Shown: piece after piece, positions 1-64,000 of the stretch
How positions within the stretch are numbered: the stretch's first letter is position 1
Layout: the number at the start of each line of letters is the position of its first letter
DNA from: Pseudoxanthomonas sangjuensis
Lineage (GTDB): Bacteria > Pseudomonadota > Gammaproteobacteria > Xanthomonadales > Xanthomonadaceae
Length of the DNA: 64,000 bases
Direction of reading: 5' to 3'
Assembly (NCBI RefSeq): GCF_010211755.1
Contig: NZ_PDWR01000005.1
Location: 1-64,000, forward strand
Notes under the pieces: generated by a model
Databases searched by the model: none
What the model was told of the DNA's origin: nothing
The model's input: the letters and a program-made list of their open reading frames with translations, nothing else
Program-made: the position numbers and the translations under genes

Positions 1-57
1 GTCGGGACGCGAGATCCGGTGTGCGGCCCCTGCTGAATTACGGTGCGGCTACACCGA

Positions 58-127
58 GGCGTTATCGGGCGCGCACACCGGGCTCTCGGCGCTTACAGTA
101 GGGGAAAGCAAAGACATAAGGCGTTAG
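58..127 (+). other. Possible 3' ends of upstream attC sites
   Basis: GGCGTTA occurs at 58-64 and again at 120-126. Either could be the right end of an attC belonging to a cassette that starts outside the window. The second (core GTTAGCT at 123-129) sits 23 bases before the GTG start of the first cassette gene and is the likelier cassette boundary. I cannot find a matching left half or a clear stem for either, so a full attC is not shown. Confidence 0.35.
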
Positions 128-145
128 CTCTTCAGGGGAAAACAC

Positions 146-508
146 GTGGGTCCAAAGTCCTATATCTTGGCCGCCGGGGCCACCCTGTCTCTTGCTGCGG
201 GTGCTCTTGCTCAGCATTTCTACCCATACGCGGAGCGCAGTCCGATAGACATCGGCGTTGCCATTCTTGGCGCGATCCTGATTTTCGCTTGGTACCGGCT
301 GGATGCCGCTCAACTGGGGTTTCGCCGTAGACCTTTGTTAAACGTCGCGGTGATCGCCGTCGCCATTCTCGGGTTGCCTTACTATTTCTTCCGTTCCCGC
401 GGATTCAAGCGCGGACTCGCCGCAACCGGCCTGTTCTTGCTAGCCATTTTGTCGTCTGGTGTCTTGACTATTCTAGGTAGTGCCGCCGTTTACGGGCTGC
501 AGAGCTAA
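146..508 (+). CDS. Cassette-borne small membrane protein, unknown function
   Basis: The 120-residue product has about four hydrophobic stretches (roughly residues 4-24, 35-52, 64-83 and 92-115), separated by short Arg/Lys-rich loops. This suggests a polytopic inner-membrane protein. I recognise no family. The GTG start is chosen because AGGGGAA lies a few bases upstream and no ATG fits. The stop codon TAA forms part of the following attC site, as is usual when the cassette gene fills its cassette. Most integron cassette genes encode small proteins of unknown function, and this fits that pattern. Transcription would depend on an upstream cassette promoter outside the window. Confidence 0.7.
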   Translation: MGPKSYILAAGATLSLAAGALAQHFYPYAERSPIDIGVAILGAILIFAWYRLDAAQLGFRRRPLLNVAVIAVAILGLPYYFFRSRGFKRGLAATGLFLLAILSSGVLTILGSAAVYGLQS

Positions 509-562
509 CAATTCATTCAAGCCGAACCCGCTTCGCGGCTCGGCTTAATTCAGGCGTTAGCG
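504..562 (+). other. Integron attC site 1 (complete)
   Basis: The site begins GCTAACAATTCATTCAAGCC, has an imperfect hairpin around CCCGCTTCGCGG, and ends GGCGTTAGCG. It matches the layout of aadA-type attC sites: a left TAAC core, conserved CAATTCATTCAAGCCGA, an extrahelical A in the stem, and a right GTTAG core at 556-560. IntI would cut between G556 and T557, which defines the junction of cassettes 1 and 2. Both core sites are intact, so the site looks able to recombine. Confidence 0.85.
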
Positions 563-565
563 CTC

Positions 566-874
566 ATGACAGCTCGCAATGCATTGCCAAGAGTCTGCCT
601 GGCCGTACTGATTGCGATTGTCCTTGCCGTCATCCTTGCGATTGCGTCCAGTTGGCTTTTGCAATGGAACACGCCGGGCGACCTGCTTTTTGACCAAGGT
701 CTTGTCCAAAGCTTGGCCCTTGGCGTTCTTCCAACGGCAGCCGTCATCGTCAATTTGCTCATCGCCTCTTACAGAGCCGCTGAGAGACATGCTTGGGCGT
801 GGTTAGCTGCCTCTTTAATTATCTGGCCCTTGAGCTTCTGGTACACAATTGTGGAGGCCCGCGGTGAGCGCTAA
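566..874 (+). CDS. Cassette-borne small membrane protein, unknown function
   Basis: The 102-residue product has three hydrophobic segments (about residues 8-33, 46-68 and 75-96) and a charged C-terminal tail. It is probably an inner-membrane protein of unrecognised family. The ATG start lies only four bases after the attC core of the preceding cassette. No clear ribosome-binding site fits in that space, so translation may be weak or leader-dependent. The TAA stop is embedded in the second attC site. Codon use is less GC-biased than in the chromosomal genes to the right, consistent with capture as a cassette. Confidence 0.7.
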   Translation: MTARNALPRVCLAVLIAIVLAVILAIASSWLLQWNTPGDLLFDQGLVQSLALGVLPTAAVIVNLLIASYRAAERHAWAWLAASLIIWPLSFWYTIVEARGER

Positions 875-921
875 CAATTCATTCAAGCCGAACCCGCTTC
901 GCGGGTCGGCTTGATCCAGGC
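870..921 (+). other. Integron attC site 2 (right core lost)
   Basis: It is identical to attC 1 over its first 35 bases and has an even better stem (ACCCGC-TTC-GCGGGT). After CCAGGC, however, the expected GTTAG core is replaced by CCCAGGTAG. Without the G|TT cleavage site the right end should be poorly used or dead. I read this as the decayed terminal attC that fixes the second cassette to the chromosome. Confidence 0.75.
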
Positions 922-1176
922 CCCAGGTAGCGCACCCTTCGCGGCCGGCATCGGCCTCCGGAAGGAGGGGCGCCATGGCCAAGTTCCGGTCTCCCCTCCC
1001 CGTGCGGCGATGGTCGTGCCCGACGGCAGGCGGGAGGCGCCAGGCCGTGCCCGGGGCCACCGGCATGAGACGCCGGTCCGTGTTGGCCGCAACGTGGACT
1101 TTCATTCGTTCCACCTTTGCAAGCCCGCATCCGCGTGACCCGATGAGGGACGACTTTGGGAAGCCGGGAGACGACC
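922..1176. other. Spacer without a convincing gene
   Basis: Between the last attC and the amidohydrolase gene I see no open frame with plausible composition or start. A purine-rich GGGAG at 1166-1170 is the likely ribosome-binding site of the next gene. No strong promoter or terminator is visible. Confidence 0.5.
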
Positions 1177-2097
1177 ATGATCCGTTTCTTGTTTCTGTTC
1201 CTGGGCCTGTCGGCTTTTGCTTCTTTCGCCGGCGCGCAAACCCCCGCCCCGCGCCCCGCGGTAATCGACATGCACGTCCACGGCGCGAACACCACGCCGC
1301 AGCAGGCACGCGAACGCATGGCCGCGCTGAACGTCCGGTACCTGTTCGTGCAAGTCCTGGCGCCGGAGTTGCCCGCCTGGAATGCCGCGTTGGGCGGCGA
1401 CAATTTCCAGCCTTCACTCGGCTTCCCGTGCCCGGGCGGTCGGGCTCCGTTCGTCGACCGCCCGTGCTGGGAGGGCACGTCGGACTTGCCGGACCCCGCT
1501 TGGGTGCGCGAGGAATTGCGCAGCGGCCGGATCAAGGCGTTCGGCGAGCTCGTGCCGCAGTTGTTCGGCATGGCGCCGGGCGACGAGCGCCTTGAACCCT
1601 ATTGGCAGCTCGCCGAGGAATTCGACATCCCCGTTGCCATCCACATGGGACCCGGGCCGCCGGGCGCCGCGTACGGGTCGGGCGCTTCCCCGGCGAAGTT
1701 CCCGGACTTCCGCATGGGCGCCGGGAACCCGCTGCTCCTCGAGGACCTGCTGCTCCGCCACAAGCGCCTGCGCCTGCTCGTGATGCACGCCGGATGGCCC
1801 TATTCGGAGTCCATGATCGCACTCCTCTACGCCCACCCGAACGTGTATGTCGATGTCGGGGCGTTGCAGGCCGGGTTCATGGTGCCGCGGGCGAGCTACT
1901 ACGCTTATTTGCGCAGCCTGGTCGATGCCGGCTTCGCCAAGCGCATCGTGTTCGGCTCCGATTTCCCCAACCAGGTGGAACCGGGCATCGACGCCATCGT
2001 CTCCGCCGAATTCCTCAGCGACGCGCAGAAGTCGGACATCCTTTGCGGCAATGCCACGCGTTTCTTGCGGCTGGACGGATCCACGTGCACGCAGTGA
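1177..2097 (+). CDS. Secreted metal-dependent amidohydrolase (amidohydrolase-2 type)
   Basis: The 306-residue protein starts with a signal peptide (residues 1-20, ending AFASFAGA). It then has the TIM-barrel metal motif DMHVHG (D31, H33, H35), a second His in AIHMG, a third in VMHAGWP and the closing Asp in FGSDFPN. This set is typical of the amidohydrolase-2/2-amino-3-carboxymuconate-semialdehyde-decarboxylase-like family, whose members hydrolyse or decarboxylate small molecules using a bound metal ion. The substrate cannot be told. The ATG at 1177 is preferred over an upstream TTG at 1156 because GGGAG sits at the right distance and the signal peptide then begins at residue 1. No operon partner is evident. 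Confidence 0.75.
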   Translation: MIRFLFLFLGLSAFASFAGAQTPAPRPAVIDMHVHGANTTPQQARERMAALNVRYLFVQVLAPELPAWNAALGGDNFQPSLGFPCPGGRAPFVDRPCWEGTSDLPDPAWVREELRSGRIKAFGELVPQLFGMAPGDERLEPYWQLAEEFDIPVAIHMGPGPPGAAYGSGASPAKFPDFRMGAGNPLLLEDLLLRHKRLRLLVMHAGWPYSESMIALLYAHPNVYVDVGALQAGFMVPRASYYAYLRSLVDAGFAKRIVFGSDFPNQVEPGIDAIVSAEFLSDAQKSDILCGNATRFLRLDGSTCTQ

Positions 2098-2181
2098 CCG
2101 CATGCCGCTTCCCGCTGCCGGGAACCAGGGCCGCACGACCCTCGGCATGAAGAAGGCGCGGGCCGGCAGTCCGGCCCCCGC

Positions 2182-2805
2182 TCAGTCCAGCGGCAACGGT
2201 GCCTGCAACGGCTCGATGGTGCCCTCGCCGCGCATCACTTTCTTGAACTCGGCGCGGCTGACCGAGACGTAGCGCTCGTTGCCGCCGATCTCGACCTGCG
2301 GCCCGTCCAGCACCGCGCGGCCGCTGTCGTCCACGCGCACGGTCATCGTCGCCTTCTTGCCGCTGTGGCAGATCGTCTTGATCTCCTGCAGCTCGTCGGC
2401 CCAGGCCAGCAGGTACTGGCTGCCCTCGAACAGCTCGCCGCGGAAGTCGGTGCGCAGGCCGTAGCACAGCACCGGGATGCGCAGGCGGTCGACGACCTCG
2501 CTGAGCTGCCACACCTGCGCCTTGCTCAGGAACTGCGCCTCGTCGACCAGCACGCAATCGAGCTTGCCGTGCGCGGCGATGTCGGCTTCGACCCAGCGCT
2601 CCAGGTCGGCCGCGTGGTCGAACGCCGCGCCTTCGGCCTTCAGCCCGATGCGCGAGGCGACCGTGCCGCTGCCGGCGCGGTGGTCCAGCTTCGGCGTCAG
2701 GATCGCCACGCGCATGCCGCGCTCGCGGTAGTTGTGCGCCGACTGCAGCAGCGTGGTGGTCTTGCCGGCGTTCATCGCCGAATAGTAGAAGTAGAGCTTG
2801 GCCAT
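2182..2805 (-). CDS. tdk: Thymidine kinase
   Basis: The 207-residue protein phosphorylates thymidine to dTMP with ATP in the salvage pathway. Residues 9-17 form the P-loop ([10 protein letters not shown]15). VDEAQF carries the catalytic Glu at E89, and the dNTP-binding region [11 protein letters not shown] lies near the C-terminus. Length and motifs match type II thymidine kinases. Three of the four Cys/His zinc ligands of the E. coli lasso domain are not conserved: the C-x-C is CHS (C146, S148), and the later Cys and His are S183 and F187. As I recall, xanthomonad homologues share this change. It is a single gene flanked by unrelated genes. Confidence 0.95.
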
Positions 2806-2850
2806 GCCGGCATTCTAACTGTCGGCCACTGTCGCGACCTGCAGCAGCGC

Positions 2851-3573
2851 TCAATCGCCGCTGTCGGCATCGCCGTCGCGCAGCACTTCCACGTCGCCGA
2901 CATCGACCCGCGGGTCGAGCAGGTTGCGCCACACCCGGTCCTGGGTTTGCCAGTACAGATCGAGTTTCCAGTAGTCCTCGGCGTACAGGCGCTCCGGGTC
3001 GATGCCGGTGGCGGTGCCGTTGACGAACGCGGTGATGCGCAAGGCATTGGCGCCGGAATAGCCGAGCAGGCTGCCGGTCGACCTCGACAGTTCGCGCCGC
3101 ATCGCCTTCGCCTGCCGCGCCTTGGCGGCTTCGTCGCCGTACTCGGCCAGCATCGCCCGGTCGCGCTGTTTGGCGAGTTCGCGTTCGTCCGGCGCAAGCG
3201 CGTTCCAGTACGCCAGCTTCATGTCGGTGAAGATCGGGTAGCCGCGCTCGGCGGCCAGCGCCATCCACAGGAAGCCCTCGACGCGGTCCCGCGTCACGCC
3301 CTGTCCGTTCCAGTACATCTCGCCGAGCCGCGCCTGCGACGGCTTGTCGCCGTAGCGGGCGGCGAGCAGGTAATGCTTGCGCGCCGCGTCCGGGTTCCCG
3401 GCCTTGTCGCGGCGGAAGCCGGCGTTGCGGTGGAACAGGTCGGGGTGGCCTTCGAGGAAACCGTCGGTCGCGGCGTCCGGCGGCACGTCCGGGACGAACG
3501 CGCGCGGCTTCGCCGCATCGGCAGCCCAGGCCGGCGCGGTCGCCAATGGGACGAGAAGCGCGATGGCGATCAT
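2851..3573 (-). CDS. Secreted Sel1-repeat protein
   Basis: The 240-residue protein has a cleavable signal peptide (residues 1-17, ending APAWA). At about residues 62-112 it has Sel1-like (TPR-related) repeats: AARKHYLLAARYGDKPSQARLG followed by MYWNGQGV and GFLWMALAAERGYP. Such repeats mediate protein-protein contacts; no catalytic motif is visible. The C-terminal half is Asp/Glu/Arg-rich and of unknown fold. The ATG at 3573 gives an immediate signal peptide and is preferred to a GTG four codons earlier. It is convergent with nothing and lies 45 bases from tdk on the same strand, so co-transcription with tdk is possible. Confidence 0.75.
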   Translation of the reverse strand: MIAIALLVPLATAPAWAADAAKPRAFVPDVPPDAATDGFLEGHPDLFHRNAGFRRDKAGNPDAARKHYLLAARYGDKPSQARLGEMYWNGQGVTRDRVEGFLWMALAAERGYPIFTDMKLAYWNALAPDERELAKQRDRAMLAEYGDEAAKARQAKAMRRELSRSTGSLLGYSGANALRITAFVNGTATGIDPERLYAEDYWKLDLYWQTQDRVWRNLLDPRVDVGDVEVLRDGDADSGD

Positions 3574-3678
3574 CTTCCTGCGCACGGAATCGCTCCAAGC
3601 AGCTGTCGACTTCGCACAGGATAGCGCCAAGCCGCGGCGGCCACGATAAACTGACGGCCTATACGCAAGCCCCGTCCG

Positions 3679-5652
3679 ATGCACTCCCTCAACCCCCCCC
3701 AACGCGCCGCGGTAGCGCATACCGAAGGCCCGCTGCTGGTGCTGGCCGGCGCCGGCAGCGGCAAGACGCGCGTGATCGTCGAGAAGATCGCGCACCTGGT
3801 GCAGTCCGGGCGCTACCCGGCCAAGCGCATCGCCGCGATCACCTTCACCAACAAGGCCGCGCGCGAAATGCGCGAGCGCCTGGCGAAGCGGCTGAAGGGC
3901 GACACCGGCGAAGGCCTGACCATCTGCACTTTCCATGCGCTGGGGCTGAAGTTCCTGCAGACCGAGCACGCCGCCGCGGGACTGAAGCGCGGCTTCTCGA
4001 TCTTCGACGCCGACGATTCGCACGCGCAGCTCAAGGACCTGATGCCGGGCGCGAAGCCGGATTCGATCGAAGCGATCAAGTCGCTGGTTTCGCGCGCGAA
4101 GAACGCCGGGCTGTCGCCGGAGCAGGCGCTGGACGCGGCGCGCACCGCGCGCGAGGTCGAGGCGGCGAAGCTGTACGCGCGCTACCAGGCGCGGCTGACC
4201 ACGTTCAACGCGGTCGACTTCGACGACCTGATCCGGCTGCCGGTGCAGATCCTCGAGGGCCACGAGGAAATCGCCCTGGGCTGGCGCGAGCGCATCGGCT
4301 ACCTGCTGGTCGACGAATGCCAGGACAGCAACGACGCGCAATACCGCCTGCTGAAGGCGCTGACCGGGCCGCGCGGCAACTTCACCTGCGTGGGCGACGA
4401 CGACCAGAGCATCTACGCCTGGCGCGGCGCCAACCCGGAGAATCTTTCGCAGATGGCGAAGGACTACCCGAAGCTGCAGATCGTCAAGCTGGAGCAGAAC
4501 TACCGCTGCAGCAACCGCGTGCTGCGCGCGGCCAACGCGCTGATCGCGCACAACCCGCACGAGCACCTGAAGAAGCTGTGGAGCGACCAGCCCGACGGCG
4601 ACAAGATCCGCGTCTGGGAATGCCGCGACAACGAGCACGAGGCCGAGCGCGTCGCCGCCGAGATCAGCTTCCTGCACACCGCGCGCGACGCGCCGTGGAG
4701 CGAGTTCTGCATCCTGTTCCGCGGCAACCACCAGTCGCGCGCGCTGGAGAAGGCGCTGCAGCTACTGCGCATCCCCTACCACCTGACCGGCGGCACCGCC
4801 TTCCTCGAACGCCAGGAAGTGAAGGACGCGCTGTCGTGGCTGCGGCTGGTCGCCAATCCCGACGACGACGCGGCGTTCCTGCGCGCAGTGCAGTCGCCCA
4901 AGCGCGAGGTCGGCGCGACCTCGCTGGCCAAGCTGGCCGAGATGGCCCAGCACGCGCACCTGCCGATGGCGCGCGCGGCGCAGGCGCACGGCGCGCTGAA
5001 GGCGCTGCCGGCGCGCGCGGCGAACGGGCTGAGCGAGTTCAACGACATCGTCCACGACCTACGCGAGCACGCGGCGAAGCTGACCGCGGCCGATCTGTTG
5101 CGCCGTCTCGCGGAGAAGTCCGGCCTGCTCGCCGACCTGCGCGCGCAGTGCAAGGACGAGGCGACGTTCCAGCGGCGCAAGCAGAACCTCGAGGAACTCG
5201 CCGAGTGGTTCGAAGGCGGGCGCGGCAGCGCCGGCGACCTCGCCGCGCAGCTGGCGCTGCTGTCGCGCAACGACAAGGACGACGGCGGCAACCAGGTGCG
5301 GCTGATGAGCCTGCACGCAGCAAAGGGGCTGGAGTTCCGCTACGTGTTCATCGTCGGCTGCGAGGACGGCACGCTGCCGCACGAGACGGCGATGGAGGAG
5401 GGCTCGCTGGCCGAGGAACGGCGGCTGATGTACGTCGGCATCACCCGCGCCAAGCAAGGGCTGTACCTGAGCTACAGCAAGGCCACGCGCCGCTTCCGCG
5501 AAACCGTGCGACTGATGCCGAGCCGCTTCCTCGACGAACTGCCGCAGAGCGAGTTGCTGCGCGACGGCACCGACCCGGAAGCGGAAGCCGAGCGCCGCAA
5601 AGAGCGCGCCAGCGCCGGCATCGCGGCGATTTCGGCGTTGTTCGACGATTGA
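3679..5652 (+). CDS. rep: ATP-dependent DNA helicase Rep
   Basis: The 657-residue SF1A helicase unwinds DNA 3'-5' and helps replication forks pass obstacles. The N-terminus runs straight into the Q-motif and Walker A (GAGSGKTR, K29). Walker B is LLVDECQD (D212, E213). Motif III (GDDDQSIYAWRGA), motif IV (LEQNYRC) and the C-terminal motifs V-VI (LMSLHAAKGLE, EERRLMYVGITRAK) are all present in order. The length is slightly below E. coli Rep (673). The order 'NPPQRAAV' at the start and the lack of the long UvrD C-terminal tail favour Rep over UvrD. It is monocistronic and read away from the Sel1 gene. Confidence 0.95.
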   Translation: MHSLNPPQRAAVAHTEGPLLVLAGAGSGKTRVIVEKIAHLVQSGRYPAKRIAAITFTNKAAREMRERLAKRLKGDTGEGLTICTFHALGLKFLQTEHAAAGLKRGFSIFDADDSHAQLKDLMPGAKPDSIEAIKSLVSRAKNAGLSPEQALDAARTAREVEAAKLYARYQARLTTFNAVDFDDLIRLPVQILEGHEEIALGWRERIGYLLVDECQDSNDAQYRLLKALTGPRGNFTCVGDDDQSIYAWRGANPENLSQMAKDYPKLQIVKLEQNYRCSNRVLRAANALIAHNPHEHLKKLWSDQPDGDKIRVWECRDNEHEAERVAAEISFLHTARDAPWSEFCILFRGNHQSRALEKALQLLRIPYHLTGGTAFLERQEVKDALSWLRLVANPDDDAAFLRAVQSPKREVGATSLAKLAEMAQHAHLPMARAAQAHGALKALPARAANGLSEFNDIVHDLREHAAKLTAADLLRRLAEKSGLLADLRAQCKDEATFQRRKQNLEELAEWFEGGRGSAGDLAAQLALLSRNDKDDGGNQVRLMSLHAAKGLEFRYVFIVGCEDGTLPHETAMEEGSLAEERRLMYVGITRAKQGLYLSYSKATRRFRETVRLMPSRFLDELPQSELLRDGTDPEAEAERRKERASAGIAAISALFDD

Positions 5653-5659
5653 TCTGCAA

Positions 5660-5735
5660 GGTGGGCCCCGCCCCACCATTGCGCGTCGCGGCGAACGCAT
5701 GCGGTGGGCTTGAGCCCGCCCTGCGGCGTCTTTGC
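5660..5735. repeat. Short GGTGGGC/GCCCACC inverted repeats downstream of rep
   Basis: GGTGGG at 5660-5665 pairs with CCCACC at 5672-5677 just after the rep stop codon and can form a small terminator-like hairpin without a T-run. A second GGTGGGCTTGAGCCCGCC follows at about 5703-5720. Similar GGTGGGC-type palindromes are common between genes in this family; that is recall, not a count made here. Confidence 0.45.
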
Positions 5736-5872
5736 GGTTGCAGGTCGGCGTCACGCCCCCGACGGCTTTCCTGCCCCCGAAAGCGGATGGAAATCAATGC
5801 ATTGCATGACGGCGTCCTGAATTCCGAAGGGTTTGCGTTGGCCAAGATGAACCCCTTGTTCGGAGACTCGTC

Positions 5873-6430
5873 ATGAATAGGGCATCGCTTTGGATGACTG
5901 TTGTTTCGGGCACGACGCTGGCGCTTTCGTTTGCTGCGCACGCCGGCGACAAGGACGCCAGGATCGCCCGCGCGATGAGCGCGGGACCGGCGCAGATCGC
6001 CGCCAAGGCAAGGATCATGGAGCCCGACGGTACGGTGCTGCGGGAGGGATCGAATGGCTGGACCTGCATGCCGAGCATGGGCCCGGGCATGGATATTCCG
6101 CTATGCAACGACGCGACCTGGATGGCGTTCATGCAGGCGTTCGCGGAGAAGAAAGCGCCGAACCCCACCAGCGTCGGGATTGGCTACATGTTCGCCGGCG
6201 ACATGCCGGTCAACAACGACGACCCGTTCGACACCACCCGGGACCCGGGCGAAACCTGGGTAACCGAAGGGCCGCACATCATGGTGATCGTTCCGAACGC
6301 GGAATCCACGCTCAAGGACATGACCAGCGACCCCAATGCCGGTGGCCCGTACGTGATGTTCAAGAATACCCCGTACGCGCACATCATGATCCCGACCGGC
6401 CCGCGGGCAACGCCCGGGGAAAACCAGTAA
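5873..6430 (+). CDS. Secreted protein of unknown function
   Basis: The 185-residue protein has a signal peptide (residues 1-24, ending SFAAHA|GD). The mature part contains two Cys (in GWTCMPSMG and PLCNDAT) that could form a periplasmic disulfide. It also has conserved-looking stretches ending in GPYVMFKNTPYAHIMIPTG. It is rich in Met, Pro and Gly. I recognise no characterised family; related uncharacterised secreted proteins occur in many proteobacteria. The ATG start follows GGAGACTCGTC. It stands alone, and a large hairpin 26 bases after the stop probably ends its transcript. Confidence 0.65.
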   Translation: MNRASLWMTVVSGTTLALSFAAHAGDKDARIARAMSAGPAQIAAKARIMEPDGTVLREGSNGWTCMPSMGPGMDIPLCNDATWMAFMQAFAEKKAPNPTSVGIGYMFAGDMPVNNDDPFDTTRDPGETWVTEGPHIMVIVPNAESTLKDMTSDPNAGGPYVMFKNTPYAHIMIPTGPRATPGENQ

Positions 6431-6455
6431 GGCCCAGCGTTCCCCGATCGGGACA

Positions 6456-6497
6456 GGCCGGCGAAGGCGGGCGCGGGACGTGCCCGCCTTGCCGGCC
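6456..6497. terminator. Long hairpin after the secreted-protein gene
   Basis: GGCCGGC (6456-6462) pairs with GCCGGCC (6491-6497), and AAGGCGGGC (6464-6472) pairs with GCCCGCCTT (6482-6490). This leaves one bulged G and a 9-base loop. The 16-pair stem has no T-run, so it may act as an mRNA-stabilising end or a weak terminator. Confidence 0.5.
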
Positions 6498-6557
6498 TCA
6501 TGCGCGTGGGCACCAAAGGGGTTCGCCCTGCATCTTCCTTGCAAGGCGCAGGGCGAT

Positions 6558-6584
6558 GATGGGTTTCGTTTTGCTCAACCCATC
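6558..6584. repeat. Palindromic intergenic element (GATGGGTT ... AACCCATC)
   Basis: GATGGGTT at 6558-6565 and AACCCATC at 6577-6584 flank an 11-base loop, and the whole resembles a dispersed palindrome seen between genes of many beta/gammaproteobacteria. It lies between two converging genes, so it may also serve as a bidirectional transcript end. Confidence 0.5.
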
Positions 6585-6617
6585 CTACTCGCTCGTTCAG
6601 ATCCCTATTTCCGACCT

Positions 6618-7097
6618 TCAAACTTGGCCGGAGCCAATGGCCTGGCGAAATTTCTTCAGTACGACTTGCCGCGCTGCCTGATGAGCGTCATATGCATCCA
6701 TCAGTTCAGGAAGCAAGGCGGCAGGTTTTCCGGTTATTTCTATGTCGCGTCTAATCCTTGGCTCCAATTGGGTCTTGGATAGAAGATTGCCAAGAGTCCG
6801 TAACGCAGCGATATAACTCGTGGCAGAGGCCTTGTCGGCCTCTGTAATGTGCAGGCCATGCCTTATGAGTAGGGCATTGGTCTTGGCGACCATTTCATCA
6901 AACGCTGTTGGCTCGAAGCTGTTTGATCTGACGAACAAGTGAATGTCTTCGAGCGACTGCCACACCTCCTTGTATGCGGCTTCGCGATCATCGATAAACC
7001 GGCCGGACAGCTTCCCGCGTTTCCATTGCAGATAGCCGATGGTAGCCACGCAGATCGCGACTGCAGCAGCGATAATTTCCTTTGTCGGGAGTTCCAT
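6618..7097 (-). CDS. Membrane-anchored protein of unknown function
   Basis: The 159-residue protein has one N-terminal membrane helix (about residues 7-23) followed by a basic stretch, so the rest is predicted to be cytoplasmic. That part is helical and charged, with segments such as LEDIHLFVRSNSFEP and RTLGNLLSKTQLEPRIRRD. No catalytic motif is recognisable. The coding region is clearly more AT-rich than its neighbours and uses less GC-biased third positions, which suggests recent acquisition or low expression. The ATG at 7097 is the first in-frame ATG that includes the full hydrophobic helix. Confidence 0.6.
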   Translation of the reverse strand: MELPTKEIIAAAVAICVATIGYLQWKRGKLSGRFIDDREAAYKEVWQSLEDIHLFVRSNSFEPTAFDEMVAKTNALLIRHGLHITEADKASATSYIAALRTLGNLLSKTQLEPRIRRDIEITGKPAALLPELMDAYDAHQAARQVVLKKFRQAIGSGQV

Positions 7098-7184
7098 ATG
7101 CCTCCCCGGGACATTGCTGTTATCCGGCACGCTCGCCGACATGACGGATAATAGCCGCCAAACCACCCGCAGGAACACGTGCCC

Positions 7185-7574
7185 ATGACCCGCTCCAGCC
7201 CCGCCTGGCAATGGATCGGCTTCGCCATCGCGCTCATCGGCGTCGGCTTCAAGTACTGGCAGCTGCCGCACGCGCAGGCCTCGCAGCTGCCCGGCGCGCT
7301 GCTTGGCCCCGGCCTGGTCGCGGTCGGCGTGGTCGCGATGCTGCTGCGCGCGTTCGGCACGGCGCGATTCCGGAAGGTCTGGCTGCTGGCCGCCGCGACG
7401 GTGCCGGTCGCGGTGCTGGTGCGGATGCTCGCCGACACCCAGCAGCACGCCGGCACGCACCACTCGGGGCTGTCCGAACTGGCCATCGCCGCCGGCCTCG
7501 GCCTCGCCGCATCGCTGCTCGGCACCGCGATCGGCAGCCTGTTCCTGCTGCGCAGCAGCCGGCGCCCGGGCTGA
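7185..7574 (+). CDS. Small polytopic membrane protein
   Basis: The 129-residue product has about four hydrophobic segments (near residues 9-27, 37-56, 65-82 and 100-121). It is probably an inner-membrane protein of unknown function. The ATG at 7185 is preferred over a GTG six bases earlier because AGGAA (7171-7175) is then properly spaced. It leads a run of three same-strand genes with 9- and 7-base gaps (7584 and 7783), so these three may be co-transcribed. Confidence 0.6.
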   Translation: MTRSSPAWQWIGFAIALIGVGFKYWQLPHAQASQLPGALLGPGLVAVGVVAMLLRAFGTARFRKVWLLAAATVPVAVLVRMLADTQQHAGTHHSGLSELAIAAGLGLAASLLGTAIGSLFLLRSSRRPG

Positions 7575-7583
7575 GCCGCCGCG

Positions 7584-7775
7584 ATGCCGTCGATCTTCGT
7601 CCTGCTCGGCATCGCGGTCGCGTGCTACGTGGCGTGGGCCGTGGCCAGCGGCAGCATCGTGGCGCGCAGCGGCATCCGCATGCGTTCCATTCGCCGCGAC
7701 GAATCGCCACACTACTTCTGGTTCGTCGCCGGCTGCTACCTGCTGCTGGCGCTGGCCCTGATCTTCGTCTTCTGA
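7584..7775 (+). CDS. Small two-helix membrane protein
   Basis: The 63-residue product has an N-terminal and a C-terminal hydrophobic helix (about residues 3-22 and 44-62), joined by a basic loop containing RSGIRMRSIRRDE. By charge, the loop is cytoplasmic. Its function is unknown. It is supported as a gene by position, nine bases after the preceding gene and seven before the next, and by consistent GC-rich third positions. No good ribosome-binding site is seen, so coupling to the upstream gene is likely. Confidence 0.55.
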   Translation: MPSIFVLLGIAVACYVAWAVASGSIVARSGIRMRSIRRDESPHYFWFVAGCYLLLALALIFVF

Positions 7776-7782
7776 GCCGACC

Positions 7783-8322
7783 ATGAGCGACGCCGACACT
7801 TTCCGTTTGTTCTCCGACTACAACCGCTGGATGAACGGCAAGCTCTACGACGCAGCCGCCGCGTTGCCGCACGCGGAACTGATGGCGGACCGCGGCGCGT
7901 TCTTCCGTTCGATCTTCGCCACGCTGAGCCACCTGGTCGTCGCCGACACGATCTGGCTCAAGCGCTTCCGCCAGCACCCCTCCGGCGGCGTGCTGGAACC
8001 GCTGGACGCGATCCCGGCGCCGGTCGCGTTGAACGAGTTGCCGTTCGCCGAGTTGCCGGCGCTGCGCGAACGCCGCGACTGGCTCGACGCGCGCATCGCC
8101 GGCTGGACGGCGATGCTGGACGAAACGGCATTGGCCGTGCCGCTGGAATACGCCAACACCCGCGGCGAGCGTTTCCGCCGTCCGCTCGCCGGCCTGCTGC
8201 TGCACTTCTTCAACCACCAGACCCACCACCGCGGGCAGGCGACCACGCTGTTCCACCAGGCCGGCATCGACGTCGGCGTCACCGACCTGCACACGCTGGT
8301 GCCGCACCTGCGCGACGCCTGA
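7783..8322 (+). CDS. DinB-family putative metal-dependent protein
   Basis: The 179-residue protein has the DinB/YfiT four-helix fold signature. It has an N-terminal YNRWMNGKLY helix, H50 in TLSHLVVADTIW, and the terminal HFFNHQTHHRGQ with H145 and H149. These three His form the usual metal-binding triad. DinB-like proteins include thiol-dependent transferases and many of unknown substrate; nothing here tells which. It is not the DNA polymerase IV also called DinB. It is the last gene of the small run beginning at 7185. Confidence 0.85.
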   Translation: MSDADTFRLFSDYNRWMNGKLYDAAAALPHAELMADRGAFFRSIFATLSHLVVADTIWLKRFRQHPSGGVLEPLDAIPAPVALNELPFAELPALRERRDWLDARIAGWTAMLDETALAVPLEYANTRGERFRRPLAGLLLHFFNHQTHHRGQATTLFHQAGIDVGVTDLHTLVPHLRDA

Positions 8323-8381
8323 AACCGCAGCGCAAAGCGAAGCCCGGTAGAATTCCCCGGATTCCCGTTCCGGTCCCCGCC

Positions 8382-9263
8382 ATGCGCCCGATCCTCCTGC
8401 TCGCCTGCGCCGCGCTTGCCCTGGGCGCGTGCAAGTCCGCTTCGTTCACCGCGCCCGCCGCCGCACCGGCCGCCACCGGCCCGGTCGGGCCCGCCGCGCC
8501 GACCGCGCCGGCCGACGACAACCTCAACGCGGTGCTCTGGGTGCAGACCGCGGTCGAATACAGGGCGCTCAGCGAACAGGCCTACCGCGCCGCCGCCGAC
8601 CGGCTGGACCAGGCGCTGAAGGAAAGGAACTGGGACGCGCTGGTACCGGAAGAGCGCGCCAACGCCGCCACCGGCTTGAAACCGGCGGTGGTGCTCGACG
8701 TCGACGAAACCGTGCTCGACAACTCGCCGTACCAGGCGCGGCTGATCCGCGACGGCAAGTCCTACGACGACGCGACCTGGGACCTGTGGGTCGCCGAGAA
8801 GAAGGCGAAGGCGGTGCCGGGCGTGGTCGATTTCGCCAAAGCCGCCACCGCGAAGGGCGTGACCCTGGTGTACATCTCCAACCGCGCCGTGCACCTGAAG
8901 GAAGCGACGCTGGCCAACCTGCGCGCGGTCGGCCTGCCGGTGGCCGGCGACGACGTCTTCCTCGGCCTCGGCACCGTGGTCGAAGGCTGCACCCAGCCCA
9001 AGGCGAGCGAAAAGAACTGCCGCCGCCAGCTGGCCGGCCGCAAGTACCGCGTGCTGATGCAGTTCGGCGACCAGCTGGGCGACTTCGTGCAGGTGAAGGA
9101 CAACAGCGCGGCGGGCCACGCCGCGCTGTACGACGAATATGCCGACTGGTTCGGCGAACGCTGGTTCATGCTGCCGAACCCGACCTACGGCGCGTGGGAA
9201 ACCCGCTACAGGGGCGAGGCGCGCCGCCAGGCCAAGCGCGACGCGCTGGACGTGGCGGAATGA
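8382..9263 (+). CDS. Outer-membrane lipoprotein acid phosphatase, e(P4) family
   Basis: The 293-residue protein has a lipobox LGAC (C17), so it is lipidated. The HAD motif [10 protein letters not shown] (nucleophile D106, acid D108) follows a Pro/Ala-rich linker. Class C acid phosphatases of the Haemophilus e(P4) type dephosphorylate nucleotides such as NMN or 5'-AMP at the outer membrane. The later YISNR (motif II) and the FGDQLGDF (motif III/IV) segments are also present. Its stop overlaps the pyrF start (ATGA), so it is translationally coupled to pyrF. The pairing of nucleotide salvage with pyrimidine synthesis is suggestive. Confidence 0.9.
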
Positions 9264-9979
9264 GCCGCGTGCCGCTGCAACTGGGTCCGCGCGAACGGCT
9301 GATCTTCGCGCTGGATGCGCCGGACCGCGCCGAGGCGATCGCGTGGATCGACCGGCTCGGCGATTCGGTGCGGTTCTACAAGATCGGCATGGAGCTGCTG
9401 GCCTCGGGCGACTACTTCGTGGTGCTCGACGAACTGGCCAGGCGCGGCAAGAAGGTGTTCGTCGACCTGAAGTTCTTCGACATCCCCGCCACCGTCGCCG
9501 GCGCGATCCGCGGCCTGTCGCAGTGGCCGGTGACCTTCTGCACGATCCACGGCTGGCACCCGGCGATGATGGAGGCCGCGGCGGCCGCGCGCGGCGGCGA
9601 GCTGCGCCTGCTGGCGGTGACGGTGCTGACCTCGATGGACGGCGGCGACCTGCGGCAGATGGGTATTTCCGCCGAACCGATCGACGCGGTCGTGCAGCGC
9701 GCGCGCGCCGCGCAGGCCGCCGGCATCGACGGGGTGATCTGCTCGGGGCAGGAAGCGGCATCGGTCCGCGCCGCGACCGGCGCCGGCTTCGACATCGTCT
9801 GCCCCGGCATCCGCCCCGGCCCGGCCGGCGACGACCAGAAACGCACGGTCGGCGTGACCGAGGCCTTCGCCCGCGGCGCCGATGCGATCGTGGTCGGCCG
9901 CCCGATCCGGCTGGCGGCCGATCCGCGCGCCGCGGCGGAAGCGGTGCAGGCCGAGATCGCCGGCGCCCTGCGCGGATGA
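9260..9979 (+). CDS. pyrF: Orotidine 5'-phosphate decarboxylase
   Basis: The 239-residue TIM-barrel enzyme converts OMP to UMP, the last step of de novo pyrimidine synthesis. K41 (FYKIGMELL) and the catalytic D-x-K-x-x-D signature (D69, K71, D74 in VDLKFFDIP) are intact. The phosphate loop CPGIRP and the closing VVGRPI are present near the C-terminus. It belongs to the shorter bacterial (group I) type. It overlaps the upstream phosphatase and the downstream regulator by four bases each, so the three genes form one coupled transcription unit. Confidence 0.97.
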
Positions 9980-10905
9980 ACCGGCAGGCCGACCCGAACC
10001 CGCCTTGCGTGTGGCGCTTCGGCGCGGTCGAGGTCGACGAGCGCGCCGCCACGGTGCAGGTCGCCGGCCAGCCGGCGCAACTGGACTGGACCTGCTTCGC
10101 GATCCTGCTGGCGCTGCTGCACGCGGCCGGTCGCCCGGTCGGCAAGGACGAACTGCTGCAGGCGGGCTGGCCCGGGCGGATCGTGCACGAGAATTCGCTG
10201 GCCAAGGCGATCGGCCGCCTGCGCCAGGCGCTGGGCGACGACGGGTCGGCGCTGGAGACCGTGCATGGCCACGGCTACCGGCTGGCGCCTGCCATCCGCG
10301 CCATCCCGATGCCCGACGCCGGGGAACCGCTCGCGACGGCGGTCAACGCAGGGGCTTCCGATGCGAAGCGGAAATTCCCGCGCCCCGCCCTGTTGCTGGC
10401 CGCAGCCGCGGCCCTCGGCTTGGCGTTCTGGCTGGCCGTCCGCGTGCCGGGCCAACCGCCCGCCGGGAACGCGGCGTCCGCGAAAGCCGCCGCTTCCCTG
10501 CCGCTGCGCACCGAATCGCCCGACACCACCGGCCGCATCCTGTGGGTGGACGACAATCCGGGCAACAACGAAAGGCACCGCCGCCTGTTCGAACAGCGCA
10601 AGATCGCCGTCTACAACGCCACCAACAACGTCGATGCGTTGAGCCTGCTGGCGATGAAACGGTACTCCCTGGTGATTTCCGACATGGGCCGCGGCCGCGG
10701 CCGGGAACCGCTGGCCGGGCTCAAGCTGCTGCAGGAAATGCGCCGGCGCGGCGACCGCACGCCGTTCTACGTGTTCACCTTCGAAGCCCCGGACGACCTG
10801 CGCCGCCTGGTCGCCGAAGCGGGCGGGCAAGGCTTGGCCGACGACCCGCAGGAACTGTACGACCTGGTCCTGCCCCTGTTCGGACCCGCGCCGGCGGCCC
10901 GCTGA
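9976..10905 (+). CDS. Membrane-spanning winged-helix protein with C-terminal receiver-like domain
   Basis: The 309-residue protein has three parts. Residues 12-104 are an OmpR/CadC-type winged-helix DNA-binding domain ([15 protein letters not shown] ... [29 protein letters not shown]). A basic patch (KRKFPR, 131-136) and one membrane helix (137-156) follow. From about residue 186 a receiver-like fold follows: [12 protein letters not shown] (D192, D193), VISDMG (D236 as would-be phosphoacceptor) and YVFTFEA (T268). The usual beta-5 Lys of receivers is missing. By charge the C-terminus would be periplasmic, which is odd for a phosphorylated receiver. It overlaps pyrF by four bases. Target genes are unknown. 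Confidence 0.8.
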
Positions 10906-11014
10906 GGCAGCCGCACATCCCGGATTCGATCCCGGTCACACAATCAGAATCAAGGACTTGCATTGCAATAATTCAGGTATTGCATCAGCTTGGGCCAGCC
11001 GCTAGGCTTGTCCC

Positions 11015-11105
11015 GTCCGGCCCGTGCCGGAATCGCGCCACAACAATGTCCTCCGGCTTCGGCCGGTTATTCGGGGGCCGGGCCAAAAGCGCCGGCCCCT
11101 TTTTT
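11015..11105 (+). ncRNA. Candidate small RNA of three hairpins
   Basis: Downstream of a plausible promoter are CCGGC-ccgt-GCCGG (11017-11030), then CCGGC-TTCG-GCCGG (11053-11066, a classic C-UUCG-G tetraloop), then the intrinsic terminator. Three hairpins in about 90 bases ending in a U-run is the layout of a bacterial trans-acting small RNA. The alternative is that this is only the 3' untranslated end of the pyrF unit. Confidence 0.4.
11074..11105 (+). terminator. Intrinsic terminator
   Basis: GGGGCCGG (11074-11081) pairs with CCGGCCCC (11092-11099), followed by six T. The stem is GC-only and the T-run is perfect. It ends either the phosphatase-pyrF-regulator transcript or a separate small RNA. 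Confidence 0.85.
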
Positions 11106-11230
11106 GTCGCCGCCATCCACGGCGGGCATCCGCCGGCCATCGCCGGCGCGGCGCCGAGTCGTGCCCGCCCCGCCCGCAGACCGTGCCGCCGTTCCTTGTG
11201 CGGCGGCGATGCTGCGGCCAAGATTCGGGC

Positions 11231-12196
11231 ATGGGGAAATCCGTGCCGCACAAGCGGGGGCCGGGCGGTATCGGGGCCGCCGTCGCCGTCCTGCTCGCCG
11301 TCGCCGTCGCACTGGCTGCCTGCAAGCCGCAGCCGGCGGCGACGCCAGCCGAACTGCCCGGCGCCGCCAGCGAACCGGCCAGCGCGGTGCGCAGGCTGGC
11401 GCAGCGCCTGCACGACAACGACCTGGTCGGCTTCGCCACCGCCGCGGTGCCGGCCTCCGAATACGTGCGCCTCCGGGCCGCGTGGCGCGACAGCGGCAGC
11501 CGCTGGCCGCTGACCCTGCTGCCGCTCGACGACCAGTTGCTGCCGTTGCTGAAGACTCTGTCGGCGCCGGAGGCGGAAACGCGGCTCAAGCGCGGCTACG
11601 ACCTGCAGTTGGCCAACCAGAACCGCGACCTGCGCGACGCGGCGCGCAACCTCGGCCTGTTCGGCGTGAAGTACGTGCAGGAACGCGACGAATACACCGA
11701 GGAAGAGCGCCGCCACTACGCGCAGGCGATCGCCGCGCTGAGCGCCTGGGGCCAGCAGGCGCCGCTGGGCGACCCGAAGCGCGCGCACGCGACGATCGAC
11801 CGGCTGTGCGCGGCCGCGCGCCGCACCGGCATCGACAACGACGAAACCCTGCGCACGCTGGGCATGGAACAGAGCCTGCGGCGGCTGGCGCCGTTCTTCG
11901 CCGAGATCAAGGCGGTGCTGGACGACAGCTACGGGTTGCCGCTGGACCAGGCGCTGACGGACCTGCGCAGCGGCCTGGTCGCCGAACTCGGCGAGCACGC
12001 GCAGGTGCAGGTGCGCTACCCGCTCGCCGGCAAGGAAATCGACACCGTCGTCGACCTCGAACGCCGCTACGGCCGCTGGTACCTGGCCGGCTACCTGCGC
12101 GATGCGGAGAAGATCCTCGCCGCGATCCCGCCGCCGCCGCCGGAGGAAGCGGCCCCGGAACCGGCGGGCGCCGCCGCGACCAGGCCCGCCGACTGA
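11231..12196 (+). CDS. Lipoprotein of unknown function
   Basis: The 321-residue protein has a long N-terminal hydrophobic segment ending in the lipobox ALAAC (C31). The mature part is largely alpha-helical and charged (for example QNRDLRDAARNLGLFGVKYVQERDEY). It closes with a beta-like stretch VRYPLAGKEIDTVVDLERRYGRWYL and a Pro-rich tail. I recognise no named family. The ATG at 11231 is chosen because it gives a normal lipoprotein signal; an in-frame ATG at 11024 would add a long Arg-rich extension. The gap to plsB is 49 bases, so they may be co-transcribed. Confidence 0.7.
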   Translation: MGKSVPHKRGPGGIGAAVAVLLAVAVALAACKPQPAATPAELPGAASEPASAVRRLAQRLHDNDLVGFATAAVPASEYVRLRAAWRDSGSRWPLTLLPLDDQLLPLLKTLSAPEAETRLKRGYDLQLANQNRDLRDAARNLGLFGVKYVQERDEYTEEERRHYAQAIAALSAWGQQAPLGDPKRAHATIDRLCAAARRTGIDNDETLRTLGMEQSLRRLAPFFAEIKAVLDDSYGLPLDQALTDLRSGLVAELGEHAQVQVRYPLAGKEIDTVVDLERRYGRWYLAGYLRDAEKILAAIPPPPPEEAAPEPAGAAATRPAD

Positions 12197-12245
12197 TCCG
12201 GCCGCCGGCGCCTGCCCCCGGGAACGGCTGGGCCATAATGTCCCG

Positions 12246-14843
12246 ATGCCCGAACAGAATCCGCTGCCGTTCCCCGATTCCCCCGCGCCGGCCGAGCCGA
12301 CGCCGCAGCCCCCGGCCCCGGAGCACCGCCCGCCGCGCCCGGTACGGCGGCCGCTGTGGGCGCGGCTGCTGGGCCGGATGGCGGACCCGTGGCTGAGCCT
12401 GCGCATCGAGCCGGAGCTGCCGGCCGAGCTGGTCGACGGCCGCCCGGTCTGCTACGTGCTGGAGAACTACGGCCTGTCCAATGCGCTGATCCTGGACCGG
12501 GCCTGCCGCGAAGCCGGCCTGCCGCCGCCGCTGGCGCCGCTGCCCGGCGACCCGGCCGGGCGCAAGCGCGCCTACGTGGCGCTGTCGCGGCGCAACGTCG
12601 GCCCGCCGCTGCCGGACGGCAGCAGCGCCTCGCCGAAGAGCCATTCCGGCTCGCTGGCCAAGCTGCTGCAGGCGCACCGCGCCGACCCGGCGCTGGACGT
12701 GCAGCTGGTGCCGGTGTCGATCTTCGTCGGTCGCGCCCCGGACCGGCAGAGCGGCTGGTTCTCGGTGCTGTTCTCGGAAAACTGGGTCATCGTCGGCCGC
12801 TTCCGCCGCCTGCTGGCGATCCTGCTCAACGGCCGCCACACCATCGTCCGCTTCTCCGCGCCGGTATCGCTGCGCGAAAGCGTCGACGAGGGCCTGGAGC
12901 CCGAACGCACCGTGCGCAAGCTGTCGCGCGTGCTGCGCACCCACTTCCACCGCATCCGCGAGGCGGTGATCGGCCCCGACCTGTCGACCCGGCGCCTGCT
13001 GGTCGACCAGGTGCTGGCCGCCGAGCCGGTCCGGGAAGCGATCGCCGACGAGGCGCGGCGCAGCAAGTCCAGGCCCGAGGACGCCTGGAAGAAGGCGCAG
13101 GCCTACGCCTGGGAGGTCGCCGCCGACTATTCGAACCCGGTGGTGCGCTCGGCCAGCTTCCTGCTGACCCACGTCTGGAACCGCATCTACGCCGGCGTGC
13201 TGGTCCACCACCTCGACAAGCTGAAGGAAGCCGCGCCCGGCCACGAAGTGGTGTACGTGCCGTCGCACCGCAGCCACATGGACTACCTGCTGCTGTCGTA
13301 CCTGCTGTACGAACGCGGCATCGTGCCGCCGCACATCGCCGCCGGCATCAACCTCAACCTGCCGGTGATCGGCACCATCCTGCGCAAGGGCGGCGCGTTC
13401 TTCCTGCGCCGCAGCTTCCGCGGCAACCCGCTGTACTCGGCGGTGTTCTCCGAATACGTGGCGCAGCTGGTGTCCGGCGGCTACTCGATGGAGTACTTCA
13501 TCGAGGGCGGGCGCTCGCGCACCGGCCGCCTGCTGCCGCCGAAGGGCGGCATGATCGCGATGACCGTGCGCGCGTTCCTGCGCCAGCCGAAGAAGCCCGT
13601 CTTGTTCCAACCCGTTTACATCGGCTACGAGAAGGTGATGGAAGCCCGCAGCTACCTCGACGAGCTGGGCGGCCGGCCGAAGGAGAAGGAGTCGATCTGG
13701 GCGCTGCTGTGGGGCATCCCGAAGGTGCTGCGCAGCAACTTCGGCCAGGTGGTGGTGAACTTCGGCGAGCCGATCGCGCTGACCGCCATGCTCGCCGAAC
13801 ACGCGCCCGGCTGGGACGGCAAGCCGGTGTCCGAGGACGAGAAACCGGCGTGGCTGTCCGACACCGTCGACGCGCTGGCGTTGCGCATCAACACCAACAT
13901 CAACCGCGCCGCCGACGTCAACCCGATCAACCTGCTGGCGCTGGCGCTGCTGTCGACGCCGAAGCACGCGATGGGCGAGGCCGACCTGGTCGCGCAGATC
14001 GAACTGTGCAAGCACCTGCTGGCCGACCTGCCGTATTCCGACCGCGTCACCGTCACCCCGCATACGCCGGAGCGGATCATCGCCCACGGCCTGGAGATCG
14101 GCGTGCTGCAGCGGATTTCGCACCCGCTCGGCGACGTGCTCGACGTGGTCGACGAAGACACCGCGGTGCTGATGAGCTACTACCGCAACAACGTGCTGCA
14201 CCTGTTCACCACGTCGTCGTGGATCGCCTGCTGCTTCCAGAACAACCGGCGCATGGCCCGCAACCGGCTGCAGTCGCTGGGCAGGTCGCTGTATCCGTTC
14301 CTGCAGGCCGAGCTGTTCCTGCCGTGGAGCGAGGACGAATTCGCCGAGCGCATCGACCGCACCGTCGAGGTGTTCATCCGCGAAGGGCTGCTGGAACAGG
14401 TCAGCGAGGACGACGGCGGCATCCTCGCGCGCAACGCCGGGCAGACCGACGAGGTATTCCGCCTGCGCGCGATCGGCCATTCGCTGCAGCAGGCGTTCGA
14501 GCGCTACTACATCGCGATCAGCGTGCTGGCCAAGAACGGCCCCGGCACGCTCGGCGCGGCCGAGCTGGAAAGCCTGTGCCAGCAGGCCGCGCAGCGGCTC
14601 AGCCTGCTGTACGCGCCGGCGGCGCCGGAGTTCTTCGACAGGACCCTGTTCCGCGGCTTCATCCAGAAACTGCGCGAGCTGCGCCTGGTGTGGCCGGACG
14701 AGAACAGCAAGCTGTTGTTCGACGAACGCCTCGACGCGTGGGCGCGCGACGCCAAGGTCATCCTCGGCCGCGAGCTGCGCCACACCATCGAGCGCGTGAG
14801 CCCGGAAGCGGCGAAGCCGGAAGTGGAACCTCCGTTGGAATAG
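12246..14843 (+). CDS. plsB: Glycerol-3-phosphate 1-O-acyltransferase PlsB
   Basis: The 865-residue inner-membrane enzyme puts the first acyl chain on glycerol-3-phosphate for phospholipid synthesis, using acyl-ACP or acyl-CoA. The acyltransferase motif I is HRSHMD (H341, D346). GGAFFLRRSFRGNPLYS (motif II), FIEGGRSRTGRLLPPKGG (motif III) and the later VLFQPVYIGYEK (motif IV) follow in order. The length is close to E. coli PlsB (about 807), with an extra Pro-rich N-terminus. The ATG at 12246 is the only plausible start before the conserved region. Confidence 0.97.
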   Translation: MPEQNPLPFPDSPAPAEPTPQPPAPEHRPPRPVRRPLWARLLGRMADPWLSLRIEPELPAELVDGRPVCYVLENYGLSNALILDRACREAGLPPPLAPLPGDPAGRKRAYVALSRRNVGPPLPDGSSASPKSHSGSLAKLLQAHRADPALDVQLVPVSIFVGRAPDRQSGWFSVLFSENWVIVGRFRRLLAILLNGRHTIVRFSAPVSLRESVDEGLEPERTVRKLSRVLRTHFHRIREAVIGPDLSTRRLLVDQVLAAEPVREAIADEARRSKSRPEDAWKKAQAYAWEVAADYSNPVVRSASFLLTHVWNRIYAGVLVHHLDKLKEAAPGHEVVYVPSHRSHMDYLLLSYLLYERGIVPPHIAAGINLNLPVIGTILRKGGAFFLRRSFRGNPLYSAVFSEYVAQLVSGGYSMEYFIEGGRSRTGRLLPPKGGMIAMTVRAFLRQPKKPVLFQPVYIGYEKVMEARSYLDELGGRPKEKESIWALLWGIPKVLRSNFGQVVVNFGEPIALTAMLAEHAPGWDGKPVSEDEKPAWLSDTVDALALRINTNINRAADVNPINLLALALLSTPKHAMGEADLVAQIELCKHLLADLPYSDRVTVTPHTPERIIAHGLEIGVLQRISHPLGDVLDVVDEDTAVLMSYYRNNVLHLFTTSSWIACCFQNNRRMARNRLQSLGRSLYPFLQAELFLPWSEDEFAERIDRTVEVFIREGLLEQVSEDDGGILARNAGQTDEVFRLRAIGHSLQQAFERYYIAISVLAKNGPGTLGAAELESLCQQAAQRLSLLYAPAAPEFFDRTLFRGFIQKLRELRLVWPDENSKLLFDERLDAWARDAKVILGRELRHTIERVSPEAAKPEVEPPLE

Positions 14844-14931
14844 CCCCGCCTGGCTACCTATACTTGCCGCGCGGCATGCCGACGGCTGCCGCATGGGGAA
14901 ATTCCAACAACCATTCCGGGGGATGTTCTAG

Positions 14932-15903
14932 ATGCGAATCGCCTGTTTCGCGCGCCTGTCCGCGTGCGCAATCCTGCTTGCCCTGCTGACAGCCTGTGCG
15001 CCGTCTTCGTATGCCGTGCGCAATCCGGCGCCGTCCGGCCTGATATTCGACGGCACTGCGCAGGCAACGACAACGACGCTCAACGTGGTCGACAGCCGCA
15101 CCGGCAACGACCGCGTGTTTTCCAGCGGCGTGTTGCCGGCGGCGTTGACGGTGGATGGCGCGCCCGTCGAGGCCTACGCCTACCTGACCCGCAACCTGCA
15201 GGCGGAACTGGCCTCGCGCGGCGTCGACACCGAAGTGAAGAACGCGACCGGCGTCCTGCCGCAGCTGGACCTGAAGTCCTTCCGCATGCAGAACCACCGC
15301 ACCAACGCCTACAGCCCGTTCGTGACCTTCACGTTCCTCAGCGGCGACCTCGTCACCGACGAAGGCGCGCATCGCCTGGGGGTGTTCGTCAAGCGCGGCA
15401 AGGTCCCGGTCTGGAGCTTCAACGAGGTGATCGAGCCGACCCTCAACGAGCCCCTGTCGCTCGCGATCAAGGAACTCGCGGCCAAGATCGCGGGCCGCCT
15501 GTACGGCGCGCGCAGCAGCGATGCCGAAGTCGACCGCCTGGCCGCCAAGCTGTCCACCCGCGGCGACAACAGCTACCTCGATGTGTATGCACTGGGTTTC
15601 ACCAACAATCCCAAGGCCATCGCTACCGTGCAGGCGCTGACCAAGGATCCCGACGAATACGTCCGTATCGCCGCCATCTCCTCGCTGGGCACGCTGGGCG
15701 CCAGCGACCAGCTGCCCCTGCTGGAGTCGATCTACCGCGACGGCAACATGTGGCAGGACCGGGCAATGGCGCTGAAGGCCATCGGGGATCTCGACACCGC
15801 CGAGGCACGCGCCTTCTTGTCCGAACAGCTCGCCGGCCTGAAGGCCGCGCCCGCCAGCAACGAGACCAACTGGACCCTGCAGGTCATCGGTCTTTACCAG
15901 TAA
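14932..15903 (+). CDS. Lipoprotein with C-terminal HEAT-like repeats
   Basis: The 323-residue protein has a lipobox LLTAC (C22). Residues 30-190 form a domain with beta-like segments (TTTTLNVVDSRTGNDRVFSSG, PFVTFTFLSGDL) of unknown family. The C-terminal third has two HEAT-like repeats (DPDEYVRIAAISSLGTLG and QDRAMALKAIGDLDTAEAR), which usually bind proteins. The start follows GGGGGATG by a few bases. It is monocistronic, and a perfect hairpin follows the stop by 24 bases. It is probably an outer-membrane or periplasm-facing scaffold; its partner is unknown. Confidence 0.7.
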   Translation: MRIACFARLSACAILLALLTACAPSSYAVRNPAPSGLIFDGTAQATTTTLNVVDSRTGNDRVFSSGVLPAALTVDGAPVEAYAYLTRNLQAELASRGVDTEVKNATGVLPQLDLKSFRMQNHRTNAYSPFVTFTFLSGDLVTDEGAHRLGVFVKRGKVPVWSFNEVIEPTLNEPLSLAIKELAAKIAGRLYGARSSDAEVDRLAAKLSTRGDNSYLDVYALGFTNNPKAIATVQALTKDPDEYVRIAAISSLGTLGASDQLPLLESIYRDGNMWQDRAMALKAIGDLDTAEARAFLSEQLAGLKAAPASNETNWTLQVIGLYQ

Positions 15904-15926
15904 CGCACCCGGAATCCGCCCAATCC

Positions 15927-15955
15927 GGAAAGGCCCGCCCAGTGCGGGCCTTTCC
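15927..15955. terminator. Bidirectional terminator hairpin
   Basis: GGAAAGGCCCGC (15927-15938) and GCGGGCCTTTCC (15944-15955) form a perfect 12-pair stem with a CCAGT loop. A/T-rich ends on both sides allow it to end the lipoprotein transcript from the left and the minus-strand gene from the right. Confidence 0.8.
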
Positions 15956-16023
15956 GTGCCTGCCATGGGCTTGCCTGGCAGCGTCGGTCGACCCGGTCCG
16001 GCGACATGGGTGCCGACAGTCCG

Positions 16024-16389
16024 TCACGGCCGCCAGCGCGTATACACCGGGCGGTAGTCCAGCCCGCCGCCATCGATGGCGTCGCGCCAGCCGGCGGGCA
16101 GCGGCCCGTCGACGCGGACGACATCCGCGGACAGCATCGGCGTCAGGTCCCAGCGCGGCGCCAGGTAGGCCTGGAACCGGTCGACGAACCGCTTCCGGTC
16201 GAGCTGCCACTGCGCCCGCGCCGGCAACCGGTACGGGAAGACCGCGGAATAGAAGATGCGCCGCGCCATCGGCTCCTGCACCACGCAGCGCAGCAGCACG
16301 GTCCCGGGCGTCCCCACGCCCGGGTCCCCCACCCGCTCCGGAGCCACGGGCGTCGCCCTGGCCTCGGTCACGTCGTCGTGCGCGTACAT
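16024..16389 (-). CDS. Conserved-looking protein of unknown function
   Basis: The 121-residue product has no signal peptide or membrane helix. The middle (EPMARRIFYSAVFPYRLPARAQWQLDRKRFVDRFQAYLAPRW, in pieces) is rich in Arg and aromatic residues; the rest is low in motifs. I recognise no family. It is accepted as a gene because of its codon bias, its in-frame ATG and the terminator just beyond its 3' end. It is short enough that a chance frame cannot be excluded. Confidence 0.5.
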   Translation of the reverse strand: MYAHDDVTEARATPVAPERVGDPGVGTPGTVLLRCVVQEPMARRIFYSAVFPYRLPARAQWQLDRKRFVDRFQAYLAPRWDLTPMLSADVVRVDGPLPAGWRDAIDGGGLDYRPVYTRWRP

Positions 16390-16609
16390 CGCCCCCCCTT
16401 CGACCCGCCCGGCTCTGCCCGGCCGGCTGGACCGGAATCCAGTTCACCCCAAGCCCGCGCCCCGATTCATTCCCCGTCCCTGAAAACTTCTGAATACTTC
16501 TGAACGCCCGCGGAAGTGCGTCGAAACCGCCTGCCTGCGCGGGCCGCGGCAAGCGCCGCTTCGGGCGAACGCGGGCGGCCGGGCGGATCGCTGCGCGCCG
16601 GGCGACCGG
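16390..16609. other. Intergenic region with a short direct repeat
   Basis: No gene is visible in these 220 bases. ACTTCTGAA occurs twice in a row at about 16486-16505, the only AT-richer patch, and may belong to the promoter of the minus-strand gene ending at 16024. Confidence 0.4.
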
Positions 16610-16831
16610 TCAGGCCGGCTGATCGGGAATGAGGGCGCTCTCGAGCCGGGCGATGCAGTCCTTCAGCCACAGCTTGCGCTTCTTCAGCCGCTTGACCGCC
16701 AGTTCGTCGGCCTGCATGCCGGCGACCAACCGCTCGATTTCCGCATCGAGTTCGCGGTGCTCGAGCTTCAGCTCGGCCAGGCGCTGCGCGATCTCGGCGG
16801 GATTGGTCGGTTCCACGCGGCCAGCATACAC
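16610..16831 (-). CDS. DUF465 (YdcH-type) small coiled-coil protein
   Basis: The 73-residue product is a single charged helical hairpin: [18 protein letters not shown], a short turn, then [22 protein letters not shown]. This is the DUF465 signature (E/H-rich first helix, then [14 protein letters not shown]). The family is widespread and its role is unknown. The GTG at 16831 is used as start; a second GTG five codons on is equally possible, and neither has a clear ribosome-binding site. It diverges from ttcA, with 48 bases between. Confidence 0.85.
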
Positions 16832-16879
16832 AAGCCGGGCGCAGGCGCGTCATCGCGCCCGGCTACAATGGCGATCCCG

Positions 16880-17797
16880 ATGAACAGCGCCGTCGTTCCC
16901 CTGCCGCAAGCCCTCGCCGACCCCGCCCCGCGCGACCCGCGCCGGGTCGAACGCGAGCACGCCAAGCTGGCCAAGCGCCTGCGCCGCCAGGTCGGCCAGG
17001 CCATCGCCGACTACGGCATGATCGAGGACGGCGACAAGGTCATGGTCTGCCTGTCCGGCGGCAAGGACAGCTACACGCTGCTCGACGTGCTGCGGCAATT
17101 GCAGAGGAAGGCGCCGGTGCGCTTCGAGCTGGTCGCGGTCAACCTGGACCAGAAGCAGCCGGGCTTCCCCGAACACGTGCTGCCGGACTACCTGCAATCG
17201 ATCGGCGTGGCGTTCCACGTCATCGAGCAGGACACCTACTCGGTGGTGACGCGCGTGGTGCCGGAAGGCAAGACCATGTGCTCGCTGTGCTCGCGCCTGC
17301 GCCGCGGCGCGCTGTACGCGTACGCGGAGGAGAACGGCTTCACCAAGATCGCGCTGGGCCACCACCGCGACGACATGGTGGCGACGTTCTTCATGAACCT
17401 GTTCCACCACGCCAAGCTGAGCGGCATGCCGCCGAAGCTGCTGTCCGACGACGGCAGGCACGTGGTGATCCGCCCGCTGGCCTACGTGCGCGAGAGCGAC
17501 ATCGTCGAATACGCCGCGGCGAAGCGCTTCCCGATCATCCCGTGCAACCTGTGCGGCAGCCAGGAGAACCTGCAGCGCAAGCAGGTGGGGCTGATGCTGA
17601 AGCAATGGGAAAGGGAATCGCCCGGCCGGATCGAGCAGATCGCCCGCGCGCTGGCCGACGTGCGCCCGTCGCAGCTGGCGGACCCGAAGCTGTTCGACTT
17701 CCTGTCGCTGGGACACCGCGACGGCGCGGCGCGGGCCGATGCGCATGCGTGGCTTTCGGGCGAGGCGCAGGCCGCGCCGGAAGACGACGAAGCCTGA
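16880..17797 (+). CDS. ttcA: tRNA 2-thiocytidine synthetase TtcA
   Basis: The 305-residue enzyme makes 2-thiocytidine at position 32 of certain tRNAs, including arginine tRNAs. Residues 59-64 are the PP-loop SGGKDS that activates the cytosine with ATP. The two Cys pairs C134/C137 (MCSLCS) and C222/C225 (PCNLCG) hold the [4Fe-4S] cluster needed for sulfur transfer. ALGHHRDD is also conserved. The ATG at 16880 matches the usual xanthomonad start (M..AVVPLP); an in-frame ATG four codons earlier overlaps a TACAAT-like promoter element. Confidence 0.96.
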
Positions 17798-17856
17798 TGC
17801 GACGACCTTCTTTCCGTCGCCGTTCCCGCGGTTTTCAACAGTCGAATGGCTGGTCA

Positions 17857-17927
17857 GGCGGGAATCCCGGGGCGTAGGCGCCGCTTCCTTTTCCCCGAAG
17901 CAAAAGCCAGGCCCGTGGATTCCCGCC
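17857..17927. repeat. REP-like inverted repeat (GGCGGGAATCC / GGATTCCCGCC)
   Basis: GGCGGGAATCC at 17857-17867 and GGATTCCCGCC at 17917-17927 are exact inverted copies 49 bases apart, followed by TTCGCTGGAACGAC. This resembles the dispersed GGATTCCCGCCTTCGCGGGAA family found between genes in many proteobacteria. It lies between ttcA and rdgC and may end the ttcA transcript. Confidence 0.65.
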
Positions 17928-17974
17928 TTCGCTGGAACGACGAATAAAACACAACCTCACATTCCGACTCTCCG

Positions 17975-18877
17975 ATGTTCTTCAAGAATCTCACGCTGTT
18001 CCGCTTCCCCACCTCCCTCGACTTCTCGCAACTCGACGAACTCCTCCCCGAAGCCGCGCTCAAGCCGGTCGGCTCGCTGGAACTTTCCTCGCGCGGCTTC
18101 GTCCCGCCGTTCGGCCGCGACGAGGAAGCGCTGTCGCACCGCGTCGGCGACTCGGTCTGGCTGACCGTCGGCGGCGAGGACCGGATCCTGCCGGCGGCGG
18201 TGGTCAACGACCTGCTGGCGAAGAAGCTGGCCGAAATCGAGGAGAAGGAAGGCCGCAAGCCCGGCGGACGCACGCGCAAGCGGCTGAAGGAGGACCTGGT
18301 GCACGAGCTGCTGCCGCGCGCCTTCGTCAAGCCGTCGCGCACCGACGCGCTGCTCGACCTCGGGCACGGCTTCGTCGCAGTCGACACGTCGTCGAAGAAG
18401 ACCGGCGAGAACGTCGTTTCCGAGATCCGCCGCGCGCTCGGCTCGTTCCCGGCGCTGCCGCTGAACGCCGAGGTCGCGCCGCGCTCGATCCTGACCGGCT
18501 GGATCGCCGGCGAACCGCTGCCGGACGGACTGTCGCTCGGCGACGAGTGCGAGCTGAAGGACGCGCTCGACGGCGGCGCGGTGGTCAAGTGCCAGCGCCA
18601 GGAACTGCAGAGCGACGAGATCGCCAAGCACCTCGAGGCCGGCAAGCAGGTGTCGCGGCTGGCGCTGGTGCTGGACGACCACGTTTCCTTCGTCCTCGGC
18701 GAGGACCTGGCGGTGCGCAAGCTGAAGTTCCTCGAGGGCGCGGTCGACCAGCTGGAGAACAGCGAACGCGACGACCTGCGCGCCGAACTCGACGCCCGCT
18801 TCGCGCTGATGAGCGGCGAGGTGAAGCGCCTGTTCGCGGTGCTGGAGAAGGCGCTGAAACTCAGCAAGGCCGACTGA
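17975..18877 (+). CDS. rdgC: Recombination-associated protein RdgC
   Basis: The 300-residue protein matches RdgC over its whole length. It begins MFFKNLTLFRF, contains GFVPPFG and the basic patch GRKPGGRTRKRLKEDL, and ends in a coiled helix RFALMSGEVKRLFAVLEKAL. RdgC forms a toroidal dimer that binds duplex DNA without sequence preference and limits RecA filament formation. The size equals E. coli RdgC (303). The basic patch is the likely DNA contact region. It is 37 bases upstream of the metallopeptidase gene on the same strand. Confidence 0.95.
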   Translation: MFFKNLTLFRFPTSLDFSQLDELLPEAALKPVGSLELSSRGFVPPFGRDEEALSHRVGDSVWLTVGGEDRILPAAVVNDLLAKKLAEIEEKEGRKPGGRTRKRLKEDLVHELLPRAFVKPSRTDALLDLGHGFVAVDTSSKKTGENVVSEIRRALGSFPALPLNAEVAPRSILTGWIAGEPLPDGLSLGDECELKDALDGGAVVKCQRQELQSDEIAKHLEAGKQVSRLALVLDDHVSFVLGEDLAVRKLKFLEGAVDQLENSERDDLRAELDARFALMSGEVKRLFAVLEKALKLSKAD

Positions 18878-18914
18878 TCCCTCCCGCGGCAAGGGGAAGC
18901 GCTACCATTCGCCC

Positions 18915-19703
18915 ATGCCGAGCCTGCTCCGCGACCTCTTCGCTCCGCCCGCGCGCACCGTGGAGCGCGACAGCGTCGAACTCGCGCTGCGCGACGGTTC
19001 CAGCGTCGAGATCCTGCGCGTGCGCGACCCGCGCGCGAAACGCATCAAGCTGAGCATCGACGAACGCGGCGCGCGCCTGACCCTGCCGCAACGTGCCAGC
19101 CTGAAGGCCGGCAACGACTTCCTGCACGCGCACCTGGACTGGCTGGCGCAGCAGGTCGCGCGCATCGGCACGCAGGCGGACGCGCCCGCGCTGGCCCGCG
19201 GCGAAACCGCGTCGTTGCCGCTGCGCGGCGCGCAGGTGCCGCTGCACTGGGGCGAAGGCCGCTTCGCGAAGCTCGATTTCGACGGCGACGGCCTGCGCTT
19301 CAGGCTGCCGGCCCGCGCCGGCGACACGGCGATGCGCCGCGCCCTGCGCGAGTTCTACGAGGCGCAGGCGCGCGCCGACGTCGGCCGCTGGCTGCCGCAT
19401 TACCTGCCGTCGCTGCCGCGCGCGCCGCGGCGGATCCGCTTCAAGGTGCTGTCGTCGCTGTGGGGTTCGCTGGCGCCGGACGCGACGCTGGCGCTGGACC
19501 TGTCGCTGGTGCTGGGCCGGCCGTCGGCGTTCGAGTACGTGCTGGTCCACGAGCTGTGCCACCTGCTCCGCGCCGACCACTCGCCGGCGTTCTGGCGCGA
19601 GGTCGAGCTGCGCTTCCCCGCATGGTGCGACGAGCGCGACTACTTCCACGCCGAAGGCCGGCGCCTGAAGGCCGGTTTGCGCGCGCTGCTTTCGCCCGCG
19701 TAG
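18915..19703 (+). CDS. YgjP-like (DUF45/SprT-type) zinc metallopeptidase
   Basis: The 262-residue protein has an N-terminal beta-rich half with the family signature RAKRIKLSIDERGARLTLP. The C-terminal half carries the HExxH zinc motif (H212-E-L-C-H216), followed by HSPAFWREVELRFP, whose region supplies the third ligand. This is the DUF45/YgjP family, predicted metal-dependent hydrolases related to WLM/SprT peptidases, with unknown substrates. There is no signal peptide, so it is cytoplasmic. It may be co-transcribed with rdgC. Confidence 0.88.
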   Translation: MPSLLRDLFAPPARTVERDSVELALRDGSSVEILRVRDPRAKRIKLSIDERGARLTLPQRASLKAGNDFLHAHLDWLAQQVARIGTQADAPALARGETASLPLRGAQVPLHWGEGRFAKLDFDGDGLRFRLPARAGDTAMRRALREFYEAQARADVGRWLPHYLPSLPRAPRRIRFKVLSSLWGSLAPDATLALDLSLVLGRPSAFEYVLVHELCHLLRADHSPAFWREVELRFPAWCDERDYFHAEGRRLKAGLRALLSPA

Positions 19704-19720
19704 GGGCGCCGGGCCCGCTC

Positions 19721-20575
19721 CTACGGGTTCGCCGAGAGGAAATCGCCGATCGCCGCGGCGACCGCCGCCGGGTCCTCCATGTGCAGGTGGTGGCCGCCGG
19801 GCAGCACGCGCAATTCGCCGCGCGGCAGCAGCCGCGCGCGCGCGCTGCGCAGCGGTTCGGGGAAATAGCTTTGCGGCGGGTCGGCGTAGAGCACCCGCGC
19901 CGGGCATTCGATGGCGGCGACGATGCCGGCGATCTGCGCTTCGCCCATGCGCACCGCGCCGGGCACGGTCAGGCGCTGGTCGGTGCGCCAGACGTAGCCG
20001 CCGTCGACTTCGCGCACGCCGCGCTCGACCAGCAGCCGCGCCGCGGCTTCGCCGAGCCCGTTGACCTGCATCCGCGCGCGCACCGGCGCGTCGAGGTCGG
20101 CGAACACGCGCAGGTTCTTGCCGCGCAACGCGCGCGCCGCGGCCACGCTCTGGCGCAGGCGCGCGGCGGCGTGTTCCGGCGTTTCCGCCAGCGCGCCCAA
20201 TGCCTCTATCGCGACCAGCCCGCCGACCCGCTGCGGCACCGCCGCGGCGATCAGGCTGGCGATGCCGGCGCCCATCGAGTGGCCGAGCAGCGCGAACCGC
20301 GGCCAGCCCAGCGCGTCGGCGACGTCGAGCACCGCGTTGATCGCGACGAACGACGTGTATTCGGCGCCCGGCGACAGGTGCGCGCTGTGGCCGTGGCCGG
20401 GCAGGTCCATCGCGAACAGCTCGATGCCGCCCAGGCGCTCCGCCAGCGGCACGAAGCTCGCCGCGTTGTCGAGCCAGCCGTGCAGGGCGATGACCTTCGG
20501 CGCCGACGGATCGCCGCCGCGCAGGCCGGCGATGCGGCCGAGCGGCAGGTCGACGGTCGATTCGCGCAGCTTCAA
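19721..20575 (-). CDS. Alpha/beta-fold hydrolase
   Basis: The 284-residue enzyme has the [10 protein letters not shown] oxyanion region, the MDLPGHGHS loop, the nucleophile elbow GHSMG (S100), and a late GGHHLHMED that supplies the catalytic His. The Asp is probably in the CPARVLYAD region. This is a soluble esterase/epoxide-hydrolase-like member; the substrate is unknown. The only start that fits is TTG at 20575, which overlaps the hemH stop (TTGA), so translation is presumably coupled to hemH. A later internal start would remove the first strand. Confidence 0.85.
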
Positions 20576-21540
20576 GCGCCGTCCCCGCGCACGCGCACGC
20601 GCCGCGCCAGCGCGGCCAGCGCGTCGGCATGCGCGGCATCGGCATTGAGGCAGGGGATGTAGCGCAGTTCGCCGCCGAGCCTGGCGAAGCCGCGCGCGTA
20701 GCCCAGCGCGACCTCCTCCAGCGTCTCCAGGCAGTCGACGGCGAAGCCGGGGCAGACCACGTCGACCCGCCTGGCGCCGCGCGCGGCGAGCTTTCGCAGC
20801 GTCGCGTCGGTGGCCGGCTCCAGCCACGCCTCGCGGCCGAAGCGCGACTGGTAGCTCAGCGTCCAGTCGCCGGCGGCCAGGCCGAGCGCGGCGGCGATCG
20901 CCGCGACGCTGGCCTCGCAGCGCCGCGGGTACGGGTCGCCGGCGTCGGCCACGCGCTGCGGCAGGCCGTGGAACGAGAACAGCAGGTGCTCGCCGGCGCC
21001 GTGGCGCGCGCGCCAGTCGCGGATCGACGCCGCGACCGCGGCGATCCAGCCGGCGTCGGCGGAATAGTCGTCGACGAAATGCAGGCGCAGGCCGTCGGCC
21101 TGTTCGCGCACGCGGTCGGCGACCGAGGCGGTGGTGGTGGTCGAGTACTGCGGATACAGCGGCAGCACGACCACGTCGCGCACGCCTTCGTCGCGCATCC
21201 GCGCGAACGCGTCCGCCAGCGCCGGTTCGCCGTAGCGCATCGCGTGCGCGACCCGCCATTGCGGCAGGCGCGCCTGCACCGCCACGGCCAGGCGCTGCGT
21301 ATGCACCGCCAGCGGCGAGCCTTCCGGCAGCCAGACCTGCGCGTATTTCTCCGCCGAACGGCTGCCGCGCAACGGCAGGATCAGTCCGTGCAGCAGCGGC
21401 CACCACAGCAGGCGCGGGATCGGGACCACGCGCGGATCGCCGAGGAATTCGCCCAGGTAGCGGCGCACCGCCTTCGGCGTCGGTTCGGATGGCGTGCCCA
21501 GGTTGACCAGCAGCAGCGCGGTTTCGGGAGTGTCGGGCAT
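20572..21540 (-). CDS. hemH: Ferrochelatase
   Basis: The 322-residue enzyme inserts ferrous iron into protoporphyrin IX in the last step of heme synthesis. The family start [21 protein letters not shown], the [15 protein letters not shown] block, the catalytic His in LFSFHGLP and the closing [15 protein letters not shown] with its Glu are all present. The ATG at 21540 gives the standard N-terminus; an upstream in-frame start would add 15 unconserved residues. It overlaps the alpha/beta-hydrolase gene by four bases. Confidence 0.97.
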
Positions 21541-21698
21541 GCCTAATTGTGGCAGATCGGAGTTCCTGCCCCGGTGCGGCGCCACCCGTGCCGCGGCCCT
21601 GCCCGCCGCCGCGGCCGGCCTCAGCGCCGATTCATTGCGGAAGTTCTAGTTTCGGGCGGTTGCAGGCATTCCTGCGTATCGCATCAACGGAGCTTCCG

Positions 21699-22562
21699 AT
21701 GAAATCCCTTTCCCGCCGCGCCGCCGCCGCATTCGCCGCGCTGCTGCTCGCCGCCCCCGCCTTCGCCGGCCAGAAGGAGGACGACCGCGCCCGCAACGCG
21801 GTGCGCGTGCTGCAGGAAATCCAGCGCATCCCCGAGAACGGCATCCCCGACAAGCTGCTCGACGAAGGCCGCGCGATCATCGTCATCCCGGACACGGTCA
21901 AGGCCGGCCTGGTCATCGGCGGCCGCCGCGGCCACGGCCTGATGTCGGTGAAGAACCCCGACGGCGCGTGGTCGCAGCCGGTGTTCGTCAAGCTGACCGG
22001 CGGCAGCATCGGCTTCCAGGCCGGCGTGCAGTCGTCCGACGTGGTGCTGGTGTTCCGCAACGACCGCAGCCTCGACAGCATCGTCAACGGCAAGTTCACC
22101 CTCGGCGCCGATGCCGGCGTCGCTGCCGGCCCGGTCGGGCGCAACGCCGCCGCCGCCACCGACGGCCAGCTGAAGGCCGAGATCTGGTCGTGGTCGCGCG
22201 CGCGCGGCCTGTTCGCCGGCGTCGCCCTCGACGGCGCGGTGCTGCAGATCGACAACGCGGCCAACGTCGCCGCCTACGGCGCCAACGCCACCCCGCGCGC
22301 GATCTTCGAAAGCCGCGCCGGCGAGCCGTCCGATGCCGTGGTCGCGTTCCGCGACGAGCTGGAGGAAGCCGCCGCCGTGGCCCGCGCCAACCGTGGCGGT
22401 GGCGCCAGCGCGCCGCGCCCGGTGGTCAGCGCCGGCGCCCCGGTCGCCTCGCCGCAGCCGGCGCCCCCGGTTTCCGCCCCGGCCGAGACCCAGCCGACGC
22501 AAGGCTTCCAGCCGGTCGACGACGGCGGCGTGAAGACCGAACCGCTCGATGGCACGCCGTAA
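21699..22562 (+). CDS. Secreted SYLF (Ysc84-type) lipid-binding domain protein
   Basis: The 287-residue protein has a signal peptide (residues 1-23, ending APAFA|GQ). A SYLF domain follows, with GRAIIVIPDTVKAGLVIGGRRGHG, GSIGFQAGVQSSDVVLVF and a late SRARGLFAGVALDGAVL. Eukaryotic SYLF domains bind phosphoinositides; the bacterial ones are periplasmic and of unclear role. The C-terminal 70 residues are an Ala/Pro-rich tail of low complexity. The start follows GGAGC. It is read toward tatA with a 64-base gap. Confidence 0.88.
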   Translation: MKSLSRRAAAAFAALLLAAPAFAGQKEDDRARNAVRVLQEIQRIPENGIPDKLLDEGRAIIVIPDTVKAGLVIGGRRGHGLMSVKNPDGAWSQPVFVKLTGGSIGFQAGVQSSDVVLVFRNDRSLDSIVNGKFTLGADAGVAAGPVGRNAAAATDGQLKAEIWSWSRARGLFAGVALDGAVLQIDNAANVAAYGANATPRAIFESRAGEPSDAVVAFRDELEEAAAVARANRGGGASAPRPVVSAGAPVASPQPAPPVSAPAETQPTQGFQPVDDGGVKTEPLDGTP

Positions 22563-22626
22563 CCGCGCCGCATCCTGCGTTCGCGTTATCCTTGTCGTTC
22601 CCCAACGACGCAATGGCACCTGAATC

Positions 22627-22851
22627 ATGGGCAGTTTCAGCATCTGGCACTGGCTGATCGTTCTGCTGATCGTGTTGCTGATCTTCGGCACCAAGCGCCT
22701 GCGCAACGTCGGCAAGGACCTCGGCGAGGCGGTGCACGAGTTCAAGAAGGGCGTGGGCGGCAAGGAAGACGACAAGCCCGGCCAGCTCAGCGACCAGTCG
22801 CGCAGCGACGCGACCAGCGAGTCGAAGGAAAACGACCGCAACGCGCAGTGA
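22627..22851 (+). CDS. tatA: Sec-independent translocase subunit TatA
   Basis: The 74-residue protein has the TatA layout. It has one N-terminal membrane helix with the short [15 protein letters not shown], the FGTKRL(R)NVGKDLGEA amphipathic hinge, and a hydrophilic tail rich in Lys, Asp and Ser. TatA oligomers form the pore for folded twin-arginine substrates. It is the first gene of the tatABC unit, followed by tatB after 66 bases that contain a GACGGGGAGGG stretch. Confidence 0.95.
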
Positions 22852-22917
22852 GCGCTTGCGCGCAACGCCCTCCCTTCCCGACCCTCCCCTTGACGGGGAG
22901 GGCCTGAACCTTCCGCC

Positions 22918-23451
22918 ATGTTCGACATCGGCTTCACCGAACTGCTGGTCATCGCCGTGGTGGCGCTGGTCGTGCTCGGCCCCGAGCGCCTGCCCAAGGC
23001 CGCGCGCTTCGCCGGCCTGTGGGTGCGCCGCGCGCGCGCGCAGTGGGATTCGGTGAAGGGCGAACTGGAACGCGAACTGGCCGCCGAGGAGCTCAAGCGC
23101 AGCCTGCGCCAGGCGCAGGACGCGGTGCGCGAGGCCGGGCAGGCGGTGCAGGAAAGCGGCGAGGCGCTGCGGCGCGATGTCGAGCAGGCACGCAAGGCGG
23201 TGGACGAAACCGCCGGGATCAACCCCGGCGAAACGCCTTCCGATCCGGATGCAGCCGTACGTCCCGAGCGCAGCGACGAAGTCCCGGAATCGACGGACCG
23301 TCCTTCGACCCCGGCCCCGCAGGATTGCGCCGAGGACGAACGGCATGCGGAAAGCCTGTCGCCCGAAGCGGACGCAGGCGAACCGGATGCTGCCGGGTCC
23401 GATCCGCAGGCCGAGCTGTTTCCGCCGCCAGCGAAGAGCAAGACCCGATGA
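22918..23451 (+). CDS. tatB: Sec-independent translocase subunit TatB
   Basis: The 177-residue protein starts [26 protein letters not shown], the diagnostic TatB helix with Glu8 and the GPERLP hinge. A charged amphipathic helix and a long Glu/Asp/Pro-rich tail follow. TatB pairs with TatC to recognise twin-arginine signal peptides. Its last four bases overlap the tatC start (ATGA), so the two are translationally coupled. Confidence 0.96.
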
Positions 23452-24200
23452 ACGCGCCGCACGCGGACGACGGCGCCGAGGGCAGCCTGATCGAACACCT
23501 GATCGAATTGCGCACGCGGCTGGTGCGCGCGCTGCTCGGCGTCGGCGTGGCGCTGCTGGCGCTGCTGCCGTTCACCCGCCGCCTGTACGACTGGCTGGCC
23601 GCGCCGCTGGTCGCGCGCCTGCCGGAAGGCCAGCACTTCATCGCGCTCAATCCCGCCGGCGCGTTCTTCGCGCCGCTGAAGCTGACCTGCTTCGTCGCCC
23701 TGTTCGCCGCCGCGCCGTGGGTGCTGTACCAGGCCTGGGCCTTCGTCGCGCCGGGCCTGTACCAGCGCGAGAAGAAACTGGCCAAGCCGCTGCTGTTCTC
23801 GGCGGTGGCGCTGTTCTACGCCGGCTGCGCCTTCGCCTACTTCGTCGTGCTGCCGTCGGTGTTCAACTTCCTGGTGAAGTTCAGCCCGGCGGCGGTGGCG
23901 ATCACCCCCGACGCCAACACCTACCTCGACTTCGTCGTGCTGATCTTCTTCGCGTTCGGCGCCAGCTTCGAACTGCCGGTGGCGCTGGTGATCCTGGTGC
24001 TGCTGGGCTGGGTGACGCCGAAGCAGCTGGCCGAGGCGCGCGGCTATGCGATCGTCGGCATCTTCGTGCTGGCCGCGGTGATCACCCCGCCGGACGTGGT
24101 CTCGCAACTGCTGCTCGCGCTGCCGATGTGCGGGCTGTACGAGCTCGGCATCCTCGCCGCGAAATGGGTGGCGCCGAAAGAGGCCCGCAGCGCCGACTGA
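23448..24200 (+). CDS. tatC: Sec-independent translocase subunit TatC
   Basis: The 250-residue protein has six membrane helices and the conserved N-terminal [12 protein letters not shown], the first cytoplasmic loop [14 protein letters not shown] with the receptor Glu, and the late [16 protein letters not shown]. This is the twin-arginine signal receptor core in the inner membrane. The start codon lies inside the tatB stop. The downstream 78 bases before the MerR-type gene contain that gene's promoter rather than a terminator. Confidence 0.97.
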
Positions 24201-24218
24201 GCGGCCGGTCGGACGCGC

Positions 24219-24250
24219 TTGACTCTGGACCTTGCTCCAGAGTCCATACT
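24219..24250 (+). promoter_or_regulatory. MerR-type promoter/operator
   Basis: TTGACT (24219-24224) and CATACT (24245-24250) are separated by 20 bases instead of 17. The spacer region carries the dyad ACTCTGGA (24222-24229) / TCCAGAGT (24236-24243). An over-long spacer with an internal palindrome is the hallmark of promoters that a MerR-family regulator untwists when it binds metal. It should drive the regulator and ATPase genes that follow. Confidence 0.8.
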
Positions 24251-24278
24251 GTGCGCAGTCCCCTCCGGAGCACGATCC

Positions 24279-24673
24279 ATGAAGATCGGCGAACTGTCCC
24301 GGCGCTCCGGCGTCGGCATCGATGCCATCCGCTTCTACGAGCGCGAAGCGCTGCTGCCGCCGGCGGCGCGGCGCGAATCCGGCTACCGCGACTATCGCGC
24401 CGACGACCTCGACCGCCTGCATTTCATCCGCCGCGCGAAGGCGCTGGGCTTCAACCTCGGCGAGATCCGCGAGCTGATGTCGCTGAGCCGGCGCGCCGAC
24501 GACGACATGGCCGCGGTGCGCGCCGCAGCCGCGGAGAAGCTGGCCGATGTCGAGGCGAAGATGGCCGAGCTGGCACGCATCCGCGACGCCCTGGCCGGCC
24601 TGGTCGAGGCCTGCCCCGGCCACGGCCCGCTGGCGCATTGCCCCATCGTCGGCGCGCTGGCGGGGGACGCCGC

Positions 24674-24677
<4 letters not shown>
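24279..24677 (+). CDS. CueR-like MerR-family metal-responsive regulator
   Basis: The 132-residue regulator has the MerR winged-helix start [23 protein letters not shown] (in two parts) and the wing [25 protein letters not shown] dimerisation helix and a C-terminal metal loop with C112 and C121 ([11 protein letters not shown]) follow. The Cys pair, the lack of an N-terminal-side Cys near residue 77-79 as in divalent-metal sensors, and the linked copper ATPase argue for a monovalent copper sensor. The loop is one residue longer than in E. coli CueR. The gene overlaps copA by four bases. Confidence 0.87.
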
Positions 24678-27067
<2,390 letters not shown>

Positions 27068-27070
27068 CTG

Positions 27071-27133
27071 GCTGTTGGTTGTTGGTTGTTGGCTGATCGT
27101 GATTTGCAGCGTCGAGCTTGCTCGGCGCTGCAA
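27071..27133. repeat. TTGGTTG direct repeats and hairpin after copA
   Basis: TGTTGGTTGTTGGTTGTTGG at about 27073-27092 is a short tandem repeat. It is followed by a 13-pair hairpin (TTGCAGCG-T-CGAGC at 27104-27117 with GCTCG-G-CGCTGCAA at 27120-27133, loop TT). There is no T-run, but the stem is strong enough to mark the end of the copA transcript. Confidence 0.55.
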
Positions 27134-27198
27134 GGACCAGGCGATGACGGAACCACTTTCAGATCGGCGAAGTCGTCCGGACTACATCCCTGCAGTCA

Positions 27199-27414
27199 TT
27201 ACTCGCCCGGCCTGGCTTTCAGATACCTGCGCCATGCACGAATGGAAACAAGCAGCAAGGCGAAGGAAACAATCACGTGAATGATCGTATATGGCCCCGC
27301 GTGCAATATCCGATCTGCAAGGATGAAAGCCGAGTATAGAAACAGGCACACCCATCCGATTGCGGCAATCAAATGCATTGCCGTCCGCAGTTTATCCTGA
27401 GTATCGTTGCTCAC
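27199..27414 (-). CDS. Small two-helix membrane protein
   Basis: The 71-residue product has two hydrophobic helices (about residues 13-32 and 42-59), a short loop DRILHAGPYTI and a basic C-terminus. Its family is unknown. The GTG at 27414 is chosen because GGGGAATGAATC precedes it. The region is visibly more AT-rich than its neighbours, as with the minus-strand gene at 6618-7097, which may mean recent arrival. Confidence 0.55.
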   Translation of the reverse strand: MSNDTQDKLRTAMHLIAAIGWVCLFLYSAFILADRILHAGPYTIIHVIVSFALLLVSIRAWRRYLKARPGE

Positions 27415-27481
27415 GATTCATTCCCCGCTTCGGACCTTCCGGCACATTCCCCGGCTTCACGTGGAAACCGGCTCGCCGGAT

Positions 27482-28360
27482 TCAGACCTCGATCTGCGTC
27501 GGCGGCAGCGGCGGCGCGGCGCTGCCGGCATCGCGCAGCAGCTGCTTCCACGCGAAGTACGCGGTGCCGGCCAGCAGCGGCATCAGCACCGCCATCAGCA
27601 GCAGGTTCATCAGCAACACCGCCGCGCTCGGGCCGAGCAGCAGTTGCACGACCAGCGCGATCAGTTGCGCCGCGAAACCGATCGCCAGCAGCGACACGAA
27701 CAGCAGCAGCAGGTACACCGCCATCGCCGGCAGGTTGCGCAGGCCGGCGCGCAGGCTGTCGCGCATCGCCGCCAGGCCCGGTTTGCCGCCGAACGCGATC
27801 TGCGGCACGGCGATGAAGATCAGCAACGCCACCACGACCGCCAGCGCCAGCGCCAGCAGCAGGCACAGCAGCGCGCCGCCGACCGGCAGGCCGTTCAGCA
27901 GGGCGGGATCGGGCTGGCCGCCGGCCTGCTGCGTGGCGCGCATCTGTTCGGCGACTTCGGCGAAGCGCTGCAGCGACTCCGGCCCGATCAGCGCCAGGAA
28001 CGCCACGCCCAGCACGATGCCTGCCGCGGCCTGCGGCAGCAGCGTCGCCAGCAGGCTGCCGGTGCGGCCCAGCTGCAGGCCGGCGAACAGGTGCGCCGGC
28101 AACGCCGGGCGGCCCTCGTCGACCTCGCGCACCGCCCACAGCAGGCCGGCGAACAGGAACGGTCCGAGCAGGGCCAGCGCCAGCTGCAGGGCCAGGCCCA
28201 GGGTCGGGTCGAGCGATGCGCCGAGCAGCACCAGCAGCGACAGCGCGCCCCAGGTCAGCCCGAGCAGGCCCAGTCCCAGCGGCTGGCGGCGCAGCAGGGC
28301 GAAGGCGTCGAGCAGCCATTGCGCGCCGGCGCTGGCCGGTACCTTGTTGATATTCGGCAT
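27482..28360 (-). CDS. Polytopic membrane protein (BPSS1780-like)
   Basis: The 292-residue protein has about six to seven membrane helices and begins MPNINKVPASAGAQWLLDAF, the signature of a group of uncharacterised inner-membrane proteins labelled BPSS1780 family. The sequence is Leu/Ala-rich with few polar residues inside helices and no transport or enzyme motif. The ATG at 28360 fits the family start. It lies 26 bases downstream of the amidotransferase gene on the same strand and is probably co-transcribed with it. Confidence 0.75.
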   Translation of the reverse strand: MPNINKVPASAGAQWLLDAFALLRRQPLGLGLLGLTWGALSLLVLLGASLDPTLGLALQLALALLGPFLFAGLLWAVREVDEGRPALPAHLFAGLQLGRTGSLLATLLPQAAAGIVLGVAFLALIGPESLQRFAEVAEQMRATQQAGGQPDPALLNGLPVGGALLCLLLALALAVVVALLIFIAVPQIAFGGKPGLAAMRDSLRAGLRNLPAMAVYLLLLFVSLLAIGFAAQLIALVVQLLLGPSAAVLLMNLLLMAVLMPLLAGTAYFAWKQLLRDAGSAAPPLPPTQIEV

Positions 28361-28386
28361 CGAAGGAAGCTTCGGTTGGTGGGGGA

Positions 28387-29139
28387 TCAGCGGCCGTGCA
28401 GGCCGCGCGCGTGCCGGACGAAACGCCGCAATAGTTTGCGGGCTTGCGGCGCCGCCGTCACCTCGCGGGCGATCGAATTCGGGCAACGCCCCTCGCTGCG
28501 CAGGTGCTCGGCGCGGGCGTGGACGTAGCCGCGCATGTGGTGGGTGGCGAACTCGGGGTGGAACTGCACGCCCCAGGCGCGGTCGCGCCAGCGGAACGCA
28601 TGGCAGTCGTCCTGCTCCGACTTCGCCAGCACGGTGGCGCCTTCCGGCGGACGCGCCACGGTCTGCACGTGGGTGGCGTGGGCGAGGAAGCGCCCCGGCA
28701 GCACCGAGAACAGCGGATCGTCGCCGGCGTGCGGGTGCAGCTCGATCCGCACCGTGCCGGATTCGCGGCCGGTCGGGTTGTCCCTGACCTCGCCGCCCAG
28801 CGCGTGCGCCAGCAGCTGGTGGCCGTAGCAGATGCCGAGCAGCGACATGCCGTCGTGGGCGGCGTCGCGCAGCCAGTCGGCGCTGCGCTCGCTCCATTCG
28901 GCGCGGTCGGTGACCATCGCCGCCGAACCGGTGACGATGACCCCGGCGTACTTGCGGTGCGACGGCAGCGGTTCGCCGAATTCCACGTTGACCACGTCGG
29001 CCTCGGCCGCCTCCAGCCCGGCGGCGACGCGGATCCAGTGCGGGAAGCGGCCATGGCGCTTGAGCGACTTGACCGGCTGGCCGGTCTCGACGATCAGGAA
29101 TTTGCCGTGGGGGGCCGGGGCCTTGGGCGCGGAAATCAC
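28387..29139 (-). CDS. Class I glutamine amidotransferase (GMP-synthase-like)
   Basis: The 250-residue stand-alone amidotransferase has the nucleophile elbow GICYGHQLL (C104) and the closing VQFHPEF (H194, E196), a complete catalytic triad. Such YfeJ/GuaA-like stand-alone proteins hydrolyse gamma-glutamyl compounds or glutamine; the partner or substrate is unknown. The GTG at 29139 is the only fitting start and has no clear ribosome-binding site. It diverges from glyQ, and a palindromic GTATAC lies in the shared 66-base promoter region. Confidence 0.87.
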
Positions 29140-29171
29140 GGTAAAACGCGGGGTCGGGAGGGGGTTGACCG

Positions 29172-29177
29172 TATACT
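29172..29177 (+). promoter_or_regulatory. Probable -10 element for glyQ
   Basis: TATACT lies 29 bases before the glyQ start codon in the divergent promoter region. Its -35 is not clear. The overlapping GTATAC palindrome could serve the minus-strand gene as well. Confidence 0.4.
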
Positions 29178-29205
29178 AGCCCGCTTTCAGCAGCCCGACC
29201 GGACC

Positions 29206-30137
<932 letters not shown>

Positions 30138-30141
<4 letters not shown>

Positions 30142-30773
30142 TCCTGATCGGCATGTTCGATTCGCCGTACGTGCGGCGCGTGGCGATCAGCGCCACGCAC
30201 CTGGGCTTCGCGTTCGAACACCGCAACTGGTCGGTCGGCAGGGACGCGGCGCTGATCCGCGAGTACAACCCGCAAGGCCGCGTGCCGGTGCTGGTGCTCG
30301 ACGACGGCGAGGCGCTGACCGAGTCGGCGCTGATCCTCGACCACCTGGACCAGCTGGCCGGTCCGCAACGCGCGTTGCTGCCGGCCGCCGGCGCGGCGCG
30401 GCGCGAAGCGCAGATCGCGATCGCGCTGGCCACCGGCGCGGTCGACAAGGGCATCCAGCTGGTCTACGAGCGCCTGTTCCGCCCGGAAGAGAAGCGCCAC
30501 GAGCCGTGGCTGCAGCGCTGCCGCACGCAGGCCGACGGCGCGCTGGCCGCGCTCGACCACCGCTGCGAAGCACGCGGCGCGCACAAGGAATGGCTGGTCG
30601 GCGACGCGATGACCCAGGCCGACGTCACCCTGGCCTGTTTCTGCACCTACCTGCACGACGCGGTGCCGCTCGACCTGTCGCCGTACCCCGCGCTGCGCCA
30701 GCGCGTGGAGCGCTACGAATCGCTGCCGCTGTTCCGGCAGTTCTACGTTCCCTTCGATGCCCCCGTGACCTGA
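30138..30773 (+). CDS. Glutathione S-transferase family protein
   Basis: The 211-residue protein has an N-terminal thioredoxin-like half starting [22 protein letters not shown] and containing NPQGRVPVL with the cis-Pro, and ESALILDHL that binds the gamma-glutamyl part. The helical C-terminal half ([21 protein letters not shown]) is also typical. The catalytic residue is probably S9 or a neighbour in FDSPY. The GTG start at 30138 gives the standard GST N-terminus and overlaps the glyQ stop. Lying between glyQ and glyS is unusual for a GST; no functional link is evident. Confidence 0.88.
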
Positions 30774-30783
30774 CCGGCTTTCC

Positions 30784-32859
30784 ATGGATCCGAAAACGCA
30801 ACCGCTCCTGATCGAACTCGGCACCGAGGAGCTGCCGGTCAAGGCGCTGCCGGGACTGGCGCAGGCCTTCTTCGACGGCGTGATCGCCGCGCTGGAAAAG
30901 CGCGGCATCGCGGTCGAACGCGGCGACGCCAGGCCGCTGTACACGCCGCGCCGCCTCGCCGTGTTGCTGCCGGGCGTCGCGCTGGAGCAGCCGGAACAGG
31001 CTTCGGAAGTGTTCGGCCCGTACCTCAACGTCGCGCTCGACGCCGAAGGCAAGCCGACCCGGGCGCTGGAAGGCTTCGCCGCCAAGGCCGGCGTCGACTG
31101 GACGCAGTTGCAGAAGACCAGCGACAACAAGGGCGAGCGCTTCGTGCACCGCGCGGTCAAGCCCGGCGTGCTGACCATCGACCTGTTGCCAGACGTGCTG
31201 CGCGAGGCGGCCGCCGCGATCCCGGTGCCCAAGCCGATGCGCTGGGGCGGCAACGACTACGGCTTCGCCCGCCCGGTGCACTGGCTGGTGCTGCTGTTCG
31301 GCAAGCAGGTGGTGCCGGCGGAACTGCTCGGCGCGAAGTCCGACCGCATGAGCCAGGGCCACCGCTTCGAGCACGACAAGCCGGTGTGGCTGAGCCAGCC
31401 GGAGGACTACGTCGAATTCCTGCGCGGCGCGCGCGTGCTGGTCGACCCGGACGAGCGCCGCGCGCGCATCGTCGCCGAGGTCGAGGCCGCGGCTCGGCAG
31501 GTCGGCAGCGACGCGCGCGTCACCGACGACAACCTGGAACAGGTGGTGTGCCTGACCGAGTGGCCGAAAGCGGTGCTGTGCAGCTTCGAGCCGGCGTTCC
31601 TCACGGTGCCGCAGGAAGCGCTGATCGAGACGATGGAGGTCAACCAGAAGTTCTTCCCGGTGCTGCGCGACGGCAAGCTGACCCAGTACTTCATCGGCGT
31701 CGCCAACATCGAGTCGCGGGACGAATCCGAGGTGCGCAAGGGCTACGAGCGGGTGATCCGCCCGCGCTTCTCCGACGCCAAGTTCTTCTTCGACGAGGAC
31801 CTGAAGCAGGGCCTGGCGTCGATGGGCGGCGGGCTGAAGTCGGTCACCTACCAGGCCAAGCTGGGCACGGTCGCCGACAAGGTGCAGCGCGTGGCCGCGC
31901 TGGCCGAAACCATCGCCAGGGAAGTCGGCGTCGACCCGGCGCAGGCACGCCGCGCGGCGGAGCTGGCGAAGAACGACCTGCAATCGCGCATGGTCAACGA
32001 GTTCCCGGAACTGCAGGGCATCGCCGGCCGCCACTACGCGCTGGCCGCGGGCGAGCCGAAGGAAATCGCGCTGGCGATCGACGAGTCCTACCAGCCGCGC
32101 TTCGCCGGCGACGACATCGCGCTGTCGCCAGTGGGCAAGGTCCTCGCCATCGCCGAGCGCCTCGACACGCTGGCCGGCGGCTTCGCCGCGGGGCTGAAGC
32201 CGACCGGCAACAAGGACCCGTTCGCGCTGCGGCGCAATGCGCTGGGCCTGGCGCGGACGGTGATCGAGAGCGGCTTCGACATCGGCATCCCATCGCTGCT
32301 GGCAAAGGCCAACGAAAACCTCGCCGCGAAGAACGTGCAGGCCGACGCTGGCGAAATCTACGACTTCATCCTCGACCGCCTGCGCGGCTACTACGCCGAC
32401 AAGGGCGTGCCGGCGACGCACTTCAACGCCGTCGCCGAGCTGAAGCCGGCGTCGCTGTACGACTTCGACACCCGCCTCGACGCGATCGGCCAGTTCGCGA
32501 CGCTGCCCGAGGCCGAGGCACTGGCCGCGGCCAACAAGCGCATCAACAACATCCTGAAGAAGGCCGACATCGAGATTCCACATGCGGTCGACCGCGCGCT
32601 GCTCGGCGACCCGGCCGAAGCGGCGTTGGCCGAAGCGGTCGAGGCCGCGATCGGCGACACCGACGACGCCCTGCACCACCACGACTACGTCAAGGTGCTC
32701 GGCCGCCTCGCGCAACTGCGCCCGCAGGTCGATGCATTCTTCGACGGCGTGATGGTCAACGTCGACGACCCGAAGATCCGCGCCAACCGGCTCGCCCTGC
32801 TGCGCCTCCTCGCCGCCCGCTTCGGCGCGGTCGCGGCGATCGAACACCTGTCGGCGTAA
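30784..32859 (+). CDS. glyS: Glycyl-tRNA synthetase beta subunit
   Basis: The 691-residue subunit binds tRNA-Gly and completes the alpha2beta2 enzyme with GlyQ. It begins with [18 protein letters not shown] and contains TLPKPMRW-like [10 protein letters not shown], the HD-like HRFEHDKPV region and the C-terminal DALRR-like anticodon domain [25 protein letters not shown]. The length equals the E. coli subunit (689). A GCAGGAGCGGC inverted repeat follows the stop by two bases. Confidence 0.97.
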
Positions 32860-32861
32860 CC

Positions 32862-32925
32862 GCAGGAGCGGCCTGGCCGCGGCCGTTGTTCGCGACGGCC
32901 CCGGCGCGGCTCGCGCCGCTCCTGC
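32862..32925. repeat. Intergenic inverted repeat, GCAGGAGCGGC family
   Basis: GCAGGAGCGGC at 32862-32872 and GCCGCTCCTGC at 32915-32925 are exact inverted copies around a GC-rich core, followed by AAAAACTT. The same arms occur at 48575-48643. This is a dispersed palindromic family typical of xanthomonads and pseudomonads; here it probably also ends the glyS transcript. Confidence 0.75.
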
Positions 32926-32990
32926 AAAAACTTACCCGCGCATCATCCTTCGTTAACCCGGTTCATCACCCGCCCGGTATGCTGGCGGCC

Positions 32991-34757
32991 ATGCGCCTCG
33001 CCACCCTCGCCACCCTGGCCGTCCTGTTCTGCATCGCCGGCCCGGCGGCCGCGGCGGGCACGATCGACAAGGTGGTGGTCGAGGGCATCGACGACGAGCT
33101 GATGATCGAGAACATCAATGTCGCGCTGACGCTGAACCAGTCGCTCGGCAGGCGCCTGGGCGAGTCGCGGCTGGAATACCTGCTGAAGGAAGCGGAGGCC
33201 GAGGCGCGCGAGGCGCTGGAGCCGTTCGGCTACTACTCGCCGACCATCACCATCGACGCGCCGCGCGGCGCCGCGAACGCCGAAGGCCGCATCGACGACC
33301 ACATCGTCGTCACCGTGCGCGTCCAGCTCGGCGAGCCGGTACGGGTGCGCCATTCCGACATCCGCGTCGAGGGCGAAGGCGCGGACGACCGCTACCTGCA
33401 GGAGGACATCGCCGCGTTCGCGCCGCAGCCCGGCGCGGTGTTCGACCACACCACCTACGAAGCCAGCAAGCTCAAGATCGTGCAGCGCCTGGCCGAGCGC
33501 GGCTACCTCGACGCCGACTTCCTCGACCGCAAGGTCGAAGTGACCCGCGCCGACAGGGCCGCCGACATCCAGCTGAGCTGGATCAGCGGCATCCGCTACG
33601 ACATGGGTCCGACCACCTTCCACCAGGACTACTTCGAGCCGGGCCTGCTCGAGCGGCTGGTGTACTGGGAAGAAGGCAGCTACTACCACCAGGGCAAGCT
33701 GGACCGCCTGCGCCAGTCGCTGGTCGGGCTGGACTACTTCAGCAGCATCGACATCCAGCCCGACCCGGACAACGCGGTCGACGGCCGCGTGCCGATCGAA
33801 GTCACCCTGACCCGCGCCAAGCGCACCATCTATACCTACGGCATCAGCTACGGCAGCGAGAGCGGCCCGGGCGTGCGCACCGGCGTCGAGCGGCGCTACG
33901 TCAACTCGCGCGGGCACAAGCTGTCGGCGCAGCTGGACTACGCGCAGAAACGCAAGCAGCTGACCACGCTGTACCGCATCCCCGCGTTCAAGTGGCTGGA
34001 CGGCTGGTACGGCATCGGTGCGACGCTGTACGACGAGCAGACCGACTACATCGACACGCGTCGGGTCGAGTTGTTCGCCAGCCGCAGCGGCGAGGTCAAC
34101 GAGCACCTGACCGCGAACGTCTCGCTGCACACGCTGCGCGAACGCTGGCGCTACGGCGAGCCCGGCTACCAGTACGCGTCGCTGACCTATCCCGAAATCG
34201 GCGCGCAGTACGTCAACGTCGACGACCGCCTGTTCCCGCGCAAGGGCGTGGTCGCCAGCGCGGCGGTCCGTGGCGGCGTCGAAGGCGTCGGCTCCGACGC
34301 CAGCTTCGGCCAGTTGCACCTGGCCACGACGTGGCACTTCGGCATCGGCGAGGTCGACCGCCTGCTGCTGCGCGGCGAGGCCGGCACCACCCTGACCAAC
34401 GACCTGTTCGCGATGCCGCCGAGCCTGCGCTTCTTCGCCGGCGGCGACCGCAGCGTGCGCGGCTATGCGTTCCGCGAGGTCGGCCCGCGCCTCGACAACG
34501 GCTACGCGGTCGGCGCCAAGCACGTGCTGACCGGCAGCGTCGAGTACGAGCACTACTTCGGCGGCGGCCCGTGGGGCATGGCCGCGTTCGTCGACAGCGG
34601 CAGCGCCTTCGACGACACGCCCGACTTCAAGACCGGCATCGGCGTCGGCGCGCGCTGGCGCTCGCCGATCGGGCCGGTACGCGTCGACATCGCGCACGGC
34701 CTCGACGATGCGGATTCGGCGGTGCAGCTGTACCTGAGCATCGGGGTGGGCCTGTGA
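32991..34757 (+). CDS. tamA: Translocation and assembly module outer-membrane protein TamA
   Basis: The 588-residue protein has a signal peptide (residues 1-22, ending GPAAAAG). Three POTRA-like domains follow (for example IRVEGEGADDRYLQEDIAAFAPQPGAVFDH), then a 16-strand Omp85 barrel with the signature RFFAGGDRSVRGYAFREVGPR. The last strand ends in YLSIGVGL with a terminal hydrophobic residue suited to Bam-assisted insertion. With TamB it helps lipids or outer-membrane proteins cross the periplasm. The second ATG (32991) is preferred over 32979 because it starts the signal peptide. It overlaps tamB by four bases. Confidence 0.95.
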   Translation: MRLATLATLAVLFCIAGPAAAAGTIDKVVVEGIDDELMIENINVALTLNQSLGRRLGESRLEYLLKEAEAEAREALEPFGYYSPTITIDAPRGAANAEGRIDDHIVVTVRVQLGEPVRVRHSDIRVEGEGADDRYLQEDIAAFAPQPGAVFDHTTYEASKLKIVQRLAERGYLDADFLDRKVEVTRADRAADIQLSWISGIRYDMGPTTFHQDYFEPGLLERLVYWEEGSYYHQGKLDRLRQSLVGLDYFSSIDIQPDPDNAVDGRVPIEVTLTRAKRTIYTYGISYGSESGPGVRTGVERRYVNSRGHKLSAQLDYAQKRKQLTTLYRIPAFKWLDGWYGIGATLYDEQTDYIDTRRVELFASRSGEVNEHLTANVSLHTLRERWRYGEPGYQYASLTYPEIGAQYVNVDDRLFPRKGVVASAAVRGGVEGVGSDASFGQLHLATTWHFGIGEVDRLLLRGEAGTTLTNDLFAMPPSLRFFAGGDRSVRGYAFREVGPRLDNGYAVGAKHVLTGSVEYEHYFGGGPWGMAAFVDSGSAFDDTPDFKTGIGVGARWRSPIGPVRVDIAHGLDDADSAVQLYLSIGVGL

Positions 34758-37700
34758 ACCTGCCGGCGGACCGCGACCAGTCCGGCCGCAGGCTGTGGCG
34801 ACGGCGGCGGCCGGCCGACGACGTCAGCCCGGAAGAGCGCGAGGCGCGCATCGCCGAACTGCGCGCGCGGCGCAAGGCGCGCATGCGCGTGCTGGCGATC
34901 CGCAGCGCGATCGGCACCACCGTCCTCGTCGCCGTGCTCGGCATCGGCCTGTACTGGCTGCTGCAGACCGTGGCCGGTCGCGACGTGCTGCTGGCGCAGA
35001 TCGTCGCGCGGCTGCCGGTCGGTTCGTCGTTCACGTGGAAGGAAGTCGAAGGCCCGCTGGCCGGCCCGCTGACGCTGAAGGGCGTCGATTTCCGCTACGA
35101 GAAGATCCATTTCACCGCCGGGCGCGTGTACCTGGACGCGGACATCCGTCCGCTGCTGGGCAAGCGCCTGCGCCTCGACGCGCTGCAGGTGAGCGACGCC
35201 ACGCTCGACCTGCCGGAAAGCGACGAGCCGTTCAAGCTGCCGATCTGGCCCGACGACGTGCTGCCGAAGATCGAACTGCCGCTGGCGATCCAGGCCGACG
35301 CGCTGCAGATCGACGGCTTCCGCCTGAGCCGCCAAGGCGAGCCGCTGATCGACATCGCGCGGGCGCGCGGCGGCATCGACATCGGCGACGGCTACGCGAA
35401 GCTGGAGAAGCTGGCGATCGACAGCGACCGCGGCCGCTTCGCCGTCGACGGCGACTACGAACCGCGGCGCCGCTACCGCACCGACCTGGTCGCCACCGGC
35501 GTGTTCCCGGCGCCGCGCGGGCGCACGCCGGCGCGGCTGGGGCTGGTCGCGAAGGGCGACCAGTCGCGCATGCTCGCGGCGCTGGCCGGCAGCGCGCCGG
35601 CGCCGGTGCGGATCAGCGTCGTCGTCGACGGCGCGAAGAACCCGGACTGGCATTTCCGCGGCGACACCGAATCGCTGGACCCGGCCCTGCTCGGCCTCGT
35701 CGACGACAGCCTGCCGCTGGCGTTCCGATTGCGGGCCGACGGCCACGCCGGCACCGCGCAACTGCAGGGTCGCCTCGAAGGCGCGGGTCATGCCGCCGAG
35801 ATCGAGCCGTCGCGGCTGCGCATCGACGACGACAAGGTGCTGACCGTCGAGCCGCTGGCGCTTCGCGCGCTCGACGGCCGCGCGGTGCTGCGCGGCACCG
35901 CCGATTTCGGCGACGGGGAGAACCCGAAGTTCCGCTTCGCGGTCAACGCGCGCGGGCTGCGCTGGGGCGGGGACCCGAAGAACGCCGGCGCCACCGACAG
36001 CGGCGCCATCGCCGGCGACGCCGATTTCGGCTTCGCCGGGCAACCGAAGGCCTGGGCCGCGATCGGCAAGGCCACCCTGGTGCGCAACGAACAGCAGGCG
36101 ACGCTCGATTTCGACGGCCGCGGCGACGACGCGCACGTGGTGCTGCGCAAGCTGGTCGCGGCGATGCCGACCGGGCGGCTCGACGCGACCGGCGACGTCG
36201 GCTGGGCGCCGCGGCTGCGCTGGGACATCGACGCGAAGCTGGCCGGCTTCGATCCCGGTTATTTCCTGCCCGACTGGAACGGCGACCTGTCCGGCGCGTT
36301 CTCCAGCCGCGGCGCGGCGCGCGACGCCGCGAGCGGGCAGGCACCGGGCTTCGACGCGACGCTCGACGTACCGCAACTGCGCGGCACGCTGCGCGCCCGC
36401 GCGCTCGATGCGCACGGCAAGTTCGCGCTGCACGGCGATGCCGGCGAAGGCGAAGTGGCGTTGCGCCTCGGCGACAGCCGCGTCGACGCGAAAGGCAAGG
36501 TCGGCGCCACGCTCGACGTGGCCGCGCAACTGCAACCGCTGCACCTGGCCGACCTGCTGCCCGACGGGGGCGGCACGCTCGCCGGCACCCTGCGGCTGAC
36601 CGGTGCGCGCACCGCGCCGGACATCGACGCCGACCTCGACGGCGATGGCCTGAAGTGGGGCGATTACGCCGCCGGGCGCCTGGGCCTGCACGGACGCCTG
36701 CCCTGGCGCGGGGCCGGCCCGGGACGGAACGATGGCGACCTGCGCGTCGAAGCCAGCAACGTCGTCGCCGGCCTGGCGCTGGACAGCGTGCGCCTGCATG
36801 CGCGAGGCGCGGCCGAAGACCTGGCCTTCGACGGCGAGGCGCACAGCGCCAGCGTCGGCAGCGCGTCGCTCGCCGGCAGCGCGTTGAAGCGCGGCGCAAA
36901 CTGGCAGGGCACGCTCGACGCGCTGCAGCTGGCACCGGGCAAGGGCGGCGCGTGGGCGCTGCAGCAACCGGCGCGCTTTGCGCAGAACGGCGCGGCCTGG
37001 TCGCTGTCGTCGAGCTGCCTGGCGACCCGCGAGAATGGCGGCGGTTCGCTGTGCGTGCAGGCCGACTGGCCGCGCAGCGGCCTCAGCGCGCACGCCGACG
37101 CGCTGCCGCTGACCCTGGCGCAGCCGTGGCTGCCGAGGAACGCCGGCCGCGACCTCGGCCTGCGCGGCGAGATCCGGCTCGACGGCAGCTTCGCCCCGCG
37201 CGGCAATGCATGGCAGGGCGAACTGCACCTGGCCTCGCCCGACGGCGGCCTGAAGCTGGGCGCGTCGCAGCGCGAGGTCATCCGCTACGACAACTTCACC
37301 TTCGACGCGACCTTCGACCCGGCCGCGATCAAGGGCCGCCTCGGCACCGGCTTCAAGGGCGACGGCTACGTCGACGCGACCTTCGCCACCGGCTGGGACG
37401 ACTTCTCGCCGCTGCAGGGCAACCTGTACTTCCACAATTCGCGGCTGTTCTGGCTGGAACTGTTCTCGCCCGACCTGGTGCGTCCGCGCGGCGTGCTGGC
37501 CGGCCACGTCGCGGTCGCCGGCACGCGCGGCAAGCCACTGCTCAGCGGCGAGGCGACGATGAAGGAGTTCACCGGCGAACTGCCGTCGCTGGGCATCGAA
37601 CTGGCCGACGGCAACGGCGCGCTGACCGCGCTGCCCGACGGCAGCGCGCGGATCCGCGCCGATTTCCGCACCCAGTCCACCACCGGCGGCGCCACGCCCG

Positions 37701-38695
37701 ACGACGGTCGCCTGAACGTCGACGGCAGCCTGTCGTGGCTCGACGACAGCGCGCCGCTGCGCTTCGCCGTGCGCGGCGAGAACGTGCTGGTCTCCGACAC
37801 CACGCAGCTGCGCGCGGTGGCCGCGCCCGACCTCGGCGTCGAACTGGCCGACGGCGTGATCCATGTCGGCGGCAAGGTCGCCATTCCCAGCGCCAACATC
37901 GACATCGAGAAGCTCGACGCCGGCGTATCCGCGTCGGAAGACGTGGTGGTGCTGGACCCGGTCGATCCGGCCCGCGCGCCGAGCTCGCGCCTCGACCTCG
38001 ACCTGGCGCTCGCGGTCGGCGACGCGGTGAAGCTGAAGGGCTACGGCCTCGACGGTTCGCTCGCCGGTACGCTCAACGTGCGCTCGCGGCCGGGGCGGCC
38101 GATGGCGGCGACCGGGCAGCTGAACGTGGACGGCCGCTACACCGCCTACGGGCAGAAGCTGCAGATCACCGAAGGCCGGCTGGGCTGGAGCAACGACGCG
38201 ATTTCCGATCCCGACATCAGCCTGCGCGCCGAGCGCGAGGTGGCCAGCGCCGACGTCACCGCCGGCATCCACGTCACCGGCCGCGCGTCGCAGCCGCGCG
38301 CGCGGATCTGGTCGGACCCGGAGCTGCCCGAATCCGAGGCGCTGGCCTACCTGGTGCTGGGACGCTCGTTGAACAGCGCGAGCTACAGCGAGAGCCAGCA
38401 GATCAACGCGGCGAACTCGGCGCTGTCGGCCGGCGCCGGCCTGCTGGCCTCGCAGCTGGGCGCGAAGATCGGCCTCGACGAGGCCGGCGTGCTGGAATCG
38501 CGCACGCTCGGCGGCAGCGTGTTCGGCGTCGGCAAGTACCTGACGCCGAAGCTGTACGTCAGCTACGGCGTGTCGATGATCGGCGCCGGCTCGGCGGTGA
38601 CGCTGAAGTACCTGCTGCGCAAGGGCTTCGACATGGAAATCGAGTCGAGCAACATCGAGACGCGCGGCTCGCTGAACTGGCGCAAGGAGAAGTGA
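34754..38695 (+). CDS. tamB: Translocation and assembly module inner-membrane protein TamB
   Basis: The 1313-residue protein has an Arg-rich cytoplasmic start and one membrane helix (about residues 47-70). A long run of beta-strands follows, typical of AsmA/TamB bridge proteins that form a hydrophobic groove for phospholipid transport. The C-terminal DUF490 domain has ESEALAYLVLGRSLNS and LYVSYGVSMIGAGSAVTLKYLL. The GTG start overlaps the tamA stop (GTGA). The length is close to E. coli TamB (1259). Confidence 0.95.
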   Translation: MNLPADRDQSGRRLWRRRRPADDVSPEEREARIAELRARRKARMRVLAIRSAIGTTVLVAVLGIGLYWLLQTVAGRDVLLAQIVARLPVGSSFTWKEVEGPLAGPLTLKGVDFRYEKIHFTAGRVYLDADIRPLLGKRLRLDALQVSDATLDLPESDEPFKLPIWPDDVLPKIELPLAIQADALQIDGFRLSRQGEPLIDIARARGGIDIGDGYAKLEKLAIDSDRGRFAVDGDYEPRRRYRTDLVATGVFPAPRGRTPARLGLVAKGDQSRMLAALAGSAPAPVRISVVVDGAKNPDWHFRGDTESLDPALLGLVDDSLPLAFRLRADGHAGTAQLQGRLEGAGHAAEIEPSRLRIDDDKVLTVEPLALRALDGRAVLRGTADFGDGENPKFRFAVNARGLRWGGDPKNAGATDSGAIAGDADFGFAGQPKAWAAIGKATLVRNEQQATLDFDGRGDDAHVVLRKLVAAMPTGRLDATGDVGWAPRLRWDIDAKLAGFDPGYFLPDWNGDLSGAFSSRGAARDAASGQAPGFDATLDVPQLRGTLRARALDAHGKFALHGDAGEGEVALRLGDSRVDAKGKVGATLDVAAQLQPLHLADLLPDGGGTLAGTLRLTGARTAPDIDADLDGDGLKWGDYAAGRLGLHGRLPWRGAGPGRNDGDLRVEASNVVAGLALDSVRLHARGAAEDLAFDGEAHSASVGSASLAGSALKRGANWQGTLDALQLAPGKGGAWALQQPARFAQNGAAWSLSSSCLATRENGGGSLCVQADWPRSGLSAHADALPLTLAQPWLPRNAGRDLGLRGEIRLDGSFAPRGNAWQGELHLASPDGGLKLGASQREVIRYDNFTFDATFDPAAIKGRLGTGFKGDGYVDATFATGWDDFSPLQGNLYFHNSRLFWLELFSPDLVRPRGVLAGHVAVAGTRGKPLLSGEATMKEFTGELPSLGIELADGNGALTALPDGSARIRADFRTQSTTGGATPDDGRLNVDGSLSWLDDSAPLRFAVRGENVLVSDTTQLRAVAAPDLGVELADGVIHVGGKVAIPSANIDIEKLDAGVSASEDVVVLDPVDPARAPSSRLDLDLALAVGDAVKLKGYGLDGSLAGTLNVRSRPGRPMAATGQLNVDGRYTAYGQKLQITEGRLGWSNDAISDPDISLRAEREVASADVTAGIHVTGRASQPRARIWSDPELPESEALAYLVLGRSLNSASYSESQQINAANSALSAGAGLLASQLGAKIGLDEAGVLESRTLGGSVFGVGKYLTPKLYVSYGVSMIGAGSAVTLKYLLRKGFDMEIESSNIETRGSLNWRKEK

Positions 38696-38720
38696 CCCGG
38701 GTCCGCCCGCCGCACGGGCT

Positions 38721-40298
38721 TCAATCCGCGTCCAGTTCCCGGTATTCGAACCACGCGAAATCCGCCGGCTTGCGCGCGCCGGACAGGTCCTGGCAGGCCA
38801 TGCCGACGAAATTGCCGGTGAATCCGCACGGCACGGCGTGTTCGTCGCTGAGGATCGACGCATCCTGCTCCCAGCCGGCGGCGTGCCAGTCCCCGCCGGC
38901 GGGCGAATAGAAGAAGCGGATACGCCCGCCGTCGATGGCGAGCTTCAGGCAGACCGACTCCCAATCGTCGAGCGGATACTGCTTCTCGATCAACTCGCTG
39001 ACCACGCCCTTCTCGCATTTCATCAGGCCGAGGCACCGCCGCGAATGCGGCGCATGGGTCAGGTACAGGTAGTAGAAGCCGTCGGTGTTGTAGAACGCCA
39101 CCAGCCCGGCCATCTGCTGGAAGTTGTCCGGATGGAACTCCACGCAGGTGGACGCTTCGACATGGAAGGCCTGCTGGCGCCGCGCCACCAGGCTTTGTTC
39201 GAACCGCGAAACGATGCTTTCGCGACCGTACAGGCGCAACCGGCCCTTGCGCGCGGCGAGGCTGGCGATGCCGTCGAATCCCACCCGCGGCGACATCCAG
39301 TGCGGCGGCAGGCGTTCGCCGTCGAACACCTCGCGTACCGGTTGCGCCGGCCACGGGTGCGCCGGCAGTTGCGGCACGGCGACGCGGTCCCGCGGTTCGC
39401 TGCCGCCGCCGGCGAGCCGCGGCCAGCCGTCCTTCCATTCGACCGGTTGCAGCGCGGTTTCGCGGCCGAGGATCGAACGGCCGTTGCCCAGCGGCCGCCG
39501 GCACAGGTGCGCGAGCAGCCAGCTGCCGTCGGCGTTCCGCACCAGGCTGCCGTGGCCGGCGGATTGCAGGCGCAGCCCCGGGTCGCGGTTGCTGCTGACC
39601 AGCGGATTGCCGGGCATGGCCTCGTAGGGCCCGGCGATGTCGCGCGAGCGCGCCACCGTCGCCGCGTGCGTCAGGAAGGTGCCGCCTTCGGCGACGAGCA
39701 GGTAGTACCAGCCGTCGACCTTGTACAGGTGCGGGCCTTCGACCAGGCCAAGCTCGGTGCCCGCGAAGATGTTGCCGACGGGGCCGACCAGCGACTGCTT
39801 CGCGGCGTCGTATTCCTGCAGCAGGATGCCGCCGAAGGCGTTGTGGCCGGGGCGATGGTCCCAGAGCATGTTCACCAGCCACTTGCGGCCGTCGTCGTCA
39901 TGGAACAGCGACGGATCGAAGCCCGAGCTGTTGAGGTAAACCGGCTCGGACCACGGCCCTTCGATGGACGGCGCGGTCACCAGGTAGTTGTGCGCGTCCT
40001 TGAAGCTGCCGGCCCAGTGGCGGACGACGGTGTAGATCAGGAAGAACGTGCCGTCGCACCAGCTCAGGCACGGCGCCCAGATGCCGCCCGAGTTGGGGCA
40101 ACCGCGCAGGTCCAGTTGCGACTGGCGCGCCAGCGGATTGGCGATGGCGCGCCAGTACACGAGGTCGCGCGAATGCGCGATCTGCACGCCGGGGAACCAT
40201 TCGAAGGTCGAGGTGGCGATGTAGTAGTCGTCGCCGACGCGCAGCAGGCTGGGATCGGGATGGAACCCGCGCAGGACGGGATTGTCGACGATGGGCAT
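38721..40298 (-). CDS. Glycoside hydrolase family 43, probable beta-xylosidase/alpha-arabinofuranosidase
   Basis: The 525-residue enzyme has a five-bladed propeller with the GH43 triad: D15 (FHPDPS, general base), D128 (GFDPS) and E187 (VEGPH, acid). The C-terminal half is the family's beta-sandwich (FNTDGFYYLYLTHAP-like), as in xylan 1,4-beta-xylosidases of subfamily 11. There is no signal peptide, so it acts on imported oligosaccharides in the cytoplasm. No transporter, regulator or other xylan gene lies nearby, so it is a lone gene here. Confidence 0.88.
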   Translation of the reverse strand: MPIVDNPVLRGFHPDPSLLRVGDDYYIATSTFEWFPGVQIAHSRDLVYWRAIANPLARQSQLDLRGCPNSGGIWAPCLSWCDGTFFLIYTVVRHWAGSFKDAHNYLVTAPSIEGPWSEPVYLNSSGFDPSLFHDDDGRKWLVNMLWDHRPGHNAFGGILLQEYDAAKQSLVGPVGNIFAGTELGLVEGPHLYKVDGWYYLLVAEGGTFLTHAATVARSRDIAGPYEAMPGNPLVSSNRDPGLRLQSAGHGSLVRNADGSWLLAHLCRRPLGNGRSILGRETALQPVEWKDGWPRLAGGGSEPRDRVAVPQLPAHPWPAQPVREVFDGERLPPHWMSPRVGFDGIASLAARKGRLRLYGRESIVSRFEQSLVARRQQAFHVEASTCVEFHPDNFQQMAGLVAFYNTDGFYYLYLTHAPHSRRCLGLMKCEKGVVSELIEKQYPLDDWESVCLKLAIDGGRIRFFYSPAGGDWHAAGWEQDASILSDEHAVPCGFTGNFVGMACQDLSGARKPADFAWFEYRELDAD

Positions 40299-40355
40299 GG
40301 GTGCGGTCCGGCGCTGGCGACGCGCGCAGCGTAGCAAGCGCCGCGCTGGTTTCAA

Positions 40356-40385
40356 ACCGGCCGGGGACGAACATCCCCGGCCGTT
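40356..40385. terminator. Intrinsic terminator between GH43 and lipoprotein genes
   Basis: CGGCCGGGGA (40356-40365) and TCCCCGGCCG (40372-40381) form a perfect 10-pair stem with a CGAACA loop. TTTT follows on the plus strand and GTTTGAAA on the minus strand. It should end the minus-strand lipoprotein transcript before the GH43 gene. Confidence 0.75.
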
Positions 40386-40390
40386 TTCCG

Positions 40391-40897
40391 TTACTCCGCC
40401 AAGTAAGCGCGAACCTTCGGGTCATTCAGCAGCACCATAACGCTCTCCGCAATGCAGCCATTGAGGTCCTGCAGCAGCACGCCGCTACCGTGCGGTACGG
40501 TCTTCATGACGGTTTCACCGTTACCCAGCTTAGCCACGAACTTCAATTCGCTGTTCCAATAGAAGAACTTGTAGGTACTCTTGAGCGACTCGACCTTCAG
40601 TTCGATGGACTTTGACGCACCTGTCTCGGGCCGGGCCGCTTTGGCCAGTTCTGTCTGCGTCTGTTTCACCATGACATCGGTAATCGACCGCAGGTCCGAC
40701 GACAACTTCGTCCCGCCATAGGAATAGACGATAACAGGTGCCGTGGACGACTGTGCATTGGCGGTTTCCACCTGCCCCTTTACGTTCACCGGTGGAATCA
40801 ACCCATCGCGGAGCGGGTATTCGACCGGTGTATATGGAACTGTCCCGCACGCGGACAAAACCAGCGCTGCCGCCAGCGCGATCAATAAATGACGCAT
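40391..40897 (-). CDS. Lipoprotein of unknown function
   Basis: The 168-residue protein has a lipobox LSAC (C17). The mature part has a Ser/Thr-rich first third, a central helix SITDVMVKQTQTELAKAARPE, and beta-like strands KSTYKFFYWNSELKFVAKLG ending in a helix with GCIAESVMVLLNDP. The layout resembles small outer-membrane lipoproteins of the YajG type, but I cannot assign a family. GGGGAG precedes the start. The gene is less GC-rich than its neighbours. Confidence 0.65.
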   Translation of the reverse strand: MRHLLIALAAALVLSACGTVPYTPVEYPLRDGLIPPVNVKGQVETANAQSSTAPVIVYSYGGTKLSSDLRSITDVMVKQTQTELAKAARPETGASKSIELKVESLKSTYKFFYWNSELKFVAKLGNGETVMKTVPHGSGVLLQDLNGCIAESVMVLLNDPKVRAYLAE

Positions 40898-41001
40898 ATC
40901 TCCCCTTTTCTGTTGCAGTATGGAAAGACGGCCGGTTGTTCATCCGACACGGCTCACCTGCTCATGGTTCCCCCATGCAGGCACCGCAATCATATCGCTG
41001 G

Positions 41002-42267
41002 TCAATGCGTGACGACCACACTGCCACGCAGCCGCGGCTTGCCTTCGGAGATGTCGGTCCAGACCAGATGGACCACATCGCCACGCAATGCCATTTGCGG
41101 GAAACCGGTCGCGCGGCCACGACCCTGCAGATCGGCGACGCGGACGCGGCCGATGCTGCGCCGCAGGTCCGGCGTGTATGCCGCCAGCCACAACGATTGC
41201 GCACTGGCGTCCTCGCGCAGCCAGGCGACCCAGACCGCTTCGTCGTCCGCGACGACCGCGGCCCGGCCCTGCACCGCATCGCCGCCTTCGATTTCCACCG
41301 GCGCCCCGAAACCGTCGCCCGCATCGGGCGAATGCGCCAGCAGCGCGCGCGGCCGGTCGTCCGCCGCCGTGTACCACGCCACCCAGGCGTCGTTGCCGCG
41401 CGCGGCCACCGACGGCCCGTTGACCGGGCAGGCCGGCATCCGCCACTGGTCGTCATGCACCTTGTGCGGCGACGTCCACGCCTCGCCATCGCGGCGCGCG
41501 ACCACGATGTCGCGGATTTCGTTTTCGTCGCGATCGCGCCACGCCAGCAACGGTCCGCGCGACGTCCGCGCCATCGCGGTCTGGCAGCAATCGCAGGTGC
41601 GCGCGTCGAGTTCGCGTTCCGAAATGCGTTCGCCGGTCGCATCGAACAACGCCGTGCGCAAGGTCATCGCGCCGCCATGGCCTTCGTGCCCGCCATGCCC
41701 GCCGCCGGCCTTGCGTCCATCCAGCCAGGCGATGCCGAGCGCGCCATTGGCTTCCGGCCACATCGAAACGAAACCGTGTTCGCCGTGCACGCCATCGGTA
41801 TTCACCAGCGTCGGCGCCGACCACGTCGCGCCTCGGTCGTCCGAACGCGACAGCACCACGTCATAGGCATGGCCCGTCGCCTCGGACTTGCGCAACCAGT
41901 GCGCCCACCAGGTTGCGCCACTGGCCGCGACGTGCGGCGTGTCGGCCCAATTGGCGACCCAGTCGTCGCCACGCGCGACTTCACGCGGTGTATCCCAAAC
42001 CTTGCCGTCGAACTTCGACAACTTCAGCACGTGGCTGCCGCCTTCGCTTTCCATCCACGACAGCAGCAGGCCGCCATCGGATGCCTCGATCAGATCGGGC
42101 TGTGCCGACGGATTGGCGACTATTGGCAATTCCCACGGCTTCGCTTCAAGGCGAGTCGCAGCAGCGGCTGCATCGATCGTTTCTGTCGCAGGCCGCGGCG
42201 ACTGCGCATCGCAGCCCACCAGAAGCAAGGCAGCGAAGATCGCACGACGCATGCGGGTCCGGTTCAC
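41002..42267 (-). CDS. BNR/sialidase-like lipoprotein with CDCC motif
   Basis: The 421-residue protein has a lipobox LLVGC (C19 from the GTG start). The mature part has repeated Asp-box-like blades ([16 protein letters not shown]) typical of six-bladed BNR propellers, but no complete sialidase active site. It also has a His-rich loop ([10 protein letters not shown]) and a CDCC motif ([10 protein letters not shown]), so a metal or copper site is possible. The GTG start at 42267 overlaps the mnmG stop (GTGA); an ATG five codons later is the alternative. Its link to mnmG seems to be only transcriptional. Confidence 0.72.
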
Positions 42268-44153
42268 GCCACCCGCGCGCGCCGCGCGCGTTCCAGGTGC
42301 ACCAGCAGCAGCGAAATCGCCGCCGGGGTCATGCCGGGGATGCGCTGCGCCTGGCCGATGGTCTGCGGGCGCACGCGTTCCAGTTTCTGCTGCACTTCCG
42401 CCGACAGGCCGCGCACCGCGGCGTAGTCGAAGCCGTCGGGAATGACCGTACCCTCGTTGCGTTGCTGGCGCGCGATCTCGTCGCGCTGGCGGTCGAGATA
42501 GCCGGCGTACTTGACGCCGATTTCGACCTGCTCGGCAACCTTGGCGTCTTCGACCGCCGGACCGATGCCGGGCACCGACGTCACCTTCGCGTAGTCGAGC
42601 TCCGGGCGCTTGATCAGGTCGAGCACGTTGGTCTCGCGGCTGACCGCCACGCCGAGGACGGCTTCGACCTCGCGGCCCAGCGCATTGGCCGGCGTCGCCC
42701 ACAGCGCGCGCAGGCGCCCGGCTTCGCGCTCGATCGCCTCGCGCTTGCGCGAGAACCTCTCCCAGCGCGCGTCGTCGACCAGGCCCAGCTCGCGGCCCTT
42801 TTCGGTCAGGCGCAGGTCCGCATTGTCCTCGCGCAGCTGCAGCCGGTATTCGGCGCGGCTGGTGAACATGCGGTATGGCTCGTTGGTGCCGTGGGTGATC
42901 AGGTCGTCGATCAGCACGCCGATGTAGGCCTCGTCGCGACGCGGCGACCACGCCTCGCGGCCCCGCACGAAACGCGCGGCGTTGAGGCCGGCGACCAGGC
43001 CCTGCGCGGCGGCTTCCTCGTAGCCGGTGGTGCCGTTGATCTGCCCGGCGAAGAACAGGCCGGCGACCAGCTTGGTTTCCAGCGAGGATTTCAGCCCGCG
43101 CGGGTCGAAGAAATCGTATTCGATCGCGTAACCGGGGCGGGTGATGTGCGCGTTCTCGAAGCCGCGGATGCTGCGCACCAGGTCGAGCTGCACATCGAAC
43201 GGCAGCGAGGTCGAGATGCCGTTGGGATAGATCTCGGTGACGTCGAGGCCTTCGGGCTCGACGAAGATCTGGTGCGATGCCTTTTCGGCGAAGCGCACCA
43301 CCTTGTCCTCGATGCTCGGGCAGTAGCGCGGGCCGATGCCTTCGATCTGCCCGGAATACAGCGGCGAGCGGTGCAGCGCGCCGCGGATGATCTCGTGGGT
43401 GCGTTCGGAGGTATTGGTGATCCAGCACGACACCTGGCGCGGGTGCTCGCGCACGTCGCCGACGAACGACATCACCGGCAGCGGATCGTCGCCGGGCTGT
43501 TCTTCCATCAGCGAGTAATCCAGTGTGCGCCCGTCGATGCGCGGCGGCGTGCCGGTCTTCAGGCGGTCGATCGCGAACGGGCGCTCGCGCAGGCGCGCGG
43601 CGAGCGTGGTCGACGGCGGATCGCCCATGCGCCCGGCGGCGAACTGGGTTTCGCCGACGTGGATCTTGCCGGCGAGGAAGGTGCCGGCGGTCAGCACCAC
43701 CGCCGGCGCCTCGAAGCGCAGGCCGGTCTGGGTGATCGCGCCGCGCACGCGGTCGCCTTCGATGGCCAGGTCGTCGACCGCGGCCTGGAAGACCGTCAGG
43801 TTTTCCTGCGCCTCGACGATGCGGCGGATCGCGCTGCGATACAGCGCGCGGTCGGCCTGGCAGCGCGTCGCGCGCACCGCCGGGCCCTTCGACGCGTTGA
43901 GCGTGCGCCACTGGATGCCGGCGAGGTCGGCCGCATGCGCCATCGCGCCGCCGAGCGCATCGACTTCCTTGACCAGGTGGCCCTTGCCGATGCCGCCGAT
44001 CGCCGGATTGCAGCTCATCGCGCCGACGGTTTCGACGTTGTGCGTGAGCAGCAGCGTGCGCGCGCCGCTGCGCGCGGATGCGAGCGCGGCCTCGGTGCCG
44101 GCATGGCCGCCGCCGATCACGATCACGTCGTAGCGATGGAAGTTGTCGTGCAT
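42264..44153 (-). CDS. mnmG: tRNA uridine 5-carboxymethylaminomethyl modification enzyme MnmG (GidA)
   Basis: The 629-residue FAD enzyme forms cmnm5U34 in tRNAs together with MnmE. The FAD-binding [10 protein letters not shown] starts at residue 14. [24 protein letters not shown], the C-terminal [17 protein letters not shown] and [21 protein letters not shown] are all typical. The ATG at 44153 gives the standard start [16 protein letters not shown]. Its upstream region carries a divergent small-RNA candidate. Confidence 0.97.
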
Positions 44154-44364
44154 GTCCGTCTTCGTCGTGCTGCCGGACGCGGCCGCGCCGCGCCCCATGA
44201 TTTCGTGCCGCCACCCATGGCGCAATCCGGCCGGCTTCGCCCGGCCCGTGTCCGGCGCCGATCACGACCGCGTCGTGGCGATCAAGAAAGCCGTTCGTGG
44301 GCGGGCATTTTCCCACTGGGCCGGGGGTGCGCCAAACCGCCCCCGACCCGGCCCGCGGGAAAGT

Positions 44365-44380
44365 TGGCACGCTTCCTGCT
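44365..44380 (+). promoter_or_regulatory. Sigma-54 (-24/-12) promoter
   Basis: TGGCACGCTTCCTGCT matches the consensus TGGCACG-N4-TTGCW at every fixed position except one (C for T at the first base of the -12 block). G44366 and G44378 are 12 bases apart, as required. The predicted transcript start is A44391. No protein gene lies downstream before the terminator. Confidence 0.65.
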
Positions 44381-44390
44381 TTATCCCTAC

Positions 44391-44513
44391 AGCACCCGAT
44401 GTGGCAAGCGACTCAGGGGCGCCAGCGCTGGACTTGGAACAGGGGCCAGCCATGCGCACGTCGGGGACGCCCGGGGGCCGGTAGTCGGGGGACTGCCGGC
44501 CCCTTTCTTTTTT
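44391..44513 (+). ncRNA. Candidate sigma-54-dependent small RNA
   Basis: About 123 bases lie between a sigma-54-like promoter and a perfect intrinsic terminator, with no reading frame of note. The interior has a CCAGCGCTGG palindrome (44422-44431) and four GGA trinucleotides (44430, 44436, 44465, 44490). GGA-rich RNAs can bind CsrA/RsmA, but only one of these lies in a clear loop, so the target is open. It is divergent from mnmG. I do not recognise it as a named family. Confidence 0.55.
44474..44513 (+). terminator. Intrinsic terminator of the small-RNA candidate
   Basis: GGGGCCGGTAGTC (44474-44486) pairs over 13 positions with GACTGCCGGCCCC (44491-44503), with one U-G wobble and a GGGG loop, followed by TTTCTTTTTT. 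It faces rightward, yet no plus-strand gene precedes it, which is why a non-coding transcript is inferred. Confidence 0.88.
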
Positions 44514-44516
44514 CCG

Positions 44517-44553
44517 CCGCCAAAAGCGAAGCCCGGCCTGGGCCGGGCTTCGC
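44517..44553 (-). terminator. Intrinsic terminator for the Tyr-rich lipoprotein gene
   Basis: GCGAAGCCCGGCC (44526-44538) and GGCCGGGCTTCGC (44541-44553) are exact inverted copies. Read leftward the stem is followed by TTTTGGCGG. It lies about 175 bases beyond the stop of the minus-strand gene. Confidence 0.7.
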
Positions 44554-44726
44554 CATGCATGGGCGCCGACGCCCGGCAGGGCCGGAACAGGGGGGATCCA
44601 GATTTCCCCGCCGGACGTCGACATGGACCGTTGTTGGCCGATTACGTCAAAAACCGACGCAACCGGTCACCGCGGGCAGAATAGCCTGCACCAACACCCC
44701 GTACAACCGCGGAAGCGCGACCGCGG

Positions 44727-45323
44727 TCAACGTTCCTCGTCGCGGGGAAGGGTCTTGCGGCGCATTTCGGCGCGGCTGGACGCCGGCAGCGACGGCCGGC
44801 GCTGGTTGCCGCTCGAAGCCCGCGGCACCGGCCGCGGCTGCGGGGCCGGCTGCATGCGCTGTGCCGGCGCCGGGCCCTGGCGGGAAGCGGTGCCCTGGCG
44901 GTTGTCGCCCGGACGCAGGTTGAAGCGCTGCTCGTTACGCGGGCGCGGCGGCGGATCGCGGTTCTGGTCGCCGCCGCTGTAGCCGCCCGGCCGGCGCCAC
45001 GGCGGCGGGTTGTCGTCGCGGTCGCCCGACTGGTGGCCGTCGTGGTCGTGGCCACCGCCGTCGTGGCCGCCGGGGCGATGCGGCGGACGCGGGTAGTAGT
45101 TCGGATGGCGGTAGTACGGCGAGTAATACGGGTAGCCGTAGCCGTAATAGCCGTAGGAACCGTAGTAGCCGTACGGATAGTAGCCGCCGCCGTAGTAGTA
45201 CTCGGTGTACGGGCGCCCGGAGTAGTAGCCGCCCGGCGCGCGCGCGCCGACGGTGTCGTAGGTGACGCAGCCGCTCAGCGCGGAAGCGGCGAGCGCGGCG
45301 GCGAGAAGGTGGCGGGCTTTCAT
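44727..45323 (-). CDS. Tyr/Gly-rich lipoprotein
   Basis: The 198-residue protein has a lipobox LSGC (C19). Residues 30-75 are an extreme low-complexity stretch of Tyr, Gly and Pro (GGYYPYGYYGSYGYYGYGYP is part of it). A His/Asp-rich segment (GGHDGGGHDHDGHQSGD) and a long Pro/Arg/Gln-rich disordered tail follow. There is no enzyme domain. The His/Asp part could bind metal, and the Tyr repeats could adhere or self-associate; both are guesses. GGGGGAAC precedes the start. It has a terminator to the left. Confidence 0.7.
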   Translation of the reverse strand: MKARHLLAAALAASALSGCVTYDTVGARAPGGYYSGRPYTEYYYGGGYYPYGYYGSYGYYGYGYPYYSPYYRHPNYYPRPPHRPGGHDGGGHDHDGHQSGDRDDNPPPWRRPGGYSGGDQNRDPPPRPRNEQRFNLRPGDNRQGTASRQGPAPAQRMQPAPQPRPVPRASSGNQRRPSLPASSRAEMRRKTLPRDEER

Positions 45324-45487
45324 GGCGTTCCCCCTGGGTACGGCGCATCCGCGCGATTGCGGATGCCGGCAGATTCCGGCCCGGGCATTGAATCCGCGCT
45401 TAATCCGCCCGGCCGCGACGCGGCGCCCGGCACGCCGTTCAGCCGCCCGCTTCGCGTAACCGCTTCCATGCCGTTACCCTTTTGCGC

Positions 45488-46474
45488 ATGAACCCTTCCG
45501 ACGAGACGCCGGCGGCATCGCCTTCCCTGCCCGCATTCGAGGACGTCCTCGCCGCCGCCGCACGCATCGCTCCGCACGCCCGCGCCACCCCGGTCCTGCG
45601 TTCGCGCGCGCTGGACGAACTGGCCGGCTGCGAGCTGCATTTCAAGGCCGAGCACCTGCAGCGCGGCGGCGCGTTCAAGTTCCGCGGCGCCTGCAACGCG
45701 GTGTGGTCGCTCGACCTCGATCGCGCCCGGTGCGGCGTCGTCACGCATTCGTCCGGCAACCATGGCGCGGCGCTGGCGCTTGCGGCGAAGACCCGCGGCA
45801 TCGCCTGCCACGTGGTGGTGCCGGAAGGCGCGGTCGAAGCCAAGCTGGAATCGATCCGCCGCTACGGTGCGGTGCTGCACCGCTGCGCGCCGACGATCGC
45901 CGCGCGCGAGGCCGTGTGCGCCGAAGTGCAGCGCGAGACCGGCGCGGAACTGGTGCACCCGTACGCCGATCCGCGGGTGATCGCCGGCCAGGGCACCGCG
46001 GCGCTGGAATTGCTGCGCGAAACCGGCCCGCTCGACGCGCTGCTGGCGCCGGTCGGCGGCGGCGGCCTGCTCGGCGGCAGCGCGATCGCGACCGCGGCGC
46101 TGGCGCCGGGCTGCAAGGTGTTCGGCGCCGAGCCGGAAGGCGCGGCCGATGCCGCGCGCTCGCTGGCCGCCGGCGAGCGCCGCATCGACTTCGTCCCCGA
46201 CACGGTCTGCGACGGCCTGCGCGGCACGCTGGGCGAGCCGAACTTCGCCCTGCTGCGCCGGCACGCGGTCGAGGTCGTCGTGGTCGACGACGCCGAAACC
46301 GTCGCCGCGATGCGCCTGTTCTGGCGGATCGCCAAGCAGACCATCGAACCGTCGTCGGCAACGGTGCTGGCCGCGGTCCTCAAGCAGCGCGAACGCTTCG
46401 CCGGCAAGCGCGTCGGCCTGGTGCTGTCGGGCGGCAACGTCGACCTCGACGCACTGCCGTGGAGCGCGGCATGA
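45488..46474 (+). CDS. PLP-dependent threonine/serine dehydratase-like protein
   Basis: The 328-residue fold-type II PLP enzyme has the Schiff-base Lys K64 in AFKFRGA, the substrate loop SSGNHG (88-93) and the Gly-rich phosphate clamp PVGGGGLLGG. There is no C-terminal ACT regulatory domain, so it is of the catabolic/serine-racemase-like type rather than biosynthetic IlvA. Substrates could be threonine, serine or 3-hydroxyaspartate. The ATG at 45488 is preferred to a TTG two codons earlier. Its stop overlaps the start of the next gene (ATGA). Confidence 0.87.
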   Translation: MNPSDETPAASPSLPAFEDVLAAAARIAPHARATPVLRSRALDELAGCELHFKAEHLQRGGAFKFRGACNAVWSLDLDRARCGVVTHSSGNHGAALALAAKTRGIACHVVVPEGAVEAKLESIRRYGAVLHRCAPTIAAREAVCAEVQRETGAELVHPYADPRVIAGQGTAALELLRETGPLDALLAPVGGGGLLGGSAIATAALAPGCKVFGAEPEGAADAARSLAAGERRIDFVPDTVCDGLRGTLGEPNFALLRRHAVEVVVVDDAETVAAMRLFWRIAKQTIEPSSATVLAAVLKQRERFAGKRVGLVLSGGNVDLDALPWSAA

Positions 46475-47076
46475 ACGCGCGACGCCGGCGCGGCTGGTGG
46501 AGCTGGGCCTGGAAACTGTTGCTGTTGCTGCTGCTGTGGCTGGCCGGCGTCGCCGCATGGATCGTCCACGTCGGCCAGCGCGACGAGGCCGCGCCGGCCG
46601 ACGTGATCATCGTGCTCGGCGCCGCCGCCTACGACGCACGGCCTTCGCCGGTGTTCGAGGAGCGCATCCGCCATGGCATCGACCTGTACAAGCGCGGCAT
46701 GGCCGGGCGCCTGATCTTCACCGGCGGCTACGGCGGCGTGGGCGCGCGCTTCTCCGAATCGCAGGTGGCGCGGCGCTACGCGCTGAAGCACGCGGTGCCG
46801 GCGGAAGCGATCCTGATCGAGTCGTCGTCGCGCACCACCCGCGAGAACCTGGAGCAGGCGCGCGAACTGATGCGGGTCAACGACCTGCGCCGCGCCATCG
46901 TGGTCAGCGATCCGCTGCACATGGCGCGCGCGCTGCGCCTGTCGCGCGAGCTGGGCATCGAGGCGCTCGGCTCGCCGACGCCGACCAGCCGCTTCCGCAG
47001 CTTCGCCACGCGCTGGCGCTTCCTGCTGCAGGAGGTCTACTTCTTCCACCGCGACCTGGTGCTGGAATCGCGCTGA
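46471..47076 (+). CDS. DUF218/YdcF-family membrane protein
   Basis: The 201-residue protein has an Arg/Trp-rich start, one membrane helix (about residues 12-33) and a periplasm-facing or cytoplasmic DUF218 domain. That domain has ADVIIVLGAAAY, FTGGYGG, SSRTTRENL and VVSDPLHMARAL. DUF218 members such as SanA and ElyC affect envelope integrity; a catalytic role is suspected but unproven. It is coupled to the dehydratase gene by a 4-base overlap, which is probably only transcriptional. Confidence 0.87.
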   Translation: MNARRRRGWWSWAWKLLLLLLLWLAGVAAWIVHVGQRDEAAPADVIIVLGAAAYDARPSPVFEERIRHGIDLYKRGMAGRLIFTGGYGGVGARFSESQVARRYALKHAVPAEAILIESSSRTTRENLEQARELMRVNDLRRAIVVSDPLHMARALRLSRELGIEALGSPTPTSRFRSFATRWRFLLQEVYFFHRDLVLESR

Positions 47077-47144
47077 CCGCGCCGCTTCCGGTGCGCGGCG
47101 CGGCGGCGCTATGATGCGCTCCCGCCCCCCCCGCACCGAACGGC

Positions 47145-47573
47145 ATGAAGATCGACGGCACCCGCAAGCAGGACCGCGCCATCGAGCTGGTGCTGGCGTA
47201 CTACGCCGCGTTCAACCGCGGCGACCGCGACGGCATGCTGGCGCTGCTCGACGACGCCGTGGTCCACGACCTCAACCAGGGCCCGCGCGAGACCGGGCGC
47301 GCGGCCTTCGCCGCGTTCCTGGCGCGGATGGACGCCTGCTACCGCGAACAGCTGCGCGACATCGTCGTGCTGGCCTCGCTGGACGGCGACCGCGCCGCCA
47401 CCGAATACGTGGTGCACGGCGAATACCTGCAAGGCGACGAGGGCCTGCCGCCGGCGACGGGGCAGAAGTACGTGCTGCCGGGCGGCGCGTTCTTCGAGAT
47501 CCGCAACGAACGCATCGCGCGGGTGACGAACTACTACAACCTGCAGGACTGGATCGCGCAGGTATCGGGCTGA
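47145..47573 (+). CDS. NTF2-like (SnoaL/ketosteroid-isomerase fold) protein
   Basis: The 142-residue protein starts with the typical alpha-helix VLAYYAAFNRGDRDGMLALLDDAVVHDLN. Strands closing with GAFFEIRNERIARVTNYYNLQDWI follow, the signature of SnoaL-like or ketosteroid-isomerase-like folds. Members are enzymes or binding proteins, and no catalytic residue stands out. It ends 62 bases before the convergent bioC. Confidence 0.82.
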   Translation: MKIDGTRKQDRAIELVLAYYAAFNRGDRDGMLALLDDAVVHDLNQGPRETGRAAFAAFLARMDACYREQLRDIVVLASLDGDRAATEYVVHGEYLQGDEGLPPATGQKYVLPGGAFFEIRNERIARVTNYYNLQDWIAQVSG

Positions 47574-47585
47574 GAAACGAGCGAA

Positions 47586-47644
47586 GAGGAGTGAGCGAGA
47601 GCGGGAAGTACCGCTCACTCCTCACTCCTCTCCGCTCACTCCTC
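47586..47644. repeat. Three copies of CGCTCACTCCTC around the bioC 3' end
   Basis: GAGGAGTGAGCG at 47586-47597 is the inverted copy of CGCTCACTCCTC at 47612-47623 and 47633-47644. The last copy overlaps the bioC stop region. The inverted pair can form a hairpin between the convergent genes and may act as a terminator for both. Confidence 0.65.
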
Positions 47645-48565
47645 GCTCCTGCCCTTGCGGCGGATCGGGATCGACTTCAGCGGCACCGCGGCGATCTCGT
47701 GGCCGCCTTCGCGGATCGGCGCGCCGGCTGGCGGCGCCCAGGCGTGGGCGTAGATCACTTCCCAGGTGCCCGGCAGCTTGCCGTCGGCGTCGCGCAGCGG
47801 CTCGTAGGCCGCGGCCGCGGCGGCGAAGCGCGCGCGTCCGGTCAGCGTGTGCCGGCGCGAACTGAGCGCGTTGGTCGCGCCGAGCGCGCGCAGCTCGCGC
47901 ATCAGCGCGGGCAGGTCGTCGTAGCCGAGGCCGAAGCGGTCGCGGTCGAGCACCGGGTCGCGGAAGCCGGCGTGCACCAGCGCGTCGCCGAACTGCGCGA
48001 TCGACGCGAACGGGCTGACGTGCGGGCGCTCGTCGGCCGCGGCGAACGCATCGCGCAGTTCCTGCAGCGTCTCCGGGCCGAAGGTCGAGCACAGCAGCAT
48101 GCCGCCGGGCTTGAGCACGCGGCGGAAGCCGGCGAACACCGCCGGCAGGTCCTCGATCCATTGCAGGCAAAGGTTGCTGTACAGCACGTCGACGCTGGCT
48201 TCGGCGAACGGCAAGGCGCGGGCATCGGCGTTGATGCGGGCGAAATCCCGGTTGCGGGCCCGTTGCCACCATCCCGCCTGCCTCCGCGCCTGCCCCAGCA
48301 TCGGCATCGCCAGGTCGAGCGCGACCACCTGCGCGCGCGGCCAGCGCTGCTTCATCGCCGCCGCCGCATGTGCCGGGCCGCAACCGACGTCGAGCACGAC
48401 CTGCGGCTCGCGCTTCGCCTCCTCGCCCTGGCGCAGCGCAAGATAGTCCAGCGATTCGAGCAGGCGCCCGCCGACCTCGCGTTGCAACGCGGCGGCCGCG
48501 TCGTAACCGGCGGCCGCGCGCGAGAACGCGTGGCGGATGTGGTGTTGGTCGAACAGGGATGCCAT
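47636..48565 (-). CDS. bioC: Malonyl-ACP O-methyltransferase BioC
   Basis: The 309-residue methyltransferase starts the pimelate chain of biotin by methylating malonyl-ACP. It has the SAM motif VLDVGCGPAHAA, LDLAMPML, the NADARALPFAEASVDVLYSNLCLQW block and the C-terminal LGATNALSSRRHTLTGRARF of BioC. It is the last gene of the biotin set and lies 61 bases after bioH, in a gap carrying a dispersed inverted repeat. Its C-terminus is partly encoded by another short repeat. Confidence 0.94.
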   Translation of the reverse strand: MASLFDQHHIRHAFSRAAAGYDAAAALQREVGGRLLESLDYLALRQGEEAKREPQVVLDVGCGPAHAAAAMKQRWPRAQVVALDLAMPMLGQARRQAGWWQRARNRDFARINADARALPFAEASVDVLYSNLCLQWIEDLPAVFAGFRRVLKPGGMLLCSTFGPETLQELRDAFAAADERPHVSPFASIAQFGDALVHAGFRDPVLDRDRFGLGYDDLPALMRELRALGATNALSSRRHTLTGRARFAAAAAAYEPLRDADGKLPGTWEVIYAHAWAPPAGAPIREGGHEIAAVPLKSIPIRRKGRSEE

Positions 48566-48574
48566 GCAATGCCG

Positions 48575-48643
48575 TCGCAGGAGCGGCGCGAGCCGCGATA
48601 AGGGGTCGCGGAAAAGCGTTCGCGGCTCAGGCCGCTCCTGCGA
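48575..48643. repeat. Inverted repeat of the GCAGGAGCGGC family overlapping the bioH end
   Basis: TCGCAGGAGCGGC (48575-48587) and GCCGCTCCTGCGA (48631-48643) are exact inverted copies around GCGAGCCGCG/CGCGGCTC. It is the same family as 32862-32925. The right arm lies inside the last codons of bioH, so the repeat contributes its C-terminus. Confidence 0.75.
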
Positions 48644-49403
48644 GACCGGAAACGAAAGCGGCGATTTTATCCGCGACCAGCCCGGCGTGCCCGATGAACG
48701 GCGCGTGGCCGCCGCCGGCGATGTCGAGATGCTCGGCGTCCGGCGCGAGCATCGCCGCGGCGGCGACCCCGGCCGCCGGCACCAGCCGGTCGCGGCGCCC
48801 GGAGATCCACAGGTTCGGGATGGCGAGCGCAGCGGCCTGCTGCCGCAAGTCGCTGCGTTCGAGCAGGCGCAGGCCCTGCTGCAGGACCGACGGCGCCGGC
48901 TCGCCGCGCGCGAACAGGGTCTGCTTGAGGCTGCGCAGCTCGGCGCGCGCGTGTTCGGAACCGAGCGTGTCGAGCGCGAGGAAGCGATCCAGCGTGCCGC
49001 GGTAGTCGTTCTGCAGATCGTGGCCGAACTGCGCGAACACGCTGCGCTCCACCGCGTGCGGCCAGTCGTCGCCGACCACGAAGCGCGGCGTCGCCGCCAG
49101 CATCACCAGGCCGCGCACCTGCGGACAGGTCGCCGCCGCCTTCAACGCGAACAGGCCGCCCAGCGACCAGCCCAGCCAGGCCGCCGGCGGCGTGCGCGCG
49201 GCGATTTCGTCGATGCAGGCGTCGAGCACCAGCGGCAGCGGCACGTCGCGGCTGTAGCCGTGGCCGGGCAGGTCGACGAGGTGGAATTCGATGCGGTCGG
49301 CGAGCCGCTCGACCAGCGGCGCGAACACGCCGCCATGCAGCGCCCAGCCGTGCAGCAACACCAGCGGCGGGCCCTTGCCCGCGACTTCGATATGCAGGTC
49401 CAT
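48627..49403 (-). CDS. bioH: Pimeloyl-[ACP] methyl ester esterase BioH
   Basis: The 258-residue alpha/beta hydrolase removes the methyl group when pimeloyl-ACP is complete. LLHGWALHGGVF, the nucleophile elbow GWSLGG (S80) and the catalytic His in GGGHAPF are typical of BioH. The neighbours bioF and bioC confirm the role. Its last codons are supplied by a dispersed inverted repeat. It follows bioF after 27 bases. Confidence 0.94.
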   Translation of the reverse strand: MDLHIEVAGKGPPLVLLHGWALHGGVFAPLVERLADRIEFHLVDLPGHGYSRDVPLPLVLDACIDEIAARTPPAAWLGWSLGGLFALKAAATCPQVRGLVMLAATPRFVVGDDWPHAVERSVFAQFGHDLQNDYRGTLDRFLALDTLGSEHARAELRSLKQTLFARGEPAPSVLQQGLRLLERSDLRQQAAALAIPNLWISGRRDRLVPAAGVAAAAMLAPDAEHLDIAGGGHAPFIGHAGLVADKIAAFVSGLAGAA

Positions 49404-49430
49404 CGCGTGGATCTTACCGGCGATGCATGC

Positions 49431-50630
49431 TCAGGCCGCGCCGCGCACCCGCGACACCGCGTCGCGCGAACGCGCCAGCGCATCGACCAGCGCGTCGACC
49501 TCGGCCGCGGCGTGCAGCGCCGACAGGGTCACGCGCAGCCGCGCCTTGCCTTCCGGCACGGTCGGCGGGCGGATCGCGGGGACCAGGTAGCCGGCGGTTT
49601 CCAGCGCCGACGACATCGCCAGCGCGGTGGCTTCGTCGCCGCACATCACCGGCTGGATCGGCGAATCCGAAGGCAGCAGTTCCAGCCCGCGCTGCCGGGC
49701 CTGCACGCGGAAGCGCTCGACCAGGCCCTGCAGCTTTTCGCGACGCCAGTGCTCGCGGCGGGCGTAGCGCGCCGCGGTGGTCGCGGCGGCGGCCACCGCC
49801 GGTGGCAGGGCGGTGGTGTAGATGTACGGACGCGCGGTCTCGGCGAGGTGGCGGACCAGCGCTTCGTCGCCGACCACGACCGCGCCGTAGCCGCCCAATG
49901 CCTTGCCCAGCGTGACCAGCTGCAGCGGCACTTCCTTCGGCCCGAGCCGCGCCTCGGCGACGCTGCCGCGGCCCTCGGGACCGCGCACGCCGACGCCGTG
50001 CGCGTCGTCGACGTACAGCAGCGCCTCGGACATGCGCGCGGCCAGGCTCAGCGCGCGCAGCGGGGCGACGTCGCCGTCCATGCTGAACACGCCGTCGGTG
50101 GCCAGCATCGCCGCGCCGCCGGGAGCGAGCTTCAGCTGCCGCACCGCGCCTTCCGGATCGGCGTGCGGATAGCGGCGCAGGCGGCAGCCGGCCAGGCGCG
50201 AAGCGTCGATCAGGCTGGCGTGGTTGAGCCGGTCCTGCACGCAGACGTCGTCTTCCTCGGTCAGCAATGCCTGCTGCACGGCGAGGTTGGCGAGGAAGCC
50301 GCTGCCGAACAGCAGGCCGCGCGGATAGCCGAGCCAGTCGGCGATCTCGCGTTCCAGCACCTCGTGCGCGGTGTGGTGGCCGCTGACCAGGTGCGAGGCG
50401 CCGGCGCCGACGCCGTCGCGCGAGGCGGTGTTCTGCAGCGCGTTGACCACGTTGAACTGCTGCGCCAGGCCCAGGTAGTCGTTGCCGCAGAACTCGAGCA
50501 GCCAGCGCCCGTCGACCTCGACGCGCACGCCGTCGCGGCGTTCGATGGTGCGGCGCGTGCGCACGCGGTTCTGCGCGGCGCGTTGCTGGCGCTGCTGGCG
50601 GATGCGCTCGTGGAAGTCGGGACGGGACAT
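49431..50630 (-). CDS. bioF: 8-Amino-7-oxononanoate synthase BioF
   Basis: The 399-residue PLP enzyme joins pimeloyl-ACP and alanine. The cofactor Lys is K243 in [15 protein letters not shown] (208-212), [10 protein letters not shown] and [12 protein letters not shown] are conserved in the alpha-oxoamine synthases. It is the second gene of the leftward biotin set, 94 bases after bioB, with GGTTCTTGG repeats in the gap. Confidence 0.97.
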
Positions 50631-50635
50631 CGCGG

Positions 50636-50706
50636 GGTTCTTGGTTGCCGGTTCTTGGTGGTTGGAAAGAAAAAGGGAAGCCGTCACCGAAGAACCAGGA
50701 ACCAAT
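50636..50706. repeat. GGTTCTTGGT direct and inverted repeats between bioB and bioF
   Basis: GGTTCTTGGT occurs at 50636-50645 and 50650-50659. Related AAGAACC and AGGAACC copies in inverted orientation lie at about 50690-50703. The block resembles the TTGGTTG repeats after copA, so it is probably a dispersed simple repeat. It may attenuate or stabilise the biotin mRNA. Confidence 0.5.
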
Positions 50707-50724
50707 TGCCGGGAACCCGTTCCC

Positions 50725-51741
50725 TCAGGCCGCCTGCCCGCATGCCGGCACCTCGACGATGTCCGCGTGCACGGTGCCGGCCTCGACTTCCACGGGCATC
50801 GGCCGCAAACCGAGCCGCGCGAACAGGGCCATGTCCCGTTCGGTGTCCGGGTTGCCGGTGGTCAGCAGCTTTTCCCCGTAGAAGATCGAGTTGGCGCCGG
50901 CGGCGAAGCACAGCGCCTGCAGTTCGTCGCCCATGCCTTCGCGGCCGGCCGACAGCCGGACCATAGACTGCGGCATGACGATGCGCGCAACTGCGACGGT
51001 GCGCACAAATTCGAAGGGGTCCAGTTCGGCGGTGCCGTGCAGCGGCGTGCCCGCGACCTGCACCAGCCGGTTGATCGGCACCGAGTCCGGGTGCGCCGGC
51101 AGGTTGGCCAGCGCCTGCAGCAGGCCGGCGCGCTGCTCGCGCGTCTCGCCCATGCCGACGATGCCGCCGCAGCAGGTCTTCATGCCCGCGTCGCGCACGT
51201 GCGACAGCGTGTCCAGGCGGTCCTGGAACTCGCGGGTGTGGACGATCTCGCCGTAGAAGTCCGGCGCGGTGTCGAGGTTGTGGTTGTAGTAGTCCAGGCC
51301 CGCGGCCTTGAGCGCGTGCGCCTGCTCGCCGCTGAGCATGCCGAGCGTCGCGCAGGTCTCGAGGCCGAGCGCCTTCACCGCGCGGATCATCTCGGCGACC
51401 TTCGGGATGTCGCGGTCCTTCGGGCTGCGCCACGCCGCGCCCATGCAGAAGCGCGACGCGCCCGCGGCCCGGGCCTGCTTCGCCTTCGCCAGCACCGCCT
51501 CGGTGCTCATCAGCTTCTGCGCCTCGACCCCCGTGTGGTAGCGCTGCGCCTGCGGGCAGTAGGCGCAGTCCTCGGGGCAGCCGCCGGTCTTGACCGACAG
51601 CAGGGTCGATACCTGCACCTCGGCCGGGTCGAAGTATTGGCGATGCACGCTGGCGGCGCGATGCAGCAGTTCGGTGAACGGCAGCTCGAACAGGGCGAGC
51701 AGTTCTTCGCGGCGCCAGTCGTGGCGGATCGTGGCCGACAT
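50725..51741 (-). CDS. bioB: Biotin synthase BioB
   Basis: The 338-residue radical-SAM enzyme inserts sulfur into dethiobiotin. The cluster motif C-x3-C-x2-C (C55, C59, C62 in [12 protein letters not shown]), the second-cluster region with CMGAAWR, YNHNLDT, and [10 protein letters not shown] are intact. The ATG at 51741 gives the standard start. It is first in the leftward bioB-F-H-C set. bioA, bioD and the regulator are not in this window. Confidence 0.97.
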
Positions 51742-51791
51742 TCGGAATTCCCTGACAGACAAGACAATGCGGGGCCGGCAGTCTGTTCGGC
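51742..51791. promoter_or_regulatory. Divergent promoter region bioB/comF with inverted repeat
   Basis: These 50 bases must hold the promoters of both genes. GACAGAC (51754-51760) and GTCTGTT (51781-51787) form an inverted repeat with a 20-base spacer, a possible operator. I do not see the TTGTAAACC/GGTTTACA half-sites of the classic BirA operator. Confidence 0.4.
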
Positions 51792-52532
51792 ATGTCCGGC
51801 ACTGTCAACCTGGATTCCGCTCCGAAAGTCGACAGCCGCCGCGGCGACGGCTGGTGGCGCCGCGCCGGCCGCTGGCTGTTGCCGCCGCGCTGCCTGTTGT
51901 GCGGCGAAGCCGGCGCGCACGGCCGCGACCTGTGCGCCGCCTGCGCCACGGTCCTGCCGTGGAACCGCAGCGCCTGCACGCGCTGCGCCCTGCCCCTGCC
52001 CGAACCGGGCGTCTGCGGCGAATGCCTGCAGCGGCCGCCGGCGCTGACCGAAACCCGCGCGGCCTTCGTCTACGGCTTCCCGCTGGACCGGCTGGCGCCG
52101 CGCTTCAAGTTCCACCGCGACCTCGCCGCCGGCCGCCTGCTGGCCGAACTGATGGCCGACGGCCTCGTCGCCGCGCCGCGCCCCGAAGCGCTGGTGCCGG
52201 TGCCGTTGCACCGTCGCCGCCTGCGCCGGCGCGGCTACGACCAGGCGCTGGAACTGGCCAGGCCGCTGGCGCGCACGCTCGGCATCCCGCTCCACGCCGA
52301 CCTGCTGTCGCGGCAGCGTGCGACCGCGCCGCAATCCGAGCTCGACGCCGCCGCACGGCAACGCAACCTGCGCAACGCCTTCGCCGTTCCGCCGAATCGG
52401 GCGATGCCGCAACACGTGGCGCTGGTCGACGACGTGATGACCACCGGCGCGACCCTGCGCGCCGCGGCACGCGCGCTGCTCAAGGCCGGCGTGCTGCGCG
52501 TCGACGCGTGGGTCTGCGCACGGGTGCCTTGA
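51792..52532 (+). CDS. comF: ComF family phosphoribosyltransferase-like protein
   Basis: The 246-residue protein has two Cys-pair zinc ribbons (C34/C37/C48/C51 and C62/C65/C75/C78). A type I phosphoribosyltransferase fold follows, with [27 protein letters not shown] and the PRPP motif [13 protein letters not shown]. ComF is needed for DNA uptake in competent bacteria and may act at the inner membrane with the uptake machinery; its exact reaction is unclear. It diverges from bioB, as in several gammaproteobacteria. Confidence 0.93.
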
Positions 52533-52582
52533 GGAAACGCCCGGGCTCGCCTCTCGCCTGAAGGCGCGCTTCGGCTGGAATC

Positions 52583-55907
<3,325 letters not shown>

Positions 55908-55930
55908 GGCGGGCATGCCGTGAATTCGGC

Positions 55931-55936
55931 TAGAAT
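55931..55936 (+). promoter_or_regulatory. Probable -10 element of tRNA-Arg
   Basis: TAGAAT lies 18 bases before the tRNA 5' end, in the 46 bases after kdsA. The -35 is not clear. A short GC-rich block at 55938-55953 between it and the tRNA may act as a discriminator. Confidence 0.45.
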
Positions 55937-55953
55937 GCGCGTCCACGTTCCGT

Positions 55954-56030
55954 GCGCCCGTAGCTCAGCCGGATAGAGTAGTGGCTTCCGAAGCCATTGG
56001 TCGGGGGTTCGAATCCCTCCGGGCGCGCCA
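55954..56030 (+). tRNA. tRNA-Arg (anticodon CCG, reads CGG)
   Basis: The 77-base cloverleaf has an acceptor stem GCGCCCG/CGGGCGC, the D-arm AGCTCAGCCGGATAGAG, and an anticodon stem GTGGC/GCCAT with loop TTCCGAA, giving CCG at positions 34-36. The T-arm is GGGGG-TTCGAAT-CCCTC, and CCA is encoded at the 3' end. CGG codons are common in this GC-rich genome. TtcA, encoded at 16880, thiolates C32 in some Arg tRNAs, but here position 32 is T. A GCGGATCGC palindrome follows at 56042-56060. Confidence 0.95.
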
Positions 56031-56156
56031 TGTTCCGCACGCGGATCGCCGCGATCCGCGTCTCCGTCCCCGGCGACGTTCCCGGGGGACCGATGGCTCC
56101 GCGCGCCGGCGATGCCGCGGCGTTTGCGCCGGCCCGGCGCCGGTCCGGAAGGCTCC

Positions 56157-56585
56157 TCAACCCGGCCGCAGCGACACCACCGCCAGGGTCAGGCGCGACA
56201 GGCACACCGGCTTGCCGGCTTCGTTCTCGATGCGGATTTCCCACACCTGGGTGCTGCGGCCGACGTGCACCGCCTTCGCGGTGCCGGTGACCGTGCCCTC
56301 GCGCACCGCGCGCAGGTGGTTGGCGTTGATCTCCAGCCCGACCACCATCGCCTTCGCCGGATCCACGCACAAGCCGCCGGCCATGCTGCCGAGGGTTTCG
56401 GCCAGCAGCACCGAAGCGCCGCCATGCAGCAGGCCGTAGGGTTGTCTGGTGCGCGCGTCGACCGGCATCGTCGCGCGCAACCAGTCGGCGCCGGCGTCGG
56501 TGACGACGATGCCCAGGTTCTCCACCGCGGTGCCGCGGGCGAGGGCGTTGAGTGCGGCGATGTCGGCGGGTTGCAGGAAGGCCAT
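56157..56585 (-). CDS. Hotdog-fold acyl-CoA thioesterase (YdiI/PaaI type)
   Basis: The 142-residue protein matches E. coli YdiI closely. It has ATMPVDARTRQPYGLLHGGASVLLAETLGS with H54 and the catalytic E63, then VVGLEINANHLRAVREG and a C-terminal VWEIRIENEAGK. YdiI-like enzymes hydrolyse aryl- and acyl-CoAs (menaquinone or side reactions). Ubiquinone rather than menaquinone genes lie nearby, so a broad-range thioesterase is likelier than MenI. It is convergent with the tRNA. Confidence 0.9.
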   Translation of the reverse strand: MAFLQPADIAALNALARGTAVENLGIVVTDAGADWLRATMPVDARTRQPYGLLHGGASVLLAETLGSMAGGLCVDPAKAMVVGLEINANHLRAVREGTVTGTAKAVHVGRSTQVWEIRIENEAGKPVCLSRLTLAVVSLRPG

Positions 56586-56655
56586 CCGGAGACTCCATCA
56601 TTCGAGGAATGCGATACCCGACCCGCGGACGCGCGGGCGCGGGCCCTGCACGCGC

Positions 56656-58599
56656 CTACAGGATCGGCACCAGTCCCGCGCCGAACGCCATCAGGATGCG
56701 CGCGAACAGCGATTTCGGACCGACGCTGACCTCGGGGAAATCGCCGACCGACTTGTAGCAGTGGAGGAATTTCGGGTCGTTGCTCGGCAGCGGTCGCGGG
56801 CAGTCGGGGCCGGGCACGAATTCGTAGCTGGTCGCGTAGCGCCACGGCCACAGGTCGAACACCGGCAGCGCCGAGGAGATCTTGTCGAGGCTGTAGTTCA
56901 GCCCCGACACCAGCGGCAACCGCTGCCGCGGCGCGATGGTCCACGAGTTCGCCGGCGCGATGTCGCGCTCGATGCTGCCCGCCAGGCGCGCGGCGAAGGC
57001 CGCGTCGTCGATGATGACCACGCTCTCGGTGTTGTAGCGGTCCGAGCGCGGGTCGAAGTTGTGCGTGCCGATCACCGCGATGCGGTCGTCGATGACCATC
57101 GACTTGGCGTGCAGGCCGATGCGCAGGCCGGCGCGCTTCAGCGGCAGCGGCCGGGTCGACGAGCCGGAACTGAGGAACGACGGGCGCGACTCGGCGCGGC
57201 GCAGCGGGCGGTCGACGCGGTTCGCCGCATCGACGCCGCTGCCGGAACCGGAGCCGAGGATCAGGCCGGGGTCCGCGTGCGGGACGTGCTCGTCTTCGAT
57301 CGCCGCCATCAGCCCGGCATAGTCGATCGGCGCGTCTTCCGGGAACGGTTTGAGTTCGTGGATATGGAAGCCGAGCTCGCGCAGGTACCTGCGCTTGTAC
57401 TTGTGCGAAACCGCGTAGACGATCGGGTTGTCGGTCGAGGCGAGGCTGTTGGTCGACACCGTCACCCGCGGCGGCGACGCGCGCCGGTGCAGTTCGCCGA
57501 ACACCTCGCGGGCGCGGTCGGACATGATCAGGTACGGGGTCTGCAGCAGCACCTCGTGCTGCGCGCCGGCGATCAGCGTCTCCAGTTCCGACGCCGACCG
57601 CGCTTCCTCGTCGCGATCCCGGCGGCGGTGCTTCTGCGGCAGGTCGGCGATGTAGTCGACCGCGCCCACCGGCAGCGCGGGGGCGACCAGGCGCTCTTCG
57701 ACGATGCCGGCATCGGCGGCGGCGGCGCGCATTTCCTCGACCCGCTCGGGGTGCAGGAAATCCGCCGCCGGCAGCGCCGGCACGCCGTCGCGCAGCAGCG
57801 TGCGGCCGACGTCGTTGAGCCGCTCGGCCGGGATGCTGCGGTCGGCGTTCCAGAACGCCTCGAAGCTGTCGGCCATCGCCAGCGCCACCGGCCCGGCGAC
57901 CAGCACGTCGCGGTCGCGGAAGTCGAACTCCGCGTCCCAGTCGTAGTAGTCGTCCTGATAGTTGCGCCCGCCGGTGATGCCGACCGCGTCGTCGACCACC
58001 AGCAGCTTGGTGTGCATGCGCTGGTTGAAGCGGCGGAAGCAGCAGAGCACGCTGGCGGCGTAGTCGAGGTAATTGAGCTTGACCTTGCCGAAGGTCGGGT
58101 TGTAGATGCGCAGCGCGAAGTTTTCGTGGGCGCCGGCCAGCGCGGCCACCAGTTGCGGGTCGCCGATCGCCGACAGCTGGTCGATCAGCACCCGCACCCG
58201 TACCCCGCGCCGCGCCGCGGCGAGCAGTTCGTCGAGCACCAGCCGGCCGCTGTCGTCGTGGTCGAAGATGTAGGTCTGCAGGTCGATGGCGCGGCGCGCG
58301 CTGCGGATCAGGTTGATCCGCGCCAGCAGCGCGTCGCCGCCCTGGTCCAGGATCAGCGCATAGTGGTGCGGCGCCTGCGGCGTCGATTCGGCGGCGGCGC
58401 GCGCGCCGAGGTCGCGCAACGGCGACGGCTCGGCGCAGGCATCGGCGGCGCTGCAGTCGACCACCTGCGAACGCGCCTGCGCGGCGATCGCGGCGGCGTG
58501 GTCGCGCTGCGCGTCGGACAGGGTGGCGCAGCCGCTGCCGAGCAGGGCGAACGCGAGCAACCCGAACATGGGCAGCGTGAAACGGAACAATCCGGTCAT
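56656..58599 (-). CDS. Phospholipase D-family lipoprotein (cardiolipin-synthase-like)
   Basis: The 647-residue protein has a lipobox LGSGC (C24). Two PLD (HxKx4D) motifs are present: H196/K198/D203 in MHTKLLVVDDAVGITGG, and H497/K499/D504 in LHAKSMVIDDRIAVIG. This is a phosphatidyltransferase/phospholipase with the ClsC-like layout, acting on membrane lipids in the periplasm; the reaction is not certain. The ATG at 58599 overlaps the YceI-like stop (ATGA). It is third in the set sixA-yceI-PLD. Confidence 0.88.
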   Translation of the reverse strand: MTGLFRFTLPMFGLLAFALLGSGCATLSDAQRDHAAAIAAQARSQVVDCSAADACAEPSPLRDLGARAAAESTPQAPHHYALILDQGGDALLARINLIRSARRAIDLQTYIFDHDDSGRLVLDELLAAARRGVRVRVLIDQLSAIGDPQLVAALAGAHENFALRIYNPTFGKVKLNYLDYAASVLCCFRRFNQRMHTKLLVVDDAVGITGGRNYQDDYYDWDAEFDFRDRDVLVAGPVALAMADSFEAFWNADRSIPAERLNDVGRTLLRDGVPALPAADFLHPERVEEMRAAAADAGIVEERLVAPALPVGAVDYIADLPQKHRRRDRDEEARSASELETLIAGAQHEVLLQTPYLIMSDRAREVFGELHRRASPPRVTVSTNSLASTDNPIVYAVSHKYKRRYLRELGFHIHELKPFPEDAPIDYAGLMAAIEDEHVPHADPGLILGSGSGSGVDAANRVDRPLRRAESRPSFLSSGSSTRPLPLKRAGLRIGLHAKSMVIDDRIAVIGTHNFDPRSDRYNTESVVIIDDAAFAARLAGSIERDIAPANSWTIAPRQRLPLVSGLNYSLDKISSALPVFDLWPWRYATSYEFVPGPDCPRPLPSNDPKFLHCYKSVGDFPEVSVGPKSLFARILMAFGAGLVPIL

Positions 58600-59198
58600 G
58601 GCGCGGTATTTTCGCGCAGCCGCGCGCGCAGCACGAACACCACGCGGTCGTTGACCGCCAGTTGCCAGTTGTCCATGTCGTAGTCGGCGCGGCTGACCGC
58701 GCCGGTGGCGACCACGTCGCAGTCCAGCGCCGGGCGCGCGCACGCCGCCGCCTCGACGTCCAGCGACTTCGGCCGCTGGATGCCGCGGATCGCGAGCTTG
58801 CCGGCCAGCTTGCCGCCTTGTGCGAGCAGGGCCGGATCGTAGGGTTCGGAGACGAAGCTCACCGTCGGGTATTTCTCCGCGTCGAAGAAGCGCGGCCCGC
58901 GCGTCCATTCGGTATAGCGCGGGTGGCCGGCGATCTCGACGTCGGCGGTGAAGAAGCGCAGGCGCACCTGGTGGCGGCCGTCGGGCAGTTCGACTACATG
59001 GCCGTCGTAGTGCGGAAAGCGGCCTTCCAGCTTCTGCCCCCAGCGCGTGCGCAACTCGAAGCCGAAGCGCGAATGCGCCGGGTCGAATTCGAGGTTGCCG
59101 GCGCCGGCCCTGGCCGCGCCGCACGCCAGCATGGCGCAGGCCAGCGCCAGCCAACCCCGGCGGCGCGCACGCGTCCTGCGCGGAATCGCGCCGGTCAC
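58596..59198 (-). CDS. YceI-family periplasmic protein
   Basis: The 200-residue protein has an Arg-rich start and signal peptide (to about residue 32, ending GAARAGAG). The YceI lipocalin-like barrel follows, with NLEFDPAHSRFGFELRTRWG, KYPTVSFVS and GKLAIRGIQRPKSLDVE. YceI proteins bind polyisoprenoids or similar lipids. The GTG at 59198 overlaps the sixA stop (GTGA), and the gene overlaps the PLD gene at its 3' end, so the three are coupled. The neighbouring ubiquinone gene is not directly linked. Confidence 0.88.
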   Translation of the reverse strand: MTGAIPRRTRARRRGWLALACAMLACGAARAGAGNLEFDPAHSRFGFELRTRWGQKLEGRFPHYDGHVVELPDGRHQVRLRFFTADVEIAGHPRYTEWTRGPRFFDAEKYPTVSFVSEPYDPALLAQGGKLAGKLAIRGIQRPKSLDVEAAACARPALDCDVVATGAVSRADYDMDNWQLAVNDRVVFVLRARLRENTAP

Positions 59199-59671
59199 GG
59201 CCACCAGAAGGCGGACAGCAGGGCCACCCCCGGTTCGATCGCCGCGTCGGCCGGCAGCGACAGCACCGCGATGCCGCCCGGCGGCATGCCGCGGTAGTCG
59301 CCGGACTGTCCGCTGTACATCAGCGCGGCGAGCTGCTCGAAACCGGGGTTGTGCCCGACCATCAGCAGGCGCACGGCGTCGCGGTTGGCGTCGGCGAGGC
59401 CGGCCAGCGTGCCGGGCGTGGCTTCGTAGATGTCGTCGGTCATGCGCTGCTCGACGTAGCCGATCTTCTCCAGCACCGCCTCCAGCGTTTCGCGCGTGCG
59501 CCGCGACGGCGAGCACAGCACGCGGTCGGGGCGCAGGCCGTTCTCGGCCAGCCAGCGCCCGGCGGCCTCGGCCTCGGCCAGGCCGGTCGGCGACAACGGG
59601 CGGTCGGCGTCGGCCTGTCCCGGCCGGGCGGGTTCGGCGTGCGCGTGGCGCAGCAGGATCAGTTGACGCAT
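59195..59671 (-). CDS. Phosphohistidine phosphatase SixA-like
   Basis: The 158-residue histidine-phosphatase-superfamily protein has the RHG-type motif LLRHAHAEP (R8, H9), DADRPLSPTGLAEAE, CSPSRRTRETLE and the second His in MVGHNPGFEQL. SixA removes phosphate from phosphohistidine in sensor or nitrogen-PTS proteins. The family match is good, but the partner in this organism is unknown. It is first in the leftward set with yceI and PLD. Confidence 0.88.
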   Translation of the reverse strand: MRQLILLRHAHAEPARPGQADADRPLSPTGLAEAEAAGRWLAENGLRPDRVLCSPSRRTRETLEAVLEKIGYVEQRMTDDIYEATPGTLAGLADANRDAVRLLMVGHNPGFEQLAALMYSGQSGDYRGMPPGGIAVLSLPADAAIEPGVALLSAFWWP

Positions 59672-59706
59672 GGCAGCACCACCCCCTGTTCGATTTGTGT
59701 CGCGGC

Positions 59707-60339
59707 TCAGGCCTTCCTGATCCACTTCAGCAGCGGATCCCAGTCGGCCTGATGGTCGCGCACCTGCGCTGACTTGTAGTCGAACAGGCTGCGCCCGAGC
59801 CCGGCCAGCACCACGTAGGCCTGGGTGTCGCGCAACTGCGCCAGCAGCGGATACGGCCAGCCCTGCAGCATTTCCACGGCCTGCTGCGACGCATTGGTCC
59901 ACGGCTTGCTGCGGTTGATCACCAGCCCGACCGGCAGCTTGCGCTTGTGCACCCGCGGCACCTTGGCCAGCGTGTTCAGGAAGGCCACGGTGGCCTCGAT
60001 GTCGATGCCGGAGGGAATGACCGGCACGACGATCGCGTCGGCATGTTCGATGAACGTGTCCAGGTCGTCGGCCATCGCACCGGCCGGGGCGTCGATCACG
60101 ATGCGTTCGGCGTCCTTCGGCACCGCGTCGTGCCAGCCGCGCTTCTTGCTGCCGTCGATCGGCAGCACCGCGCTTTCCAGCTCGGCGCGGCGCTGCGCCC
60201 AGTGCATCGAGGAACCCTGCGGGTCCGCATCGACCAGCACCGTGCGCTTGCCGTCCAGCGCGAAATGCGCGGCCAGGTTGGTGGCCAGCGTCGTCTTGCC
60301 CGCACCGCCCTTGGAGCTGGCGACCAGAATCGTCTTCAT
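59707..60339 (-). CDS. ParA/MinD-family ATPase, no partner gene
   Basis: The 210-residue ATPase has the deviant Walker A KGGAGKTT (signature K10, catalytic K15), VDADPQGSS (Walker A') and the Walker B IDAPAG (IVIDAPAG). Such proteins place plasmids, chromosomes or large complexes by an ATP cycle. No parB, parS-like repeats or cognate complex genes are adjacent, so it is an orphan ParA-like protein. It lies 35 bases from sixA on the same strand and could be co-transcribed with it. Confidence 0.87.
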   Translation of the reverse strand: MKTILVASSKGGAGKTTLATNLAAHFALDGKRTVLVDADPQGSSMHWAQRRAELESAVLPIDGSKKRGWHDAVPKDAERIVIDAPAGAMADDLDTFIEHADAIVVPVIPSGIDIEATVAFLNTLAKVPRVHKRKLPVGLVINRSKPWTNASQQAVEMLQGWPYPLLAQLRDTQAYVVLAGLGRSLFDYKSAQVRDHQADWDPLLKWIRKA

Positions 60340-60633
60340 GCGCTCACCTCTTCACCGGGGAAGGCGCAGGGTACACCGGGGTGGGGGGGCGTGGAACCTT
60401 GTTCCTCTCCCTTCGCGGGGGAGGGCGCCCGAGGGGCGGGAGGAAGGGCGCGAAGCGGGCCGGCCTTTCGCCTTTGCGGCTGTTCCACGGCCATGGAAAG
60501 GCCGAACCCGCCCCCTTCGCGCTGCGCGCGCCCTCCCTTTCCCGCAAAGGAAGAGGGGGAAATCCTGCACGCGCGACACGCCGTGGCCCGACCGCGCCGG
60601 ATATAGTTGCCGCCCTGCGACCCCGGGGAAACC
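60340..60633. other. GC-rich intergenic region with inverted CCCTCTCCC-type repeats
   Basis: The 294 bases between two divergent genes hold complementary GC-rich blocks such as CCTCTCCCTTCGCGGGGGAGGG (about 60404-60425, arms only) and a GGAAAGG/CCTTTCC-type pair further on. No gene is visible. It must contain the promoters of the ParA-like and AAA genes; none is clear. Confidence 0.45.
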
Positions 60634-62115
60634 ATGAGCGAACTGCTGGACCTGTCCGCGCTGATCCGCGCCAACACGCCACTGATCGTGGTCGAGACCC
60701 AGGATGAAGGCCGCGTGGTCGAGCTGTTCCGGCAGGCGCTGGCGCAGGTCTGGCGCGCGCTGTACCGCTGGTCGATCACCGAGGGCCTGCGCCGCATCGA
60801 CATCGACCGCGAGGACGAGGCCGAGGGCCCGCCCGACGCCAGTTTCGCCCTGCAGGCGATCAAGCAGGCCGAGCAGCGCGGCATCTACCTGCTGCTCGAT
60901 TTCCACCCCTACCTGGGCTACGCCAGCCACCAGCGCCTGCTGCGCGACATCGTCCAGCGCCGCCACAGCCAGCCGCACGTGCTGGTGCTGGTCGGCGCCA
61001 AGGTCGAGCTGCCGGCCGAGCTCGAGGCGCTGGCGGTGCGCTTCAACCCGCGCCTGCCCGACGCCAACGCGCTGAAGAAGATGCTGCAGGAGGAAGTGGT
61101 CGAGTACGCGCGCGAGCACGGCGGCCGCCGGGTCGAAATCGACGACGCCGCGGTGCGGCAGATCCTGCGCAACCTGCAGGGCCTGAGCCTGGTCGACGCG
61201 CGGCGCATCGCCCGCCAGCTGATCCATGCCGACGGCGCGCTGGGCCCGAACGACCTGCCGCAGCTGGCGAAGCTGAAGTTCGAACTGCTCAACCGCAGCG
61301 GCCACCTGCATTACGAGTACGACACGGCGCGGTTCGCCGACGTCGCCGGCGCCGCGCGGCTGAAGCGCTGGATCGAGCAGCGCCGCATCGTGTTCGTTTC
61401 CGGCAGCGCCCCGCCCGGCCTCGACCCGCCCAAGGGCGTGCTGCTGCTCGGCGTGCAGGGCTGCGGCAAGTCGATGCTGGCCAAGGCCACCGCGGCGGGC
61501 TTCGGCGTGCCGCTGCTGCGCCTGGATTTCGGTTCGCTGTACGACAAGTACCACGGCGAGACCGAGAAGAACCTGCGCGAGGCGCTGGCCTCGACCGAAC
61601 AGCTGGCGCCGTGCGTGCTGTGGATCGACGAGATCGAGAAGGGCCTGGCCAGCGGCGGCGAGGACGGCGGCGTATCGCGGCGCGTGCTCGGCTACCTGCT
61701 GACCTGGATGGCCGAGCGCAAGAGCAGCGTCTTCATCGTCGCCACCGCCAACCAGGTGCACGAGTTGCCGGCGGAACTGCTGCGCAAGGGCCGCTTCGAC
61801 GAGATCTTCTTCGTCGACCTGCCGACGCCGGACGCGCGCGTCGAACTGTTGCGCCTGCACCTGACGCGCCGGCAGATCGATCCGCGGGGCTTCAACCTGC
61901 CCGCGTTGGCCGCGGCCAGCAACGGCTTCTCGGGCGCGGAAATCGAGCAGGCCGTCGTCTCGAGCCTGTACGCCGCCTACGCCGAGAGCCGCGCGCTCGA
62001 TACCGAACTGCTGATGCAGGAAATCCGCAATACGCGGCCGCTGTCGGTGCTGATGGCCGAACAGGTCGAAGCGCTGCGCGAATGGGCGCGCGAGCGCACG
62101 GTGCCGGCGGATTGA
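60634..62115 (+). CDS. AAA-family ATPase (Ycf46/vesicle-fusing-like)
   Basis: The 493-residue protein has an N-terminal half (about 1-240) resembling a Ycf46-like region with no clear ATP site, and a C-terminal AAA core. Walker A is GVQGCGKS (K279). Walker B is VLWIDEIEK (D332, E333). Sensor-like FIVATANQVHELPAELLRKGRFDEIF and the Arg finger RKGRFDE are present. These ATPases occur in many proteobacteria and cyanobacteria; chaperone or remodelling roles are assumed. It is alone on the plus strand, divergent from the ParA-like gene. Confidence 0.85.
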   Translation: MSELLDLSALIRANTPLIVVETQDEGRVVELFRQALAQVWRALYRWSITEGLRRIDIDREDEAEGPPDASFALQAIKQAEQRGIYLLLDFHPYLGYASHQRLLRDIVQRRHSQPHVLVLVGAKVELPAELEALAVRFNPRLPDANALKKMLQEEVVEYAREHGGRRVEIDDAAVRQILRNLQGLSLVDARRIARQLIHADGALGPNDLPQLAKLKFELLNRSGHLHYEYDTARFADVAGAARLKRWIEQRRIVFVSGSAPPGLDPPKGVLLLGVQGCGKSMLAKATAAGFGVPLLRLDFGSLYDKYHGETEKNLREALASTEQLAPCVLWIDEIEKGLASGGEDGGVSRRVLGYLLTWMAERKSSVFIVATANQVHELPAELLRKGRFDEIFFVDLPTPDARVELLRLHLTRRQIDPRGFNLPALAAASNGFSGAEIEQAVVSSLYAAYAESRALDTELLMQEIRNTRPLSVLMAEQVEALREWARERTVPAD

Positions 62116-62154
62116 TCGCGCCGTCCCTTCGGCACGGCCACGCCGCGCCCTGCC

Positions 62155-62619
62155 TTACTCCGGGTTGGACTTGCGGAACTCGGCCACGACTTCTTCCGGC
62201 GTCGGGTTCGCCTTGGCCCTGCCGTTGACGTAGACCACCGGGATCGGGCCGTTCATCACCGACATCACTTTCGTCGCTTCTTCCTGCGACGAGAGATTGC
62301 TGTAGTTGGCCGAATCGGCGTTGGCGTAGCCGATGCGGTGGTCGGAAAGATAGCCGGCCAGGCTGCGGGCGCGTTGCGCGGCATCGGAGGGGCAATTCTT
62401 CGGCGCGAAGATCACGATTCCGCTCGGCGACATTCCGTCCGGCATGGGGATGGCGACGAATCCGTTCGGGCTGGCCCTGTCCGGGCCGGTCCCGTTTCCG
62501 ACCGCCCCGCCCAGCCGATCCATTGCCTTGCCGATCCCGATGCCGGATCCGCAGGACTTCCAGAAAGCGGTCAGCGCCATGACCAGAAACAGGACAGCGC
62601 CAATCTTGATCGCATTCAT
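62155..62619 (-). CDS. Membrane-tethered glutaredoxin-like protein
   Basis: The 154-residue protein has an N-terminal membrane helix (about residues 5-20). A glutaredoxin-like fold then starts near residue 66: IVIFAPKNCPSDAAQ with C76-P-S78 (a one-Cys, monothiol form) and the cis-Pro loop IPVVYVNG (P127). The first Gly-rich part (residues 24-50) is a flexible linker. It is probably a redox or iron-sulfur-related protein facing the periplasm or cytoplasm; the topology is unclear. It is convergent with the AAA gene. Confidence 0.65.
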   Translation of the reverse strand: MNAIKIGAVLFLVMALTAFWKSCGSGIGIGKAMDRLGGAVGNGTGPDRASPNGFVAIPMPDGMSPSGIVIFAPKNCPSDAAQRARSLAGYLSDHRIGYANADSANYSNLSSQEEATKVMSVMNGPIPVVYVNGRAKANPTPEEVVAEFRKSNPE

Positions 62620-62982
62620 GCCGGCATCGTCTCCATGGGTTCCCCGGACGCGCAACCGCATCCCTTTTCCGTGCGTCGAACCGTGCGGCCACCAATGCCG
62701 GCGCTTCGTTCGCCTATCGTCGCTTCCCGATGCCGGGATTCGCAAGTTCGCGTCATCCCGCCCGCAGGCGCGATTCCATCCGGCGTGGATGCGATCCGAT
62801 TGACCGCCCCTCCGGCGGCATTGCGTTAACCTAGGCGTACAGCGAAAGGTTGGCCGCGCGTTCGCGGCCGCTCGGGGGCTTTCCGCACGGCGACGGACTG
62901 GCCCTGCCTGCCCGCGCGCGGCGGCGACTCCTGGATTTCCCCTTCCCCCGGCAAGCCGCCGGCATGAAGCAGGAGTGCTCGC
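62620..62982. other. Intergenic region, no gene
   Basis: These 363 bases hold no convincing frame. TTGACC at 62800-62805 is a possible -35 for the patatin-like gene, but the -10 is weak. AGGAG at about 62970 is the likely ribosome-binding site of that gene. Confidence 0.45.
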
Positions 62983-64000
62983 ATGGGAACCGCCAGCGAC
63001 CGCAATCCCGACCAGCGACCGCCGGACCCCGTCGCGGCGGCGCTGGCCGACGAATTCGAGAACGTGGTCAAGCCGCGCCGCGCCGCCGCCGGCATCGACG
63101 CGGACGATCGCGGCAGCTGGGCGCTGGCCTTGTCCGGCGGCGGCATCCGCAGCGCGACGTTCTGCCTGGGCCTGATCCGCGGGCTGGCCAAGAACAACAT
63201 GCTGCGCGAATTCGACTACCTTTCGACGGTTTCCGGCGGCGGGTACATCGGCGCCAGCCTCGGCCGCCTGTACGGCGCGGCCAACGGCAGCGGCGAACGC
63301 GCCGGCGCGGCGGAAGTGGAAGGCGGCGTCGCCAGCGACCGCTCGATGTGGCTGTGGTGGCTGCGCAACAACGGCCGCTACCTCACCCCCGCCGGCGCCA
63401 AGGACCTGAGTTTCGCCACCGCGTCGATCGTGCGCGGGGTCATCGCCACCAACCTGGAGATCGGCATCCTGCTGCTGTTGCTGGCCGGGGTCGTGCTGCT
63501 GCCGCACGTGCTGGTCTACGCGGCGCCGCCGCAGCCGTCGCTGGCTTCGTGGTGGAGCCAGGATTTCGCGCAGCTGACCGACTCGGCCTGGTGGTGGCTG
63601 TTGCCGCTGCCGCTGTTCGCGTTCGTGCACCAGGTGATCGCCTACTGGTACACCCGCGAGTCGCACAGCGTGCGCAGCGTGCTGCTGATCGTGGCGGCGG
63701 CGTTCCTGTCGATGGCCGCGGCGCTGCAACTGTTCGAGAACGGCAGCGCCGCGCTCGACACGGGCATGCAGGCGGCGGAGCAGTTCCATCCGGCCCGGAC
63801 CGTGGCCTCGTTCCTGGCCGGTTTCCTGCTGCTGGCGCCGGCCACCGCATGGGTGGCGTCGTGGATCGACTGGCTGCGCAAGACGCCGGTCGGCGAAGTG
63901 CGGCTGAAGCGGACCAAGCGCCAGGCCTACGCGATGTGGACGATGGCGGTGGTCGTCGCCATCGCGCTGCTCGACGCCACCAGCTGGTGGCTGACCCGGC
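62983..64000 (+). CDS. Patatin-like phospholipase, partial (runs off the right edge)
   Basis: The 339 residues visible begin with an Asp/Pro-rich segment. The patatin core follows: LSGGGIRSATF (oxyanion loop 51-61) and the nucleophile S84 in STVSGGGYIG. The catalytic Asp has not yet appeared. From about residue 145 on there are several membrane helices (around 150-172, 205-260, and the last residues), which is unusual for a patatin. The frame is open to the window edge. AGGAG precedes the ATG by seven bases. Confidence 0.82.
   Translation, partial: MGTASDRNPDQRPPDPVAAALADEFENVVKPRRAAAGIDADDRGSWALALSGGGIRSATFCLGLIRGLAKNNMLREFDYLSTVSGGGYIGASLGRLYGAANGSGERAGAAEVEGGVASDRSMWLWWLRNNGRYLTPAGAKDLSFATASIVRGVIATNLEIGILLLLLAGVVLLPHVLVYAAPPQPSLASWWSQDFAQLTDSAWWWLLPLPLFAFVHQVIAYWYTRESHSVRSVLLIVAAAFLSMAAALQLFENGSAALDTGMQAAEQFHPARTVASFLAGFLLLAPATAWVASWIDWLRKTPVGEVRLKRTKRQAYAMWTMAVVVAIALLDATSWWLTR

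What the first reader, a model, noticed from the sequence alone, without database searches (positions are those of the whole stretch)
504..930. Decayed terminal attC marks the end of an integron cassette array
Two near-identical aadA-type attC sites bracket a 102-residue membrane-protein gene. The first has an intact GTTAG core; the second has lost it (CCCAGGTAG instead). This suggests the last cassette has been permanently fixed to the chromosome and the array ends at about 921. Both cassette genes encode small multi-helix membrane proteins that I cannot assign, so they may be undescribed cassette products.
Basis: partly seen in the sequence, partly recalled or inferred. Interest (0 to 1): 0.72.

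Follow-up and report, generated by a model that had tools for sequence, protein, structure and literature searches.

The report
Locked end of a satellite integron
The window starts at the far end of a real integron gene-cassette array whose last recombination site is dead and whose preceding site is split by an RNA-guided jumping element, and the array appears to belong to a 'satellite' integron that has its own docking site and promoter but no integrase of its own.

Summary
Observation confirmed. Window 503-562 is an intact attC (84.7 bits); 868-930 is a second attC whose R' core is destroyed (61.4 bits). They follow two small membrane-protein cassettes. The genome has one intact intI and many more attC sites. 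A dead terminal attC is the rule in relatives: 0 of 5 terminal against 211 of 218 non-terminal sites keep GTT.

Two things go beyond the finding. (1) Window 1-120 is the left end of an IS110-type element inserted in the preceding attC. Rfam's unexplained 'sX15' RNA maps there. Its guides match attC and, over 16 elements, covary with the insertion target: an attC-targeting bridge RNA. (2) Gene order joins this array end to contig C21, which carries an attI plus promoter but no intI. Own genome: 5 such modules, 1 intact intI. In relatives 13 of 18 attI copies are not beside intI, and seven share one locus with different first cassettes. I infer satellite integrons served in trans.

The C21-C55 join runs through an unassembled IS copy and is inferred; action in trans is untested.

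The parts
1..120 (-). Left end of an IS110-type insertion sequence, transposase side off the contig; its terminus lies inside an attC of the array
   Evidence: 127-b end shared with contigs C31 and C44; element ends compared in multi-copy relatives; attC half abuts
1..95 (+). 3' part of Rfam sX15 (RF02234), read here as the complement of the element's bridge RNA; target-loop arms at 33-40 (CTGAATTA) and 57-64 (AGGCGTTA)
   Evidence: Rfam 64.1 bits, cut-off 55; guide matches
121..127 (+). Left-over R' box (GCGTTAG) of attC0, the attC split by the IS
124..556 (+). Cassette 1 (recombination points by the G/TT rule, recalled)
146..508 (+). Cassette 1 gene, 120 aa, about three hydrophobic stretches, no family assigned
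503..562 (+). attC1, intact core GTTAG
   Evidence: 84.7 bits; fold z -4.3
566..874 (+). Cassette 2 gene, 102 aa, at least two hydrophobic stretches, no family assigned
868..930 (+). attC2, terminal, R' core destroyed (CCCAGGTAG at 922-930)
   Evidence: 61.4 bits at 873-928; outer stem lost
1156..2097 (+). Amidohydrolase gene just outside the array; not found at this locus in 19 of 19 relatives
   Evidence: Pfam Amidohydro_2 114 bits
2182..2805 (-). tdk (thymidine kinase, name recalled), the conserved anchor gene that places the array

Best explanation
Bases 121-930 are the distal end of an integron cassette array whose two last cassettes can no longer be excised by ordinary attC x attC recombination: attC0 is split by an IS110-type element and attC2 has lost its R' core, so only attC1 remains recombination-competent (structure shown; loss of function inferred). 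The IS was steered into attC0 by its own bridge RNA, whose two target guides match attC on either side of the insertion point (sequence match and covariation shown; activity inferred). The array most likely starts at an attI plus promoter on contig C21, next to the gene that adjoins tdk in relatives, and has no integrase of its own: a satellite integron served in trans by the single intact IntI on contig C30 (module and gene order shown; join and action in trans inferred). The dead end is explained best by a ratchet (inferred): a last cassette with a live attC can be lost by excision, one with a dead attC stays, so arrays come to end at a dead site.
For: attC sites and their states; intI 485 bits on C30; five attI modules of about 200 b, 92-100% identical to the query copy, one beside the intact intI, one beside a truncated intI, three with neither; gene X (kinase-TPR) adjoins tdk in 18 of 19 relatives and lies beside the C21 attI here; 13 of 18 attI copies in 11 relatives not beside intI; intI found in 0 of the 10 satellite regions fetched, at least 3 attC sites in 9 of those 10; terminal attC intact 0 of 5 against 211 of 218, Fisher 1.8e-7; IS110 transposase or a remnant on the opposite strand beside sX15 in 18 of 19 and 20 of 20 testable loci; guide-target permutation 0 of 20000.
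Against: The join C21-IS-C55 is not in the assembly: four contig ends carry the IS right end and three the left end, each set identical over 127 b, so other pairings fit the sequence. One relative of 19 (G018) lacks gene X beside tdk and one has a 966-b gap. The amidohydrolase is also new at this place and unexplained. G019 has a satellite with mostly intact attC sites but no intI over the cut-off. Only five terminal sites could be judged; one may be an IS scar (L192), one array of three (L199) is decayed throughout, and a lone intact site 6.5 kb beyond the array of L193 was dropped by the rule used. In one search the cognate target was strictly best in only 7 of 16 elements. Many sX15 loci are copies within one genome (five in G010, four in G013).
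Confidence: 0.72

Rival explanations
1. The array on C55 is the distal part of the intI-bearing integron on C30 (or of the arrays on C2 or C7), not of the intI-less one on C21.
For: All four right-end contigs end in the same IS sequence and could join C55.
Against: Gene X, the neighbour of tdk in 18 of 19 relatives, lies beside the C21 attI, so C21-C55 restores the ancestral order with one inserted block.
Confidence: 0.15
2. It is a plain CALIN: cassettes inserted at a secondary site, with no attI of its own.
For: CALINs at several fixed loci are reported for about 50% of Xanthomonas genomes (PMC12444791, passages read).
Against: The partner contig C21 carries attI and a TTGAAC-N17-GATACT promoter-like box before its first cassette.
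Confidence: 0.1
3. The terminal attC is not decayed but the normal junction of an attC with whatever followed attI when the first cassette entered.
For: By the recombination rule (recalled) the bases 3' of the G in the last R' come from the old attI flank and need not be GTTRRRY throughout.
Against: The rule keeps the G, and at attI sites here TTAGG or similar follows it; attC2 has lost the G as well and carries extra bases; distal sites of relatives read GCTAG, GTCGG, GCCAAG.
Confidence: 0.08
4. An ordinary chromosomal locus with attC-like repeats by chance.
For: None found.
Against: E 1.7e-19 and 2.9e-13, 0 hits in shuffles; attC at this locus in 0 of 19 relatives.
Confidence: 0.01

Closest known systems
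Sedentary chromosomal integron of Xanthomonas (ilvD locus; PMC12444791, passages read)
   Same: One intI, array of small unknown cassettes, host of a related genus
   Different: Here intI sits next to cca, several attI-promoter modules lie elsewhere, and the passages I read mention no attI at the intI-less arrays
CALIN (cluster of attC sites lacking integrase)
   Same: attC array without intI nearby, said to be mobilisable in trans (PMC12444791, passages read)
   Different: These arrays have their own conserved attI and promoter-like box in front of the first cassette
IS621 and the IS110 group with bridge RNA (PMC11208160, passages read)
   Same: Non-coding RNA in the long left end, two internal loops, target loop 5' of donor loop on the transposase strand, CT core, left guides pairing with the bottom strand
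   Different: Target loop set for attC; the RNA is the complement of an Rfam family filed as a Xanthomonadaceae sRNA
IS1111-attC group (ISKpn4, ISPst6; PMC11187229, passages read; the original papers not held or not looked up)
   Same: Insertion sequences that enter attC sites guided by their non-coding RNA
   Different: Those carry the RNA downstream of the transposase gene; here it is upstream, as in the IS110 type

Membership tests
Integron cassette array | attC sites with R''/L''/L'/R' architecture after each gene | tested here: met
   attC2 with its R' lost
Integron cassette array | Integron integrase in the genome | tested here: met
   TIGR02249 485 bits on C30, cut-off 265
Integron cassette array | attI in front of the first cassette of this very array | tested here: inconclusive
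   attI on C21 by gene order only; the joining IS copy is not assembled
Complete integron (intI + attI + array) | intI next to attI at the locus | tested here: not met
   the C21 attI module follows gene X directly; the intI matches lie on other contigs; holds if C21-C55 is right
CALIN | At least two attC sites without neighbouring intI | tested here: met
IS110 group with bridge RNA | DEDD/IS110 transposase of the element | tested here: met
   PF01548 and PF02371 in the copy of G020; own copies seen only as ends and fragments
IS110 group with bridge RNA | Non-coding RNA in the left end with loops matching target and donor | tested here: met
IS110 group with bridge RNA | RNA-dependent recombination | not testable with these tools
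   needs an assay
Rfam sX15 (RF02234) | Covariance-model score over 55 bits | tested here: met
   64.1 bits at window 1-95, cut off at the contig end

The most novel reading that the evidence does not exclude
In this genus (inferred to be Pseudoxanthomonas) the integron is a multi-site system: one IntI serves several attI-promoter platforms spread over the chromosome, kept at fixed loci for long times while their cassettes turn over, and an IS110 lineage with an attC-matching bridge RNA (Rfam sX15) parasitises and freezes the arrays.
Probability: 0.6. Interest if true: 0.8.

Novelty: new variant of a known kind. Interest (0 to 1): 0.66.

Why it matters
Integrons are usually drawn as one integrase beside one docking site. 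Conserved docking sites without an integrase would mean that 'orphan' cassette arrays are not just debris but live, separately expressed platforms, which a search for intI or attC alone would not recognise as such. The dead terminal attC gives a simple, countable rule for where arrays end and a testable reason why. The sX15 result proposes a function for a catalogued RNA family and adds a natural RNA-guided inserter aimed at integron sites.

Tried and rejected
Chance or non-integron repeats: rejected. The amidohydrolase as a third cassette: no attC after it. Choosing the strand of the bridge RNA by folding: both strands fold about equally (-71.8 and -71.2), so the strand rests on the IS621 polarity alone. 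Cassette proteins: no family over cut-off and no tblastn match in 33 fetched regions. Plasmid collection with the RNA: no match; with the transposase: 2488 records, the 15 listed at about 46% identity, 8 records in all at 60-80% and not looked at. A home-made general attC detector was weak and is used only for hints. Literature: searches; one search was swamped by the word 'attitude' and proves nothing; the sX15 paper that I recalled and the IS1111-attC paper are not held, so prior recognition of either link cannot be excluded.

Full report
What is there. The window is bases 1-64000 of contig C55 of a 76-contig, 3.29-Mb genome. Its first base is a contig end: the first 127 bases are identical to the ends of contigs C31 and C44, as expected where an assembler stops at a repeat. 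Reading right: 1-120 left end of an insertion sequence; 121-127 left-over R' box of an attC (attC0); cassette 1 (gene 146-508); attC1 (503-562); cassette 2 (gene 566-874); attC2 (868-930); then chromosome: an amidohydrolase gene (1156-2097), tdk (2182-2805, minus), a short gene on the minus strand and a helicase-like gene (the names tdk, and rep for the last, are recalled).

The observation. A covariance model from ten attC sites (eight of this genome, two of relatives) scores attC1 84.7 bits (a training member) and attC2 61.4 bits (not in training), and nothing else in the window up to E 0.5 but the mirror hit of attC1. A matrix that leaves the core out of scoring finds the same two sites and none in five shuffled windows. 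attC1 reads GGCGTTAGCG at its core; attC2 GGCCCCAGGTAGCG. The outer stem that pairs R'' with R' on the bottom strand forms in attC1 and not in attC2. So the finding is real and correctly placed.

Is a dead terminal site special? In 20 regions fetched from 12 relatives I scored every site by the same matrix. Dropped: strands with a single site, sites split by the IS, and lone sites more than 4 kb from the next with over 2 kb of sequence after them (this drops an intact lone site of L193, 6.5 kb beyond its array). A site was called terminal only when it ended a cluster of two or more and over 2 kb of sequence followed; 'intact' means GTT followed by A, G or T in the core stretch. Terminal sites intact: 0 of 5. 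Non-terminal: 211 of 218; Fisher p 1.8e-7. The window's attC2 is not among the five. In the own genome the sites on C33, C34, C13 and C7 (middle) are also altered. Two of the five are less clean: the last site of L192 resembles an IS scar and all three sites of L199 are altered. I read the rule as a ratchet (inference): a last cassette between two live sites can be excised and lost; one behind a dead site stays.

Where does the array start? The genome has one intact integron integrase, on C30 (485 bits), beside cca (name recalled). A module of about 200 b in front of the first cassette, with a TTGAAC-N17-GATACT box and CACCCC-loop-GGGGTCTATTAGGCGTTAG, occurs five times: on C30 (intact intI), C2 (intI cut short), C21, C24 and the end of C7 (no intI match). 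The sequence after it, i.e. the first cassette, differs in all five. On C21 the module begins about 30 b after the stop of gene X, a 949-codon frame with kinase and TPR domains. In 18 of 19 relatives gene X and tdk are convergent neighbours, their matches ending 16-74 b apart in 17 and 966 b in one; G018 lacks gene X there. None of the 19 stretches has an attC, the amidohydrolase, intI or either cassette gene. The simplest reading is that one block, attI to amidohydrolase, was inserted between gene X and tdk, and that C21 and C55 are joined through a full IS copy that did not assemble. The copy at the C7 end carries about the last 60 b of gene X with its module, so that module seems to have been copied from the C21 place by something other than IntI.

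Satellites in relatives. Of 100 genomes searched, own included, 12 have a match to the attI module, all of this genus: the own one and 11 others with 18 places. Five places lie beside an intI (G016:C8, G021:C1, G023:C4, G030:C3 by coordinates; G031:C149 by similarity). Thirteen do not by contig or distance; in draft genomes, above all G005, this alone is weak. In single-contig G014 the satellite is 1.5 Mb from intI. I fetched ten of the thirteen (L192-L200, L207): intI was found in 0 of 10 and at least three attC sites are present in 9 of 10. Seven satellites (G001, G014, G016, G019, G021, G023, G028) share the same upstream sensor-kinase gene, 91-99% alike where the coding strand was compared, each followed by a different first cassette. 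Between these seven, mean pairwise identity is 0.82 over the last 30 b of attI, 0.52-0.63 in the four blocks upstream and 0.53 just downstream. Conserved dock, changing cargo: that is what active capture would leave. One counter-example, G019, has no intI over the cut-off. In 8 of the 10 intI regions fetched, intI sits by a comEC-like gene (Pfam Competence); in this genome that locus is the end of contig C13, where a divergent attI-like hairpin and cassettes stand without an intI match. So loss or relocation of intI is one likely source of satellites.

The insertion sequence and sX15. Rfam's sX15 (RF02234) scores 64.1 bits at window 1-95 and occurs five times in the genome, in 12 of 100 relatives searched and in 62 of 297 family genomes, own included in both. 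At testable loci (at least 500 b beyond its 5' end) an IS110 transposase or its remnant lies on the opposite strand: 18 of 19 (29 loci given, 10 too short; exception L088; nine of the 19 are copies within G010 and G013) and 20 of 20 (25 loci given, 5 too short). Read on the transposase strand, the RNA has a target loop with TAACGCCT and TAATTCAG, which match CTAACGC-CT-GAATTAA, the attC sequence cut by the element, and a donor loop with ACAGTTG and GATAAG, which match the element's own ends around CT. This is the polarity and order that passages of PMC11208160 give for IS621. In elements of other genomes that enter other repeats, the guides change with the target: among four types with both flanks known, the two arms summed scored best on the cognate target in 4 of 4 rows, with a tie in one single arm; over 16 elements and one guide arm, 0 of 20000 permutations reached the observed sum, though the cognate was strictly best in only 7 of 16. 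A pattern for the attC-type target loop hit 41 stretches (42 places) in genome contigs, in Xanthomonadaceae genera, Dyella and a Rhodanobacteraceae bin, Azomonas and a bin labelled Sphingomonadales; 40 of 42 left ends abut GTTA or GTTG within eight bases, and 22 of 24 places with at least 390 b of room have a transposase match (my count from its rows). Rfam's strand is thus opposite to the expected guide strand; folding does not decide.

Consequences for the window. attC0 split, attC2 dead, attC1 alive: neither cassette can leave by attC x attC recombination (inference); attC1 could still receive cassettes.

The cassettes. Both genes are poorer in G+C (57.3 and 54.4%) than the window (70.0%). 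Cassette 1 has about three and cassette 2 at least two hydrophobic stretches. Cassette 1 resembles a gene in G013 (68%) for which I saw no attC, so it may be a chromosomal gene turned into a cassette; but a 42% relative in G298 is flanked on both sides by attC-like sites and lies about 1 kb from an sX15 element. Of 11 cassette-2 relatives examined, 4 have attC-like sites near by a weak detector, L235 on both sides, and the one in G071 follows directly on an sX15 element.

Organism. G020, in the same genus, carries an element and flank that also appear in L157, Pseudoxanthomonas japonensis DSM 17109; I infer that the window comes from a Pseudoxanthomonas.

Novelty. In the papers that could be searched I found CALINs at fixed loci in Xanthomonas (PMC12444791, passages), attC-targeting IS1111 elements (PMC11187229, passages; also named in a passage of PMC11089894) and attI-derived cassette ends in mobile integrons (PMC12901181, abstract), but no satellite attI-promoter platforms and no link of sX15 to IS110 (search listings). 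The one paper listed for sX15 names it in a table only (PMC6337395, passage). Most subscription papers are not held.

Noticed in passing
G000 contig C2:1807-2180: A second attI with the first part of an intI gene, cut off after about 220 b of reading frame, heading an array of its own.
   Followed up: partly
G000 contig C44:169.88-170.27 kb: A short derivative of the IS: both ends and the sX15 region kept, most of the transposase gene missing, sitting in an attC.
   Followed up: partly
G000 contig C7 end (L030, about 3690-3990): attI module flanked by a copy of about the last 60 b of gene X, i.e. a module apparently copied from the C21 locus by an unknown route.
   Followed up: partly
G000 contig C13 end (L031, about 5740-6210): Divergent attI-like hairpin and cassettes at the comEC-like locus that holds intI in eight relatives; here no intI match.
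   Followed up: partly
G031:C73 (L207): attI module beside cca without an intI match, the place where intI sits in the window's genome.
   Followed up: partly
window 44393-44509: Rfam asX1 sRNA match (91.4 bits), another Xanthomonadaceae sRNA.
   Followed up: no
G000 contig C2:859-948 (L020): attC with a longer, structured insertion in its loop; a 90-b site of the same length occurs in a relative (L210:13788-13877).
   Followed up: no
G010, G013, G093 elements (L083, L092, L089): Sister IS110 elements whose guides match other, palindrome-like repeats instead of attC.
   Followed up: partly
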